A DNA stretch of 64,000 bases from Candidatus Saccharicenans sp. (GTDB lineage Bacteria; Acidobacteriota; Aminicenantia; Aminicenantales; Saccharicenantaceae): the NCBI GenBank assembly GCA_024653215.1, contig JANLFU010000003.1, positions 1-64,000 of the forward strand, in the 5' to 3' direction. Made by a program: the position numbers and the translations under genes. Under the pieces are notes generated by a model that was not told where the DNA came from, ran no database searches, and was given only the letters and a program-made list of their open reading frames with translations. Of the stretch, positions 1-64,000 are shown one piece after another; within the stretch, counting starts at the first letter, position 1, and every line of letters begins with the position of its first letter.

Positions 1-1014
1 CATGGACTTGGTGGAGCTCACCCCGACTTTTTTTGCCCCTTCCCCGAAAACCTTCTTTACGGCCAGAGTCTCGGGCTTATCGTTGTACTGGGTGGAGGTC
101 CCGTGAGCATTTATGTACTGGACCTCATCCGGGCTGACCCCACCATCCTGGAGAGCCATCCTCATCACCCGGGCCGCCCCGTCACCGTCCGGGCTGGGAG
201 CGGTCACATGGTAGGCATCGCTGTTTAGCCCGTAGCCCAGGACCTCGGCGTAAATCCTGGCCCCGCGCCTCAGGGCTGACTCCAGCTCCTCCAGCAGGAC
301 AATTCCGGCTCCCTCGCTCATGACGAAACCGTCCCTCTGGGCGTCGAAAGGCCGGGAGGCCTTCTCCGGCTCATCATTTCTCTCCGACAGGGCCTTCATG
401 TTGCAGAACCCGGCCAGGCTCAGCGGGGTGATGGGAGCCTCGGCTCCTCCGGCGATCATCCGGTCGGCCACGCCCAGCTTGATCATCCGGAAGGCTTCGC
501 CGATGGCGTGGGCCCCGGTACTGCAGGCGGTGGCGTTGGCCAGGTTGGGGCCGCTGGCCCGGTAGCGGATGGAAATATGCCCGGGGGCCTCGTTGATTAT
601 GGTCTGGATGATGAAAAACGGAGAAACCCGGTCCGGCCCCTTTTCCAGCAGGACCCGGTGGGTTTCTTCAATCGAGCCTATGCCGCCTATCCCAGACCCG
701 ACATAAACTCCGGTCCGCTCTCCCTGGAGAAGGGCGGTATCTATGCCCGAGTCCTGGACGGCCAGATCGGCCGCGGCTATGGCATACTGGACGAACAGGT
801 CCATCTTGCGGGCTTCCTTCCGGTCGATAAACTGCTGGACGTCAAAGTTCTTGATCTCCCCGGCAATCCGGGTCGGAAAGCGCTCCGGGTCAAAGCGGGT
901 AATCCGGCTGATGGCCGACCGCCCGGCCAGAAGGGCCTGCCAGTTGGACTCCACCCCCAGACCCAGTGGCGTTACCAGTCCCAGGCCGGTAATCACCACT
1001 CTTCTTGCTGGCAT
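1..1014 (-). CDS. fabF: beta-ketoacyl-ACP synthase II, 3' end truncated by window
   Basis: Reverse-strand translation MPARRVVITGLGLVTPLG...NATACSTGAHAIGEAF...NAHGTSTQYNDKPE; KAS Cys motif and His motif; next to acpP and fabG. Confidence 0.93.
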   Translation of the reverse strand, partial: MPARRVVITGLGLVTPLGLGVESNWQALLAGRSAISRITRFDPERFPTRIAGEIKNFDVQQFIDRKEARKMDLFVQYAIAAADLAVQDSGIDTALLQGERTGVYVGSGIGGIGSIEETHRVLLEKGPDRVSPFFIIQTIINEAPGHISIRYRASGPNLANATACSTGAHAIGEAFRMIKLGVADRMIAGGAEAPITPLSLAGFCNMKALSERNDEPEKASRPFDAQRDGFVMSEGAGIVLLEELESALRRGARIYAEVLGYGLNSDAYHVTAPSPDGDGAARVMRMALQDGGVSPDEVQYINAHGTSTQYNDKPETLAVKKVFGEGAKKVGVSSTKSM

Positions 1015-1071
1015 GGCTGGAAAAATCACAGAAAAATTCCGCGTTGAGACAACAGTGGAGTTAGGGGAGTC

Positions 1072-1320
1072 TTATTTCCCCTTGTAATGCTCCAGGATAT
1101 AATCCAGGGCTTTGCCCACGGTATTCAGCTTCTCGGCTTCGTCGTCGGGAATGTTCAGGCCGAACTCATCCTCCAGGGCCATGACCAGCTCGACGGTATC
1201 CAGAGAATCAGCACCCAGGTCCTGGGTGAAGGACGCATTCTCGGTAATCTGTTCTTCGCCGATATTCAGCTTGTCCGCCACGATGCTCTTAACCTTCTTT
1301 AAGAGTTCTTCTCTCTCCAT
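1072..1320 (-). CDS. acpP: acyl carrier protein (start trimmed from the longer ORF)
   Basis: [20 protein letters not shown]...[19 protein letters not shown]; phosphopantetheine DSL motif; SD-like GGAGGT upstream of the internal ATG. Confidence 0.95.
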
Positions 1321-1346
1321 GGTTACCTCCAATTTAATATTTTTTA

Positions 1347-2087
1347 TTACATGTACATTCCGCCGTTGACATTGATCACCTGGCCGGTGATGTAGGCGGC
1401 CTCGTCCGAGCACAGGAATTTCACCGCCCGGGCCACTTCCACCGGCAGGCCAAACCTTTTCATCGGAATGATGTCAAGGAAAGCTTTTTTAACCTCTTCC
1501 GGCAATTTTTCCGTCATCGGGGTGGCGATATAACCGGGGGCCACGCAGTTCACCGTAATACCCCGGGCCGCCACTTCCCGGGCCAGCGACTTGGAAAAAC
1601 CGATCAGCCCGGCCTTGGAGGCGGCGTAATTGGTCTGGCCGAAATTGCCCATCTGGCCGACGACCGAGGCAATATTCACGATGCGGCCGTATCTGGCGGT
1701 AAACATCGGTTTCAGGGCTGCCCGGGAAAAATTGAAAGCCCCCTTGAGGTTGACCCGGAGTACCAGGTCCCAGTCTTCTTCCTTCATTCGCAGAAGCAGG
1801 GAATCACGGGTGATACCGGCATTGTTGACCAGGTGGTCAAGCCTGCCCAGAGCACTGACGACCTCGTCCACAACCTGGGCCGCCCGGATGGAATCTGTTA
1901 CGTCGGCTTCATAGGGCAGGGCCCTGATGCCCAGGCCGGCCAGCCTGGCCGCCACCTGTTCCAGCTTGTCTTTCTGGACATCCACCAGGACGACGGTGGC
2001 TCCTTCGCGGCCGAGTTCTTCGGCGATGGCTTCGCCGATGCCCTGGGAAGCACCCGTGACCAGCGCAACTCTGTCGGCAAAAATCAT
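1347..2087 (-). CDS. fabG: 3-oxoacyl-ACP reductase
   Basis: [26 protein letters not shown], synteny with acpP/fabF. Confidence 0.93.
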
Positions 2088-2426
2088 CAGGCCGCTCCCG
2101 GAATAGATGGCCTGGCAGTGTCATGGCTCAAAAAATTAACTGCATCCAAATTGTCTGCCATGATCTTAAATGCCCTCTATCCCCGTCGAATTTCCGTACG
2201 GTGCGCTAAATAGTCTATCTTTTTAAATAAATTTTGCAACAATTTTTCTGCGGACCGGAAGAAGGGCTTCATCTTGGGCAGGCCGAACCGGCTCGGCCCA
2301 GAGGCTCCGGCTCCACCCGGATTCCAGCCGGCAGTCTGGAGGGTTTGGTGCTGGTCATGGCTTTTTTCCGGCCGGAAAGTTATCCCGGCCCTGGCCCTGG
2401 ACACAACCGTCATAACAGGAACTCGC

Positions 2427-2609
2427 CTACTGTTCCTGGCCCTCGATGACCTGCCGTCCCTTATAATAACCGCATTCCGGGCAGGCCCGGTGGGGCAGCT
2501 TGGGGCTGCCGCAGTTCGGGCAGAGCGAGAAAGAGGGCAGAGTCAGGTGGTCATGGGACCTTCTCTTGCCTTTCCTGGAATGTGAATGTCTTCTCTTTGG
2601 GTTTGGCAT
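2427..2609 (-). CDS. rpmF: 50S ribosomal protein L32, zinc-binding form
   Basis: MPNPKRRHSHSRKGKRRSHD..CPNCG..CPECGYYKG. Confidence 0.95.
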   Translation of the reverse strand: MPNPKRRHSHSRKGKRRSHDHLTLPSFSLCPNCGSPKLPHRACPECGYYKGRQVIEGQEQ

Positions 2610-3128
2610 TTATTTCTTATCTCTCAAAAAAGATTTTAATTTTTCCAGCCTGGCATCAGACTCTCGAACCTGGCAGGAACACTTGCCCTGGTTGACCAGC
2701 TCCCCGCAGACCGGGCAGATGCCCTCGCAATCCTCCGAGCACAGCGGACGCAGTGGGAAGCTCAGGTTCAGTTGCTCCAGGACGATTTCCCTCAGGTCCA
2801 GCTGCTGGTGGTAATAGAAGAAGCGGTCCAGGTCTTCCTCTTCCAGTTCTTCCTTCATCTCGTCCAGCTCTTCCGGCAGGTAAACCAGGTCAAACACCGA
2901 GTCCACGCAGTATTCAAAAGGTCGCAAACAGCGGCTGCAGACGAAACTCAACCTGGTGTTAATCCGGCCCCGGACCTGAACATCGCTTCCAACCTTTCTG
3001 ACTTCCACCTCGGCATGGGTCGGCTGCAGGAAGACGGCATCTTCCTCCACCAGGTCCAGACTGACGAAGTCAAAATCCTGGTCGATGTGCAATCCCTCGC
3101 GGGGAATTTCGTTGACATCGATAACCAT
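2610..3128 (-). CDS. DUF177/YceD family protein
   Basis: 172 aa immediately upstream of rpmF; CSRCLRPF and CPVCGELVNQGKCSC motifs. Confidence 0.85.
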   Translation of the reverse strand: MVIDVNEIPREGLHIDQDFDFVSLDLVEEDAVFLQPTHAEVEVRKVGSDVQVRGRINTRLSFVCSRCLRPFEYCVDSVFDLVYLPEELDEMKEELEEEDLDRFFYYHQQLDLREIVLEQLNLSFPLRPLCSEDCEGICPVCGELVNQGKCSCQVRESDARLEKLKSFLRDKK

Positions 3129-3255
3129 GGGTTTATCCTTTTATGACCAAGTATTATACCAGCTTGGACCGGGTTGTCAACCGAAGCCGGGACCCGTTTT
3201 TTTCTCTTGCGGACGGTATTTATTAGAGTATAATCAGATAAAAGGTGCGCCGAGG

Positions 3256-3513
3256 ATGGAAGGTTATAACACCGCGATTGAATACAAGGGCCATACCCTT
3301 ATGGTCCAGACCCAGGATAAGGGCCCGGCCTTTAATTACGTCGAATCCCTGATTTACCTGGCCGGCCGGGTTATCTCCTCCAAGAGGGCCTCCTACTCCG
3401 CCCATCTCAACGAACCCAACCTCCAGGAAATCATCCAGCAACTGGTGGAAGAGCTGCATGCCGATGTGCTGGACGAAATCGTCGAAGGCAAGTACGACAA
3501 GTTTCTCGAATGA
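3256..3513 (+). CDS. conserved hypothetical protein (85 aa) translationally coupled to polA
   Basis: ORF MEGYNTAIEYKGHTLMVQTQDKGPAFNY...; stop overlaps polA ATG (ATGA). Confidence 0.7.
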   Translation: MEGYNTAIEYKGHTLMVQTQDKGPAFNYVESLIYLAGRVISSKRASYSAHLNEPNLQEIIQQLVEELHADVLDEIVEGKYDKFLE

Positions 3514-6233
3514 CACCCGGAAGGCTTTTCCTGATTGACGGCAACTCGCTTCTCTACCGCTCCTACTACGCCATCCAGAAGCTGACCAACTCGGCCGGTT
3601 TTCCCACCAATGCCATCTATGGTTTTATCAATACCCTGAATAAGATAATAGAGGAAGAAAAGCCGGAGTACCTGGGGGTGGTGTTCGATACCGGGGCCCC
3701 CACCCTGCGGCACCAGGCCTACCGCGAATACAAGGCCGGGCGCCGGCCAATGCCCCAGGACCTGGTGGTCCAGGTCCCGGTTTTGAAAAAAGTAATCGCG
3801 GCCCGGCGGATTCCCCTGTTTGAATACACCGACTATGAGGCCGACGATGTCCTGGCCACCCTGGCCCGGAAGGCTTCGGGACAGAAAGTCTGCACCATCA
3901 TCGTCACCACTGACAAGGACCTGCTGCAGGTGCTCGGCCCCAGGGTGGTAATCTATAACCCGGCTCGCAACCTGTACCTGGTTGACCGGTGCCTGGAACC
4001 GGACTGCCTGGCCCTGCTCAAAGGAAAAGAGGTCAAAACGGCCGAGGAATATTTCGGGGTACCGGCCGGGCTGGTGGCCGATGTCCTGGCCCTCTGGGGA
4101 GACGCCTCCGACAACATCCCCGGCGTCCCTGGAGTGGGGGAGAAAACCGCCAAGACCCTGATCCAGGAGTTCGGCTCGCTCGATAACCTGGTGGCCAACC
4201 TGGAGCGGGTCAAGAACCCCCGGATCAGGGAAAGCCTCAAGAGCAACCTGGACCGCCTGGAATTGAGCCGGAAGCTGGTCCGGGTGGAAGACAACCTCGA
4301 CCTGGAACTCAACCTGGAGACTTTCAAGCCACAGGAGCCTGACAGCGAGACCCTGGTCGAGCTCTACCGCGAGCTGGAATTCACCAGCTTTATCCCACAA
4401 TATTTAAATAAAAAGGAAAGGGCCGGCCGGGATTTCAAGACCATCCTGGACAGAGAATCGTTCCAGGAGTTCCTCCGCGCCGCCGGCCAGGCCGGGGAAA
4501 TTGCGCTCGACACCGAGACCACCAACCTCTTCCCGACCCGGGCCCGGCTGGTGGGCTTATCTTTTTCGCTCAGGCCCGGTGAAGCCTGTTATATCCCTTT
4601 ACGCCATAACTATCCGCTGGCCCCCACCCAGCTGCCGGCTGACTACGTGCTCCATGAACTAAAACCCCTGCTGGAGAACCCGGGCCTCAAAAAAATCGGC
4701 CAGAACATAAAATATGATTACATCGTCCTCAAAAGGGAAGGTCTTCAACTCCAGGGTATCCACCTCGACACCATGGTCCTGTCCTATCTTCTGGAACCCA
4801 ACTGGGGCAAACATAACCTGGATAAGCTGGCCGCCTACTACCTGCAGGAGGCCAAGATCCCGTTTGATAGCCTGGTCGGAAAGGGAAAAAAACAACTGAC
4901 CATGGACCTGGTACCGGTGGACCGGGCAGCCGAGTATGCCTGCCAGGATGCCCATCTGGCCCTGAGCCTCAGCCGGGTCCTCTGGCCAAAAATCGAGGCC
5001 CGGAAACTGGACTGGCTGTACCGGGAAATGGAGCTGCCCCTGATTGAGGTGCTAGCCGAAATGGAAATGGCTGGCGTCCGGCTGGACCTGAAGTTACTCA
5101 AGGAAATGGGGGCAGAGCTGGAAGGCCAGCTCCGCCGCCTGGAAAAGAATATTTACGAGATGGCCGGGCAGGAATTTAACATCAACTCCCCCCAGCAGCT
5201 CAGCCAGGTCCTGTTCTACAAGCTCAACCTGCCGGCCAGCAAGAAGACCCGGATTACCCGGGGGCTGTCCACGGCCACCGACATCCTGGAAGAACTGGCC
5301 CCCAGGCATCCCCTGGCTGGAGCGGTGCTGGAGTACCGTCAGCTGTCCAAGCTCAAGTCCACCTATACCGATGCCCTGGCTGAACTGGTCAATCCGGAAA
5401 CAGGGCGGGTCCATACCTCTTACAACCAGACGGTAACGGCCACCGGCCGGCTCTCTTCCTCCGACCCCAACTTGCAGAACATTCCGGCCCGGGGCGAGCT
5501 GGGAAAACGGATTCGCCAGGCTTTTATCCCCGAGGAGGGCCATCTTCTGCTTTCGGCCGATTACTCGCAGATCGAACTGCGACTGCTGGCCCACCTGTCA
5601 GAAGACCCGCTTCTCCTGGAAACTTTCCGCAGCGACCGGGACGTCCACAGCGAGACGGCCCGGCTGGTATTCGGGTCGGCCGGGGAGTTGTTCCCCGAGG
5701 AAATGAGGCGACGGGCTAAAATCATAAACTTCAGCATCATCTACGGGACTTCCGCCTTTTCCCTGGCCAAAGAACTGGAGACTTCCAACACCGAGGCCCA
5801 GAAATTCATTGACCGTTACTTTGACCAGCATAAAAAAGTCCGGGAATATTTGGACCGGGTGGTGGAGGAGGCCCGCGAGCGGGGCTATGCCGAAACCCTC
5901 TTTGGCCGCCAGCGCCAGATCCCCGAACTGAAAAGTCCCGACCACAACACTTTCCAGGCCGGGCGCCGGATGGCCCTGAATACCCCTATTCAGGGCTCGG
6001 CCGCCGACATCATCAAGCTGGCCATGGTCAAGATCTACCGCGAGCTGAAGGCGCGGGGGCTTAAGACCAGGATGATACTCCAGGTTCATGACGAGCTGGT
6101 GTTCGAGGTGCCCGAGAAGGAACGGGCCACGGTCGAGCCCCTGGTCCGGGACGGTATGGAAAATATCTGTTCTCTGCAGGTGCCCCTTAAAGTGCGCCTG
6201 GGCTGGGGCCGCAACTGGGCTGAGGTCAAGTAG
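3510..6233 (+). CDS. polA: DNA polymerase I with 5'-3' and 3'-5' exonuclease domains
   Basis: 907 aa; FEN domain (LIDGNSLLYRSYYA), exo motif LDTETTN, polymerase motifs SADYSQIELRLLAH, RRRAKIINFSIIYG, LQVHDELVFEV. Confidence 0.97.
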   Translation: MTPGRLFLIDGNSLLYRSYYAIQKLTNSAGFPTNAIYGFINTLNKIIEEEKPEYLGVVFDTGAPTLRHQAYREYKAGRRPMPQDLVVQVPVLKKVIAARRIPLFEYTDYEADDVLATLARKASGQKVCTIIVTTDKDLLQVLGPRVVIYNPARNLYLVDRCLEPDCLALLKGKEVKTAEEYFGVPAGLVADVLALWGDASDNIPGVPGVGEKTAKTLIQEFGSLDNLVANLERVKNPRIRESLKSNLDRLELSRKLVRVEDNLDLELNLETFKPQEPDSETLVELYRELEFTSFIPQYLNKKERAGRDFKTILDRESFQEFLRAAGQAGEIALDTETTNLFPTRARLVGLSFSLRPGEACYIPLRHNYPLAPTQLPADYVLHELKPLLENPGLKKIGQNIKYDYIVLKREGLQLQGIHLDTMVLSYLLEPNWGKHNLDKLAAYYLQEAKIPFDSLVGKGKKQLTMDLVPVDRAAEYACQDAHLALSLSRVLWPKIEARKLDWLYREMELPLIEVLAEMEMAGVRLDLKLLKEMGAELEGQLRRLEKNIYEMAGQEFNINSPQQLSQVLFYKLNLPASKKTRITRGLSTATDILEELAPRHPLAGAVLEYRQLSKLKSTYTDALAELVNPETGRVHTSYNQTVTATGRLSSSDPNLQNIPARGELGKRIRQAFIPEEGHLLLSADYSQIELRLLAHLSEDPLLLETFRSDRDVHSETARLVFGSAGELFPEEMRRRAKIINFSIIYGTSAFSLAKELETSNTEAQKFIDRYFDQHKKVREYLDRVVEEARERGYAETLFGRQRQIPELKSPDHNTFQAGRRMALNTPIQGSAADIIKLAMVKIYRELKARGLKTRMILQVHDELVFEVPEKERATVEPLVRDGMENICSLQVPLKVRLGWGRNWAEVK

Positions 6234-6267
6234 TGAAGCAGTTAATCAGGAAGGGCGGGAGCCTGGC

Positions 6268-7395
6268 TCAGACCAGGGCCTTCTGGTAAACCCGGTAAAC
6301 CTTATAGATTTTGCCGCCCAGCCTTTCCATCTCAGACCGGACCCGGACGTTGGCCTCCATCTCGTGGTGGGTATCCATGATTTCAAAGCCGGCTTTCTGG
6401 GCCGAGCTCAACAGGGCCACACCCATCAGGGCATCCAGGCCCATGCCCCGGTATTCTTTCTTGATGGCCCCCAGGAGCAGGTCCAGCTGCTTGGTCTTCT
6501 TCTGGGCCCTCAGGACATGGATGAAACCAAACGGGAAAAGCCGGCCCCGGGCTTTCTTTATCCCGGCGGTCATATCGGGAATGGCCACGATGAAGGCCAC
6601 CACCTGGCCGTCCTTCAGAACCCCCTTGATGAACCTGGGGTCGAGAACCGGCAGGTATTTCCTGGCCAGGTCGTCCATCTCTTTTTCATCCAGCGGGGCG
6701 TAGCCGTAGATATTACTCTCCACGTAGGTTTCGTTCATCAGGGACAGGATGGGCCTGATCCAGGGTTTTATTTCCTTACGCTTTCTGAATTCCAGTATCT
6801 TGAAATTCCCCTTTTTAAGAATCCTCTCGGCAATCTTGGTGTAGATTTCGGGGATTTCTTTAGGCACTTCAATTTTATATACAAAATAATCGATATCCTT
6901 GCTGTAACCTTCCTTTTCCACCATCTCCGGCAGCCACTCGAAATTGTAGTAGGTGGCGATGGTGGCCCGGTTTTCAAAGCCCTTTATGAGAAAACCCTCG
7001 GGGTCCTGGTCCGAAAAACCGTAGGGTCCGATTATTCTGGTCATGCCCTTTTCCCGGGCCCACTGCTCGACCCGAGACAGCAGGGCATGGACCACGGCCT
7101 GGTCCTGGATGCTCTCCAGATAGCCGAAGCGGGCGGTCTTTTCGTTGCGGACCTCGTTGTACCGGTGGTTGATGATGCCCATCACCCGGCCGACCACCTG
7201 GCCGTCTTTTTCGGCCAGCAGCATCAGGGTATCAGAGTAGCTGAAGGCCTTGTTCTTTTTGGGGTTGAAATAGGCCCATTCATCCATGTAGATGGGATGA
7301 ACCCAGTTGGGCTGGTCCTGGTGGAGTTTTTCGGGCAGGTAAATAAAGGTCTTAAGCTGGGGCTTGGTTTTGACTTCGATCAGGTTAATGCTCAT
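6268..7395 (-). CDS. GNAT/YghO-like acetyltransferase family protein
   Basis: 375 aa; GPYGFSDQDPEGFLIKGFENRATIATYYN and C-terminal GNAT-like YRGMGLDALMGVALLSSAQKAGF. Confidence 0.6.
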   Translation of the reverse strand: MSINLIEVKTKPQLKTFIYLPEKLHQDQPNWVHPIYMDEWAYFNPKKNKAFSYSDTLMLLAEKDGQVVGRVMGIINHRYNEVRNEKTARFGYLESIQDQAVVHALLSRVEQWAREKGMTRIIGPYGFSDQDPEGFLIKGFENRATIATYYNFEWLPEMVEKEGYSKDIDYFVYKIEVPKEIPEIYTKIAERILKKGNFKILEFRKRKEIKPWIRPILSLMNETYVESNIYGYAPLDEKEMDDLARKYLPVLDPRFIKGVLKDGQVVAFIVAIPDMTAGIKKARGRLFPFGFIHVLRAQKKTKQLDLLLGAIKKEYRGMGLDALMGVALLSSAQKAGFEIMDTHHEMEANVRVRSEMERLGGKIYKVYRVYQKALV

Positions 7396-7537
7396 GGCCG
7401 TTTCCCTTCTGACAAGGGATTTTACCAGATTTTGCGAAAAAAAAGTAAATAATTTTTTGCTCTGTCCTTGTGGAAAAGGGGGTGCAGATGCTGTGAAAAA
7501 ATACCTTGATATTTTGTGAAATTCTTGTGTTAAATTC

Positions 7538-7567
7538 TTGACAATAAGTTTTTTATTTTAATATACT
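7538..7567 (+). promoter_or_regulatory. sigma70-like promoter of the hydrogenase operon
   Basis: TTGACA (7538-7543) - 18 bp - TATACT (7562-7567); ATG follows at 7577. Confidence 0.6.
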
Positions 7568-7576
7568 CAATAACTC

Positions 7577-9007
7577 ATGAAAGTAGAAGCCATTACCCTT
7601 CTTACCATTTTTATTCCGATTTTGGGTTCGTTGCTGGTGCCTCTGGCCGGAGCCATCTCGCCCCGCCTCCGTTCCGCCTGGTCGGTCCTGCTGGGAGCCA
7701 TCACCGCGGTTCTCCCCCTGACCCTGATTCCCCAGGCCATGAAGGGCGGCGAGGTCATCTGGTCCAGGAGCCTGGCCCTGGGTCTGGATTTCGTCCTGGT
7801 CATCGATCCCCTGTCCATTTTCATGGCCATTGTCTCCTCGTTCATCGGCTTCCTGATCATCGTCTACTCGCTCGGCTACATCCACCACGAAGACCACCAG
7901 AATGAGTACTACCTGATGGTGGTCCTGTTCATCGGCTCCATGATGGGACTGGTGTTCTCCAGCAGCCTGGTCTTCATGTACCTGTTCTGGGAAATCATCG
8001 CCATCGCCTGCTGGCGGCTGATCGGGTTCTACCGGCAGAAGGATTACATCCTCAAGGCCGATAAAGCCTTCCTGGTCACCTTCGGCGGGGCGGTGGTCAT
8101 GCTGCTGGGTTTCATCCTCATCTACGGGCAGACCGGGACCTTCAACCTGGTGGACATGCGCGGAGTGGCCATCTCCGGAACCGCCGTGCTGCTGATCCTG
8201 TTCGGCATGTTCTCCAAGTCGGCCACCGTTCCCCTGCACACCTGGCTGCCGGATGCCGGCGTGGCCCCGACCACGGTTACCGCCCTGCTGCACGCCGCCG
8301 TCCTGGTCAAGATCGGCGTCTATGCCTATGCCAGGTTGTTCCTCTATACCTTCAAGATCCCGCCCGACTGGCAGCAGGCCATCATCATCCTGGCCGTCCT
8401 GTCCAGCCTGGTGGCGGCCGGCGCGGCCACGGTGGAAAATGACTTCAAGAGAATTCTGGCCTATTCCACGGTCAGCCAGATCGGCTACATTTTCCTGGGC
8501 CTGAGCGTGGCCACGCCCACGGCCATCTCCGGCTCGCTGCTATTTATCCTGATGCACGGCCTGGCCAAGGCCGGCTTATTCCTTTGCGCCGGCATAGTCA
8601 TCCATGCCACGCATAAACGCGATATAAGAGAGATGGGCGGGCTGATCAAGACCATGCCCATCACGGCTATCTCTTTCCTGATATGCGCCTTTTCAGTTAT
8701 CGGACTGCCGCCTCTGGGCGGTTTCTTCTCCAAGCTCCTGGTCATCATGGGCACGGTCCAGGCTGACCAGGTCTGGGTGGCAGCCCTGGCCCTGTTCACC
8801 GCGGTTCTGACCATGTTCTACCTGCTCCGGGTGTTCGCCCTGGTTTTCCTCGGTGAGCCCAAGATCCCGGCCCCGGAGAAAACACCATCCATGGTCGGGG
8901 TGGTGGCCACCCTGGCCGTGCTGTCGGTGGTGGCCGGGCTGCTGGTAGCCTACCCGATGAAACTGGTCCAGATGGCAACAACTCACATCAGCTGGTGGCT
9001 AAGATGA
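7577..9007 (+). CDS. complex I/Mrp antiporter-like proton-pumping membrane subunit (NuoM/N-, MrpD-like)
   Basis: 476 aa polytopic; VFMYLFWE and KSATVPLHTWLPDA motifs with conserved Glu/Lys. Confidence 0.88.
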   Translation: MKVEAITLLTIFIPILGSLLVPLAGAISPRLRSAWSVLLGAITAVLPLTLIPQAMKGGEVIWSRSLALGLDFVLVIDPLSIFMAIVSSFIGFLIIVYSLGYIHHEDHQNEYYLMVVLFIGSMMGLVFSSSLVFMYLFWEIIAIACWRLIGFYRQKDYILKADKAFLVTFGGAVVMLLGFILIYGQTGTFNLVDMRGVAISGTAVLLILFGMFSKSATVPLHTWLPDAGVAPTTVTALLHAAVLVKIGVYAYARLFLYTFKIPPDWQQAIIILAVLSSLVAAGAATVENDFKRILAYSTVSQIGYIFLGLSVATPTAISGSLLFILMHGLAKAGLFLCAGIVIHATHKRDIREMGGLIKTMPITAISFLICAFSVIGLPPLGGFFSKLLVIMGTVQADQVWVAALALFTAVLTMFYLLRVFALVFLGEPKIPAPEKTPSMVGVVATLAVLSVVAGLLVAYPMKLVQMATTHISWWLR

Positions 9008-10872
9008 GTCCAACAACTTTATTATGGCCAATCCTGTTCCCGGCGGTGGTGGCGGTGGTGCTGCTGCTAATCCCCTCCCGGGTTAAGTACCTGCGGGAAG
9101 TCCTGTCGGTCCTGAGCTCGGGCGCGCTGCTGTACCTCGGTTTTGCGCTCTTTTCACAGAGAAACCTGAGCCTGGTAGCCGACTGGCTCGGCCTGGGCAT
9201 AAATTTTGACCTCCGGCTCTACCATTTCTCGTCCTTCATCCTGCTGGCGCTAAGCGGCTTCCTTTTCCTGATCTGTCTCTACTCGGCGGTCAAGATGCAT
9301 AACCACCCGCGCGTCCGGGAATATTACGGTTATGTCTTCCTGGCGGCCGCCTTCTCCAACGGGGCGGTGCTGGCCAATAATTTCGTCCTGCTGGTCTTCT
9401 TCTGGGAAGCACTGCTGATAACCACCTACGCCCTGGTCACCCTGGGGCTGAAACCGACCTCGCACCGGACGGCGGTCAAGTCGCTGATCATCGGCGGCTT
9501 CTGTGATTTTGCCATGATACTGGGAATTGGCCTGCTCTGGGCTTCCACCGGCACCCTGACCATGGACAAAATCCAGGTTGAGCCGCACGGCCTGACCGTG
9601 GCCGCCTTTGTATTGATGATGATCGGGGCCATCGGCAAGGCCGGGGCCATGCCCTTTCACACCTGGATTCCCGACGCCGCCCTGGATGCCCCGGTGAGCT
9701 TCATGGCCTTCATGCCGGCTTCCTTCGAGAAACTCCTGGGCATTTACCTCCTGGCCCGCATCACCCTTGATTTCTTCGAACTCAAGGTGGGCAGCGGGCT
9801 GTCCATACTGCTGATGATTATCGGCGCGGCCACCATCGTCTTCGCCGTCTTCATGGCCCTGATTCAGAAAGATTTCAAGAAGTTGCTGTCCTTCCACGCC
9901 GTGAGCCAGGTGGGCTACATGGTGCTGGGCGTGGGCACGGCCATTCCCATCGGCATTGCCGGCGGTATCTTTCACATGATCAACCACGCCATGTACAAGT
10001 GCGGGTTGTTCCTCAGCTCGGGCTCGGTGGAACACCGGACCGGCACCACCGAACTCAAGAAACTCGGTGGTCTGGCCCGGGAGATGCCCTGGACGGCGGC
10101 CGGTTTTGTGGTCTGCGCCCTGGCCATCTCGGGCGTCTGGCCACTGAACGGTTTTGTTTCCAAGGAAATGGTCTTCCACGGGGCGCTGGAAACCGGCTAC
10201 CCGATTTTCGCCATCGCTGCCTGGGTGGGAGCGATTTTCACCTTCGCTTCCTTCCTGAAGGCCGGGCACTCGGTCTTCTTCGGACCGCGTTCGACCGAGG
10301 TCCCCAAAACCAGGGAAAGCGAGGCCCCGATCGTCCTGCCGATTCTAATCCTGGCCGCCCTGTGTATTACCTTCGGTGTGTATAACAAGCTGCCCCTGCA
10401 GAATTTCATCCAGCCCATCCTCCACGGACACGTGGAAGCCGGGGAGCACCTGGACTTCACCTCCCATGCCCTGGACCTGTTCAACCCGGTGGCCGGAGTC
10501 TCCATCCTCTGTCTCATTATCGCCCTGGGCATTCATTTTTATGGCTGGAACCGCGGCGGCAAGAAGGCCTACCTGGCCTCCGAACCGATCCACAACCTGC
10601 CGGTGCTGCACAAGCTGTATGACCTGTCCGAGGCCCGGTTCTTTGACCTCTACGAGCAGGGCGTTAAATTCCTGCAGTGGCTGAGCCGGCTGCTGTTCCG
10701 GTTCATCGACCGGCCGATCGATTATCTCTACGAAAAAGTGGTCACGGCCACGGGCCGGACTTTTACCGGCCTGCTGCAGAAAGCCCATAACGGCCAGTAT
10801 GCCAATTACCTGGCCTGGACCGTCGGCGGCCTGGTGGTCGTCGTCTGGATAATACTTCAGTTATTAAAATAG
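9004..10872 (+). CDS. NuoL/HyfB-like antiporter subunit
   Basis: ~622 aa; VFFWEALL, GKAGAMPFHTWIPDA; ATGA overlap with previous gene (alternative GTG start at 8995). Confidence 0.88.
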   Translation: MSPTTLLWPILFPAVVAVVLLLIPSRVKYLREVLSVLSSGALLYLGFALFSQRNLSLVADWLGLGINFDLRLYHFSSFILLALSGFLFLICLYSAVKMHNHPRVREYYGYVFLAAAFSNGAVLANNFVLLVFFWEALLITTYALVTLGLKPTSHRTAVKSLIIGGFCDFAMILGIGLLWASTGTLTMDKIQVEPHGLTVAAFVLMMIGAIGKAGAMPFHTWIPDAALDAPVSFMAFMPASFEKLLGIYLLARITLDFFELKVGSGLSILLMIIGAATIVFAVFMALIQKDFKKLLSFHAVSQVGYMVLGVGTAIPIGIAGGIFHMINHAMYKCGLFLSSGSVEHRTGTTELKKLGGLAREMPWTAAGFVVCALAISGVWPLNGFVSKEMVFHGALETGYPIFAIAAWVGAIFTFASFLKAGHSVFFGPRSTEVPKTRESEAPIVLPILILAALCITFGVYNKLPLQNFIQPILHGHVEAGEHLDFTSHALDLFNPVAGVSILCLIIALGIHFYGWNRGGKKAYLASEPIHNLPVLHKLYDLSEARFFDLYEQGVKFLQWLSRLLFRFIDRPIDYLYEKVVTATGRTFTGLLQKAHNGQYANYLAWTVGGLVVVVWIILQLLK

Positions 10873-10882
10873 AGGAGGAGCG

Positions 10883-12361
10883 GTGGTTTTCTCATTCATT
10901 GTCATTCCGTTACTGGTAGCTGCCTTTCTGCCTCTGGTAGGAAAGTTTTCTAAGAAACTGCTGCCCGACGTGCTGACCAACGCCGCTCTGGCTTTCCTGG
11001 TGTTCAACTCCATCCTGCTGGTCAAGCCCATTTTCAACCAGGGTGTCATCGTCCAGAACCTGAACTGGCTGGGGGAACGGGTCAACCTGCAGGTAGCCCT
11101 GGACGGGTTCAACCTGTTCATGCTGTTCACCATCTCCCTGGTCAGCCTGTGCATCTCGCTCTTTTCCATCGACTACCTGGAGCATTACGGGCACAAGTCG
11201 ACCTTTTACGCCCTGTTCCTGGTGATGATCGCCGGAATGAACGGTCTGGTGCTGGTCCCGGACCTGTTCTCGGTTTACCTCTTCCTGGAAGTGGCCGCCG
11301 TGGCTTCCTATGCCCTGGTGGCCTTCGGCCTGGGCTACGACGAGCTGGAAGCCTCCTTCAAGTACCTGATGCTGTCGGTGGTGGCTTCGGCCTTCGCCCT
11401 GCTCAGCATCACCGTCATTTTCGGGATGACGGGCAGCCTCAACTTCCAGGCCGTGGCCCAGGGACTTCAGGACCTGCAGGCCAGGCTGGTGCTGGGGGTG
11501 TGCGTGGCCTTCTTCATCATGGGCTTCGGATTGAAGGCCGCCCTGGTGCCCTTCCACGCCTGGTTGCCCGATGCCCATCCTTCGGCCCCGGCTCCCATTT
11601 CGGCCATGCTGTCGGGCCTGTTGATCAAGGTTTCCGGTATCTATGCCCTGTTCAGAATTATCTACAGCGTTATCGGCCTGACCCCGGTTCTGTCGCAGCT
11701 GTTGATGGCCCTGGGCACCATCTCCATGGTGGTGGCCGCCCTGCTGGCCCTCGGCCAGAAGGACATCAAGAGAATGCTGGCCTACTCATCCATCAGCCAA
11801 GTCGGCTACATCGTGCTGGGCCTGGCCCTGGGCACTCCCCTGGGTATTGCCGGGGCGCTGTTCCACCTGTTCAACCACGCCGTGGCCAAGGGGCTGCTGT
11901 TCTTGAACTCGGGCTCCATCCAGCACATCACCGGCACCCGGAACCTGGAAGAGCTGGGTGGCCTTGGTAAGATGGTCCCGGTTACAGCCGGAACCAACCT
12001 GGTGGGCGCCCTGTCCATTGCCGGGGTTCCGCCCCTGGCCGGCTTCTGGAGCAAGCTGATCATCATCATGGCCCTCATCCAGGCCAGGGAATTCGGCTAC
12101 GCCCTGGTGGCCATCCTGGCCAGCATCCTGACCCTCTGGTATTACCTGCTCATCCAGAGAAAGGCCTTTTTCGGCCGGGTGGCTGAAAAGTGGTCGCAGG
12201 TCCGGGAGGCTCCGTTCTGGATGTCGGCGGCCAACGTGGTGTTGGCCCTGGTCTGCATCCTGGTGGGCATTTTCTTCACGCCAATTTTTAAGACCTGGAT
12301 TTCCCCGGCGGCCGAGGCCCTGGCCCGGGGAATCCAACAGGTTCTGATGTGGGGATTGTGA
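10883..12361 (+). CDS. NuoM/MrpD-like antiporter subunit
   Basis: 492 aa; VYLFLEVAAVASYALVAF, LKAALVPFHAWLPDAHPSAPAPISAMLSG; GTG start. Confidence 0.88.
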   Translation: MVFSFIVIPLLVAAFLPLVGKFSKKLLPDVLTNAALAFLVFNSILLVKPIFNQGVIVQNLNWLGERVNLQVALDGFNLFMLFTISLVSLCISLFSIDYLEHYGHKSTFYALFLVMIAGMNGLVLVPDLFSVYLFLEVAAVASYALVAFGLGYDELEASFKYLMLSVVASAFALLSITVIFGMTGSLNFQAVAQGLQDLQARLVLGVCVAFFIMGFGLKAALVPFHAWLPDAHPSAPAPISAMLSGLLIKVSGIYALFRIIYSVIGLTPVLSQLLMALGTISMVVAALLALGQKDIKRMLAYSSISQVGYIVLGLALGTPLGIAGALFHLFNHAVAKGLLFLNSGSIQHITGTRNLEELGGLGKMVPVTAGTNLVGALSIAGVPPLAGFWSKLIIIMALIQAREFGYALVAILASILTLWYYLLIQRKAFFGRVAEKWSQVREAPFWMSAANVVLALVCILVGIFFTPIFKTWISPAAEALARGIQQVLMWGL

Positions 12362-12362
12362 T

Positions 12363-12851
12363 ATGGCAATACAAATAATTCTGCTCTGCGGCCTGGTCAT
12401 CTTCTCGGCTCTGGCCATTCTGCTCAAGGACCTGATCAAAGCCGCCCTGTCGCTGGCCGTGGCCAGCCTGCTGCTGGGTATCATTTTCTTCCGGCTGGCC
12501 GCTCCCTATGCCGCCGTCTTCGAGATCTCGGTGGTGGCCGGGTTGATTACGGTCCTGTTCATCCTGACCATCGCCCTGACCAAGAAAGGAGACGAGGTAA
12601 CCGAGGCCCGGCTGGTCAAGCTGGCCTTCCCGGTCTTCCTGATCCTGTTCTTGGTCATCGATGGGCTGGTCATGAAGTCCCTGCTGCAGAAGATCCCGGC
12701 CCTGCCCTCGGGACCGGAAGCCGGCACCTTTGGCGAGGTCCTCTGGAAGCAGCGGACCTTTGACCTGGTGGCCCAGGTCGGCGTCATCCTGGCCGGGGTG
12801 CTGGCCGTGCTGGCCTTATTCCGGAAAAAGGAAGAAGACAAAGATGAGTAA
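12363..12851 (+). CDS. NuoJ-like membrane subunit
   Basis: 162 aa, KAALSLAVASLLLGIIFFRLAAPYAAVFEISVVAGLITVLFI as in NuoJ; position before NuoK-like gene. Confidence 0.75.
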   Translation: MAIQIILLCGLVIFSALAILLKDLIKAALSLAVASLLLGIIFFRLAAPYAAVFEISVVAGLITVLFILTIALTKKGDEVTEARLVKLAFPVFLILFLVIDGLVMKSLLQKIPALPSGPEAGTFGEVLWKQRTFDLVAQVGVILAGVLAVLALFRKKEEDKDE

Positions 12852-13152
12852 CCTGTGGTTTCTTTACCTTTTCTTTGCCGCCCTGCTGATCTTCATCGGC
12901 CTGTACTGCCTGCTCACCATGCGCAACCTGATCAAGCTGTTCATCGCGGTGGAAGTCATCAGCAAGGGAGTCAGCCTGGCCATCGTGGCTACGGGCGCCG
13001 TCAAGAATAACATCCTGCTGGCCCAGAGCCTGGCCATAACCTACATCGTGGTCGAGGTGGCCCTGGTGGCCACCGCCCTGGCCCTGATCATCAACATCTA
13101 TAAGAAGAATAAGAGCCTGGATGTCCGCTTACTTTCAAAACTGAAGGGATAA
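12844..13152 (+). CDS. NuoK/MrpC/HyfE-like membrane subunit
   Basis: 102 aa; GLYCLLTMRNLIKLFIAVEVISKGVSLAIVATG; overlaps preceding gene. Confidence 0.82.
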   Translation: MSNLWFLYLFFAALLIFIGLYCLLTMRNLIKLFIAVEVISKGVSLAIVATGAVKNNILLAQSLAITYIVVEVALVATALALIINIYKKNKSLDVRLLSKLKG

Positions 13153-13155
13153 GCC

Positions 13156-13488
13156 ATGAATGGACTGCAATTCTTACTGTCTCCGCCGGTGGCCTTCTTT
13201 TTCTTCCTGGCCGTGGCCGGACTGCTCTATGCCCTGGGCCGGGCCATGGCCCCCGGCCTGAACCGCACCCCGGGCAAGCTCACCACCTATGCCTGCGGCG
13301 AGGATATCCCGGGCGTCAAGGTGCAGTTCGGGTACCGGCTGTTCTACGTCTTCGCCCTGTTCTTCACCATCATGCACGTGGCCGCCCTGGTAATGGCTAC
13401 TATTCCGATCGGAAAAATAGTATATTTGGGTATATTCTATCTGGCCCTGATCTTCCTGGCCATCCTGGCCCTGATTACGAGGGATTAA
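13156..13488 (+). CDS. NuoA-like membrane subunit
   Basis: 110 aa; TTYACGEDIPGVKVQFGYRLFYVFALFF resembles NuoA YECG...F.YYLFA. Confidence 0.75.
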   Translation: MNGLQFLLSPPVAFFFFLAVAGLLYALGRAMAPGLNRTPGKLTTYACGEDIPGVKVQFGYRLFYVFALFFTIMHVAALVMATIPIGKIVYLGIFYLALIFLAILALITRD

Positions 13489-13489
13489 C

Positions 13490-13915
13490 ATGCTGACCAA
13501 ACTGACTCACTGGTCCAGGTTGAAATCGCCCTGGATTCTGCACCTGAACACGGGTGCCTGCAACGCCTGCGACATCGAAGTGGTGGCCGCTCTGACCCCG
13601 CGCTTCGACGTGGAGCGGTTCGGCATCCTGCTCAAGGCCACGCCCCGGCATGCCGACGTCATCGTCTGCACCGGCCCGGCCACCAGGCAGATGAAGGACC
13701 GGCTGATCCGGATTTACGAGCAGACCCCGGACCCCAAGTTCGTCATCGCCGTCGGGGCCTGCGCCATGTCCGGCTGCGTCTACCGCGGCGCCTACAATGT
13801 CATTGGCGGGATTGACCAGGTCATCCCGGTGGACGTCTATGTCCCGGGCTGCCCGGTGCGCCCCGACGCGGTTATCGACGGGGTGGTCAAACTGCTTAAT
13901 AAACTGAAGGGATGA
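13490..13915 (+). CDS. group 4-type [NiFe] hydrogenase small subunit (NuoB/EchC/MbhJ-like)
   Basis: NTGACNACDIEVVA (CxxC), GACAMSGCVY, VPGCPVRPD cluster ligands. Confidence 0.9.
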   Translation: MLTKLTHWSRLKSPWILHLNTGACNACDIEVVAALTPRFDVERFGILLKATPRHADVIVCTGPATRQMKDRLIRIYEQTPDPKFVIAVGACAMSGCVYRGAYNVIGGIDQVIPVDVYVPGCPVRPDAVIDGVVKLLNKLKG

Positions 13916-13922
13916 GGTCAAA

Positions 13923-14396
13923 ATGAACGACCAGATAGTGATAGATAAAGCTAAAGCCAGCCTGGGGGATAAGGCGCTGGAGATCACCAACCCGGCTCCC
14001 CGCCGCATTTTTATCCGGGTGAAGGTGGACGACCTGCTGGCGGCCGTCGGCTGGCTCAGAAACGAGATGGGCTTTACCCACCTGGCCACCATCAGCGGGG
14101 TGGACCTGGGCCAGGCCTTCGAGCTCATTTACCACTTCGCCAACAACTTTACCTGCGTTAACCTGCGAACCGAGATACCGCGGGACAACCCTCTCCTGCC
14201 AAGTATCTGCGAGATAATTCCTGGAGCCATCCTCTACGAGCGGGAACTCCAGGACATGTTCGGGATTGTCGTCCAGAATATTCCTGACGGCCGCCCCCTG
14301 GTGCTGCCCGACGACTGGCCGGCCGGCAACTACCCCCTGCGCAAGGACTGGAAGTACGAGAGGCCGCCGGAAGTCATTCCTGGAGGTAAGAAATGA
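13923..14396 (+). CDS. NuoC/EchD-like subunit (hydrogenase/complex I 30 kDa family)
   Basis: 157 aa; ERELQDMFGIVVQNIPDGRPLVLPDDWPAGNYPLRKDW. Confidence 0.88.
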   Translation: MNDQIVIDKAKASLGDKALEITNPAPRRIFIRVKVDDLLAAVGWLRNEMGFTHLATISGVDLGQAFELIYHFANNFTCVNLRTEIPRDNPLLPSICEIIPGAILYERELQDMFGIVVQNIPDGRPLVLPDDWPAGNYPLRKDWKYERPPEVIPGGKK

Positions 14397-15595
14397 AGTT
14401 TCAGATACCCATCGGACCACAGCATCCGGCTCTGAAGGAGCCCATCAGCCTGCGGATGACCGTGGAGGGAGAAATTATCCGCGATGCCGACCTCCGTCTC
14501 GGCTACAATCACCGCGGGCTGGAAAAGCTGGCCGAGCAGAAAACCTGGATTCAGAATATCTACCTGACCGAGCGCATCTGCGGCATCTGCTCGCACTCTC
14601 ACACCACCTGTTATGTTCAGGGCGTGGAGAAGCTGATGGAGATTGAACCCCCCAAGCGCGGCCAGTACATACGTTACCTGGTCTCGGAGCTGGAAAGGAT
14701 CCACAGCCACCTGCTCTGGCTGGGCGTGGCCGGTCACGAGGCCGGGTTTGACAGCTTTTTCATGTACACCTGGCGCGACCGGGAAATCGTCATGGACATC
14801 CTGGAGATAATCAGCGGCAACCGGGTGCACTACGGGATCAATACCATCGGCGGGGTCCGCCGCGACCTGGACGAACAGCAGGTCAAGCACATTCTCGACT
14901 CCCTGGCCATACTCCGCCAGCGCAGCGAATATTACCAGCATCTCGGGACCAACGAGCCGAGCTTCGTGGCCAGGCTGGCCGGGGTCGGCTACCTGTCCAG
15001 GGAAGACGCCATCGCCCTGTGCGCCGTTGGCCCCACAGTCCGGGCCTCCGGGGTGCCGATGGACGTCCGCAAGGACGACCCCTACGGCATCTACGACGAG
15101 GTGCCCTTTGAGGTCTGCACGGCCGAAACCTGCGATGTCCTGGGGCGGACCGTGGTCAGGATCAAAGAATTATTCCAGTGCTACAACATTATTGAATACC
15201 TCCTGAAGAACCTGCCCACCGGGCCGGTGGCCGTCCGGGCCCCGCGCCGGGCCAAGCCCAACGAGGTGGTCAGCCGCTACGAGGCCCCGCGCGGCGAGAA
15301 CATACACTACATCAAGAGCAACGGTACCGATAAACCGGAGCGGCTTAAGGTCCGGGCCCCCACCCTGGGCAACTACGCCGCCACCATCAAGATGCTCAAG
15401 AACGGCTTCATCGCCGATGTCCCGCTGATTTTCGCGGCCATCGACCCCTGCATCTGCTGCGCCGAGCGGGCGGTGGCGCTGGTCGATGCCCGGAGCGGTC
15501 AGGAAAAAATTATTTCCATGAACGCCTTAAAACAACTCAGCCGCCAGGTTGCGGCTGGGAACGCCAGAAAGAGGGAAGCAGAATGGCCACTGTGA
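14393..15595 (+). CDS. group 4-type [NiFe] hydrogenase large (catalytic) subunit
   Basis: 400 aa; N-terminal RICGICSHSH and C-terminal DPCICCAER, i.e. all four NiFe-ligating Cys, plus C-terminal tail. Confidence 0.93.
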   Translation: MKFQIPIGPQHPALKEPISLRMTVEGEIIRDADLRLGYNHRGLEKLAEQKTWIQNIYLTERICGICSHSHTTCYVQGVEKLMEIEPPKRGQYIRYLVSELERIHSHLLWLGVAGHEAGFDSFFMYTWRDREIVMDILEIISGNRVHYGINTIGGVRRDLDEQQVKHILDSLAILRQRSEYYQHLGTNEPSFVARLAGVGYLSREDAIALCAVGPTVRASGVPMDVRKDDPYGIYDEVPFEVCTAETCDVLGRTVVRIKELFQCYNIIEYLLKNLPTGPVAVRAPRRAKPNEVVSRYEAPRGENIHYIKSNGTDKPERLKVRAPTLGNYAATIKMLKNGFIADVPLIFAAIDPCICCAERAVALVDARSGQEKIISMNALKQLSRQVAAGNARKREAEWPL

Positions 15596-16554
15596 AGACT
15601 CTGATCTATCTCATCGTCTATCCCGGTCTTCTCTTCTTGTTCCTGTATTCCACCTTCGTTGAGTGGTACGACCGCAAACTCTACGCCCGGCTTCAGAACC
15701 GCATGGGCCCGACCCATACCGGTCGCTTTGGGCTGCTGCAGCCCATCGCCGATTTCTTCAAGCTGATGGCCAAAGAGGACATCGTGCCGGACCGGGCTGA
15801 CCGGAAAATGTTCTCGGCCCTGCCGGCGGTGGGGCTGGCCATAGTCTTCACGGCCATGCTGCTGCTTCCGGTCTGGAATTACAGCCTGGACCGGCCCTCG
15901 GTCACTTCCTTTAACGGCGACCTCATCGTCCTGCTCTACCTCCTGAGCCTGCCGACCTTCATCTTCTTCCTGGCCGGCTGGTCGTCGACCAACCTTTTCT
16001 CCACCATCGGCGGAGCCCGGGTCCTGACCATGCTCTTCGGCTATGAAGTCCCGCTGTTCCTGGCCGTCCTGAGCCCGGCCGTCCTGGCCAACTCCTGGCG
16101 CCTGGCTGAAATTGCCGCCTTCTACCGGCAGCGGCCGGCCCTGGCCCTGGTCAACCTGCTGGGCTTTGTCATCGCCCTGATCTGCGTCCAGGCCAAGCTG
16201 GAACGCACTCCCTTTGACATTCCCCATGCCGAAACCGAAATAGTCGGCGGCACCTTTACCGAATATTCAGGTAAGAAACTGGCTATCTTCCGCCTGATGA
16301 TGGACGCCGAGATGGTGGTGGCCGCCGGCCTGCTGGCCACCGTTTTTCTGGGCGGCTTCCCCGGCGGAGCGCTGCTGGGACTGGTCAACTTTATCGTCAA
16401 GACGCTGGTGGTAATTTTCTTCCTGTCTTTAATCCGGGCCACCACTTCCAGGATCAGGGTGGACCAGGTGGTCAGTTTCGCCTGGAAATACCTGGCCCCG
16501 CTGGCCATACTGCAGCTTTTAATCGTCATCCTGGTAAAGGGGTTACTTTCATGA
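15583..16554 (+). CDS. NuoH/EchB-like membrane subunit
   Basis: 323 aa; YARLQNRMGPTHTGRFGLLQPIADFFKLMAKED, ERTPFDIPHAETEIVGG.EYSG. Confidence 0.92.
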   Translation: MATVKTLIYLIVYPGLLFLFLYSTFVEWYDRKLYARLQNRMGPTHTGRFGLLQPIADFFKLMAKEDIVPDRADRKMFSALPAVGLAIVFTAMLLLPVWNYSLDRPSVTSFNGDLIVLLYLLSLPTFIFFLAGWSSTNLFSTIGGARVLTMLFGYEVPLFLAVLSPAVLANSWRLAEIAAFYRQRPALALVNLLGFVIALICVQAKLERTPFDIPHAETEIVGGTFTEYSGKKLAIFRLMMDAEMVVAAGLLATVFLGGFPGGALLGLVNFIVKTLVVIFFLSLIRATTSRIRVDQVVSFAWKYLAPLAILQLLIVILVKGLLS

Positions 16555-16949
16555 AGATAGGCGTGTTTATCCCTGAACTTCTCCGCCACCTGTTTAAGAA
16601 ACCGGCCACGGTTGATTACCCGTTCCAGAAACTGGAGGTGCCCAGGGATTTCCGGGGTTCGCCCTACCTCCGCCCCGAGCTGTGCATAGTCTGCCGGGCC
16701 TGCGAGCGCGACTGCCCGGCCGAAGCCATCGAAATTACGGCCACCAACGAGGCCGAGAAGAGATTCAGGATGGTCATCCACAACGACCGCTGCATCCACT
16801 GCGCCCAGTGCGTGGACTCCTGTCCGACCGACGCCATGCAGATGGACACCAAGTTTGAAATCTCCGACTACGACCGCCACAACCTGAAGATGGAATGGGA
16901 ATACGTCCGGGCGGTGGTCAAGCCCAAATCCGAGCCCAAGACTTCATAG
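16551..16949 (+). CDS. NuoI/HycF-like 2x[4Fe-4S] ferredoxin subunit
   Basis: CIVCRACERDCPAEAIEI and CIHCAQCVDSCPTDAM. Confidence 0.92.
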   Translation: MKIGVFIPELLRHLFKKPATVDYPFQKLEVPRDFRGSPYLRPELCIVCRACERDCPAEAIEITATNEAEKRFRMVIHNDRCIHCAQCVDSCPTDAMQMDTKFEISDYDRHNLKMEWEYVRAVVKPKSEPKTS

Positions 16950-17030
16950 GAACCTGAGGCCGCCGGGGTTGATTTGCCCGGCACCCGGGATTAAATTAAG
17001 AGCGGACCGAGACCTGGAGGGGAGGGGCGG

Positions 17031-17534
17031 ATGCCTGACCGCTGGGTTGAATTTCTTAAGAAAGAACTGAAGGGTATAGACCGGTTGCTGGTCCTGGGCA
17101 CGGGCAACGCCCTTAAGGCCGACGATGCGGCCGGGTTGCTGGTGGCCAGCCTGCTCGACCGGCGCCTCAGCCGCCGCCAGAAGGCCAGAATCAAAGTCCT
17201 CCGGGTTTACGAGCTAATCGATTCTTACAACCGCAGGATAAAGCGCCTGAAGCCCTCTCACCTGATAATAGTCGACGCCCTGGACACCGGGCACCAGCCG
17301 GGATACATCATGGCCACCAGGCTGGAGCCCGGCCGGAGAAAAAAGAAGAAGATAAGTAGCGAATTCTACCAGTTACTGGAAAAGCTGACCGCCGATTCAG
17401 CCTGTCGAATTTACTTTATCGGAATTCAACCGGCTTTGCTCGACTTCGGGCACCCAATTTCCCCGCCGGTTAAAGAAGCCTCTCGCCGGGTGGCCGAATT
17501 CATATCGACCCTGGCCACCGGCTCCATTCGCTGA
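17031..17534 (+). CDS. hydrogenase maturation endopeptidase (HycI-like)
   Basis: LLVLGTGNALKADDAAGLLVASLL, LIIVDALDTG, FIGIQP; directly downstream of hydrogenase genes. Confidence 0.85.
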   Translation: MPDRWVEFLKKELKGIDRLLVLGTGNALKADDAAGLLVASLLDRRLSRRQKARIKVLRVYELIDSYNRRIKRLKPSHLIIVDALDTGHQPGYIMATRLEPGRRKKKKISSEFYQLLEKLTADSACRIYFIGIQPALLDFGHPISPPVKEASRRVAEFISTLATGSIR

Positions 17535-17537
17535 GGC

Positions 17538-18644
17538 CTAAATTTTCATCGGCATCAGCACGTACAGATAGACCCCTTTGCTTTCAGCTTCCGGTTTTAT
17601 CAGCACGGCGCTGTTCTCGTCTTTTATCTCAAAAATCACCCGGTCCGAGGTAACCGTTCCCAGGAAATCGAGCAGATACTGAGAGTTGAAGCCTATCTCC
17701 AGGTCCTTGCCCTGGTAATCCACGGCCAGCTTGTCCCTGGCTTCACCGAATTCCGGGTTGGAGGAGAAGAGCTTCAGCTCTCCGGCCTTCAGGTCGAACT
17801 TTATGCCTCGAGACTTTTCAGAGGACAGGATGGAGACCCGTTTTATGGCATTGACCAGGGCCTCTCTTTCTATGTTAAGAATGTTGGGGTTATCCCTGGG
17901 CATGACCGCCTGGTAGTTGGGGAACTTACTCTCAATTATCCGGCTGATCAGCATCCTGTTCTTTACCCGGAAAAACAGGCTGTTGTCGTCAAAGTCAAAC
18001 TCCACCCGCTCGTCGTCGAACTTTTTAAGCTCATTCAGGGTCTTTTTGGAGATAATCTGATTAATCTCTTTTTCAACCCTTAAATCTTCAAACTCTCTCT
18101 TGGTGTAGGACAGTCGGTGGCCGTCGGTGCTGACCAGTTCCAGCTGGTTGTTCTTAATCGACAGAAGGGCACCATTAAGGTAATAGCGTTGTTCCTGGGT
18201 AATAGCATAAAGGACACAATCAATCATCTCCTTGAAATCGGATACGTTCCAGGAAATGGCCCTTTCAAAACCGGAATCCTGGATGGCCGGAAAATCCTCC
18301 TCCGGCGCGGTCAGGACCTTGATCTCACTCTCTCCCGACCTGACCACCAGGTGCTCTTCCTTTTTTATGAACTCAATGGTTTGGTCCTCAGGTAATAACT
18401 TTATAAAATCAAACAACTTTCTTCCGTTGACGGCCACTTTCCCTTCCTGCCTGACCTCGGCCTCAAAGCTGGTCTTAAGGCCCACTTCCAGGTCAGTTCC
18501 CATCAACTCGACGCTGCCCCGGCCCGCCTTAACCAGAACGTTGGACAGGATGGGCATGGTCGTTCTTTTTTCCACAATACCCTGCAATAAACCTAATTCG
18601 TTAATAATATTGTTTTTAGTGGCTGAGAACTTCATTTTTTCCAC
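17538..18644 (-). CDS. dnaN: DNA polymerase III beta clamp
   Basis: 368 aa; MKFSATKNNIINELGLLQGIVEKRTTMPILSNVLV, C-term YVLMPMKI; adjacent to dnaA. Confidence 0.96.
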   Translation of the reverse strand: MEKMKFSATKNNIINELGLLQGIVEKRTTMPILSNVLVKAGRGSVELMGTDLEVGLKTSFEAEVRQEGKVAVNGRKLFDFIKLLPEDQTIEFIKKEEHLVVRSGESEIKVLTAPEEDFPAIQDSGFERAISWNVSDFKEMIDCVLYAITQEQRYYLNGALLSIKNNQLELVSTDGHRLSYTKREFEDLRVEKEINQIISKKTLNELKKFDDERVEFDFDDNSLFFRVKNRMLISRIIESKFPNYQAVMPRDNPNILNIEREALVNAIKRVSILSSEKSRGIKFDLKAGELKLFSSNPEFGEARDKLAVDYQGKDLEIGFNSQYLLDFLGTVTSDRVIFEIKDENSAVLIKPEAESKGVYLYVLMPMKI

Positions 18645-18753
18645 CTTTCTTCATGGTCAATAATATAATTAATAATCATAAAAAGGCAATAAAAAAAAAT
18701 ACAAGAAGGACGAGTGAATATGTGAAAAGCTTTATGCTTCTTTATTGATTTCA

Positions 18754-20085
18754 TCACTTTAGAAGGTGGATCAGGTTGTTGATTTCTCTGTTGAATTCCT
18801 GATCATGTTCTCTTAATTTTTCTATTTTTCTGATACTGTGAAGAACGGTGGTGTGGTGTTTACCGCCAAATTTCTTGCCGATCTCTGGTAGAGAGTTATC
18901 GGTTAATTCCTTGGCCAGGTACATGGCCACCTGCCTGGGGAAGGCCACCCGCGGTGAATTATTTTTTGACTTCAACTCGGACGGCTTGATTTTATACTGG
19001 GTGCAGACCACCTTCTGAATTTTTTCCACGGTGATGATATTGGCCGAGGCATCCAGCAGGCCCTTCAGGGCTTCCTTGGCCAGCTCCAGGTCTATTCTTG
19101 AGCCTTTGAGCGAAGCGTAGGCAATGACCCGGCGCAGGTAGCCTTCTAATTCTCGGATGTTGGAATGAACCTTGTCGGCAATATAGAGGGCCACCGGTTC
19201 GGGCAGGGCAATATCTTCCATTTCTGCCTTTTTCTTGAGGATGGCAATCCGGGTTTCAATGTCCGGCGGCCTCAGGTCGGCAATCAGGCCCCACTCAAAG
19301 CGGGAACGAAAGCGGTCTTCAAGGTGAGGAATATCCTTGGGCGGGCAATCGCTCGAAATCACTATCTGCTTCTGGCTGTCATAAAGATGGTTGAAGGTAT
19401 GGAAGAATTCCTCCTTGGTTCTCTCCCGGCCGGAGATGTAATGGATGTCGTCCATCAACAGGACGTCAACTGCCCGGTACTTCTGCCGGAACTCCAGGAT
19501 TTTTCCATACTGGAGATGGTTGATGAGCTCGTTCATGAAACGCTCGGTGGTAACATAAAGCACTTTAAGCCGGGCGTTGCTACCCATGATCTGATGCCCG
19601 ATAGCATTCATCAGGTGGGTTTTACCCAGCCCGGCCCCGCCATAGATGTACAGGGGGTTGTAGGACTTGGCCGGGTTCTTGGCCACGGCCACGGCGGCGG
19701 CGTGGGCAAATTGATTGCAGCTGCCGACCACGAAATTTTCAAAGGTGTAGTTGGGGTTGAGGTTGGCCACCTGGGTCACCGCCTGGTGGAGCTTCCTCTC
19801 GTCCGGAGAATTACGAAGAAAGGAGGTCGGGGTCTCGTCGTAAATGTACTTAATATCGAAGCTCTTGTTGAATAGTTCCTGGCAGCAGTCGTTAATCAGG
19901 CGCGAATAGTGAAAACTCAACCAGTCTTTGAAGTAGGCATTGGGGACCTTGATGTAAAGAGTTTCCCCTTCCTCTCCGATATAAGAGGTGGGCTCGAACC
20001 AGGTTTCAAAGGCCTGGCCTTCAACCCGGTTCTTGACGGCGGCCAGTATCCTGTTCCAGGGATTAACTTTATCTTCAAACTTCAT
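18754..20085 (-). CDS. dnaA: chromosomal replication initiator DnaA (start trimmed to MKFEDKVNPWN)
   Basis: Walker A YGGAGLGKTHL, Walker B VLLMDDIHYISG, domain IV GGKHHTTVLHS. Confidence 0.96.
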   Translation of the reverse strand: MKFEDKVNPWNRILAAVKNRVEGQAFETWFEPTSYIGEEGETLYIKVPNAYFKDWLSFHYSRLINDCCQELFNKSFDIKYIYDETPTSFLRNSPDERKLHQAVTQVANLNPNYTFENFVVGSCNQFAHAAAVAVAKNPAKSYNPLYIYGGAGLGKTHLMNAIGHQIMGSNARLKVLYVTTERFMNELINHLQYGKILEFRQKYRAVDVLLMDDIHYISGRERTKEEFFHTFNHLYDSQKQIVISSDCPPKDIPHLEDRFRSRFEWGLIADLRPPDIETRIAILKKKAEMEDIALPEPVALYIADKVHSNIRELEGYLRRVIAYASLKGSRIDLELAKEALKGLLDASANIITVEKIQKVVCTQYKIKPSELKSKNNSPRVAFPRQVAMYLAKELTDNSLPEIGKKFGGKHHTTVLHSIRKIEKLREHDQEFNREINNLIHLLK

Positions 20086-20098
20086 GACGGCCCAGAAG

Positions 20099-20130
20099 AT
20101 TTCCACAAATTTTTCCACAACTGTGGAAAA
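20099..20130. promoter_or_regulatory. DnaA-box-like cluster: ATTTCCACA plus inverted pair TTTTCCACA-AC-TGTGGAAAA
   Basis: Perfect 9-bp inverted repeat at 20111-20130, 26-45 bp upstream of dnaA start; matches TTWTNCACA. Confidence 0.7.
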
Positions 20131-20432
20131 CGCCCCCGCCAGTAAATCAGGTGGGGGAAACGCAAAAAATATTACCACCGGGCAGGTCAAAATTCAAGAA
20201 ATTTTTTAATTTATTTCAAAACAAAAACAATAATCAGGATGCGTTGAGTGCTGACGGCATTTTAATCGGAGTCTCGACCGCCGGGTGGCTGGCCATGGGG
20301 CCTATGTCCGTGGCTGGCCAACCTCCGCCGGCCCCCTAAAAGTTACCGCTCTCAGTTGCGCCGGGGCCTTTTTTATGCTATACAGATATTTCCAAAAGAG
20401 AACGGTAAATCTCAAGAAAGCGAGACGATCAC

Positions 20433-20624
20433 ATGGCCAGAGAATGTCATATCTGCCATAAAGGACCGATTTTCGGACACAGCATCAGCCATTCCAACAA
20501 GGCTTCGGCTAAAAAATGGAGCGCCAACCTCCAGCGGGTTAAAGCCAAGACCGAGAATGGCGTCCGGACCATCTGGGTCTGTACCCGCTGCCTGCGCTCG
20601 GGCCGGGTTCAGAAAGCGGTCTGA
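20433..20624 (+). CDS. rpmB: 50S ribosomal protein L28, zinc-binding form
   Basis: MARECHICHKGPIFGHSISHSNKASAKKW..NLQRVKAKT..VCTRCLRSGRV. Confidence 0.95.
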   Translation: MARECHICHKGPIFGHSISHSNKASAKKWSANLQRVKAKTENGVRTIWVCTRCLRSGRVQKAV

Positions 20625-20626
20625 GG

Positions 20627-22786
20627 TCAACCCCGCTCCACCGAATCGATTTCTTTCAAGCGACTGATCTTGTCTGTGATTTTCTTAAGGTGGTCGAGGT
20701 CTTCAATCGTAATTTCCAGTGAGATGCAGGCCTGCCCGTCGCCACTGGTGCTGACCTCCGCCCTGGAAATATTTCCTTTCTGCTCGGCCACGGCTGAAGC
20801 CACCCGGGCCAGCACTCCCGGGGAATCTTTGGCCCTGATGAGCAATCTGGCCCGGAAGGTTCCGCGAAAGGCCGGGTCCCAGGCCACCTCCACCAGGCGC
20901 TGGCTGTCAAGTATTTCCTTCTGGACCAGGTAGCAGCGCTGGGCATGGACGGTCAAACCCTTGCCGGTCGTCAGGTAGCCCACCACCGGTTCGCCCTTGA
21001 TGGGAGCGCAGCAGCGGGCCAGAGTGATCATCTGTTCGTCCAGGTTCTTAATCATCAGGCCCTGGGCCGGCCCGCGCCCCGAAAATTTTTCTACCATCTT
21101 TTTTAAGATCCCGGGCGGGGGAGCCTCTTCCGACAGCCGTCCCCAGGCCAGTCTTTCCATGAATTTTTTATCGATGACTATCTTGCCCAGGCCCGCCAGG
21201 AGGAAAAAATCTTCCAGGCTGTTGAGCCGTAACCTGAACTCCTGCCCCAGCCTGTCCTTCAGGGCGGATTCTGAGCGAAGTTCGGCCGGCAGCTTGAACT
21301 TCCTGGTCTCTTTTTCCCAGAGACGCCGGCCGAGTTCGATGGCTCTTTTTCTGGTCTTGAGGTTAAGGAATTTTTTGATTTGCTGCCGGGCCGAGGCCGT
21401 GGCCACCCAGTTCAGCCAGCTGCGGTGGGGACTGCGCTCGGGCGAGGTGATGATCTCCACGATGTCGCCGGTCTTGAGCTGGGTGCGCAGCGGCATGACT
21501 TCACCGTTTATCCGGGCTTCCCTGGCCTGGAGCCCGATCTCGGTGTGAATCTTGAAGGCAAAATCCAGGGCGGTGGCTCCGGGCGGCAGGTTAATAACCT
21601 TGCCCTTGGGAGTGAAGGCATAGATCTCTTCGGGGATGAGGTTGATCTTCAGGTTTTTCAGGAATTCCCGGGGGTTTTTCTGTTCGCTGAACAGGGCGGC
21701 GATTTCCCGTAACCACTGTAACCTCTGGTCCTCGCCGGCCAGCCCGGTGGGCGCCCCTTCCTTGTATTTCCAGTGGGCGGCGATTCCGTTTTCGGCCAGC
21801 TCGTGCATCTCCCGGGTCCGGATCTGAATTTCAAAGGTCTGTTTGTTTTCGGTTATGATGGTGGTATGCAGGGACTGATAGAGGTTGGGCTTGGGCATGG
21901 CGATAAAATCGCGGAAACGTTGCGGCAGGTGCGGCCAGCGCTGGTGGATGATGCCCAGGGCCGAGTAGCAGTTTTTCACCGAGTCGGTGATGATCCTCAG
22001 GGCCAGGAAATCATAGACCTGGTCAAAATCTATGCCCTTCTTTTTCATCTTGGAGTAGACGCTGTAGAGCCGCTTGATCCGGACCTGGATTTCGGCCGGG
22101 ATGCCGTTTTCCTTGAGCAGCTGTTCCATTACCTTCTTCAGTTTCTTTAGTTCTTTTTCTCCCTTTTTCAATTCGGGTTCAACCAGGGCCACCATTCGAA
22201 AGTACTCGTCCGGTTCGACATATCGAAATGACAGGTCTTCCAGCTCGGCCCGGATTCGGCCCATGCCCAGGCGGTTGGCAATGGGCGCATAGATCTCCAG
22301 GGTCTCCTGGGCAATGCGCCGCTGCTTGTCCTCGCTCAGGTAATGCAGGGTCTTCAGGTTGTGCCAGCGGTCGGCCAGCTTGATGAAAATGACCCGCAGG
22401 TCGTCGGTCATGGCCAGGATGATTTTTCTGATGGTTTCCGCCCTGGTTTCCTCGGGTGAGGCATCCTCAACCCGGCTGATCTTGGTCACCCCTTCCACCA
22501 GGGTGGCCACCTCCCGGCCGAAATTTTCCCGGATCTCGGCCGGGGTGACCTCGGTGTCTTCCAGGACATCATGGAGAAGGCCGGCCACCAGGGTGGTCAG
22601 GTCCAGGTTCATCTCGGCCAGGATGTTGGTCACCTCGAGCGGATGGCTGAGATAGGGCTCGCCCGAACGGCGAATCTGTCCCTTGTGAGCCCTGGCCGCA
22701 AAGACGTAGGCTTTTTGCAGAACTCGCAGGTCTTTTTCCGAATACTGGCCCTGGATTTTTTCGACTATGTCATCAAAACGGATCAT
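20627..22786 (-). CDS. bifunctional (p)ppGpp synthetase/hydrolase RelA/SpoT
   Basis: 719 aa; HD motif GLLHDVLEDTEVT, synthetase YQSLHTTII, TGS and ACT domains. Confidence 0.95.
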   Translation of the reverse strand: MIRFDDIVEKIQGQYSEKDLRVLQKAYVFAARAHKGQIRRSGEPYLSHPLEVTNILAEMNLDLTTLVAGLLHDVLEDTEVTPAEIRENFGREVATLVEGVTKISRVEDASPEETRAETIRKIILAMTDDLRVIFIKLADRWHNLKTLHYLSEDKQRRIAQETLEIYAPIANRLGMGRIRAELEDLSFRYVEPDEYFRMVALVEPELKKGEKELKKLKKVMEQLLKENGIPAEIQVRIKRLYSVYSKMKKKGIDFDQVYDFLALRIITDSVKNCYSALGIIHQRWPHLPQRFRDFIAMPKPNLYQSLHTTIITENKQTFEIQIRTREMHELAENGIAAHWKYKEGAPTGLAGEDQRLQWLREIAALFSEQKNPREFLKNLKINLIPEEIYAFTPKGKVINLPPGATALDFAFKIHTEIGLQAREARINGEVMPLRTQLKTGDIVEIITSPERSPHRSWLNWVATASARQQIKKFLNLKTRKRAIELGRRLWEKETRKFKLPAELRSESALKDRLGQEFRLRLNSLEDFFLLAGLGKIVIDKKFMERLAWGRLSEEAPPPGILKKMVEKFSGRGPAQGLMIKNLDEQMITLARCCAPIKGEPVVGYLTTGKGLTVHAQRCYLVQKEILDSQRLVEVAWDPAFRGTFRARLLIRAKDSPGVLARVASAVAEQKGNISRAEVSTSGDGQACISLEITIEDLDHLKKITDKISRLKEIDSVERG

Positions 22787-22816
22787 GTTCCCTGAAACCG
22801 CGAATCCTCTAAAACG

Positions 22817-23821
22817 CTATCCGGCCAGAAAGGAAGCGATGACCTCGTACACTTCACCGGCCGAGAGTCTGAGCAGGCAGCGATGGTCGTAAGGGCAGGC
22901 CTTATAACTGCAGGGGGCGCAGGGAGCTGGTTTGTGGAGCGCCACCGCCGGGGGCTGCGAAGGGCCGGAGATGTGGGGGTCAGTCGGGCCGTAAATTCCA
23001 ACCACCGGGGTTCCCAGCAGGTTGGCCAGATGGGTCAGTCCGCAATCGTTGCCCAGGAAGACTTTGGCCCCGGCTATGACCCCGGCCGTTTCTTCCAGAC
23101 TGAGCCGGCCGCTGAAATCTACCAGCCGCCCCTCGAAACCATCCAGGAGCGCCCGGCTGGTCTCGCGGCTGGCGCTCGAGCCTACCAGCAGCACCTGCAG
23201 CCGGCTGTCCAGAAGTTGTTGTATCAGCTCCCTCTGCCGGCTGAGGGGCCAGATTCTGGCCGGGCCAAAGCCTGACCCCGGTTTTATGGCCACCGTGGCC
23301 AGATCAGGAGACAGCCCGGCCTGCTTTAATCGGTCCAGCGCCTGCTGACGGTAACTCCCGGGAAGGTCCAGACGAAGTGGCCGGTCGACGATTTTTAGGC
23401 CCAGGGCTTCAAGCAGCTTCAGGTAATGAAATTTCAGGTGCAGCTGGGGATCGGTGGCCCGGAGGTGGCTCTTTTTGGTCAGCATGAAACCGCGACCCTC
23501 GCGGTCATAGCCCCAGCGCTGGGGAATCCTGGCCAGGTAGAAAAGCAGGGCTGAGGCAAATGATTCGTCCAGCAGGAGGCCCAGGTCGAAGTTCATTTTT
23601 TTAAGCCGCGAGGAGGCTCGCTTCAGGCCTGAGATGTCCTTGAAATCTGGCAGGACGACCACCCGGTAGCCCGGGCAAACCTTTTGAAAAAAATCGGCGT
23701 AAGCGGGCGGGGGCAGGATGGCAATTTCGGCTGCCGGGAAATTCTCCTCCAGCGATTTCAAACAGGGGAAAGCCAGGAGGGAAGCCCCCAGGGTGCGGGG
23801 CAGATAGACCAGGATTTTCAT
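22817..23821 (-). CDS. glycosyltransferase family 9 / LPS heptosyltransferase (WaaF-like)
   Basis: 334 aa; IKPGSGFGPARIWPLSRQRELI, FLGNDCGLTHLANLLGTPVVGIYGPTDP. Confidence 0.88.
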   Translation of the reverse strand: MKILVYLPRTLGASLLAFPCLKSLEENFPAAEIAILPPPAYADFFQKVCPGYRVVVLPDFKDISGLKRASSRLKKMNFDLGLLLDESFASALLFYLARIPQRWGYDREGRGFMLTKKSHLRATDPQLHLKFHYLKLLEALGLKIVDRPLRLDLPGSYRQQALDRLKQAGLSPDLATVAIKPGSGFGPARIWPLSRQRELIQQLLDSRLQVLLVGSSASRETSRALLDGFEGRLVDFSGRLSLEETAGVIAGAKVFLGNDCGLTHLANLLGTPVVGIYGPTDPHISGPSQPPAVALHKPAPCAPCSYKACPYDHRCLLRLSAGEVYEVIASFLAG

Positions 23822-23860
23822 CAGGTTAATTCTAAGCTGACCTCAGGGAGTTGTCAAAAA

Positions 23861-24151
23861 TTATTTCTCCGGGGCCTTGTCGGCGGTGCGGTCGGCGGGC
23901 TTTTCGTCCGGCTTCTTTTCCCGTCCGGCTTTCTGCCGACCGTTCTGGCCGTTGCCACCGGCCGGTGAATTCTTGTGGGCATAGTCGGTGATGTACCAGC
24001 CCGAGCCCTTGAACTGAATGGCCGGGCTGGAAACCAGCCGGCACAGGCTCCCGCCGCACTCCGGGCATTTATCCAGGGGCCTGGCATTTAATTTTTGCAG
24101 GACCTCAAAACGTTTATGGCATTGCTGGCATTGGTATTCGTACAACGGCAT
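23861..24151 (-). CDS. FmdB-type zinc ribbon protein
   Basis: MPLYEYQCQQCHKRFEVLQ...CPECGGSLCRLVSSPAIQFKGSGWYITDY. Confidence 0.92.
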   Translation of the reverse strand: MPLYEYQCQQCHKRFEVLQKLNARPLDKCPECGGSLCRLVSSPAIQFKGSGWYITDYAHKNSPAGGNGQNGRQKAGREKKPDEKPADRTADKAPEK

Positions 24152-24302
24152 CTTCCGACTCCTCGCCTCGGTCAGAAAATTGGCTGAGATTGTTTGTTTA
24201 TTATAGCAGAAAAAGGCCTGGATGGTAACTGGCGACTGAAGCCAGAATAAGACTGTATGCTCAGGCTTCCTTTAACCCCCCGTTGGTATGTTTTATCAGG
24301 GC

Positions 24303-24437
24303 TTAGACTAATCGGTCCGAGTCGTCCTGGAACTTGGGGATGCGAGATTTGAGTTTCTCCTTGCCAAAATGGAAGCCCAGCAGGAAGGTGGAAAAAAATC
24401 CGACGAAAAGCAGTAGGAACTTGAAGAGTTTTTTCAT
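24303..24437 (-). CDS. putative 44-aa single-pass membrane microprotein (not in supplied ORF track)
   Basis: Translation MKKLFKFLLLFVGFFSTFLLGFHFGKEKLKSRIPKFQDDSDRLV*; purine-rich SD-like AAAGAGAA upstream. Confidence 0.5.
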   Translation of the reverse strand: MKKLFKFLLLFVGFFSTFLLGFHFGKEKLKSRIPKFQDDSDRLV

Positions 24438-24594
24438 GGTTCTCTTTGCAAATAAATTTTTCACTAATTTTCTCTGAAAGTCAACCTCCGGTGCCAGGTT
24501 TTTATCAATTTTTTTAAAAATATTCTATTCCTCAAGGTGGGGCAGACATTTGCCGGAACAAAGCCAAAATCATACAATAAGAGGGGAGGCAGAA

Positions 24595-26040
24595 ATGAAC
24601 CGCAGGACCGGTCTCAAGGCTATCTGTCTTTGGCTGGTATTCTGGGGTCTGGTCATCCCGGCTACCGGGCAGGGGGTCAGGAAGCCGGTCTGGGCCGGCC
24701 AGTTTTATGAGTCAGACCCGTCCCGGTTGAGCCGGCAGCTCGAGGTCTGGCTTGATGCGGCTGAGCTCAAGCCCGTGTCCGGCCGGGTGGTGGGACTGAT
24801 CGTCCCGCATGCCGGCTATGTCTATTCAGCCAGGGTGGCCGCGGTTGGCTATCGTTTGGTGAGGAACCTGGAGGTGGAGACCGTGGTCATCATCGGGCCC
24901 TCCCACCAGCTGGCCTTCGAGGGCTGCTCCATTTACCTGCGGGGTGGTTTTGAAACTCCTTTGGGTGTGGCTGAGGTGGATGAAACCCTGGCCAGGGAGC
25001 TGGCCCGATATTCCGGGTTTGGCTATATTCCGGAAGCTCACGACCGCGAGCATTCGGTGGAAGTTCAGGTGCCTTTTATCCAGAAAGTATTTCCCCGGGC
25101 CAGGATTGTGCCGGTGGTCATGGGCAACCAGACAGAAATGACGATTCAGGCCCTGGCCGGGGCCCTGGTTCGGGCCACCAAGGGCAAGAAAGTGCTGGTG
25201 GTCGCCTCCACCGACCTGTCTCATTTTCTTGGACGGGCTCAGGCCAATGAGCGCGACCGGAAGACGATTGAACTGATTCAAAATCTTGATTTGAAGTCAC
25301 TCAGCCGCCAGGTTGAAAGGCACGAAAATATCATGTGCGGCGGCGGCCCGGTGCTGACCCTGCTCCATTATGCCCGTAGGATGGGCCAGGCCCGGGTGGC
25401 CGCGCTTGCCTATTCAGACTCGGCTGCGGCCGGCGGCCCGGGCGACCGGGTGGTGGGCTATCTTTCGGCCGCGGTTTATCTGGAAACAGCGCAGACCGGG
25501 CTCGACCTGACTCCGGAAGAAAAAAGAGAATTACTGGCGCTGGCCCGACTGGCCATCGAAACCTACCTGGCCACCGGAAAAATCCCGGCCTATCAGCCGA
25601 CCTCGCCCCGCCTGGAAACCAAGGCCGGGGCCTTTGTCACCCTGAAGCAAAATCACCAGCTCAGGGGCTGTATCGGTTTTGCCGAGCCCCTGTTTCCTCT
25701 GTGGGAAACGGTGGCCCAGGCGGCCGTCCTGGCCGCCACCGAGGACCCCAGGTTCCCCCCGCTTAGAAAATCCGAACTCCCGGGCCTGCAGATTGAAATT
25801 TCTGTTCTGGGCCCGCTGCAGCCGGTTTCGGATGTTTCGGAAATCAAGGTCGGCCGCCACGGCCTGGTAATTAAAGAAGGGCAGAGAAGCGGGCTGCTGC
25901 TGCCGCAGGTGGCCACGGAGCTGGGCTGGGACCGGCAGACTTTCCTGCGGGAAGTCTGTCGCAAGGCCGGGTTGCCGGAAAACGCCTGGAAAAATTCCAA
26001 AGGGCTGTTCAAGTTTGAAGCCATCGTCTTCCAGGAGTAA
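24595..26040 (+). CDS. MEMO1-family protein fused to AMMECR1 domain, with N-terminal signal peptide
   Basis: MEMO residues PHAGYVYS, GPSHQ, STDLSHF, MCGGGP; AMMECR1 GAFVTLKQNHQLRGCIGF; N-term RR + hydrophobic core + ATG-QG; upstream SD AGGGGAGG. Confidence 0.88.
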   Translation: MNRRTGLKAICLWLVFWGLVIPATGQGVRKPVWAGQFYESDPSRLSRQLEVWLDAAELKPVSGRVVGLIVPHAGYVYSARVAAVGYRLVRNLEVETVVIIGPSHQLAFEGCSIYLRGGFETPLGVAEVDETLARELARYSGFGYIPEAHDREHSVEVQVPFIQKVFPRARIVPVVMGNQTEMTIQALAGALVRATKGKKVLVVASTDLSHFLGRAQANERDRKTIELIQNLDLKSLSRQVERHENIMCGGGPVLTLLHYARRMGQARVAALAYSDSAAAGGPGDRVVGYLSAAVYLETAQTGLDLTPEEKRELLALARLAIETYLATGKIPAYQPTSPRLETKAGAFVTLKQNHQLRGCIGFAEPLFPLWETVAQAAVLAATEDPRFPPLRKSELPGLQIEISVLGPLQPVSDVSEIKVGRHGLVIKEGQRSGLLLPQVATELGWDRQTFLREVCRKAGLPENAWKNSKGLFKFEAIVFQE

Positions 26041-26103
26041 ACTCCGGCCGGGCCTGGTTGCTAAACTTCGGGCTAAAACCTATAATTAGAGTGGAAGGCT
26101 AAC

Positions 26104-26361
26104 ATGAGCTGGACAATTTATGCCATCCTTATAATTTTCGGCCTATTCATCATCCTGATGATCATCAACCCCAACCTGTCCTGTTTTGGCAGAAGGATAA
26201 GATCTCCCTTTTATCCGATGACCCGGAAGAAAAAAATGCGAGCTGTATCCAGGGATTATAAATTCGAGCTGGGAACGCCGGGGGCTAAACCCGGGCCGGC
26301 TCAGCAGACTGACCAGGCAAAAAAGCCAAAGGCAGAGGACTACGGGTTCAAGCTGGACTGA
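26104..26361 (+). CDS. small membrane protein, unknown function
   Basis: 85 aa, N-terminal TM helix, charged C-terminus; good reading frame following SD-like GGAAGG. Confidence 0.5.
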   Translation: MSWTIYAILIIFGLFIILMIINPNLSCFGRRIRSPFYPMTRKKKMRAVSRDYKFELGTPGAKPGPAQQTDQAKKPKAEDYGFKLD

Positions 26362-26382
26362 GCAGCTGATTGGAAATGAGGA

Positions 26383-27093
26383 GTGGCGGTGCCGCAGGGA
26401 GGCGGGCAGGAAAGGGGTAAAGGGCGAACCTGTTTTTATCTTGCGGGGGGGGTCTTAATTTCCTTCCTGGTTCTGGCAGCCACTGCCTGCCGCACGGGGC
26501 CTGTCCGGTTGCTACCACCGGCCGAAATTCAGAACCTGGAAGGGCAGGCTTCTTTTTACCTGAGCGGCCCGGACGGCGGCTTCAGGTTCCGGCTGGGTTT
26601 CTTTGGCCGGCTTCCGGGCGAAGCCAGGCTGGAACTTTTTGACCCCATCGGACGGCTGAGAACTGTGGTCTGGCTGGGACCGGAGTCAACCACGTTGTAC
26701 CTTCCTTCCGAGAAAGTATACTGGCAGGGAGAAAGCCGGGTTCTGACCTCAGAAGTCTTCGGGCAGGAACTCAAGGCCGGAGAACTGCTTAAAATTCTCT
26801 CCGGTCTTTGGACTCAACTGGCTAAAGACGATGGCTGGCTCCTTCAGCTTGACCACCTGGGCCATGTTCTTGGGGGAGAGAGGGACGGGCTGCTCTTCAC
26901 CCTTAAGGAGAAATTCCCCCCGGGGCTTCTTCCGAAAACGGTTCTCTTCTCTGCCGGGGATTACACGGTCCGGATGAAAGTGCTCCGGGTTAGTTTTAAC
27001 AGGAAACAGGACCCCTCGCTATTCAATCCGTTACTTCCACCCGGCGTGAAACAACTGGGCTGGGAAGAGATGGCGGGCCGATGGAAAAAATAA
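26383..27093 (+). CDS. LolB-like outer-membrane lipoprotein
   Basis: Lipobox-like LAATAC, QASFYLSGPDGGFRFRLGFFGRLPGEARLELFDPIGR; directly upstream of ispE as in lolB-ispE. Confidence 0.55.
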   Translation: MAVPQGGGQERGKGRTCFYLAGGVLISFLVLAATACRTGPVRLLPPAEIQNLEGQASFYLSGPDGGFRFRLGFFGRLPGEARLELFDPIGRLRTVVWLGPESTTLYLPSEKVYWQGESRVLTSEVFGQELKAGELLKILSGLWTQLAKDDGWLLQLDHLGHVLGGERDGLLFTLKEKFPPGLLPKTVLFSAGDYTVRMKVLRVSFNRKQDPSLFNPLLPPGVKQLGWEEMAGRWKK

Positions 27094-27974
27094 CCCTGAC
27101 TTCTTTTGCCAAGATAAACCTGGGCCTCGAGGTCGGCCTTCTCCGGGCAGACGGTTATCACCGGCTGACCACCCTTTTCCAGACGGTGGCCCTTAAAGAC
27201 CGGCTGACCTTTGAGCCTCGGCCGGATGGCCAGATCAGCCTGGCCGGAAACAGGTCTGATGTCCCCTGGGATGAAAGCAATCTGATATACAGAAGCGCCT
27301 TGGAGCTACGCCGGGCCACCGGCCTGGAGGTCGGGGTCAGCATCTTTGTGGAAAAAAATATCCCGCCCGGCCGGGGCCTGGCCGGGGGCAGCAGCAATGC
27401 CGCCGTTACTCTGCTGGCCCTCAATCGCCTCTGGGGCTGCCATCTGGGGCGAGAGCAATTGAAGGCTTTGGCCACCGAGCTGGGAGCCGACGTTCCATTT
27501 TTTCTGCACGGGGGACTCTGCCTGGGGACGGGGAAGGGCGAAGAGTTGCGGGAAGTGCCGGAATTGCCTCCGGCCTGGGTGGTCCTGGTTATCCCGGACT
27601 TTTCAGTCTCCACGGCTCTGGCCTACAGGGAGTACGACCGCCTTCAGGGCTTCTTGACTTCAACCGGTAAAGAAAGTAAAATTATCCAGTTTTTAGAACA
27701 TAGAAACTTTTCTTTATTCAAGCATTTAAGAAACGATTTAGAACTGGCGGTTTTTAAGATACAACCTCAGCTGGTTGAGATAAAAAAGGAACTTGTCGCG
27801 GCCGGAGCCGAGTTATCCCTGCTGAGCGGCTCGGGCTCGGCCGTCTTTGGCTGGTTCCAGGATTGGTCCCTGGCCCGGCAGGCAGCCGGGAGGTTTGATA
27901 GAGATTATCAGGTTTGGCTGGTAGAGACTGTAGGACGTGAGCGGTACTGGCAAGAACTCAGCACTGGGGCGTAG
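27081..27974 (+). CDS. ispE: 4-diphosphocytidyl-2-C-methyl-D-erythritol kinase
   Basis: GHMP kinase: FAKINLGLEVG, IPPGRGLAGGSSNAAVTLLAL, LLSGSGSAVFG. Confidence 0.94.
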   Translation: MEKITLTSFAKINLGLEVGLLRADGYHRLTTLFQTVALKDRLTFEPRPDGQISLAGNRSDVPWDESNLIYRSALELRRATGLEVGVSIFVEKNIPPGRGLAGGSSNAAVTLLALNRLWGCHLGREQLKALATELGADVPFFLHGGLCLGTGKGEELREVPELPPAWVVLVIPDFSVSTALAYREYDRLQGFLTSTGKESKIIQFLEHRNFSLFKHLRNDLELAVFKIQPQLVEIKKELVAAGAELSLLSGSGSAVFGWFQDWSLARQAAGRFDRDYQVWLVETVGRERYWQELSTGA

Positions 27975-28037
27975 CCAAACTGGTAAGGCAACGGACTTTG
28001 GATCCGTCATCTGGAGGTTCGAGTCCTCCCGCCCCAG
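27965..28037 (+). tRNA. tRNA-Gln(TTG)
   Basis: TGGGGCG...CGCCCCA acceptor stem, CTTTGGA anticodon loop, GGTTCGAGTC T-loop; CCA not encoded. Confidence 0.93.
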
Positions 28038-28068
28038 CTCTGTCAATGCCCGAAAGAGGAATTAAAAC

Positions 28069-28998
28069 ATGAAAGTATTTTCAGGCTCATCCAACCCGCA
28101 GCTGGCCCGGCGGATTGCCGGCTACCTGAACATCGAGCTCGGCCGTTGCGTCCTGGACAGGTTCGCCGACGGCGAGATCCACTTTTACATCGACGAAAAC
28201 GTTCGGGGCGAGGATGTCTTCGTGATCCAGTCCGGTTGCACTGACGCCAATTTCCACCTGATGGAACTGTTCCTGATGCTGGATGCTTTCAAGCGGGCCT
28301 CAGCCGGACGCATCACCGCGGTCATCCCGTATTTTGCCTATGCCCGGCAGGACTGGAAAGACCGGCCCCGGGTGCCGATTTCGGCCAGGTTGATAGCCGA
28401 CCTGCTGGAAACGGCCGGAGCCAACCGGGTGCTGACCATGGACCTGCATTCGCCACAGATTCAGGGCTTCTTTTCCATTCCGGTCGACAACCTGATGGCG
28501 GCCCCGGTCATAGCCAACCATATCCGGACCCTCAACCTGGAAAACCTGACCATCGTTTCCCCTGATGCCGGGGGTGTGGGACGGGCCAGAGTTTTTGCCA
28601 AGAGGCTGGATGCCAGGCTGGCCATCATCGACAAGAGGCGGCCGGCTCCCAACGTGGCCCAGGTGCTGCATGTCATCGGCGATGTCAAGGACCAGGACGT
28701 GGTCATGTTTGACGATATGGTCGACACGGCCGGCACGCTGACCCTCGGGGTCGAGGCCCTGAAGCGGGAAGGAGCCAGGAGGATCTTTGCGGCCTGCACC
28801 CACCCGGTGCTGTCGGGCGAGGCGGTTGAGCGCATCGAGCGCTCCGGGCTGGAAAAAGTGTTCGTGACCGACACCATTCCCCTAAAGGAAAAGGCCAGCC
28901 GCAGCGACCGATTCCAGGTGCTCTCAGTGGCCGAGCTGTTTGGCGAAGCCATAAGAAGAATAAACGAGGGTAGTTCCGTAAGCTCTCTTTTTACCTGA
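28069..28998 (+). CDS. prs: ribose-phosphate pyrophosphokinase
   Basis: FSGSSNPQLARRIAGYL, YFAYARQDWKDRPR, VMFDDMVDTAGTL. Confidence 0.96.
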   Translation: MKVFSGSSNPQLARRIAGYLNIELGRCVLDRFADGEIHFYIDENVRGEDVFVIQSGCTDANFHLMELFLMLDAFKRASAGRITAVIPYFAYARQDWKDRPRVPISARLIADLLETAGANRVLTMDLHSPQIQGFFSIPVDNLMAAPVIANHIRTLNLENLTIVSPDAGGVGRARVFAKRLDARLAIIDKRRPAPNVAQVLHVIGDVKDQDVVMFDDMVDTAGTLTLGVEALKREGARRIFAACTHPVLSGEAVERIERSGLEKVFVTDTIPLKEKASRSDRFQVLSVAELFGEAIRRINEGSSVSSLFT

Positions 28999-29009
28999 GG
29001 AGGAAAGAT

Positions 29010-29678
29010 ATGACACTGGTGATTAAAGCGGACAAGAGAACCGAGAAAGGCAAGAATGCTTCCGGGCGGTTAAGGCGCCAGGGGCTGGTCCCGGCCATCC
29101 TGTATGGCGAGTCGATGGACAGTCTGCCCCTGACCCTGAAAAAGAAAGATATTATTGAAATCCTGAAGTCAGAAACCGGAGAAAATACCATCTTCCGGGT
29201 GGCTTACGATTCTGAAGAAAAGGACGTGATGATCAAGGAAGTCCAGATCCATCCGGTCACCGACGAGCTGCTGCACGTTGACCTGATTCAGATCTCAATG
29301 GACAAGCCGGTCAGGGTTTCGGTTCCGGTGGAACTGGTGGGTGAGCCGGTGGGCGTTAAAGTGGAAGGCGGACTGGTGGACTTCCTGTTGAGGGAGCTGG
29401 AAATCGAATGTCTGCCCCGGGAAATCCCCGAAGCCATCCGGATTGACATCAGCCATCTTCACCTGCACCAGTCCTTCAAGGTTATGAACCTGGAGCTTCC
29501 GGCCGGGATTAAAATTCTCCACGAGCCCCAGGCGGCCATCGTGGTCATCAGCAGCATAGCCGAGGAAGCCGCTCCGGCCACCACCGAGGAAGTGGTCGAG
29601 GGTGCCGAGATGAAGGAACCGGAAGTTATCAAGAAAGAGCGCAAGAAAGAGGAAGAGGAAGAGGAACCCAAGGGGTGA
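29010..29678 (+). CDS. rplY: 50S ribosomal protein L25/Ctc
   Basis: RLRRQGLVPAILYGE, HVDLIQI; downstream of prs, upstream of pth. Confidence 0.93.
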   Translation: MTLVIKADKRTEKGKNASGRLRRQGLVPAILYGESMDSLPLTLKKKDIIEILKSETGENTIFRVAYDSEEKDVMIKEVQIHPVTDELLHVDLIQISMDKPVRVSVPVELVGEPVGVKVEGGLVDFLLRELEIECLPREIPEAIRIDISHLHLHQSFKVMNLELPAGIKILHEPQAAIVVISSIAEEAAPATTEEVVEGAEMKEPEVIKKERKKEEEEEEPKG

Positions 29679-29681
29679 CGA

Positions 29682-30269
29682 GTGTGGCTGGTGGTCGGTC
29701 TGGGCAACCCGGGTTCGGAGTACAGCCAGACCAGGCATAATGCCGGGTTTCTGGTGGTTCAGACTCTGGCCAGGCAATGGGGCCTGCAGCTTAAGACCAG
29801 GGCCCACCGCTCCCGACTGGCCGAGACCAGGCGGGGCCGGACAATTGTCGTCCTGGCCTTACCCCAGACTTATATGAACCTCAGCGGCCAGGCCGTCGGG
29901 TCGTTGCTGGCCGGCTACCGCCTAAAACCGGAAAACCTCGTAGTCGTCTATGACGACCTGGACCTGGACCTGGGCCAGATCCGGGTTCGGGCCAGCGGCA
30001 GCCCGGGTACCCACAAAGGGATGAAATCGATCGTTGAGACCATCGGCACCCAGGACTTTCCCCGGGTTCGGGTGGGGATAGGTCCAAAGCCCGAGGACCG
30101 GGACGCGGCCGATTATGTCCTGGAAGAATTCCGGCCTGAAGAGAAAGAAAAATTGCAGCCGGCCCTGGTCCAGGCCTGCCTGGCGGTGGAAATGATCATT
30201 GAGGGAGACCTGCCCCGGGCCATGAACTTATTTAACCGTAAAAAAAAGGAACCGGGCCGAGAAGATTGA
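29682..30269 (+). CDS. pth: peptidyl-tRNA hydrolase
   Basis: VGLGNPGSEYSQTRHNAGF, TYMNLSGQAV, DDLDLDLGQIRVR. Confidence 0.95.
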   Translation: MWLVVGLGNPGSEYSQTRHNAGFLVVQTLARQWGLQLKTRAHRSRLAETRRGRTIVVLALPQTYMNLSGQAVGSLLAGYRLKPENLVVVYDDLDLDLGQIRVRASGSPGTHKGMKSIVETIGTQDFPRVRVGIGPKPEDRDAADYVLEEFRPEEKEKLQPALVQACLAVEMIIEGDLPRAMNLFNRKKKEPGRED

Positions 30270-30355
30270 TTTTTTGCCAGAATGTTGTAAAATAAGCCTT
30301 CATCTCCTTGCTCCGGCGCCAGAGCGACGGGGCTTGAATCCATAAGGAGGAAACA

Positions 30356-30751
30356 ATGAATCAGTACGAAACCGGGTTTATCGTTGCCCCCAACCTGCCC
30401 GAAGAAGAAGCTTCAGCCCTCATCAACCAGCTGGCTGAAGTCATTTCGGCTAAAAATGGCCGGATGATCAAAAAGGATCTCTGGGGCAAGAGAAAGCTGG
30501 CCTATCCCATCAAGAGATTTAACGAAGGTCTCTACGTGTTCTTCACGTATGAAGGAGCCCCGGCCATCCCGGCCGAGCTGGAAAGAAGGTTCAAGCAGAC
30601 CGATGCCATCCTTCGTTTCATCACCATCAAGAAAGACCCGAGAGATGCGGTCAAGGGGAAGAAAAAAGTGAAAGAAGCAGAAGCTGTGGAGATGGCCCCG
30701 GCCGGGACCGAACCGCAGCCCGCTACCCCGGCCCCGGAGGAGGTAAAGTAA
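30356..30751 (+). CDS. rpsF: 30S ribosomal protein S6
   Basis: [33 protein letters not shown]. Confidence 0.95.
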
Positions 30752-30752
30752 G

Positions 30753-31019
30753 ATGGCCAACAGAGAAGAAAGAGAAAAGACAGAAAGAGCTCCATCCAGG
30801 AAATTCTTTCCGCCCAAGAAAAAAGTCTGCCGGTTCTGCGAGAGAAATCTCCGGGACATAGACTACAAGGCGGTGGAAATTTTGAGGAAGTACATACCGG
30901 ACCGCGGTAAGATCGCCCCCCGTCGCATCACCGGCACCTGCGCCTTTCACCAGAGAAAGCTGGCCAGGGCCATCAAGCGGGCCCGGCTCATGGCCCTGCT
31001 GCCCTTCGTCGAAGACTGA
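30753..31019 (+). CDS. rpsR: 30S ribosomal protein S18
   Basis: [53 protein letters not shown]. Confidence 0.96.
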
Positions 31020-31036
31020 GTTCCAGGAGGCTAGGG

Positions 31037-31519
31037 ATGAAAATCATACTGTTGGAAAACGTGGAGAAGGTTGGACGCAAGGGGGATATCCTGGAAGTGG
31101 CCCCGGGATTCGCCCGGAACTATCTTATACCCCGGAAGCTGGCCATGGAAGTGACGCCCGGCAACCTGAAGAGCGTGGAGATGCAGCAGAAGGCCCTGCG
31201 GAAGAAACTGGAAAAGGAAAGGTTGACCTACCAGGAGCTGATCAAGAAGCTCAACCAGGTTACCCTGACCTTTGTCCGCAAGTCGAGCGAAAAGGACGTC
31301 ATCTTCGGGTCCGTTTCGGCCGCTGACATCCAGGAAGAGCTGGCCCGGCAGGGTTTTGAGATAGACCGCAAGAAGATCGTGCTGGACGAGCCGATCAAGA
31401 GACTGGGAACCTTTACGGTGCCGGTTAAGGTCTACCACGAGGACCGGGCTGAAATCAAGGTGGTCGTGGTCAAGGAAGAAGCTCCAGCCCCGGACAGCCA
31501 GACCGAACCCACAGCTTGA
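31037..31519 (+). CDS. rplI: 50S ribosomal protein L9
   Basis: MKIILLENVEKVGRKGDILEVAPGFARNYLIPRKLA. Confidence 0.96.
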   Translation: MKIILLENVEKVGRKGDILEVAPGFARNYLIPRKLAMEVTPGNLKSVEMQQKALRKKLEKERLTYQELIKKLNQVTLTFVRKSSEKDVIFGSVSAADIQEELARQGFEIDRKKIVLDEPIKRLGTFTVPVKVYHEDRAEIKVVVVKEEAPAPDSQTEPTA

Positions 31520-31593
31520 GAACGGCAGGGTCTTAACAAGCGTCTCTTTTAATATTAAACTGGAAGCCAAGCGCTTCCGGGAAGAGAGATACT

Positions 31594-32958
31594 ATGGAAC
31601 TGGATTTGACCGTTCTCAAAAAAACCCCACCCCACAGCCTGGAGGCGGAAAAAACAGTTCTGGGTGGCGTCCTGGTAAATAACGCCTACCTGAATGTGGT
31701 CCTCTCCCAGCTGGCGCCCGAAGATTTCTACCGCGATGCCCATCGCCAGATACTGGAAGGCATGGTGGCCCTGATGGACCGGGGCCAGCCCATAGACCTG
31801 CTGACTCTGAGCGATGAACTGCAGAGAAGGGGGTTGCTGGAAGAAATAGGCGGCGCGGCCTACCTGTCTTCTCTGATGGACGGGGTGCCCCGGACCCTGA
31901 ACATCGAATATTACGCCCAGATTATCAAAGAGAAGTCGCTGCTGCGGAAGCTGATCCTGTCCTCGGCCAAGATCATCAACACTTCCTACGAGCAGCAGAC
32001 CGATGCCGATACGGTCATCAGTGAAGCCCAGCAGGCCATCGTGGAAATTGCCGAGGAAAAGATAAAACCGGGCCTGGTGCCCATAGGCTCGCTGACTGGC
32101 GACATGCTGGAGACCATCAGGGTCCTGGCCGAGCGGCGGGAAGCGGTCACCGGGGTTCCCACCGGCTTTATCGAACTGGATAACCTGACCGGCGGTTTCC
32201 ATCCGGCCGACTTCATCGTGGTGGCCGCCCGGCCTTCCATGGGCAAGACAGCCCTGGCCCTCAACATCTGCCAGCACGTCGGGTTGCGGACCGATTACTA
32301 TGCCGGCTTCTTTTCCATAGAAATGGCCAAGGAACAGGTGGCCCTGCGCCTGCTGTGCGCCGAGGCCCAGGTTGACCTGCGCAAGGCCAGGTCGGGTTTC
32401 ATCAGCGAACGGGATTTTGAAAGGCTGCAGCTGGCGGCCGAAACCCTCTCCCAGGCCCGCATTTACGTGGATGAATCGGCCGCCCTGACCGTCATGGAGA
32501 TGAAGGCCAAGTGCCGGCGGCTGAAGCTGGAAGGACACCTGGATATTGTCTTCGTGGATTACATCCAGCTGATGCGGACCGGTGGTCGGTTTGAAAACCG
32601 TAACCAGGAAATGTCGTTCATCTCCCGCTCCTTGAAGCAACTGGCCAAAGAACTGCGGATTCCGGTGGTCGGAGTTTCCCAGCTCAGCCGGGCCCCGGAA
32701 AAAATGCGCAAGGAGCCCAAGCCCATGCTGTCCGACCTGCGGGAATCCGGAGCCATCGAGCAGGACGCCGACGTGGTGATATTCATCTACCGGCCTGATT
32801 ATTACCATCCGGAGGATGAGGCCATCAAGGGCATCGCCGAGGTCACCGTGGCCAAGCAGCGTAACGGCCCGCTGGGCAGCGTGCCCCTGGTCTTCCTCAG
32901 GGAGTATGCCAAGTTCGTCAACATGGACTTCAGTTATAAACGCGAAGAGGAATTCTGA
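31594..32958 (+). CDS. dnaB: replicative DNA helicase
   Basis: PPHSLEAEKTVLGG, ARPSMGKTALALNI, VFVDYIQLM. Confidence 0.96.
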   Translation: MELDLTVLKKTPPHSLEAEKTVLGGVLVNNAYLNVVLSQLAPEDFYRDAHRQILEGMVALMDRGQPIDLLTLSDELQRRGLLEEIGGAAYLSSLMDGVPRTLNIEYYAQIIKEKSLLRKLILSSAKIINTSYEQQTDADTVISEAQQAIVEIAEEKIKPGLVPIGSLTGDMLETIRVLAERREAVTGVPTGFIELDNLTGGFHPADFIVVAARPSMGKTALALNICQHVGLRTDYYAGFFSIEMAKEQVALRLLCAEAQVDLRKARSGFISERDFERLQLAAETLSQARIYVDESAALTVMEMKAKCRRLKLEGHLDIVFVDYIQLMRTGGRFENRNQEMSFISRSLKQLAKELRIPVVGVSQLSRAPEKMRKEPKPMLSDLRESGAIEQDADVVIFIYRPDYYHPEDEAIKGIAEVTVAKQRNGPLGSVPLVFLREYAKFVNMDFSYKREEEF

Positions 32959-32961
32959 GCG

Positions 32962-33750
32962 GTGCCGATGGACAAGCCGATCCAGATCCCCTTTTTCAGC
33001 GCCTTTTTCTGCGAGCTCGGACAGGTCTATGACCTGGCGGTTAAGGGCTTCCGGGCCATTTTTCAAAGACCTTTTGAGAAAAGGAACTTCTGGCAGCAAC
33101 TGGAAGAGGTCGGGGTCAATTCATTGCCGGTGGTTTCCCTGACCGCGGCTTTTGGCGGGCTGGTTTTTGGCCTGCAGGCTTACCTGGCCTTCCATCGCTA
33201 CATCGGCCCCGGTTCGGAATCACAGGGCGGGCCGATCATCGCGGTCGGTCTCTGCCGTGAGCTGATTCCCATTCTGGTCGGCCTGATGGTGGCCGGCCGG
33301 GTGGGCTCGGCCATGGCCGCCGAGATCGGGACCATGAAGATAACCGAGCAGATAGATGCCCTGTTCAGCCTGGGGGCCAACCCGGTCAAGTACCTGGTCG
33401 CCCCCAGAATCCTGGCCAGCATGATCATGGTGCCCTGCCTGACCCTCTACGGAGATGTCATCGGTATCTTCGGCGGTTATACCTACAATGTCCTGTTGAT
33501 GAAGGTCAACAAGACTCTTTATGTCCAGAACACACTCAAGTACTTTGAGATGTGGGATATCTCGGTCGGGCTGATCAAGGCCCTGGTCTTCGGGCTGGTC
33601 ATTGCCATCATCGGTTGCTGGCAGGGGATGACCGCCGAGGGCGGGGCCGAAGGCGTCGGCCGGGCCACCACCAAGTCGGTGGTGGTGGCCAGCATCACCA
33701 TCCTGATCCTTAATTTCTTCCTGAGCAAGATATTGCCGGCCACTCTGTGA
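32962..33750 (+). CDS. mlaE: MlaE/YrbE-family lipid ABC transporter permease
   Basis: 262 aa; VSLTAAFGGLVFGLQAY, GLMVAGRVGSAMAAEIGTMKITEQIDAL. Confidence 0.92.
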   Translation: MPMDKPIQIPFFSAFFCELGQVYDLAVKGFRAIFQRPFEKRNFWQQLEEVGVNSLPVVSLTAAFGGLVFGLQAYLAFHRYIGPGSESQGGPIIAVGLCRELIPILVGLMVAGRVGSAMAAEIGTMKITEQIDALFSLGANPVKYLVAPRILASMIMVPCLTLYGDVIGIFGGYTYNVLLMKVNKTLYVQNTLKYFEMWDISVGLIKALVFGLVIAIIGCWQGMTAEGGAEGVGRATTKSVVVASITILILNFFLSKILPATL

Positions 33751-34508
33751 CCACCATGAGCAAGATAAAGATTGTCGACCTCTACAAGTCCTTTGAGAAC
33801 AAGCCGGTGCTGAAAGGACTCAACCTGGAAATCGAGGCCGGGGAAACCATGGTCATCATCGGGCAGAGTGGCTCGGGCAAGAGCGTCCTGCTGAAACATA
33901 TAATAGGCATCATGAGGCCGGACCGTGGGCAGGTATTCATCGATGGCCAGGAAATAAGCGCCCTGCCGGATGAAGAAATCATGAAGCTCAGCCGGAAATT
34001 CGGGATGCTGTTTCAGGGTGCGGCCCTGTTTGATTCCATGACGGTAGCCGAGAATGTGGCCTTCGGGCTGAGGCGGCACACCCGGCTGTCCGAGAGCGAA
34101 GTCCAGCAGCTGGTCAGAACCAGCCTGGAACAGGTCGGTTTGCGGGGAGTTGAGCACCTGCTGCCATACGAACTTTCAGGCGGCATGAAAAAAAGGGTGG
34201 GCCTGGCCCGGGCCATCGCCTACAGCCCGGAGATAATCCTTTATGACGAGCCCACAACCGGACTGGACCCCATTCGGGCTGATGCCATCAACTGCCTGAT
34301 CCTGGAGCTCAAGGAGAAATTGAGGGTGACCTCGGTGGTCATCACCCATGATATGAATTCGACCTACAAGGTGGCCGACCGGATAGCCATGCTCTATGAC
34401 GGGCGGATCATCGAGATTGGAACGCCGGAAGAAATCAGGCATTCGACCAACCCGGTGGTCCAGCAGTTTATCAGCGGCCGGGCCGAGGGGCCCATTACCG
34501 AATGGTGA
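33747..34508 (+). CDS. mlaF: MlaF-family lipid ABC transporter ATPase
   Basis: IGQSGSGKSVLLKHIIG, LSGGMKKRVGLARAIA, YDEPTTGLDP. Confidence 0.93.
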   Translation: MTTMSKIKIVDLYKSFENKPVLKGLNLEIEAGETMVIIGQSGSGKSVLLKHIIGIMRPDRGQVFIDGQEISALPDEEIMKLSRKFGMLFQGAALFDSMTVAENVAFGLRRHTRLSESEVQQLVRTSLEQVGLRGVEHLLPYELSGGMKKRVGLARAIAYSPEIILYDEPTTGLDPIRADAINCLILELKEKLRVTSVVITHDMNSTYKVADRIAMLYDGRIIEIGTPEEIRHSTNPVVQQFISGRAEGPITEW

Positions 34509-34518
34509 GGAGAACAAC

Positions 34519-35832
34519 ATGGTTATGAAAAGGGAGATGAAAGTCGGCATGTTCCTGTCGGGTTTTTTCCTGCTTCTGGCGCTGTTGATACTGTCCGTGG
34601 GTGATGTCCAGGAATTGTTCAAGAAACAGGGCTACCGGGTCTATGCCGTGTTTGATTCGGCCCTCGGCCTGGAGAAGAATGCCGCGGTCAAGATGGCCGG
34701 GATTAAGATCGGCCTGGTCAAGGGAATCAGCCTGGACGGGCGCCGGGCCCGGGTGACCATGAGCATCTACCCGAATTTCCGGATCCCGCACGGGTCCAAG
34801 GCCACCCTGGCCTCCCTGGGAATACTGGGAGAAAAATACGTGGAGATCGTGCCCGGCCGGGAGAGCTCTTATTATGAACCGGAAGAGGTGATGGACTCCC
34901 TGCCGCCCATCAGTTTTGACCAGCTGGGCACGTTGTTGATGTCGCTCGGAGAGGACATCAAGAAAGTGGCTTCCTCGGTCAACAGCGTTCTGCAGAAAGA
35001 CCTGGGACCGAACCTGAGAAAAACCCTGGAAAACCTGGCTTCCCTGACCGGAGAATTTGACAGCCTGCTCAAGGAAAACCGGTCTTCTCTGCATCAGGCC
35101 CTGGAAGATTCCGGTAAGACCTTCAGCACCATCAACCAGCAGGTGGAGCAGGTTTCGGGCCGCCTTCAGGATACCCTGAGTGAAATCCGGGGGCTGGTCC
35201 AGGACAACCGACCCGGAGTGCAGGAGAGCCTGCGCAAGCTGGACGAAGCCCTGACCGGTCTTGGACAGGCTCTTGATTCGTTGAAGGTCCTGCTGGAGAA
35301 AATAGAAAAAGGAGAGGGCACTGCCGGGAAACTGGTCCAGGAAACCGACCTTTATGATGATACCAGAGAAACCGTCGGCCAGATTAAGAAAATAACCTCT
35401 TCGGTCTCCGCCCTGGATTTCGGGGGAGGAGTGGAGGGGGCTTACTATGCGGACAGCGAGCTGTTCAAGGGTTCGATATTCGGCCAGTTGTGGTGGAGGG
35501 ACCGGGCCCTGCTCGCGGCCGGGCTGGTCCATAATCCCTGGGAAGACCGCTTTGTTTATTCCCTACAGGCCGGCTGGAAGTGGAGAGGGCTGGTGGCCCG
35601 AGGCGGGTTGATCGAATCCAGGTTCGGGGCCGGCCTCGACTGGTACCTCCTGAACAACCGCTTCGCCCTCAGTGCCGAAGCCTTTGACTTTAACCGAGAC
35701 CCCAGGCCCCGGTTCCGGGTTTACGGCCGCATCTTTCCGGTCAGGAATCTGTACCTGCTGGTGGGACTGGATGATTTTTCTCTGGCTGAACGACGGGAAG
35801 TATTCTTCGGCCTGGGTCTGGAGCTGAGATGA
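34519..35832 (+). CDS. mlaD: MlaD/MCE-domain protein with C-terminal beta-barrel-like extension
   Basis: MKVGMFLSGFFLLLALLILSV..VYAVFDSALGLEKNAAVKMAGIKIGLV; coiled-coil middle; strand-rich C-term ending in LRLR-like GLELR. Confidence 0.88.
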   Translation: MVMKREMKVGMFLSGFFLLLALLILSVGDVQELFKKQGYRVYAVFDSALGLEKNAAVKMAGIKIGLVKGISLDGRRARVTMSIYPNFRIPHGSKATLASLGILGEKYVEIVPGRESSYYEPEEVMDSLPPISFDQLGTLLMSLGEDIKKVASSVNSVLQKDLGPNLRKTLENLASLTGEFDSLLKENRSSLHQALEDSGKTFSTINQQVEQVSGRLQDTLSEIRGLVQDNRPGVQESLRKLDEALTGLGQALDSLKVLLEKIEKGEGTAGKLVQETDLYDDTRETVGQIKKITSSVSALDFGGGVEGAYYADSELFKGSIFGQLWWRDRALLAAGLVHNPWEDRFVYSLQAGWKWRGLVARGGLIESRFGAGLDWYLLNNRFALSAEAFDFNRDPRPRFRVYGRIFPVRNLYLLVGLDDFSLAERREVFFGLGLELR

Positions 35833-37184
35833 AAAAGGGAACGGTCTTTGTCTGCCAGAACTGCGGCTTCCATTCGCCGAAGTGGCTCGGCCGCTGCAGC
35901 CAGTGCGGCGAGTGGAATACCATGGTCGAGGAACTGGAAGAAGAATTCGCCGGGGAAATCCTGGAAAACGGCGGGGAGCCGGTTCTTTACCAGGATATAA
36001 AAGAAACGACCAACCAGAGGATCCCGGTCGGCATCGACCAGTTCAACAACGTGCTGGGCGGTGGCCTGGTGCTCGGCTCGGTGGTCCTGATCGGCGGCGA
36101 GCCGGGTATAGGCAAATCGACCCTGCTCCTCCAGGTCTCAAGGGACCTGGCCTCAGAGGAAGGCCCGGTGCTTTATGTTTCCGGCGAAGAATCCCTGGAG
36201 CAGATCAAGCTGCGGGGCGAACGGCTGGGATTGAACCGCGAGAAGGTCTACCTGCTGGCCGAGACCGCCCTCGAAAAAATACTGAACGCGGCCGACCGGA
36301 TGAAACCGCGGGCCCTGGTCATAGATTCGGTCCAGACCATTTTTTCGTCGCAGCTGACCTCCAGCCCGGGCACCATCAGCCAGGTACGGGAGGTCACCAA
36401 CCGGGTGTTCCGGCTGGCCAAGAGAAACCAGATCCCGGTTTTCCTGATCGGACATATCACCAAGGAAGGGAGCCTGGCGGGGCCCAAATCACTGGAACAC
36501 ATGGTGGATGTGGTGCTGCTGTTTGAGGGCGAGCGCGACCACCATCACCGGGTACTCCGGGTGCTTAAGAACCGCTTCGGGCCGGTCTCGGAGCTGGCCA
36601 TTTTTGAGATGGGCCAGTCGGGCCTTAAACCCATTGACAACCCCTCGGCCTTTTTCCTGAGGGAAAGGCCGCAGAACGAGCCGGGCAGCGTGGTGATTTC
36701 AACCATCAAGGGCTCGAGGCCCCTGCTGGTGGAAATCCAGGCCCTGGTGTCTTCAACCCTTTTTTCAGGTAACCCCAGGCGGATGTCCATCGGGCTCGAC
36801 CACTACCGGGTGTCCATGCTGCTGGCCCTGGTTGAAAAGAAGGTCGGTTACAGCTTTGCCGGCGAAGACATATATCTTAACGTGGCCGGCGGGCTGGAGG
36901 TGGACGAGCCGGCTGCCGACCTGGGGGTGGTGCTGTCGGTCATTTCCTCCATCAAGAATGTTCCCCTGCCCCGGGAAATGGCCGTTTTCGGGGAGGTGGG
37001 CCTCAGCGGAGAGGTCCGCTCGGTCAGCCAGCCCCTGGCCCGGGTCAAGGAAGCCCGGTCGCTCGGCTTTGAGACGGTGCTGATGCCGGCCGGAAACCTT
37101 CCCCAGCTTCAGGGCGAAAATCTTAAAGGGATCAGGTGCCTCGGGGTGGACTCGGTTCGCCGGGCGCTGGCCCAGGTATTTTAA
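35829..37184 (+). CDS. radA: DNA repair protein RadA
   Basis: CQNCGFHSPKWLGRCSQCGEW, GGEPGIGKSTLLLQ, LKNRFG. Confidence 0.96.
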   Translation: MKKGTVFVCQNCGFHSPKWLGRCSQCGEWNTMVEELEEEFAGEILENGGEPVLYQDIKETTNQRIPVGIDQFNNVLGGGLVLGSVVLIGGEPGIGKSTLLLQVSRDLASEEGPVLYVSGEESLEQIKLRGERLGLNREKVYLLAETALEKILNAADRMKPRALVIDSVQTIFSSQLTSSPGTISQVREVTNRVFRLAKRNQIPVFLIGHITKEGSLAGPKSLEHMVDVVLLFEGERDHHHRVLRVLKNRFGPVSELAIFEMGQSGLKPIDNPSAFFLRERPQNEPGSVVISTIKGSRPLLVEIQALVSSTLFSGNPRRMSIGLDHYRVSMLLALVEKKVGYSFAGEDIYLNVAGGLEVDEPAADLGVVLSVISSIKNVPLPREMAVFGEVGLSGEVRSVSQPLARVKEARSLGFETVLMPAGNLPQLQGENLKGIRCLGVDSVRRALAQVF

Positions 37185-37234
37185 TTTCCCCACCAATTTT
37201 GTAAAATGATTCCAGACCTGAAGGAAGGATTAAT

Positions 37235-38224
37235 ATGGGACTAATATTATTCAGGTTAATCATAATTGCTCTGGTAATAATTGCCGGCTATTTTTATCCC
37301 CCCTTTACCCTGACCCGGATGGCCGGGGCGGCCGTGGGGCTGTTGCTGGGAGTGCTGATCATTCTGCTGGAAACCAGGGTGCGCCGGGCCCAGTTCCGGA
37401 TCATCTGGACGGCCTCCATCGGTACCCTGCTGGGGGTGCTGGCCGGCTGGCTGCTGGGTTCAATCTACCACACCGTCGTTCGGACTTCAGAGATGGCCGC
37501 CTTCATCCGCATCTTTTTCCTGATAGCCTTTCCCTACATCGGTTTCCTGGTTGGCATCAAGAAACCCGAGTGGCTGGAGCCGGGCTTTTTTGCCAATTTT
37601 TTCCGGAGCCAGGGGACGGAGAAGACCTACAAGTTGCTGGATACCTCGGTCATCATCGACGGGAGGATTTCCGAGGTCTGCAGCACCGGCTTTGTCGAGG
37701 GACACCTGGTGGTGCCCCAGTTCGTGCTGAAGGAATTGCAGCTGGTGGCCGACTCACCCGACCCGCTCAAGCGGCAGCGGGGCCGACGCGGCCTGGAAGT
37801 CCTGGACCGGTTGCAGAAAATCTCAAGGGTCAAGGTAGTGATTTCTGACCTGGATTTTCCTGAAATCAGGGATGTCGATTCCAAGCTGATAGAATGTGCC
37901 AAGGCGCTCAAGGCCAAGATCATCACCAACGACTTCAACCTCAACAAGGTGGCCAAGCTGCAGGGGATTGAAGTCCTTAACATCAACGAACTGGCCAACG
38001 CCCTCCGGCCGGTGGTTTTGCCCGGAGAGAGCATGAGGGTCTTTATACTTAAGGAAGGAAAGGAAAAAGACCAGGGGGTGGCCTACCTGGACGATGGCAC
38101 CATGGTGGTGGTGGACAATGCCCGCAGGATGATCGGGCAAACTGTGGACATCACGGTGACCTCGGTCCTTCAGACCACGGTGGGCAAGATGATTTTCGGC
38201 CGGTATAACGGAGAACTGCATTGA
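37235..38224 (+). CDS. PIN-TRAM domain membrane protein (YacL-like)
   Basis: N-terminal TM helices, [21 protein letters not shown]-terminal TRAM. Confidence 0.92.
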
Positions 38225-38237
38225 GCGGGAGGCCGGC

Positions 38238-38720
38238 ATGAAGATTAAGGCCGGGCTGGGCTATGACCTGCACCGCCTGGTTCCCGGGCGGAAGCTGATC
38301 ATCGGCGGGGTCAGCCTGCCTTCCGAACTGGGCTGCCTGGCCCACTCTGACGGCGATGTCCTGGTCCATTCCCTGATCGATGCCCTGCTGGGGGCGAGTG
38401 GCCGGGGAGACATCGGCCAGTGGTTTCCCGACAGCGACCCGGCCTACAGGGATATTTCCAGCCTGGAGTTGCTGCGGCGGGTGATGGAGGAGGTCCGCTC
38501 GGCCGGCCTGACGGTTATCAATACCGACAGCGTGGTTGTCCTGGAAAAGCCCCGGCTGGGGCCCTATTTCCAGGCCATGAGAGCCAACCTGGCCCCCCTT
38601 CTGGGAACGGAACCGGACCGCATCGGTCTCAAGGCCAAGACGGCCGAGGGGCTGGGCGAGGTTGGTTCGGGGCAGGCCGTGGCCTGCTGGACGGTAGCCC
38701 TGCTGGGGTACGGGGGCTGA
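38238..38720 (+). CDS. ispF: 2-C-methyl-D-erythritol 2,4-cyclodiphosphate synthase
   Basis: GLGYDLHRLVPGRKLIIGGV, AHSDGDVLVHSLIDALLGA. Confidence 0.96.
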   Translation: MKIKAGLGYDLHRLVPGRKLIIGGVSLPSELGCLAHSDGDVLVHSLIDALLGASGRGDIGQWFPDSDPAYRDISSLELLRRVMEEVRSAGLTVINTDSVVVLEKPRLGPYFQAMRANLAPLLGTEPDRIGLKAKTAEGLGEVGSGQAVACWTVALLGYGG

Positions 38721-38739
38721 TTATTTTGTCTTCCCGGCT

Positions 38740-38768
38740 TTGCCAAAGGCCCGGGATTCTGATATAAT
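38740..38768 (+). promoter_or_regulatory. sigma70-like promoter upstream of glutamate dehydrogenase
   Basis: TTGCCA (38740-38745) - 17 bp - TATAAT (38763-38768). Confidence 0.65.
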
Positions 38769-38892
38769 TTGCCCTAATTTCAGGGGAGTTAAGTTTCTGA
38801 GCTTAATATAATAAAAGCAATCAAAAATATATCCAGGAAGCCCGGAAATCCACTCTTCTGAAAAAATAAAAAATTCAGCGAAGGAGTAACAA

Positions 38893-41781
38893 ATGAAATC
38901 TCTGAGAGAGATTGCCAAGAAGACCTTTCTGACCGAACACCAGCTTAGAAAAATTGAAGAAATCATCCTAAAGGACAATTTCTTCCCCCCCGAAACCGTG
39001 CGGCAAGAAATCGAGACCTTCTGCACCGACCTCGGGCTGAGCGAGCAGTATTTTGAATCCACCCCGCTCGTGACCATCGCCCGACACATCGAGGCCCTGC
39101 GCTCGGCCGAGATCCTGGCCAGGTTGCGGGGCGAGCAGGAAGTCAGGATCGATTTCGCCACCGAGCTGGCCGATGAAGCCCTTTACCTGGTGGAGGACAA
39201 CCACTACCGGGCCATCGAGATTGAAGAGAAAATCGAGAAGAAGTATCCCGGCTTCCGCATCCAGTCCTACCGCTCGGCCCGCAAACTGCGCGGGGCGGAG
39301 TACCTGCGCTGGTATGTGGTCTGCCGGCCCGAGTTTGCCGGCAAGGAGGTTTCTCCGGAAGAAACCGACCTGAAGAAGATTGCTGATAAAGAATTCCTGG
39401 CCTCCATCCCCAAGGAAACGCTGGCCCGCTACCAGGAGTTGATGAATAAAGCCAAGGACCAGGAAAGGCCCTACATCGATGTGGCCCATGTGTCCAAGGA
39501 CAAGACGCTGAGAATATCTGTAGTTTGCAAGAGTGATTCCATCCCCCGCTTTTTCATCAATGTTTCTGATGTCATCAATTCCCACGGGCTGGTTTCCAGG
39601 CGGAAGTACATGGAACATTTTGCCAACGGCAAGACCATCCTGACCTTCTACCTGGATGACATCACTGATGAAGAAAAACTGCAGGACCTGGTTTCGGACA
39701 TCAGCCTGATTTACGTCATTCCGGAAAGCCCGCTCTCAGCTCTGTTCCGGGAAGGCAAGTTGACCGCCCAGGAGATGTTGTTCGGGGCCTCGGCCTGGAG
39801 TTTCACCCATCAGTTCCTGAGCAGCTTCAATGAAGAATACCTCAAACTGTCCCAGGCCCTGAAGGATAATCCGGAGCTTCTGGGCCTGTTGCGCGAGATG
39901 AAGACCAGGCTGGCCAAGGAAACCTTTACCGAAGACCGGGTCTGGGATGCCCTGATCAACAATTATCAAATGGTGAAAAAGCTGTTCGAGCTTTTTGACC
40001 GCAAATTCAACCCGGCCGTCAAGGACCACAAAGTGGATGAGCAGCTGCAGGCCCTGGCCAAGGAGATTAGCCGGGAGGTCCCGGTGGAGGCTGACCGGAC
40101 GGTGTTGCTGACCACCATCACCTTCATCAAGTCCATCCTGCGCACCAACTTTTACAAGAAAGAAAAAGTCTCCATCGCCTACATGTACAACCCGGAATTC
40201 CTGAACAAGGTCGATTACCCGGTCACTCCGTTTGGCGTCTTTCATGTGATCGGCCGCGAGCTCCGCGGTTTCCATATCCGCTTCCGCGACATCGCCCGGG
40301 GCGGCATCCGCATCGTTCGTTCCATCAATTACCAGACCTACCTGAACAACTCCGATTTCATTTTTGACGAAAACTATAACCTGGCCCTGACCCAGCAGAG
40401 AAAGAACAAGGACCTGGCCGAGGGCGGCTCCAAGGGCACCATCCTGCTGCGCTGGGGCTTCACCGATAAGATGTCCGTGGCTTTCAAGAAGTATATCGAC
40501 GGCCTGCTGGACCTGATGATGCCCGACAATTCCATCGTTGATTATTACGGCAAGGAAGTCATCCTGTTCCTGGGCCCCGACGAGTGGACGGCCGACCTGA
40601 TGGAATGGGCGGCCCAGAGAGCCAGGGTTCGTGGCTACAAGTTCTGGAAGGCCTTCACCACCGGCAAGCCCCTCAGCATGGGCGGCATTCCGCATGACCG
40701 CTACGGCATGACCACCAACTCCGTCCACGAGTACGTCCTGTGCGCCCTGAAGAAGCTCGGGCTCAAGGAAGAAAATATCACCAAGGTCATGACCGGCGGA
40801 CCCGACGGCGACCTGGGCTCCAACGAAATCCTGATCTCCAAGGACAAGATCCTGGCCATCATCGACGGCTCCGGCGTTCTGTATGACCCGGAAGGTATCA
40901 ACCGCAAGGAGCTGGTCCGGCTGGCCAAGGCCCGGAAAATGGTTGAAAATTTCAACCGCTCCCTGCTTTCCCCCCAGGGCTTCCTGGTCAACATCAAGGA
41001 CCGCGATCTGGTCCTGCCGGATGGCGAGAAGGTTGAGAACGGGCTGGAGTTCCGCAACACCTTCCATCTGCACCCGAAATTCAGGGCCGACATCTTCGTG
41101 CCCTGCGGCGGGCGCCCGGCTTCAATCAACATCAACAACTGGAAGTGCTGGCTGGATGCCGAGGGCAAGCCCCGGTTCAAGGTAATCGTGGAGGGAGCTA
41201 ACCTCTTCCTGACCCAGGAAGCCAGGCTGCGCCTGGAAGAAAAGGGTGTCATCATCTACAAGGATGCCTCGGCCAACAAGGGCGGCGTGACCTCCTCCTC
41301 CCTGGAGGTTCTGGCCAGCCTGGCCATGACCGACAAGGAATGGGACGAGCTGATGTGCGTCAAGAACGGCGAGGAATCTCCCTTCCGCAAGCAGTACGTG
41401 AATGAAATTATCGAGGTCATTCGGGAAAATGCTCGCCTGGAATTTGAGATAATCTGGAAAGAACACGAGAGAACGGGCATCCCCAGGGCCATTCTGACTG
41501 ACATGATCAGCGAGAAAATCAATCTGATCAAGGATGCCATTAACAACTCTGACCTGTTCAACGACCAGGCCCTGCTGGAGAAAGTCATCGAGGTTGGCGT
41601 GCCGAAGTCGCTGGTCCGTCGGGTGGGTATAAACCGCTTCCTGACCCGCGTGCCCCAGAATTACCTGCGGGCTCTGTTCGCTTCCCGGCTGGCCGGTCGC
41701 TACGTCTACCAGTTTGGTCTGCAGGCCAACGAGGTTGACTTCTACCGGTTCATCTCGGATTTCAAGAAAGCCGGCAAGTAG
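38893..41781 (+). CDS. large (962 aa) NAD-type glutamate dehydrogenase
   Basis: GFHIRFRDIARGGIRIVRS, LAEGGSKGTILLRWG, MTGGPDGDLGSNEI, NKGGVTSSSLEVLASLAM. Confidence 0.88.
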   Translation: MKSLREIAKKTFLTEHQLRKIEEIILKDNFFPPETVRQEIETFCTDLGLSEQYFESTPLVTIARHIEALRSAEILARLRGEQEVRIDFATELADEALYLVEDNHYRAIEIEEKIEKKYPGFRIQSYRSARKLRGAEYLRWYVVCRPEFAGKEVSPEETDLKKIADKEFLASIPKETLARYQELMNKAKDQERPYIDVAHVSKDKTLRISVVCKSDSIPRFFINVSDVINSHGLVSRRKYMEHFANGKTILTFYLDDITDEEKLQDLVSDISLIYVIPESPLSALFREGKLTAQEMLFGASAWSFTHQFLSSFNEEYLKLSQALKDNPELLGLLREMKTRLAKETFTEDRVWDALINNYQMVKKLFELFDRKFNPAVKDHKVDEQLQALAKEISREVPVEADRTVLLTTITFIKSILRTNFYKKEKVSIAYMYNPEFLNKVDYPVTPFGVFHVIGRELRGFHIRFRDIARGGIRIVRSINYQTYLNNSDFIFDENYNLALTQQRKNKDLAEGGSKGTILLRWGFTDKMSVAFKKYIDGLLDLMMPDNSIVDYYGKEVILFLGPDEWTADLMEWAAQRARVRGYKFWKAFTTGKPLSMGGIPHDRYGMTTNSVHEYVLCALKKLGLKEENITKVMTGGPDGDLGSNEILISKDKILAIIDGSGVLYDPEGINRKELVRLAKARKMVENFNRSLLSPQGFLVNIKDRDLVLPDGEKVENGLEFRNTFHLHPKFRADIFVPCGGRPASININNWKCWLDAEGKPRFKVIVEGANLFLTQEARLRLEEKGVIIYKDASANKGGVTSSSLEVLASLAMTDKEWDELMCVKNGEESPFRKQYVNEIIEVIRENARLEFEIIWKEHERTGIPRAILTDMISEKINLIKDAINNSDLFNDQALLEKVIEVGVPKSLVRRVGINRFLTRVPQNYLRALFASRLAGRYVYQFGLQANEVDFYRFISDFKKAGK

Positions 41782-41791
41782 GAATTAACTT

Positions 41792-42553
41792 TTAACTTAT
41801 TTCGCCCGTAATGTAGGCCCGGGTTCTGGGGTCCCGGGGTGAGACCAGGACTTCAGAAGCCGGGCCGAATTCTATTAGCTCGCCGAAATAGAGGAAAGCC
41901 ACGTAATCAGCCAGCCTTTTGGCCTGGCGGAGAATGTGGGTGACCAGGACTATGGTGTAGTTCTCTTTGAGACTGAGCAGCTGGGTTTCCACGTTGCGGC
42001 TCGATTGGGGGTCGAGGGCCGAGGTGGGCTCATCGCCCAGGATGACCTCGGGCTCCACGGCCAGGCCCCGGGCCAGGCAAAGCCGTTGCTGCTGCCCTAT
42101 AGACAGCCGGGCTGCCGGTTCCTGAAGCCGGTTTTTGACTTCATCCCAGAGTCCGGCCAGCCGCAGGTACTTTTCCACCAGGCCATCCAGAACTCGGCGG
42201 TCCCTCAGGCCGAGCAGCCTTGGACCGAAAGCCACGTTATCGTATATCGACATCGGCAGGACCTGTGGCTTCTGGGAGAGCAGGCCCATCCTTTTTCTGA
42301 TCAGGGTAATGTCCGCTTCGGGCTGGTAGATGTCCTGGCCATCCAGAAGAACCCGGCCCTCCACCCGGACTCCTTCCTGCTCATCCAGAAGTCGGTTAAG
42401 GCTCTTGAGAAGGGTGGTCTTGCCACAGCCGGAGGGGCCAATGATGACCGTTATCCTGTTGTCGGGCAGGGCCAGGCTGATATCTTTCAGCACCTGGTTC
42501 TGACCGTAAAATACATTCAGGTTTTCTATCCGTAACCGGCTCGGTTGGTTCAT
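41792..42553 (-). CDS. PstB-like phosphate/oxyanion ABC ATPase
   Basis: [63 protein letters not shown]. Confidence 0.88.
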   Translation of the reverse strand: MNQPSRLRIENLNVFYGQNQVLKDISLALPDNRITVIIGPSGCGKTTLLKSLNRLLDEQEGVRVEGRVLLDGQDIYQPEADITLIRKRMGLLSQKPQVLPMSIYDNVAFGPRLLGLRDRRVLDGLVEKYLRLAGLWDEVKNRLQEPAARLSIGQQQRLCLARGLAVEPEVILGDEPTSALDPQSSRNVETQLLSLKENYTIVLVTHILRQAKRLADYVAFLYFGELIEFGPASEVLVSPRDPRTRAYITGEIS

Positions 42554-42566
42554 CGGCGGACTCCGT

Positions 42567-43454
42567 TCATCGAATCTTATGGCGGCTCAGCCGTCGGCTG
42601 AGGCTTCTTGAAGCCAGGCTGATTAACAATATCAGGAGGGTCAGGATGGCGGCCGAGGCGAACGCCCTCTGCTGAACTTCCGGGAAAGGCGAATTCAGTT
42701 GAAAAAAAATGGCCAGAGGGAGGGTGGCCACCGGCTGGAGCAGGGAGGTGGTGATTTTATCGGTATAACCGGCGGTGAACAGCACGGCGGCAGCATCCCC
42801 CAGTCCCCGGCCCATGGCCATGAGCACGGCCGTCACCAGGCCGGGAAAAGTCTGGCGGAGAACCACCCGGGTGGCGGTCTGCCAGCGACTGGCTCCCAGC
42901 GAATAGGTGGCCTCCTTTAGGTCGGCGGGGACCAGCTTTATGGTTTCGTCCAGGGCCCGGCTGAGAATCGGCAGCTCCACCAGGGCCACCGTGATCAGTC
43001 CGGCCAGGAGCGAAGCCCGCAGGTGAAAGGTTATCATGATCAGAAAACCGAAGGCCCCGTAGACTATGGACGGTATTCCCCACAGCACATCGAGAGCGAA
43101 CCTGATCAACTCGGCCAGCCGGGATTTCCGGCGGAGATAGCTGTTTAAAAAGACCACGGCCGGCAGGGCGATGGCCAGGGCCAGCAGGGTGGCCCCGAAC
43201 ACCACCTGCAGTGAACCCAGGATGGCGTTTAAGATGCCACCTTCCCGGCCCAGGTAATAACCGCTTCCGGGATTCCGGGTTATCATCGATAATTTAAGGG
43301 CGGGCAGGCTTTTCCAAAGAATTATGGCCAGGATTAAAACCAGGCTGGCCAGGACAAGGCAGGCTGACACGACCATCAGCAACTTGAAGAATGACTCCAC
43401 CCGCAGCCGGGTCCTGAGCCTACCCGAATTCTGGTGTCCCGGTTGATTATTCAT
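42567..43454 (-). CDS. PstA-like permease
   Basis: 295 aa; GGILNAILGSLQVVFGATLLALAIALP, GIPSIVYGAFGF, SLGASRWQTATRVVLRQTFPGLVTAVLMAMGRGLGDAAAVLFTAG. Confidence 0.88.
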   Translation of the reverse strand: MNNQPGHQNSGRLRTRLRVESFFKLLMVVSACLVLASLVLILAIILWKSLPALKLSMITRNPGSGYYLGREGGILNAILGSLQVVFGATLLALAIALPAVVFLNSYLRRKSRLAELIRFALDVLWGIPSIVYGAFGFLIMITFHLRASLLAGLITVALVELPILSRALDETIKLVPADLKEATYSLGASRWQTATRVVLRQTFPGLVTAVLMAMGRGLGDAAAVLFTAGYTDKITTSLLQPVATLPLAIFFQLNSPFPEVQQRAFASAAILTLLILLISLASRSLSRRLSRHKIR

Positions 43455-44347
43455 CCAGACCTCCGGCTGATTCTGACCAGGTACCAGCGGGCCAGAAGGC
43501 TGAAACCGACCACTATCACCAGCAACAACAGGGCGGCCAGGTTGAGGGCCGATTCATAACCAGGAATGGACATCATTTCACCGTAATTGTTGGCCAGGAG
43601 GGCAGGCAGCGGGTAGGCGGGTGAAAGTAGGGATCTGGGTATGAGCGGCACGTTGCCCACCACCATCAGCACGGCGATGGTCTCCCCGAAGGCCCGCGAC
43701 AGTCCCAGGCCGCAGGCGGCCAGTATGCCCGGGAAGGATTTTTTCATTACCACATATCTTATGACTTCAAATCTGGTGGCTCCAAGGGACAGGGCAGCCT
43801 CTTTGAGGGACAGGGGGACGGAGTTCAGGACTTCAACCGAAACGCTGATGATGGTCGGGAGAATCATCAGGGCCAGGACCAGGGAGGCGGCCAGGATGCT
43901 GTAACCGGAACTCTGGTGTCCGAAGACCGGAGCCAGGTATTTGCCCACCAGCGGTACCACCACCAGGACCCCCCACATCCCGTAGATCACCGAAGGCATT
44001 CCGGCCAGAAGGTCGAGGACGGGCTGGAAAACCCTTCTCACCCTGGCCGGCGCGTACTCTGAAAGATACAGGGAGGTCAGGATGGAAACCGGGACCGCCA
44101 GCAGAAAGGCCGTGATGGTCACCCAGAGGGTGCCCAGAACGAAGGGCCAGAGACCGAAGTGACCTCGGCTCGGCAACCAGGTTGTTGAGAAAATTAGAGA
44201 AGAGAGAGATTTCAGGGAAAGCAGCGGCCAGGATTTGGCCAGCAAGGCCAGAAAAATTACCGCGGCCAGGGCCACCGGGAAAAAGGCGAAGGGCGCGGTA
44301 GCCAGCCCGGGTACCCGGTCTCGGCGGCTTAACCTGTAGAAGGCCAT
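43451..44347 (-). CDS. PstC-like permease
   Basis: 298 aa; LDLLAGMPSVIYGMWG, SLGATRFEVIRYVVMKKSFPGILAACGLGLSRAFGETIAVLMVVGN. Confidence 0.88.
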   Translation of the reverse strand: MAFYRLSRRDRVPGLATAPFAFFPVALAAVIFLALLAKSWPLLSLKSLSSLIFSTTWLPSRGHFGLWPFVLGTLWVTITAFLLAVPVSILTSLYLSEYAPARVRRVFQPVLDLLAGMPSVIYGMWGVLVVVPLVGKYLAPVFGHQSSGYSILAASLVLALMILPTIISVSVEVLNSVPLSLKEAALSLGATRFEVIRYVVMKKSFPGILAACGLGLSRAFGETIAVLMVVGNVPLIPRSLLSPAYPLPALLANNYGEMMSIPGYESALNLAALLLLVIVVGFSLLARWYLVRISRRSG

Positions 44348-45411
44348 CAGCGACTTGCCTCCGGAAGGCGGTTTCCACTGATTTTCTGAAGTTCCCGGGC
44401 AGCAGCCTGGGGTGTAAGCTTAAGGTAACCTGCTTCTTCGGATAGGTCCTGTCCGCGGGTAAGAATCCACTCCAGAAAAGACAGGGCCAGCGGGCGGACA
44501 GCAGTTTTCTTGACCACCAGGTAAAGGTCGCGGGCCGGGGGAGACGGGTACAGCCCGCGGTCGATGGCCGCGGTCAGCTGGTGGCGGTCCTGGTAAAAAT
44601 CCTCTTCCGGCCCGATTCGTCCATTTCCGTCCAGGTCCAGGGGCAGGATGACCAGACCGGGGTGGGGCTTTAAGGTTCCCGGGTTGTAGGCGAAATTCAG
44701 ATTGTTGAAGCCCAGGCCATAGGGGTCTCGGCGGACGGCCTCGGCCAGGCCCGGGTCGCCATAAATAGCCACCCCTTTCAGGTCTTCCTGATGGGCCCCC
44801 AGGAAGGCGGCCCAGGTCTCGGCTGCCCCGCAGGCATCAGAGCGGACATAAACGTTGATGGGCGTCTGGCCGGGCAGCCCCAGCAATTCTTCCCAGAATC
44901 GCACCTTGCCTTCTATGAAGATATCTTTCAACACCGCGCCGGTCAGCCCTCTCTCCAGTATGGCTTTCAAGAACGGGTTGTTCTGGTTGATGGTTCCGAC
45001 CACGGCATCCCTGGCCACGGCCAGCGGCAGGGCTCCCCGGGCCAGCTCTTCGGGATTGATGTCGCGGGAGACCATGCCGATGTCCACCAGGCCGGCCAGA
45101 ACATCAGCCATGCCTTTGCCTGCCCCGCCGGCCTGGAGGTCAATTTTCACCCCCGGGTTTTCTTTCTGAAATTCTTCGGCCCAGCGGACAGCCAGCGGGT
45201 AAAGAGCCCAGGCTCCGGAGATGCTTATTTTCCCGCTCAGGGCGGTTTTCTGGTCAGTATGTCCCCCCGTTGCCAGGGATAGCGGGGCAAGCAGTATGGA
45301 AAAAATTAGAAGGCTCTGAAAGAATAGTTTCCCAGCCCGGGTGGCCAGGCGGCAGGGTAGGAGCTTGTTCAATCCAGAGCGTCTGTAACGCGGGACTTTC
45401 GGAAAACTCAT
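44347..45411 (-). CDS. PstS-like periplasmic substrate-binding protein
   Basis: ISISGAWALYPLAVRWAEEFQKENPGVKIDLQAGGAGKGMADVLAGLVDIGMVSRDI; N-terminal signal; contains DLDGNGRIGPEE. Confidence 0.82.
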   Translation of the reverse strand: MSFPKVPRYRRSGLNKLLPCRLATRAGKLFFQSLLIFSILLAPLSLATGGHTDQKTALSGKISISGAWALYPLAVRWAEEFQKENPGVKIDLQAGGAGKGMADVLAGLVDIGMVSRDINPEELARGALPLAVARDAVVGTINQNNPFLKAILERGLTGAVLKDIFIEGKVRFWEELLGLPGQTPINVYVRSDACGAAETWAAFLGAHQEDLKGVAIYGDPGLAEAVRRDPYGLGFNNLNFAYNPGTLKPHPGLVILPLDLDGNGRIGPEEDFYQDRHQLTAAIDRGLYPSPPARDLYLVVKKTAVRPLALSFLEWILTRGQDLSEEAGYLKLTPQAAARELQKISGNRLPEASR

Positions 45412-45434
45412 ATTCTTTGTCCTTGTACTATTCG

Positions 45435-46442
45435 TTAAAAGCCCACCTGAAGATGCAGCAACAAGACACTGCGGTCAGGTCCAGCTTCCTGGCTATGGTA
45501 TTCGTAGTTAACCTGGAACTTGGAGGCCGGGCTCAGGAACCAGTTGGCTCCGGCAGTGTAGACTGTGATGCCCTGGTCGGCCAGGTTCCGGTCGGGCTCA
45601 AAATGATCAAGCTTGAAGATCAGCTGGTAGCTTTCCGGCTTGAGGTCCAGGGCCGCCTGCACATACCAGCCGTTTTTTTCGGTCAGGTCATCTTTACCCT
45701 CGATGTATTCGGCCACAAGGTGCAGGAAGCGAAAGTTGTAGCTGGCTTCCAGGCCAAATCTGTTTCTGACCAGGTTGGTGGAAGTAGCGGTGTCAAACCG
45801 CCGGCCGTTGTAAACGGAAAGGCCAAGGCTAAATCCCCTGGCCGGGTTGACTATGAGACGACCGGCGAAATCTTTCCGGCCGTTGTCATCTTTCTTGTTT
45901 ATCCCTGCTCCATTGACCAGACCGAAGCTGTATTGAAAGATTGAGAGGTGACCGAAAACCACCAGGCCTACGTCCCGGCCGGCCGAATTATTATCGCGGC
46001 CCGGGGCCAAAAGGTCGACCACTCGGGACCGGTTTACGGTCAGCAGCCGCCCGGCTGAGGTGGTGCTCTCCAGGCTGAACGGAACCAGGAACTGGCCGGC
46101 CCGGAGGCTGAACTTCTCGTCCAGCAGAACCTCGGCCAGGGCATCGAGCAGGACGGGGGACCTGGTCAGGTCGGCCTGGACCTTGAAACTCAGTTTCTTG
46201 AGGATCCGGCCGTCCAGGCTGAGCCTGGCCCGGCGGACCGAGAAGGTATCGGCTGCGTTGTTCTGCCCGGTAAACAGAAGCTGGGCAAACCCGGAGAGTT
46301 TGAGGGGCAGGCTGCTGGATATAGCCTGGCCCTGAGGTTTCTGGTTTTCCGTTTCAGGGCTGGCCAATAGCGGCACCTGGAGGGAGGTCAGGAGCAGACC
46401 ACAGCTCAGGACTATCAGCCACAGTGATCTTGAGAGCTTCAC
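45435..46442 (-). CDS. phosphate-selective porin O/P-like outer-membrane porin
   Basis: Signal peptide, FSVRRARLSLDGRILKKLSFKVQADL, AGQFLVPFSLE, terminal aromatic VGF. Confidence 0.75.
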   Translation of the reverse strand: MKLSRSLWLIVLSCGLLLTSLQVPLLASPETENQKPQGQAISSSLPLKLSGFAQLLFTGQNNAADTFSVRRARLSLDGRILKKLSFKVQADLTRSPVLLDALAEVLLDEKFSLRAGQFLVPFSLESTTSAGRLLTVNRSRVVDLLAPGRDNNSAGRDVGLVVFGHLSIFQYSFGLVNGAGINKKDDNGRKDFAGRLIVNPARGFSLGLSVYNGRRFDTATSTNLVRNRFGLEASYNFRFLHLVAEYIEGKDDLTEKNGWYVQAALDLKPESYQLIFKLDHFEPDRNLADQGITVYTAGANWFLSPASKFQVNYEYHSQEAGPDRSVLLLHLQVGF

Positions 46443-46888
46443 TTCTTCCTCCTTTTTACGGCGGTCTGGTTTATCATCAGCTGTCTCTTGAGGACATCTT
46501 CAAAACTGGTCTTTTCCAGGTGGGCAGCCACCATGTCCCGGACCTCTTTCCACAGCCATTTCAGGCCGCAGCGCTCTTCCAGGGGACAGGGCTCATGCTC
46601 CATTACGCTGACACAATTGATCGGGGCCAGCGGCCCGTCCATGACCCGGATGACCTCGGCCACGTTAATTTCAGCCGGCGGGCGGGAGAGATAGTAGCCA
46701 CCGGCCGGGCCTTTTTTGCTTTTGACGTAACCGGCTCTTTTCAGCAGGAGCAGGATCTGCTCCAGGAATTGCTGGGGAATGGCCTGGGCCAGTGAAATAA
46801 TTCGTATGGGTACCGGTCCCTGACCGTAGCGGGCGGCCAGTTCCAGCATGGCCCGGCTGGCGTATTCACCTCGGGTTGAAAGTCTCAT
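46439..46888 (-). CDS. Rrf2-family transcriptional regulator with Fe-S-type cysteines
   Basis: MRLSTRGEYASRAMLELAARYGQGPVPIRIISLAQAIPQQFLEQILLLLKRAGYVKSKKGPAGGYYLSRPP; C-x8-C-x5-C. Confidence 0.9.
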   Translation of the reverse strand: MRLSTRGEYASRAMLELAARYGQGPVPIRIISLAQAIPQQFLEQILLLLKRAGYVKSKKGPAGGYYLSRPPAEINVAEVIRVMDGPLAPINCVSVMEHEPCPLEERCGLKWLWKEVRDMVAAHLEKTSFEDVLKRQLMINQTAVKRRKK

Positions 46889-46899
46889 GTTTTGGACCT

Positions 46900-46945
46900 T
46901 GATAATAGTTGATTAATTCTATCAACATTATCATATATTAGTCAA
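46900..46945 (-). promoter_or_regulatory. rrf2-operon promoter with overlapping palindromic operator
   Basis: Minus strand TTGACT-18 bp-TAGAAT; near-palindrome TGATAATGTTGAT-AGAATTA-ATCAACTATTATCA overlapping the -10. Confidence 0.6.
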
Positions 46946-47136
46946 GACCCGGCCTGTCAAGCTTTTTTTTACGAAGGCGGACCCGGCCCAGGGCAGCCCG
47001 CGAACGGTCTGGGCTGGCCATCCCAGGGACGGTTTTCCCCTGTTCCACCGTAGCTCAACTTCTCTGCCCCGGCCAGGACCGGTTGCCATCGCTGGTTAGT
47101 TGTGGCATCATTTCATTTATCGAGAAGGAGGTAACC

Positions 47137-47931
47137 ATGGACGTCGGCAAGGCAGTCGGAACGGTTGTCTTTGTTCTGTTGCTGGCTTTGATAATGGCCG
47201 GGCCGGTCCATTCATATCAGACCCAGGCCGGCGAACCGAAGGTGGAGTTCAGGGAAACCAGCCGGGACTTTGGCCGCATAAAACAGGGTGAGGTGGTCAG
47301 CCATGAATTTACCTTCCGCAATGTCGGGAAGGGGATTCTGGTGGTCAAAAATGTTAGCACTTCTTGCGGCTGTGCCGCGGCCCTGGTTTCCCAGAAGGAA
47401 CTCTCACCCGGTCAGGAAGGTAAAATTAAAGTCAGCTTCGATTCCCGGGGTTATGCCGGCAAGGTTATAAAATATATATATTTTGAAAGCAACGACCCCG
47501 GCAGGCCAAGGCAGGAACTTACCATTACGGCCGAGGTTGAAACCGGCCCGGCACCCAGGATTGAGCTTGAACCCTATAACCTGGACCTGGGCCTGGCCCT
47601 GGAGGGCGAGGCTTCGGAGGCCGTGATCAAGGTCAAGAACAGCGGGCAGCTGGAGCTGGTGTTTGACATCGACAATCCGGGTTTTACCTTCATGGTCGGC
47701 AATAAGGTCATCAGCTTTCCCCATAAGGTCCCGGCGGGAAAGGAAATCATGCTCCGGGCCCTGGTCCCGGCGAGAGAGGGACGGATAGGTCCCCAGAGAG
47801 AATACGTGCTCATAAAGTCCAACGACCCGGCCCGCCCCAGCCTGTCCGTTTTTATCAGCCGGTATGTGGTCACCAGGGAAGAGCTGCGGCGCCTGTTCGA
47901 AAAGTACGGGAAGGAACTGGGGATAAAATAG
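47137..47931 (+). CDS. DUF1573 domain protein with signal peptide
   Basis: SD AAGGAGG, ETSRDFGRIKQGEVVSHEFTFRNVGKGILVVKNVSTSCGCAAALV. Confidence 0.85.
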   Translation: MDVGKAVGTVVFVLLLALIMAGPVHSYQTQAGEPKVEFRETSRDFGRIKQGEVVSHEFTFRNVGKGILVVKNVSTSCGCAAALVSQKELSPGQEGKIKVSFDSRGYAGKVIKYIYFESNDPGRPRQELTITAEVETGPAPRIELEPYNLDLGLALEGEASEAVIKVKNSGQLELVFDIDNPGFTFMVGNKVISFPHKVPAGKEIMLRALVPAREGRIGPQREYVLIKSNDPARPSLSVFISRYVVTREELRRLFEKYGKELGIK

Positions 47932-47958
47932 TTAAGGTGCCGGCTTAAGGGAGATGAC

Positions 47959-48186
47959 GTGGCCAAACCCATCCTGACAGTCAGAGTTCAACCGAAAGCT
48001 TCCAAAAGGGAGATTGTTCCCATAACGGCCACCGAATTCAGAGCCAGGCTGACTTCTGCGCCGGAAAAGGGCCGGGCCAACCGGGAGCTGCTGGAGCTTC
48101 TGTCCGAATACCTGGGCCTGCCCTTGTCCAGGTTGAAAATAATCCGGGGCGAAAAATCCCGGGTCAAGCTGGTGGAAATCAGCTGA
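47959..48186 (+). CDS. DUF167/YggU family protein
   Basis: VRVQPKASKREIV..FRARLTSAPEKGRANRELLELLSEYLGLPLSRLKIIRGEKSRVKLVEI. Confidence 0.9.
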   Translation: MAKPILTVRVQPKASKREIVPITATEFRARLTSAPEKGRANRELLELLSEYLGLPLSRLKIIRGEKSRVKLVEIS

Positions 48187-48309
48187 TGATTTTGGCCATT
48201 CCGAAGCTCCCGCGCACTGCTGGCGGTTGGCTTATTTTTCCCGGTTGTTGTGGCTGCGGCGAATGTTTACAATTAGAAGAGAGTTTAATCCGACAACCTG
48301 GGTGGCGGC

Positions 48310-49620
48310 ATGAGTTACCTTAACCTGGTAAGTCTGGGCGGCCTGGTAATTCTGGCCCTGGTGGCCTGGTTATTTTCCTCCAACAAGAAGGTAGTCAACT
48401 GGAAAGTGGTGGGCTGGGGACTGGGCCTGCAGCTTCTTTTTGCCTTTGTCATTTTCCTGGTCCCGGCTGGCGGGCGAGTATTTCTGGTCATTAATGAAGT
48501 GGTGGTCCGGGTCCTGGACAGCGCCACTTCTGGCATCAAGTTTCTTTTTGGCCCGCTGGCCCTGCCCCCCGGGACCAGCAACGAGAGCGGTGAAACTTCC
48601 CCGGGTTTTATCCTGGCCTTCCAGGCGCTGCCGACCGTGGTCTTTTTTGCCGCCCTGGTCGGAGCCCTTTATTACCTTAAGGTGATGCCCTTTCTGATCC
48701 GGCTGTTTGCCAGGGTCTTTACCCGCCTGATGAAAATCAGCGGGGCTGAATCGCTGTGTGTCTCCAGCAATATCTTTGTCGGGGTGGAATCATCGCTGGT
48801 AGTCAGGCCATATCTTCCGCAGATGACCTCTTCCGAACTGGCCACGATTCTGACCGCGGGCATGGCCACCATTGCCTCCTCGGTTCTTTCGGTCTACGTG
48901 ATGATTCTAAGAGCCGGCTTGCCGACGATTGCCGGGCACCTGGTTTCAGCTTCCATCCTCTCGGCCCCGGCCGCCCTGCTCACGGCCAAACTGATGTTTC
49001 CGGAAACGGAACAGCCGGTTACCCTGGGCCTGGACGTTAAACCCTATTACGAAAAAGAAGACAACCTGATCATGGCCATCATCAACGGGGCCCAGTCCGG
49101 TCTCAAGCTGCTGGGGGGAATAGTGGCCCTGTTGCTGGCTTTCCTGGGGCTTCTGGCCCTTCTGGACCTGGTCCTGGGCTGGCTGGGCGGCCAGCTGAAT
49201 CACCTGCTGGGCTGGAGTTTTAGCTGGCAGGTTTCCGGCATTCTTAGCTATGTTTTTTACCCTTTTACCCTGGTCATGGGAGTTTCTCCCCAGGATGCTT
49301 CTCTGGTGGCCAGGCTCCTGGCTGAAAGGGTGGTGGCCACCGAGCTGGTCAGTTACCAGCATCTGGCCGGGCTGCTCCAGGCCGGTGCCTTCCACGACCC
49401 GCGTTCGGCCATCATCGCTTCCTATGCCCTCTGCGGCTTTGCTCACGTGGCTTCCCTGGCCATTTTTGTCGGGGGAATTGGGGCCCTGGCCCCGGGCCGG
49501 CTGAAGGACCTGTCGCGACTGGGGCTTAAAGCCCTGCTGGCGGCCACCCTGGCCTGTCTTATCACCGGAGCGGTGGCCGGCGTTTTCTACACCGGCTCTT
49601 CGGTGCTCTTCGGCCGGTGA
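48310..49620 (+). CDS. concentrative nucleoside transporter (CNT/NupC family)
   Basis: NKKVVNWKVVGWGLGLQLLFAF, FVGVESSLVVRPYLPQMTSSELATILTAGMATIASSVL, YALCGFAHVASLAI. Confidence 0.92.
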   Translation: MSYLNLVSLGGLVILALVAWLFSSNKKVVNWKVVGWGLGLQLLFAFVIFLVPAGGRVFLVINEVVVRVLDSATSGIKFLFGPLALPPGTSNESGETSPGFILAFQALPTVVFFAALVGALYYLKVMPFLIRLFARVFTRLMKISGAESLCVSSNIFVGVESSLVVRPYLPQMTSSELATILTAGMATIASSVLSVYVMILRAGLPTIAGHLVSASILSAPAALLTAKLMFPETEQPVTLGLDVKPYYEKEDNLIMAIINGAQSGLKLLGGIVALLLAFLGLLALLDLVLGWLGGQLNHLLGWSFSWQVSGILSYVFYPFTLVMGVSPQDASLVARLLAERVVATELVSYQHLAGLLQAGAFHDPRSAIIASYALCGFAHVASLAIFVGGIGALAPGRLKDLSRLGLKALLAATLACLITGAVAGVFYTGSSVLFGR

Positions 49621-49909
49621 TGTCCGGGTGGCGGAGCCGGCCAGCGGCCTTGGCTCCAGCCGGACCCGGCTAAAGCCCAATAATTAACTTATTGATAGCC
49701 TTCTATACGGGAAATTTCGTTAAGCTTTTTCGTTTCAAAGTCACCCGTCAATTCCGAGGGCAAGCCCCGGAGCATGATAGTCGCCCGGTTACCGCTTTGT
49801 TCCCGATGAGAATAAAACGGCTTTCCTCCGTCTTTACTGTTGGAAAAAGTTTTTTAGAAATTGGCCCGGATATGATAGAATCTGAGAAAAGCAGTAAGGA
49901 GTAACAATC

Positions 49910-50785
49910 ATGACCGGACAAATCAAGACTATTCTCTGGGCCACGGATTTTTCCAAAGAATCCTTAACGGCTCTGTCCTACGCCAATTATCTGGGCAGAC
50001 GTTTCGGGGCCGAGATCAAGGCCCTGCACGTGGTCCCGGATTTTGCCCCGGCCCTTTATGAAAGCCGGGGGGTGGTGGTGGCCGAGCTGATGGAAAAACA
50101 GGAAGAGAGCCGGCGCCAGGCCCTGAAAAAGTTGCAGCGTCTTGCTGATAAAAACGAAATCAAGTTTTCCAAGCTGATTGTTGATACCGGCTCGGCCGGG
50201 AAGAAGATCCCGGAGTTGGCCGAGAAGGAAAAGTGCCAGCTGGTGGTCATCGGCCGCAAAGGCCTGTCCGCCCTGGAAAAGATACTTCTGGGCAGTGTGG
50301 CCAACCAGGTCCTGAGGCGGTCCCGGGTACCGGTTCTGGTGGTGCCCAAGCGCCGGGTAGGCCCGAAAATTGAAAACATCCTGGTGCCCACCGACTTTTC
50401 GGCTGCCGAAGAAAGGGAGCGAGACTATGCCTGGATGCTGGCCTCCAGCCTCAAGGCCAACCTGACCCTGCTCTATATCCTGGAACTTTACGATTTTAAG
50501 TTCTCTCCCGATGAGATTAAAAAGATGATGGACGAGGCCCTTCAGACACTGAAGAGCCGGAAGAAAAAGAAAGGCGATTTTGAAATCAAGGAGGTGGTGG
50601 TCAGGGACCTTAATGCCGCGGCCGGAATTGTGACCTATGCCGCCCGGCATAAACTCGACCTGATAGTGATGTCCACCTGCGTTTCGCCGCTGGAGAGATT
50701 TTTCCTGGGCAGCACCACCGAGAAGGTCATATCCTACTCGACCGTGCCGGTGCTGGCCCTACCTTCGGTCTATTGTAAGAAGTGA
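49910..50785 (+). CDS. tandem universal stress protein (UspA) domains
   Basis: ILWATDFSKESLTALSYA, VIGRKGLSALEKILLGSVANQVLRRSRVPVLVV; second copy ILVPTDFSAAEE, GSTTEKVISYSTVPVLAL. Confidence 0.92.
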   Translation: MTGQIKTILWATDFSKESLTALSYANYLGRRFGAEIKALHVVPDFAPALYESRGVVVAELMEKQEESRRQALKKLQRLADKNEIKFSKLIVDTGSAGKKIPELAEKEKCQLVVIGRKGLSALEKILLGSVANQVLRRSRVPVLVVPKRRVGPKIENILVPTDFSAAEERERDYAWMLASSLKANLTLLYILELYDFKFSPDEIKKMMDEALQTLKSRKKKKGDFEIKEVVVRDLNAAAGIVTYAARHKLDLIVMSTCVSPLERFFLGSTTEKVISYSTVPVLALPSVYCKK

Positions 50786-51888
50786 CGGACGAAAAACGGC
50801 AGCTGCGCTGGCTGGAGCTCAATTACCTGGTCAGCGAAGGCCTGCTGTCCGCCCGCCGGGCTATCAGCCTGATGGAGGGGGCGGAAGAGCTGTTCTCCGC
50901 CGACGAAACCCTGTTTGAGAAAGCCAGACTCCGGCCGGCTGCCCGGCAGAAGCTTCAAAGCGGGGAGCTACAGGCCCGGGCCGAGGCCGAACTTGAGAAG
51001 CTGACCAAAAAAGAGTATACTCTCTTACCTTTTGAGGATGCCCGGTATCCCCGGCTTTTGAGGGAAATCGTCGAACCTCCACCTGTCCTGTACTGCCTGG
51101 GCCAGCCTGATGTACTGAGCTGGGCGGCCGTGGCTGTGGTCGGGTCGAGAAGACCCAGCGCCTATGGCCGGGTTATGGCCGACCGGCTGTCCGAGGCTCT
51201 GGCGGCCTGCGGGCTGGTGGTGGCAAGTGGCCTGGCCCGGGGAGTCGATACCCTGGCCCACCGGGGTGCCCTGCGCAGCGGGCGGACGGTGGCCGTCCTG
51301 GGGTCGGGCCTGGAAAATATCTATCCGAGAGAAAACAGGATGCTGGCAGAAAGGATAGCCGAAGCGGGAGCGGTGGTCAGCGAATTTCCGCTGGACTCCG
51401 AACCACTCAGCTTTCATTTTCCGCTACGAAACCGGGTCATCAGCGGGTTGAGCCTGGCCTGCCTGGTGATAGAAGCCAGCCTGAATTCAGGGGCACTGAT
51501 CACCGCCCGGCTGGCCGCCGACCAGGGACGGGAGGTCCTGGCCGTGCCCGGTCCAGTGGATTCGGAGTTGAGCCAGGGGACCAATTTGCTCATAAAACAG
51601 GGAGCCAAACTGGTGGAAGCGGTGGAAGACATTTTGATGGAGTTGCCGCCTCCCTGGAAGGAAGCGGCCCTGAGCCGGCTGGCGGAGAAGAAAAATTCTG
51701 CCCCTGAGCTTCAGGGCCGGGAAAAAGAAGTCTACCTGGCCCTGCCCGGGACCTCTCTTATTCACATCGACGATTTATCTGATAAAATTCAGATATCAGT
51801 GGCCGAGCTCCTGACCGTGCTGCTGGCCCTGGAAATGAAAGACCTGGTGGTGCAGGAAGCCGGGAAATTTTTTCGCAGGAGAATTTGA
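50782..51888 (+). CDS. dprA: DNA processing protein DprA
   Basis: VAVVGSRRPSAYGRVMADRLSEAL, VASGLARGVDTLAHRGAL, ENRMLAERIAE, FPLRNRVISGLS. Confidence 0.95.
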   Translation: MTDEKRQLRWLELNYLVSEGLLSARRAISLMEGAEELFSADETLFEKARLRPAARQKLQSGELQARAEAELEKLTKKEYTLLPFEDARYPRLLREIVEPPPVLYCLGQPDVLSWAAVAVVGSRRPSAYGRVMADRLSEALAACGLVVASGLARGVDTLAHRGALRSGRTVAVLGSGLENIYPRENRMLAERIAEAGAVVSEFPLDSEPLSFHFPLRNRVISGLSLACLVIEASLNSGALITARLAADQGREVLAVPGPVDSELSQGTNLLIKQGAKLVEAVEDILMELPPPWKEAALSRLAEKKNSAPELQGREKEVYLALPGTSLIHIDDLSDKIQISVAELLTVLLALEMKDLVVQEAGKFFRRRI

Positions 51889-54267
51889 GTGGCTAAAGCC
51901 TTAGTGATTGTTGAGTCCCCGGCCAAGGCCAAGACCGTCAACCGCTATCTTGGTTCCGGTTACCTGGTCAAGGCCTCCATGGGACACGTCTGCGACCTGC
52001 CGAAGACCAAGCTGGGCGTAGACCTGAAGAACGATTTTAAGCCCACCTACCAGGTTATTCCGGAGAGGAAACGTCTGGTGGCCGAGCTCAGAAAGTTGGC
52101 CAGAGAGTCTGAAAAGGTCATCCTGGCAGCCGACCCGGACCGGGAAGGCGAAGCCATTTCCTGGCACCTGAGCCAGCTCCTGGCCCAGGAGAACGAGAAA
52201 GTCTACCGGGCAGTTTTCCACGAAATCACGGAAGAAGCCATCAGGGAAGCATTTAAGAAACTGGGACCGCTGGACCAGAATAAAATCAACGCCCAGCAGA
52301 CCAGGAGAATCCTGGACCGCCTGGTGGGCTACCTGATAAGCCCCCTGCTCTGGAAAAAAATCGGCCGGGGCCTGAGCGCCGGCCGGGTGCAGTCGGTGGC
52401 CCTCCGCCTCATCTGCGACCGGGAAAGAGAAATCAGGGATTTTAAGCCTGAAGAATACTGGACGATTGCCGCCATCCTGCGGGCTGAAAATCCGCCTGAA
52501 TTCCGGGCCCTGCTCGCGCGGGTGGACGGCAAAAAAGCCAGGATAAAGGATGAGAAGACTGCTCAGGAAATCCTGGAAGTTTGTCGCCGGCAGCCTTTTA
52601 TACTGGAAAAAATCCAGGTCAAGGCCAAGAAAAAGAATCCTCCTGCCCCCTACATAACCTCGACCATGCAGCAGGACGCCTACCGGCTGCTGCGCTTTCC
52701 GGTCAAGAAGACGATGATGGTGGCCCAGCGGCTGTACGAAGGACTGGAGCTGGGGGAGCTGGGCCCGGTTGGTTTGATCACCTACATGCGCACCGATTCG
52801 GTCCGGATTTCCGAGGTGGCCCGGGCTGCGGCCAAGAAGTATATCGCCGAGCATTTCGGCCCCGAATATGTGCCGGCCAAGGCTGCCCCTCACAAGTCCA
52901 GGAAGACCGCCCAGGAAGCCCATGAAGCCATCCGGCCCACCCACCTGGAGCTCACCCCGGACAGGGTTAAGCCGTACTTGAAAAAGGAAGAGTATGAACT
53001 GTACCGCCTGATCTGGAACCGGTTCCTGGCCTCCCAGATGAGCCCGGCCGAGGTGGAAGAGACCCAGTTTGATATCAAGGTGGATAAATATACCTTTGTG
53101 GCCCGGGGCGAGGTCATCAAGTTCAAGGGCTTTCTCGAACTTTATGAAAAACAGCACCTGCGTTTTGAGAACGCCGGAAATGGCGAGGGTAAACCGGGAG
53201 AAGCCACCGAGCCGGAAAAAGAAGAAGGCCAGCTGCCGGTGGCCAGAGAGGGTGAGACCCTCAGCCTGGTCGACCTGCAGAGCAAGCAGAACTTCACCCA
53301 GCCCCCGCCGCGCTATACCGAGGCCACCCTGGTCAAGGAGCTGGAGGCCCGGGGCATAGGTCGACCCAGCACCTACGCCCCCATCATCTCCACCCTTCAG
53401 GACCGGACCTATGTCATCAAGGAAGAGGGCCGCTTCCGCCCGACCGACCTGGGATTTTTTGTCACCGACTTTCTGGTCAAGAACTTTGCCGAGCTGTTCG
53501 ATTACAAGTTCACCGCCAGGATGGAGGAAAAACTCGACCGCATCAGCGACGGCCAGGCTGACTGGCTGGAGAGTCTCCGGCAATATTATGAGCTCTTGCA
53601 TAAGTACCTGGAACAGGGACATGAGACCGAGTCGGTAAAAAAGAACGGCATCCCGGTCGAGGATAAATGCCCGCGCTGCGGCAAGAACCTGGTGATCAAG
53701 GAAGGCCGGTACGGGAGGTTCAAGGCCTGCTCCGGCTACCCGGAATGCTCCTACAAGGAACCGATGGTCAAAAAAGAAAATAAAGTCACCGATAAAAAGT
53801 GTCCGAAATGCGGATCACCCCTCGTCTACCGCCGGGGAAAGTTCGGACCCTTCATCGCCTGCTCCACCTATCCGAAGTGCGATTATATCCAGAAGAAGGA
53901 AAAGATAGATACCGGCGTGCCCTGCCCGAAGGGTTGCGGCGGCACCATCATCAAGCGCCAGACAAGAAGAGGCAAGTATTTTTACGGCTGCAGCCATTTT
54001 CCCCGCTGTCGGTTTGCCAGCTGGGACGAGGTGCTTCTCCAGGATTGCCCGAAATGCGGAGCCAAGTATCTATTCAAGAAAGCCCCGGCCAAGAAAAAGC
54101 CTTATCTCTACTGTCATAACTGCGATTATGTCCTGTACCTGGAAGGAGAACCGTCCACCGGGCCGGCCGCTCCGGCCCCGGCCGAAACCGAAAAGCCTGC
54201 GCCTGCCACCACCCAGGCCGGCCAGGTTCCAGGAGAAACTGCCGGAAAAGATGAAAAAAGAGATTGA
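51889..54267 (+). CDS. topA: DNA topoisomerase I with four C-terminal zinc-ribbon-like modules
   Basis: VIVESPAKAKTVNRYLG, GLITYMRTDSVR, GIGRPSTYAPIISTLQ, C-terminal CPxCG repeats; GTG start. Confidence 0.97.
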   Translation: MAKALVIVESPAKAKTVNRYLGSGYLVKASMGHVCDLPKTKLGVDLKNDFKPTYQVIPERKRLVAELRKLARESEKVILAADPDREGEAISWHLSQLLAQENEKVYRAVFHEITEEAIREAFKKLGPLDQNKINAQQTRRILDRLVGYLISPLLWKKIGRGLSAGRVQSVALRLICDREREIRDFKPEEYWTIAAILRAENPPEFRALLARVDGKKARIKDEKTAQEILEVCRRQPFILEKIQVKAKKKNPPAPYITSTMQQDAYRLLRFPVKKTMMVAQRLYEGLELGELGPVGLITYMRTDSVRISEVARAAAKKYIAEHFGPEYVPAKAAPHKSRKTAQEAHEAIRPTHLELTPDRVKPYLKKEEYELYRLIWNRFLASQMSPAEVEETQFDIKVDKYTFVARGEVIKFKGFLELYEKQHLRFENAGNGEGKPGEATEPEKEEGQLPVAREGETLSLVDLQSKQNFTQPPPRYTEATLVKELEARGIGRPSTYAPIISTLQDRTYVIKEEGRFRPTDLGFFVTDFLVKNFAELFDYKFTARMEEKLDRISDGQADWLESLRQYYELLHKYLEQGHETESVKKNGIPVEDKCPRCGKNLVIKEGRYGRFKACSGYPECSYKEPMVKKENKVTDKKCPKCGSPLVYRRGKFGPFIACSTYPKCDYIQKKEKIDTGVPCPKGCGGTIIKRQTRRGKYFYGCSHFPRCRFASWDEVLLQDCPKCGAKYLFKKAPAKKKPYLYCHNCDYVLYLEGEPSTGPAAPAPAETEKPAPATTQAGQVPGETAGKDEKRD

Positions 54268-55138
54268 ACAGTTTCTCGACTTTCTAAAGTTTGAAAAAAA
54301 CGCCTCACCCCATACCATCGCCGGATATCGCCGTGACCTGAACCAGCTGGCCGCTTACCTTAAAGAAAAGGGACACACCTGGAGGACGGCCGAGACTCTG
54401 ACCCTGCGCGGCTTTCTGGCCGAGCTCCACGAACGGCGGCTGAAAAAGAGTTCCATCATCCGCAAGCTGGCGGCCATGCGCTCCTTTTTTGAATTCGGTT
54501 TAAGAAAAAAATGGCGCGATGATAACCCGGCCAGTGCCCTGGCCACCCCGCGGCAGGAGCAGAAGATTCCTGGATTCCTGACGGAGGAAGAAACCGCCCA
54601 GTTGCTGGAGTGGTCGGTTAACCGGGAGGACCCGCTGGAAGTCAGGGACCGGGCTATCCTGGAGTTGCTGTACGCTTCCGGGCTCCGGGTCTCGGAACTG
54701 ACCGGCCTGGACCTGGAGGACCTCCATCTCCGTGAAAGGCTGGTCAGGGTAAAAGGAAAGGGCAAAAAAGAAAGGATAGTGCCCTTCGGCCGTCAGGCGG
54801 AGAAATGGTTGCGGGAGTACCTGGCTTGCCGCTCCCGGCTTGGCCTGAAAAGCACCCCTTCCCCGGCCCTGTTCCTGAATTACCGCGGCCAGAGGTTGAC
54901 CGCCCGCTCGGTGCAGCGCCTGGTCCAGGACCGGTTGAAGCAGATAGCCGTGTTCCGCAAGATAAGTCCTCACTCGCTCCGTCATTCTTTTGCTTCTCAT
55001 CTCCTCAGCCGGGGGGCCGACCTGCGGGCCATCCAGGAGCTGCTGGGGCACCGAAGCCTGGCCACCACCCAGAAGTACACCCACCTTGACCTCGGCCGGC
55101 TTCTGGAAATCTACCGCAAGTCGCATCCCCGTTCCTGA
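54251..55138 (+). CDS. xer: XerC/D-family tyrosine recombinase
   Basis: ILELLYASGLRVSEL, GKGKKERIVPFG, PHSLRHSFASHLLSRGADLRAIQELLGHRSLATTQKYTHL. Confidence 0.94.
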   Translation: MKKEIEQFLDFLKFEKNASPHTIAGYRRDLNQLAAYLKEKGHTWRTAETLTLRGFLAELHERRLKKSSIIRKLAAMRSFFEFGLRKKWRDDNPASALATPRQEQKIPGFLTEEETAQLLEWSVNREDPLEVRDRAILELLYASGLRVSELTGLDLEDLHLRERLVRVKGKGKKERIVPFGRQAEKWLREYLACRSRLGLKSTPSPALFLNYRGQRLTARSVQRLVQDRLKQIAVFRKISPHSLRHSFASHLLSRGADLRAIQELLGHRSLATTQKYTHLDLGRLLEIYRKSHPRS

Positions 55139-55291
55139 CGATTTTTAATTCAATCGGAGATGGCGATTGACCCCATCTTTTTGCCGCAGTCCTTATTTAC
55201 CCTATTTGTTCCTTCGAGGCTCGGGCCCGGCTAAAAGGAAGAGGGGCAGGCAAGTACGGTTCTTCCCTGCCCCCGGTCTTGAAATTCCAGC

Positions 55292-55600
55292 CTATTTGCC
55301 CTCGCCCACGGTGATCAGGTCTTTAATCTGGTCGAAGACCTTTTCTCCGATGCCCCGGACCTTCATGATGTCCTCTATTTTCTTGAAAGGTCCGTTCTGG
55401 GTGCGATAGTCAACAATCCTCTGGGCCACTTTAGGCCCGATGCGGGGCAGGTTCTGGAGTTCGGCCGCGGAAGCCGTGTTGATGTTGATTTTGCCCGTCC
55501 CGGGTCTGGGCTGGTTCTGGGCATAGCCCGGGTTGAAGACCATCAAGCCGAAAAGAACCAGCAGGCTGAGTGCCAGTAATTTTTTGAAACCTCCGGTCAT
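55292..55600 (-). CDS. ComEA-type helix-hairpin-helix protein
   Basis: Signal peptide, KININTASAAELQNLPRIGPKVAQRIVDYR.. GPFKKIEDIMKVRGIG; SD AAGGAGG. Confidence 0.9.
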   Translation of the reverse strand: MTGGFKKLLALSLLVLFGLMVFNPGYAQNQPRPGTGKININTASAAELQNLPRIGPKVAQRIVDYRTQNGPFKKIEDIMKVRGIGEKVFDQIKDLITVGEGK

Positions 55601-55804
55601 GAGAACCTCCTTTCGCTTAAAGAGATTGCTGGAAACGGGCCAGGACGGTCCCGCGGGTAACTTATTCAAATTAAATGAATTATATCAGAGCCGACCCGCT
55701 CTAGTGGTAAAGGTTGCTTGACGGGAGGTTTATTAAGGTTAACAAAAATTAACCCCCGGAAGACAGGGCCAATGACAAACCGGGACGGTCGGTACTTAGT
55801 TTGA

Positions 55805-56413
55805 TTATTTTTTCTTCAGGTAGCTTTCCAGGAAAAGCCGCACTTTTTTGAGGGCCCGGCCGCGGTGGCTGACCCGGTTTTTTTCTTCCGGCCGCAACCG
55901 GGCAAAGGATTTCTTGAGCGGGGGATAATAGAAAACCGGGTCATAGCCGAAGCCATTGTGGCCGTCAGGCTCCGTCAGGATCAGACCCCGGACGCGGCCC
56001 CTGAAGGTTTTTATGATCCGGCCCTGGCTGCCCAGGCTGGCCACGCAGACAAAGCTGGCCCATCGCCTGTCCCCCGGCACGGCGGCCATAAGCTTTAATA
56101 ATTTTTTTATGTTTTTCTGGTCGTTGGCCCCGGGGCCGGAAAATCGGGCCGAGTAGACCCCGGGCTGCCCGCCCAGGGCTTCCACCTCAAGGCCAGAATC
56201 TTCGGCCAGCACCAGACCCGGATATTTCCGGCTGTAATAAAGGCATTTGCCACGGCTGTTTTTCTCAAAGGTTTTTCCGGTTTCCCGGCATTTTCCGAAT
56301 TCTGGATACCTGTCGAGGCTTTCTATCTTAAGAGGTAGCCCCCGTAACAATTTCTTCAATTCCCGGACCTTGCCGCGGTTGGTGGTGGCCAGAAGCAAGC
56401 GCTGCTCAGTCAA
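55805..56413 (-). CDS. rdgB: XTP/dITP diphosphatase (RdgB/HAM1)
   Basis: LLATTNRGKVRELKKLL, VLAEDSGLEVEALGGQPGVYSARFSG, GFGYDPVFYYP, SHRGRALKK. Confidence 0.95.
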   Translation of the reverse strand: MTEQRLLLATTNRGKVRELKKLLRGLPLKIESLDRYPEFGKCRETGKTFEKNSRGKCLYYSRKYPGLVLAEDSGLEVEALGGQPGVYSARFSGPGANDQKNIKKLLKLMAAVPGDRRWASFVCVASLGSQGRIIKTFRGRVRGLILTEPDGHNGFGYDPVFYYPPLKKSFARLRPEEKNRVSHRGRALKKVRLFLESYLKKK

Positions 56414-57053
56414 CCCGGAATTCCTCCAGCTGTCCCAGGTTCATCAGGCCGTCGTTAAATTCCTGCTCTTTCTCCTCGCTGCCAATCGTGGAGAAATTCA
56501 GTATCAGGAAGGCTCCTTCCTTTTTGATGGTGAGTCTTTCCAGCTTGACCCCGTGATGAAAACTCAACTTGCGCAGCTTGCTCAGCAGGTCGGGAGCGTC
56601 TTTGTATTTGAGGTGATAGTGGTAAATATTTTTTTTCAGATAAACGTCCTCAATTTTCCTGAAGGCCACCAGGGTGGCGATGATCAGGGCGGTCAGGATT
56701 AAAGCGGGCAGGTAATAGCCGGCTCCAATGACCAGGCCCAGCCCGGCCACCACCCAGATGGTGGTGGCTGTGGTCAGTCCGATGACCATGCCCCGGGCCT
56801 GGATGATGGTGCCCGCGCCCAGGAACCCGATGCCGGTGACCACCCCGGCCGCCATGCGGATAAGGCTGTCGGGCGTGGCGCTTGAACCCTGGACCAGCCC
56901 TACGGCCAGGCTCATCATCATGGCCGAGCCGACGCAGACCAGGATATTGGTCCTGAACCCGGCCGGCTTCTGGCTGGCCTCCCGTTCGATGCCGACCAGT
57001 CCACCCAGGGCCACGGCCAGGATCAGTTTGAGTATAATTTCCAGTATATCCAT
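56406..57053 (-). CDS. MgtC/SapB family membrane protein
   Basis: ALGGLVGIEREASQKPAGFRTNILVCVGSAMMM, GVVTGIGFLGAGTIIQ. Confidence 0.92.
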   Translation of the reverse strand: MDILEIILKLILAVALGGLVGIEREASQKPAGFRTNILVCVGSAMMMSLAVGLVQGSSATPDSLIRMAAGVVTGIGFLGAGTIIQARGMVIGLTTATTIWVVAGLGLVIGAGYYLPALILTALIIATLVAFRKIEDVYLKKNIYHYHLKYKDAPDLLSKLRKLSFHHGVKLERLTIKKEGAFLILNFSTIGSEEKEQEFNDGLMNLGQLEEFRVD

Positions 57054-57204
57054 CCTTTTACCCTTTCCTCAGGCTGGAGCCATCAGTCGCGGTGGCGGTT
57101 CCGGAACCCGCCCTTCCCAATTTTATTAAAAAGCCCGCGAAATTAGAAGTGGAAACCGTGGAGCGGATTAGATTTGTCCGTATCTCTGTGCTAAAATTCA
57201 CTAA

Positions 57205-58518
<1,314 letters not shown>

Positions 58519-58681
58519 AAAAAGAAATTTTCTGATTGTAAGTCAGTCTGGCTGGCGCCCGGTACAGGTATTATCTTAGTTACCGGCCAGGTATCGCTGA
58601 TCGATAATCATTTCTCTTCGGATTAAATACTTTTTGCTTTTTACCTTCTTGTTCTGTAATCTTTTTATAAAGGGATCAAAG

Positions 58682-59827
58682 ATGAAAAAGTTTTCATGTA
58701 TTCTGTCTGCCGGCCTGGTGATGTTGAGCCTGCTGACGCTGCCCTCTGCCGGGCAGGTTCAGAAAATCCGGTTAAGAGTGGTGAGCGAGCAGGCCAACAT
58801 CCGGTTGAGACCCGATATCGCCAGTGAAATGCTATGGCAGGTGGCCCAGGGTACTGAACTGGAGTCGGACAGAAAGGAAGGCGAGTGGTACCTGGTCACG
58901 GTGGGTAAGCCTGATGGCTCCAGGATTCAAGGCTATGTGCATGAAAGCCTGGTTGAAGTGATGGATTCCGGGGTAAAGCCGGTCCCGGTGGCGCCGGTTC
59001 GCCAGCCGGAAGAACCGCGACTGCGGGCAGTGGAGGTCAGGCCGAGGCCGGAAAGACAGGTCCGCCCTGATTACCTGCTCACCCTGGCCGGGGGCGGTTT
59101 CTACCTGTCTCCGACCGATCTGAACCGGGCGGCCCAGGGCGTTACCGATTATTACCTGGCCGACCTGGGAACAGGAAAAAAGGCCAGCCTGGATGGCTTG
59201 CACTTAGTCTGGTGCTACGGGCTGGAGTTTTTCTATCCGCTGGGCAGGCGGGTTTTTCTCGGTCTGGGCTTTGAATACATGCAGGGAGCCAAGGACTCGA
59301 CCGTCAGTTTCACCCTGGACAGCAGTTCCTACCGCCTGTTGACCCGCCCCGGCCTCAGGAATTTGTCCTGGCGGGTATCCCTGCTTTACCAGCCGGCCGA
59401 TATTTTTTATGTCCGGGCCGGACTTGAGGTCCACCTGGCCCGGGCCAGCTATCTTTACCGGCTGGAGCAGGATGACCTCTGGCTGGAATGGAAGGGCCGG
59501 GCCAGCGGCCTTAATATCGGCTGGATGGAAGCGGCCGGGGTTCAGTGGCCGGTTACTTCCTGGCTCCAGGTCTATCTGGAAGGAGCTTACCGCTATGCCC
59601 GGATAAGAAATTTCGAAGGCCACAACGAATATAGCGACTCGGACGGGCTGATGAGAACCGAGAAGGGGAAGCTCTATTACTGGCTGGTGGAAGCCGATGG
59701 TCAGTATTATCCAGCTCTTTTTATCCGGGAACGCACGCCGACCGAGCCCGGAGTCCTGGACCCGAGGCTGGCCGATATTAATCTTTCCGGGTTCAGCCTG
59801 AGGGTCGGGTGTCGCCTGGTTTTCTGA
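58682..59827 (+). CDS. SH3b domain protein with C-terminal outer-membrane beta-barrel-like domain
   Basis: Signal peptide MKKFSCILSAGLVMLSLLTLPSAG; VVSEQANIRLRPDIASEML..GWY-like SH3_3; alternating amphipathic strands, terminal Phe (RLVF). Confidence 0.7.
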   Translation: MKKFSCILSAGLVMLSLLTLPSAGQVQKIRLRVVSEQANIRLRPDIASEMLWQVAQGTELESDRKEGEWYLVTVGKPDGSRIQGYVHESLVEVMDSGVKPVPVAPVRQPEEPRLRAVEVRPRPERQVRPDYLLTLAGGGFYLSPTDLNRAAQGVTDYYLADLGTGKKASLDGLHLVWCYGLEFFYPLGRRVFLGLGFEYMQGAKDSTVSFTLDSSSYRLLTRPGLRNLSWRVSLLYQPADIFYVRAGLEVHLARASYLYRLEQDDLWLEWKGRASGLNIGWMEAAGVQWPVTSWLQVYLEGAYRYARIRNFEGHNEYSDSDGLMRTEKGKLYYWLVEADGQYYPALFIRERTPTEPGVLDPRLADINLSGFSLRVGCRLVF

Positions 59828-59926
59828 CCGCAACTCAATTTTCTCAAGAATCAATTTGTTTATTTCTGCCCGAATTTCTTATAATGCTTTCTTTGAACCG
59901 ATAATAGAGAAGAGGCGGAGGTCCGG

Positions 59927-61387
59927 TTGAGTCAGAGAGAGCAATTTGTTTCCAGGCTGGGATTCGTGGCCGCGGCCATCGGCATGGCCGTGGGCACCGG
60001 TAACATCTGGCGGTTTCCCAGGATGGCCGCCCAGTACGGCGGCGGGGTTTTTGTCCTGGTGTACCTGCTGGCGCTTCTGCTGTGGTCAGCCCCGCTGTTG
60101 ATGGTGGAGATGTCAATAGGCAGAAAAACCAGACTGGGGCCGATCGGCGGCTTCCGTGATTTTGTCGGGGAAAAGTATACCTGGATGGGTGGCTGGATGG
60201 TGGCCGTCTGTCTTCTGATAACTTTTTATTATGCGGTGATCACCGGCTGGTGTGCCAAGTATTTCGTGCTGTCCCTGCAGGGTGCTTTTCGCGAGGGGGT
60301 GGATACGGCCGCCCTCTGGAATAATTTCCTTCACAACCGGTGGCAGAACATATTCTTTCAGGCGCTGGCCATCGGCTTGTGCGGTTTGATCATTTACCGT
60401 GGCATTCAGAAAGGCGTGGAGAGAATTAATAAAATCCTGGTGCCTGCCCTGTTCCTGTTTCTGATCGTGGCCGCCCTCCGGGCCGTAACCCTGCCCGGGG
60501 CCAGTCTGGGCCTGCGTTATTTATTTGTGCCTGACTGGTCGAAGCTGGCCGACCCGGCCACCTGGCTTCAGGCCTTTACCCAGTCAGCCTGGTCCACCGG
60601 TGCCGGCTGGGGCCTGATGCTGACCTATGCCGTTTACACCAAAAAAAGAGATGATATTCCCCAGAACTGCCTGGTGGTCGGGTTCGGCGACAATTCGGCG
60701 GCCCTGCTGGCCGGGCTGGCCGTCATCCCGACCATTTTTGCCCTCTCGCCCGACCTCGGGGTGGCCAGGGCTTCTCTTTCCGACAACATGGGCCTGACCT
60801 TCATTTCTCTGGCCGGCCTGTTTCCCAAGATGAAAGGCGGGCTGGTGGTGGCTCCATTCTTCTTCCTGGCCATGCTGTTTGCGGCTTTGAGTTCTCTGAT
60901 TGCCGAGGTTGAGCTCGGGGCCAAGGCCCTGATGGATTTTGGCTGGACCCGGAAGAAAAGCACAATGGTCGTTATCCTGGCCTGCCTGGTCCTGGGCCTG
61001 CCCTCGGCCGCTTTCCCATCTTTCTTGCTGAACCAGGACTGGGTCTGGGGCATGGCCCTTCTGGTCAGCGGGTTCTGGACAATCCTGGCTGCCAGGAAAT
61101 ACGGCCTGGAAAAACTACGCCGGGAAATCAATACCGGGGCTGACCTCAAGCTCGGTCGCTGGTGGACGTTCATTATTAAATACATTTCTCCCTGCATCTT
61201 CCTGGCGGTTACCGGCTGGTGGTTTTACCAGGCCATCGGCTGGGATAGAAAAACCTGGTGGCATCCCTTCAAGACCAGTTCAGCCGGAACCATTCTTTTT
61301 CAGTGGTTGATATTGCTGCTAATAGTTCTGCTATTAAACGGGGCCCTGGCCCGCTGGACCAGGAAGCCTGTGGAAGATGAGGACTGA
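59927..61387 (+). CDS. sodium:neurotransmitter symporter (NSS/SNF) family transporter
   Basis: FVSRLGFVAAAIGMAVGTGNIWRFPRMAAQYGGGVFVLVYLLAL; TTG start with GGCGGAGG SD. Confidence 0.93.
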   Translation: MSQREQFVSRLGFVAAAIGMAVGTGNIWRFPRMAAQYGGGVFVLVYLLALLLWSAPLLMVEMSIGRKTRLGPIGGFRDFVGEKYTWMGGWMVAVCLLITFYYAVITGWCAKYFVLSLQGAFREGVDTAALWNNFLHNRWQNIFFQALAIGLCGLIIYRGIQKGVERINKILVPALFLFLIVAALRAVTLPGASLGLRYLFVPDWSKLADPATWLQAFTQSAWSTGAGWGLMLTYAVYTKKRDDIPQNCLVVGFGDNSAALLAGLAVIPTIFALSPDLGVARASLSDNMGLTFISLAGLFPKMKGGLVVAPFFFLAMLFAALSSLIAEVELGAKALMDFGWTRKKSTMVVILACLVLGLPSAAFPSFLLNQDWVWGMALLVSGFWTILAARKYGLEKLRREINTGADLKLGRWWTFIIKYISPCIFLAVTGWWFYQAIGWDRKTWWHPFKTSSAGTILFQWLILLLIVLLLNGALARWTRKPVEDED

Positions 61388-61388
61388 G

Positions 61389-61481
61389 ATGGAAGTCATC
61401 GCCTGGATGATAATTATACTGGGGATCAATTTTGGCGCCCTGGGCTACTTTCTATGGAGGATTCTCAGGAAGAGAGGTTAG
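61389..61481 (+). CDS. MetS-like NSS transporter small subunit (30 aa; below ORF-track size limit)
   Basis: MEVIAWMIIILGINFGALGYFLWRILRKRG*, begins 1 nt after the symporter stop. Confidence 0.75.
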   Translation: MEVIAWMIIILGINFGALGYFLWRILRKRG

Positions 61482-61537
61482 CCCGCTGACCAGGGGGGCA
61501 ACTGATTCCGGCTGGAAAAACCAATACCACTGAGATT

Positions 61538-62251
61538 TCAGCGAGTCTGGCTACCGGTATCCGGTTCTTCATATTTATAACCGAGCCCACGGACACTCTC
61601 GATAAGCGAGGCCAGGCTCCCGAGTTTTTCTCTTAAATGCCTGATATGCACGTCCACGGTCCTGGGGATGACCACTTTCTCCTGGCCCCAGAGATGGTCC
61701 AGAATCTGGTCACGGGTAAAGACCCGGCCCGGCCTGCTGGTCAGAAGTTCCAGAATCTTAAATTCGCTCAGTGACAGCTCCACGGGCTGGCCTTTGAGCA
61801 GAACCTCGTGTTTTTCCGGGTTGATGACCAGCTGACCGCCGGCCAGTTTTTTCTCAGCCTGGCCGGCTAAGGCCGGCTTTTCCTGACGCCTGAGGACCGC
61901 CTTGATCCTGGCTTCCAGCTCGCGCAACGAAAAGGGCTTGGTTACGTAATCGTCGGCTCCCATTTCCAGGCCGGTGACCCGGTCGGCTTCCTGGGAACGG
62001 GCGGTCAGCATGATGATGGGGATGGAGGATTTTTCGGGCCGGCTTTTCAAGTACCGGCAGATTTCCAGGCCATCAGCACCCGGAAGCATCAGGTCGAGCA
62101 GAATCAGGTCCGGCTGCTTATGCTCTATATATTTAAAAAAAGATTCAGGCCGGGAAAATGTCTCCACCCGGAAACCGGCCCGGGTCAGATGGGTCTGGAC
62201 CAGTTTCAGGATGTCTTCCTCATCGTCCAGGACAGCTATGGTTCTGGCCAT
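61538..62251 (-). CDS. OmpR/PhoB-family response regulator
   Basis: VLDDEEDILKLVQTHL, LILLDLMLPGADGLEI, PGRVFTRDQILDHLWG, RTVDVHIRHLREKLG. Confidence 0.93.
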   Translation of the reverse strand: MARTIAVLDDEEDILKLVQTHLTRAGFRVETFSRPESFFKYIEHKQPDLILLDLMLPGADGLEICRYLKSRPEKSSIPIIMLTARSQEADRVTGLEMGADDYVTKPFSLRELEARIKAVLRRQEKPALAGQAEKKLAGGQLVINPEKHEVLLKGQPVELSLSEFKILELLTSRPGRVFTRDQILDHLWGQEKVVIPRTVDVHIRHLREKLGSLASLIESVRGLGYKYEEPDTGSQTR

Positions 62252-62318
62252 CTTCGTTCCTGACCATATTTTATATTATTTTGGGAGCTCCATGTCCACA
62301 GCTGATTTATACCATCAA

Positions 62319-62993
62319 TCAGTGGTAGATGTCGGTGAGGCGCAGGTGCTTTATGAATTGGCCCTTGATCAGGTAATATGATTCTTCAGCTATGTTTTTA
62401 GCCAGGTCGCCGATTTTTTCCAGGTGGCGGCTGACCAGTATGAACAACACTGCCCGGGCCGGGTCTAAGGCTTTATTATTTATTGAATCAAGGCATCGGC
62501 TGGTGACCGAAAATTTTAAATCATCCAGGAATATATCCTGGCCGATGGTCTGGCTGGCCATTTCTTCGTTGTTTTCCAGGTAGGCCCGGCTGGCTGAGTT
62601 GAGCATGTCTGCAGTCCGGGTTATCATTTCCTCGATTTCCGGCGGCCAGGCCACGGGGAGCGAAGACCGGCTCTCTTCCAGTCGCTGGCTGATGTTCAGG
62701 CACTGGTCGGCAATTCGCTCCAGCTCATGGGCCACGTTCATCGAGACCAGCAGCAGGCGCAGGTCGCGGGCCACCGGCTGGTGCAGGGCCATCAGGGTAG
62801 CTGCTTTTTTCTGCAGGTCGGTCTCCAGCTGGTCGGATTTCTGTTCCAGCTCGACTATTCCGGCTACCAGCGATAAATCCTGCCTTTTCATAAGCTCTGC
62901 GGCTAAATCGAAGGCCTGCCCGACCAGGGCCATCAACCCGGCCACCTTTTCTTTCAGTTCTTTCAGTTCCTGGTCAAAAACTCGTTCACTCAT
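62319..62993 (-). CDS. phoU: phosphate transport regulator PhoU
   Basis: FDQELKELKEKVAGLMALVGQAFDLA, ELERIADQCLNISQRLE, HLEKIGDLAKNIAEESYYLIKG; adjacent to pstB. Confidence 0.92.
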   Translation of the reverse strand: MSERVFDQELKELKEKVAGLMALVGQAFDLAAELMKRQDLSLVAGIVELEQKSDQLETDLQKKAATLMALHQPVARDLRLLLVSMNVAHELERIADQCLNISQRLEESRSSLPVAWPPEIEEMITRTADMLNSASRAYLENNEEMASQTIGQDIFLDDLKFSVTSRCLDSINNKALDPARAVLFILVSRHLEKIGDLAKNIAEESYYLIKGQFIKHLRLTDIYH

Positions 62994-63005
62994 CCGGTCC
63001 TCCGC

Positions 63006-63791
63006 TCAGCCGAATCGCCCGGTTATGTAGTCTTCGGTCATCTTGTTGGCCGGGTTGGTAAAAATCTTTTCGGTGCGGTCGTACTCCAGGAGCTCGCCCA
63101 GCCAGAGAAACGCGGTGTAATCAGACACACGGGCGGCCTGCTGCATGTTGTGGGTGACGATGACCACGGTATAGTCTTTCTTGAGCTGGTGGATCAACTC
63201 CTCCACTTTGGCCGTGGCTATGGGGTCGATGGCCGAACAGGGCTCGTCAAACAGGATTATTTCCGGCTCCACGGCCAGGGCCCGGGCAATGCACAACCGC
63301 TGCTGCTGGCCGCCGGACAGCTTCAGGGCGTTCTGGTGCAGGCGGTCTTTGACTTCGTCCCAGAGGGCGGCCTGCCGCAGGCTACGTTCGACTATCTGTT
63401 CCAGCTCGGCCCGGCTGCGGTGGTTACCTATTTTCAGCCCGTAGGCGATGTTATCAAAAATGGACTTGGGGAACGGGTTAGGTTTCTGGAAGACCATGCC
63501 CACTTTTTTGCGCAGGGCCACCAGGTCCACATCCCGGTCGTAGATGTTTTCCCCGTCAATCAGCACCCGTCCCTCCACCCGGGCTTCGGGGATAAGGTCG
63601 TTCATCCGGTTCAGGACCCGGACCAGACTGGACTTGCCGCAGCCGGAAGGGCCGATTATGGCCGTAACCCTGTGTTCAGGGATAACCAGGGAGATATTTT
63701 TCAGCACCAGTTTTGGCCCGTAGGAGAGGCTCAGGTTCTCTACCTGGATCTTGGGTTGTCCTTCGGGAATGGCGATGTAGCTGCTTTCCAT
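63006..63791 (-). CDS. pstB: phosphate ABC transporter ATPase
   Basis: [74 protein letters not shown]; alternative GTG start at 63806. Confidence 0.95.
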
Positions 63792-63793
63792 GG

Positions 63794-64000
63794 TCAGTGT
63801 CTCCACTTCTTTCTGAGTCTGGCCCTCAGCAGGATGGCCCCCAGATTGAACAGAACCACAAAGACAATCAGAACCAGGGCCGTGCCATAAGCCAGAGGTC
63901 GGGCTTTATCGATGGCGTGGTGCTGGGTGGCCATTATGTAGAGATGGTATGGCAGGGCCATGAACTGGTCTTTTAGGGAGCGCGGTAGAAAGGGCAGATA
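63794..64000 (-). CDS. phosphate ABC permease, C-terminal end only (likely PstA; N-terminus beyond window)
   Basis: Reverse translation [68 protein letters not shown]. Confidence 0.85.

Follow-up and report, generated by a model that had tools for sequence, protein, structure and literature searches.

A probable energy-converting [NiFe] hydrogenase with a complex-I-like set of subunits in a Candidatus Saccharicenans-like bacterium

How complex I arose from a hydrogenase is still debated, mostly on the basis of Mbh, in which several parts of complex I are missing, and of archaeal clusters that await characterisation. The operon described here is located in a window of 64,000 nucleotides from the Ca. 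Saccharicenans-like genome (Aminicenantales) of a sediment bacterium. We consider it likely that the operon encodes a membrane-bound, ion-pumping, energy-converting [NiFe] hydrogenase, presumably supplied by ferredoxin, which descends from or resembles the stage just before complex I. Such an enzyme would be a living look-alike of the presumed ancestor of complex I, and the strictly conserved bacterial cassette offers a broad sequence set in which the order of changes may be read: the loss of the NiFe site, the gain of the quinone pocket and of the NuoA acidic pair, and the replacement of the antiporters. Physiologically, too, it is puzzling that three ion channels should serve a reaction which releases little energy.

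Operon layout and conservation

The twelve open reading frames of the initial annotation were all found in place and encode the subunit types it had named (Table 1), in the order Ant1-Ant2-Ant3-J-K-A-B-C-D-H-I-protease, with intergenic junctions of -13 to +10 nt throughout, except for 81 nt before the protease gene. Ten subunits scored above the curated Pfam cut-off and NuoA slightly below it, while the protease was assigned to HycI. Small corrections concern the gene starts of Ant2, at GTG 8995 (625 aa) or ATG 9004 (622 aa), and of K, at 12844. The hexamers and spacing of the promoter are invariant in the window and in eight related genomes, where the upstream intergenic region diverges; since the start codon at 7577 lies only 9 nt downstream of the -10 box, the mRNA probably has little or no 5' leader. 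As previously annotated, NuoE/F/G are absent, neither gene calls nor Pfam revealing any NADH (EFG) or F420 module in the operon, which likewise holds no further genes for an extra Mrp Na+ module of the MbhABCF type and no ferredoxin gene.

The eleven-gene order is identical in all 41 of the 41 loci that hold the eleven genes (Acidobacteriota and Omnitrophota), a conservation far beyond chance, and the protease gene was detected in 31 of these complete loci. The cassette occurs in about 45 sampled genomes of the two phyla, between which its identity is 70-75%, and it moves between phyla. Elsewhere in the genome, three NuoF-type proteins and both V/A-type and F-type ATP synthases are encoded. 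RnfC and a canonical complex I were sought in the genome and neither was found, nor was a second NuoD-like protein, except for a 577-aa Hyc/Hyf-like hydrogenase.

Table 1. Features of the operon and its promoter
Feature	Position	Strand	Evidence or remark
Operon	7577-17534	+	12 collinear genes on one strand, most overlapping or nearly touching
Sigma-70-type promoter, TTGACA-N18-TATACT	7538..7567	+	11/12 consensus matches
Ant1, 476 aa, NuoL/HyfD-type relatives	7577..9007	+	PF00361 247 bits, PF00662
Ant2, 625 aa (622 from ATG 9004)	8995..10872	+	PF00361 185 bits
Ant3, 492 aa, MrpD-like	10883..12361	+	PF00361 233 bits
NuoJ-like subunit (J), 162 aa, five predicted helices	12363..12851	+	PF00499 37.9 bits, PF13244 33.2 bits
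NuoK-like subunit (K), 102 aa	12844..13152	+	PF00420 67.3 bits
NuoA-like subunit (A), 110 aa	13156..13488	+	PF00507 23.1 bits (cut-off 23.3)
NuoB-like small subunit (B), 141 aa	13490..13915	+	PF01058; proximal [4Fe-4S] site C24, C27, C91, C121
NuoC-like subunit (C), 157 aa	13923..14396	+	PF00329 105 bits
NuoD-like [NiFe] large subunit (D), 400 aa	14393..15595	+	PF00346 and PF00374
L1 motif RICGIC (R61-ICGIC-66), NiFe ligands C63 and C66	14573..14590	+	Sequence motif
L2 motif DPCICC (D351-PCICC-356), NiFe ligands C353 and C356, extra C355	15443..15460	+	Sequence motif
41-aa C-terminal extension of D after Arg359	15470..15592	+	Sequence; presumed protease substrate
NuoH-like subunit (H), 323 aa, complex-I type	15583..16554	+	PF00146 292 bits
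NuoI-like subunit (I), 132 aa	16551..16949	+	Fer4 families; PRK08348/NuoI/HycF models
HycI-family hydrogenase maturation protease, 167 aa	17031..17534	+	PF01750 36 bits (cut-off 23); TIGR00072 above cut-off

Active site, membrane arm and phylogenetic position

Both NiFe motifs previously noted in the NuoD-like protein are present with all four NiFe cysteines, and they are kept in 60 of 60 distinct large-subunit orthologues, while neither occurs in any NuoD protein of the comparison set. Read against the group 4 patterns used (L1, C[GS][ILV]C[AGNS]xxH; L2, [DE][PL]Cx[AGST]Cx[DE][RL]), the sequences of D are CGICSHSH and DPCICCAER, with a single L2 position off the published pattern, where Cys355 takes the place of A/G/S/T. 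In the alignment with Thermus Nqo4, Lys15 and Gly64 of D stand opposite His38 and Tyr87, the quinone-binding residues of NuoD; these residues are missing from the predicted large subunit. The solved MbhL chain terminates at the Arg equivalent to Arg359, where the extension of D begins. The host would have a maturation protease and the Hyp machinery available, the latter judging by HypD, encoded elsewhere in the genome. In B, the CxxC reported to replace the tandem CC of complex I is likewise there, C24-x-x-C27 being aligned with MbhJ; the tandem CC of cluster N2 was sought in this subunit and was not found. Two CxxCxxCxxxCP motifs in I provide ligands for two [4Fe-4S] clusters. A NuoD that had regained its NiFe site was also considered, and was dropped because the motif, the C-terminal extension, the protease and the CxxC of B would have needed to return jointly.

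Judged by their sequences, the parts of the operon are a mosaic, in which B and D are closest to hydrogenases, H and A are of the complex-I type, and J is both MbhD- and NuoJ-like. Against the PDB, D scored best with MbhL (295 bits; HycE 285, Nqo4 211) and B with MbhJ (172 bits; NdhK 135), while the best match of H was NuoH (174 bits; MbhM 96, HycD 77). The NuoA and NuoJ calls, on whose profile matches the initial annotation depended, both held. In the case of A, PF00507 was the sole family matched at E<=0.001 in 20 of 33 orthologues, and all matches of its profile to the PDB were NuoA/ND3 chains. In the case of J, the NuoJ (PF00499) and MbhD (PF13244) families both exceeded the cut-off in 30 of 30 orthologues, the PDB matches were MbhD first and then NuoJ, and the N-terminal half resembles MbhD. 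The AF2 models of A (three helices, pLDDT 66) and J (pLDDT 63) are of low confidence and were counted as topology only; Foldseek gave no matches with the former and, with the latter, NuoJ/ND6 and MbhD chains, none at E<=0.001.

As regards the membrane arm, Glu37 of K corresponds in the alignment to NuoK E36, and Glu71 lies near NuoK E72. Subunit A keeps the YACG loop. Close to the active site, the route of coupling would differ from that of complex I, since the acidic pair of NuoA, D79/E81, is replaced by His74/Ala76 and one NuoH Glu is also replaced in H. Ant1 (conserved residues E139, K214, K331 and K386) groups with the NuoL clade and has no lateral-helix extension. Ant2 (E138, K215, K335, K390) groups with the antiporters of Mrp-linked hydrogenases and carries a C-terminal extension, with its last hydrophobic segment at 606-624; Ant3 (E136, K218, K336, K391) also groups with Mrp-linked antiporters. 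The earlier suggestion of three ion channels is plausible, because the Glu and Lys of the proton path are kept in all three.

The single-gene trees (D, B and H) and the tree of the joined B+D+H set place the clade between complex I and the other group 4 hydrogenases that could be sampled, with a support of 100/99 in the joined tree. An AU test on the joined set rejected a grouping with the Mbh/AOR-linked (Mbh-like) enzymes (p-AU 0.005); for D alone, this grouping fell just short of rejection (p-AU 0.054), and a grouping with the Mrp-linked clade was rejected (p-AU 0.011). The proposal of a hydrogenase near the hydrogenase/complex-I transition thus held in three single-gene trees, the joined tree and the AU test, and among the sampled clades the large subunit did not fall within a well-characterised group 4 clade of the same layout, the outcome that would have spoken against it.

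Proposed function and rival readings

The subunit set, the intact ligands of the NiFe site and FeS clusters, the missing quinone-binding residues and the proton-path residues can be read directly from the predicted proteins. Most likely, ferredoxin oxidation is coupled to H2 formation and ion pumping, where we infer the donor, the direction and the ion. Reduced ferredoxin from sugar fermentation would feed electrons into both clusters of I; the cluster of B would then hand them on to the NiFe site in D, which would reduce protons to H2. Subunits H, A, J and K would relay the small free energy to Ant1-3, where as many as three channels would pump H+ or Na+ outwards and so sustain ATP synthesis. 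As to evolution, the enzyme would descend from, or closely resemble, the hydrogenase stage just before the NiFe site changed into the quinone site of complex I. Ferredoxin fits as the donor because the operon has no NADH/F420 module and I would hold two [4Fe-4S] clusters; the lack of a ferredoxin gene in the operon counts against the proposal. Ferredoxin lies at about -500 mV and H2 at -414 mV; by our own estimate, the reaction yields some 17 kJ per 2 electrons, that is, at most one ion at standard H2. With so small a yield, three channels seem excessive, except where H2 is kept very low or the reaction is reversed.

This last consideration leads to the reading in which the enzyme runs mainly in reverse, H2 oxidation and the spending of the ion gradient together driving the reduction of ferredoxin, which would serve biosynthesis or the fixation of CO2. 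The same direction was proposed for Hfo by Loh et al. (PMC7886697) and, according to our estimate, three channels would provide more driving force than H2 formation can repay. Nevertheless, other group 4 enzymes in fermenters evolve H2, and the host lineage is described, in a passage of PMC11631310 citing Kadnikov 2019, as a fermenter making H2 and acetate, so that we regard mainly reverse operation as rather unlikely. A more serious competitor, to which we give somewhat less than an even chance, is that the operon is a true orthologue of archaeal Hfo (HydDB 4g) which passed to bacteria and had its genes rearranged, only the host and gene order being new. Hfo has the same eleven subunits, an intact NiFe site and neither an NADH/F420 module nor a separate Mrp Na+ module (PMC7886697), and the crossing of phyla by the present cassette at 70-75% identity would be in keeping with such an acquisition; against it stand the gene order, which in all 41 loci is unlike the Fpo/Nuo organisation described for Hfo, and the grouping of two antiporters with bacterial Mrp-linked complexes. 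This reading differs from the preferred one in ancestry, not in function.

The remaining readings question the identity of the enzyme. An ordinary group 4 hydrogenase of the Mrp-linked Mbh type, with NuoA and NuoJ calls that were over-read, is improbable: the match of J to MbhD and the best scores of D and B against Mbh would agree with it, but A matches NuoA/ND3 only, H is of the complex-I type (174 versus 96 bits), AU tests rejected the grouping with Mbh/AOR-linked enzymes on the joined set and that with the Mrp-linked clade on D, and genuine Mrp-linked hydrogenases of the same phyla have another layout. Even less probable, and in our opinion hardly credible, is a ferredoxin oxidoreductase which keeps the four cysteines but uses another acceptor. 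The group 4 relatives Mbx and Ehr do perform other chemistry (PMC6349859); however, the residues that coordinate NiFe are missing from Ehr complexes (PMC6349859), whereas here all four are invariant (n=60), with a protease in the operon and HypD in the genome.

Comparison with known systems

An 11-subunit, complex-I-like NiFe hydrogenase has already been published, for archaea only (PMC7886697), which lowers the novelty of the present enzyme and had gone unnoticed in the initial annotation. This enzyme, Hfo, is an [NiFe] hydrogenase with eleven Fpo-like subunits that was described from Bathyarchaeia; similar clusters are present in Pyrodictium delaneyi and Ca. Methanomethylicus (Loh et al. 2021, PMC7886697). 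Compared with Hfo by its description, the enzyme reported here is a variant from bacteria in which the genes are ordered differently: both share the eleven subunit types and intact L1/L2 motifs and lack FpoFO/NuoEFG and a separate Mrp Na+ module, but the order is A B C D H I J K L M N in Hfo and antiporters and JK followed by ABCDHI here (41/41 loci), in a bacterial host and with the extra Cys of DPCICC in L2. HydDB 4g itself is a loosely defined class whose function is unknown (PMC5037454).

Among the other group 4 enzymes, Mbh (group 4d, Pyrococcus furiosus, PDB 6cfw) resembles the present hydrogenase in D and B, which score best against MbhL and MbhJ, and in the MbhD-like N-terminal half of J. 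It differs in that the present enzyme has NuoA, a full-length NuoJ, three antiporters and a complex-I-type H, and stands apart in the trees. The Mrp-linked group 4 hydrogenases of Omnitrophota and Acidobacteriota, probably those named 4g in PMC8542988, have the antiporters closest to Ant2 and Ant3, but show another gene order, a D only 41-46% identical, no detected A subunit and a separate clade (100/100). One of them adjoins the 11-subunit enzyme in locus L044. The Hyc/Hyf formate hydrogenlyases (group 4a), including the host's own paralogue G000:C30:171537, share homologous D, B, H, I and antiporters and the HycI protease, although C and D are fused there, no separate complex-I-type A or J was detected, and D is 43% identical. 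Finally, complex I (Nuo/Nqo, Fpo) has homologues of A, C, H, I, J and K, three antiporter-like subunits and the membrane-arm residues in common with the present enzyme, from which it is distinguished by the intact NiFe site found here, the lack of tandem Cys in B, the absent quinone residues and the absence of NuoEFG/FpoFO.

Operon layout and genomic setting

Twelve collinear genes had been recorded in the initial annotation, and this layout was confirmed by the gene positions and by the Pfam families of all twelve products. The genes are all arranged head to tail, with junctions ranging from a 13 nt overlap to a 10 nt gap, except for the 81 nt ahead of the last one. The host genome has 2.6 Mb, its nearest named relative being Ca. 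Saccharicenans subterraneus (D 98% identical). The operon is flanked on one side by what we take to be polA together with a GNAT gene, and on the other presumably by dnaN and dnaA (polA, dnaN and dnaA being named by reading their translations); since the last two directly follow the operon, it would lie close to the likely replication origin. The promoter, which ends 9 nt ahead of the operon start codon, is kept across related genomes, while the sequence upstream diverges. As this distance leaves no space for a Shine-Dalgarno site, the transcript is probably leaderless.

Features of the operon, its surroundings and related loci
Feature	Location	Strand	Assignment
Promoter	window 7538-7577, up to the operon start		11/12 consensus
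Operon	window 7577-17534	plus	12 genes
Ant1, Ant2, Ant3 (genes 1-3)		plus	Pfam Proton_antipo_M
J		plus	Pfam NADH dehydrogenase chain 6
K		plus	Pfam NADH dehydrogenase chain 4L
A		plus	Pfam NADH dehydrogenase chain 3
B		plus	Pfam NADH dehydrogenase 20 kDa
C		plus	Pfam NADH dehydrogenase 30 kDa
D	window 14393-15595	plus	Pfam NADH dehydrogenase 49 kDa
Second NiFe motif (L2) of D	window 15443-15460		DPCICC
H		plus	Pfam NADHdh
I		plus	two-cluster ferredoxin-like protein (Pfam)
Protease (gene 12)		plus	HycI family (Pfam)
dnaN, dnaA (presumed)	window 17538-20190	opposite	
Two hydrogenases of G021	G021:C119 and G021:C55 (L073, L104)		11-subunit
Hydrogenase pair, Omnitrophota	L044 9974-18441	same for both	11-subunit and Mrp-linked group 4
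Further group 4 type	L113 3788-13080; L097, L098, L099, L110		
ATP synthases, host genome	G000:C31:103830-104255 and G000:C30:84197-84382 (L183, L185)		V/A-type and F-type
Hydrogenase, host genome	G000:C30:124815-126071 (L093)		group 3c-like (VhuA/MvhA type)
NuoF-type gene near L093	128116		

Hydrogenase site and phylogenetic position

The intact NiFe site and the CxxC motif proposed earlier were borne out: the large subunit, D, contains the four NiFe ligands (C63, C66, C353 and C356) and a tail of 41 aa beyond Arg359, and the alignment of the small subunit, B, gives CxxC, the tandem CC of cluster N2 being absent. The four cysteines are kept in all 60 distinct orthologues of D, with DPCICC as the second motif in 51 and DPC[FY]SC in nine, and neither NiFe motif occurs in any NuoD protein of the same sequence set. 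Moreover, the quinone residues of Thermus complex I, His38 and Tyr87, are not found in D, where Lys15 and Gly64 occupy the aligned positions. The protease gene was detected in 31 of the 41 complete loci, and HypD is encoded in the host genome, away from the operon. In the window and at L044 and L153-L156, L2 places an extra Cys beside the second NiFe ligand (DPCICC, or DPCYCC in the Mrp-linked class of Omnitrophota), and the sister clade carries Ser at the extra-Cys position.

In the tree of D (LG+C20), the window clade groups with its 55-59% sister (98/97), and both clades together with NuoD are separated (99/91) from enzymes of the Mbh, Hyc/Hyf, Mrp-linked, AOR-linked and Ehf-like classes. 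We assigned the class labels MRP, AOR and EHF ourselves, on the basis of gene neighbours. The tree of H is in agreement (100/98), that of B is consistent, and the joined B, D and H alignment (873 columns) splits the window clade plus complex I from all other sampled group 4 enzymes (100/99). Placement of the window clade with Mbh and AOR-linked enzymes was rejected on the joined alignment (p-AU 0.005), as was placement with Mrp-linked enzymes on D alone (p-AU 0.011). By these alignments the clade is nearest to complex I among the sampled enzymes only, because the joined tree is unrooted and was built without Ech, Eha, Ehb, Fpo and archaeal Hfo. As far as it could be tested, the earlier proposal of a hydrogenase near the hydrogenase/complex-I transition is thus supported by the D, H, B and joined trees and by the AU tests.

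Membrane arm and proposed energetics

Ant1, Ant2 and Ant3 each retain the Glu and the three Lys lining the NuoL proton path. In a quick tree, Ant1 groups with NuoL and HyfD, and Ant2 and Ant3 each group with antiporters of Mrp-linked hydrogenases from the same phyla, so that by this placement the three do not simply correspond to NuoL, M and N. In its sequence affinities the complex is a mosaic, H being closest to complex I (Thermus NuoH 174 bits, MbhM 96, HycD 77), whereas the best scores of D and B are with Mbh. The NuoA profile score of A falls 0.2 bits below the Pfam cut-off; a profile built from 33 A orthologues retrieved 20 distinct PDB sequences, every one NuoA or ND3, and 20 of the 33 match the NuoA family and no other. 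The YxCG loop is retained in A, with His and Ala replacing the acidic pair of complex I, Asp79/Glu81. J, a full-length protein for which five helices are predicted, exceeds the cut-offs of both NuoJ and MbhD, families matched by 30 of 30 orthologues, and a PDB search placed MbhD at the top, then NuoJ. The structure models of A and J were of low confidence and added little. The initial assignments of A and J were both upheld, that of A by matches to NuoA/ND3 only and that of J with MbhD alongside NuoJ.

If the complex works as other group 4 enzymes do, the two clusters of I would receive the electrons, which would pass through the cluster of B to the NiFe site of D and form H2 there, and the energy released would drive ion movement in the arm. 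The likely donor is ferredoxin, since an NADH or F420 module is absent. Neither an RnfC match nor a canonical complex I was found in the host genome (about 92% complete, their absence being uncertain), which makes the 11-subunit hydrogenase and a Hyc/Hyf-like enzyme also encoded there candidates for ferredoxin-linked pumping. The rotor subunits of the two ATP synthases present LPGTQG, HQGK and VETYA, and Q with ET, residues which in both we take to be of the Na+-binding type, so that Na+ may be the useful ion. We estimate that every 2 electrons yield ~17 kJ at standard H2 and ~45 kJ at 1 Pa H2, which would suffice to move one or two ions. Three channels would therefore suit either a syntrophic way of life in which H2 stays low or operation in reverse. 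The host genome also encodes a group 3c-like hydrogenase.

Distribution and known counterparts

The eleven-gene order is identical in all 41 loci holding all eleven genes, complete loci being found in Aminicenantales, other Aminicenantia and Acidobacteriota, and Omnitrophota. D at at least 55% identity occurs in 35 genomes from a draw of 396 Acidobacteriota and in 11 of 35 of the Omnitrophota group, one of these only partial. The 70-75% identity between phyla suggests that the cassette was transferred as a whole. The Acidobacteriota genome G021 holds both subclades, its two D proteins being 77% and 59% identical to that of the window. In the Omnitrophota locus L044, the 11-subunit and Mrp-linked hydrogenases are ~3 kb apart, D of the latter being 41% identical. 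The title of locus L047, Vermiphilus sp., is at odds with the grouping of its genome (G397) in the phylum of Omnitrophota G396, which may reflect a mislabelled record or a misplaced contig. On the Azospirillum plasmid pAB510b, a further group 4 type adjoins an aldehyde ferredoxin oxidoreductase; the large subunit of this type ends directly after DPCxSCTxR and is thus without a C-terminal tail to cleave.

HydDB treats 4g as a loose grouping whose function is unknown (PMC5037454), and the Omnitrophota group 4g enzymes reported as Mrp-linked (PMC8542988) are probably the second, 41-46% class of this analysis. A literature search on Saccharicenans and hydrogenase gave no match, and the open literature yielded no account of a bacterial enzyme that combines eleven subunits and a NiFe site, most subscription journals lying outside the search. 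Loh et al. described Hfo in Bathyarchaeia, with similar clusters in P. delaneyi and Methanomethylicus. By their account it was the first among NiFe hydrogenases to show the eleven subunits and gene order of Fpo, and they put it forward as a link to complex I (PMC7886697). The enzyme of this operon is a new bacterial variant, an eleven-subunit NiFe hydrogenase being already known from archaea as Hfo.
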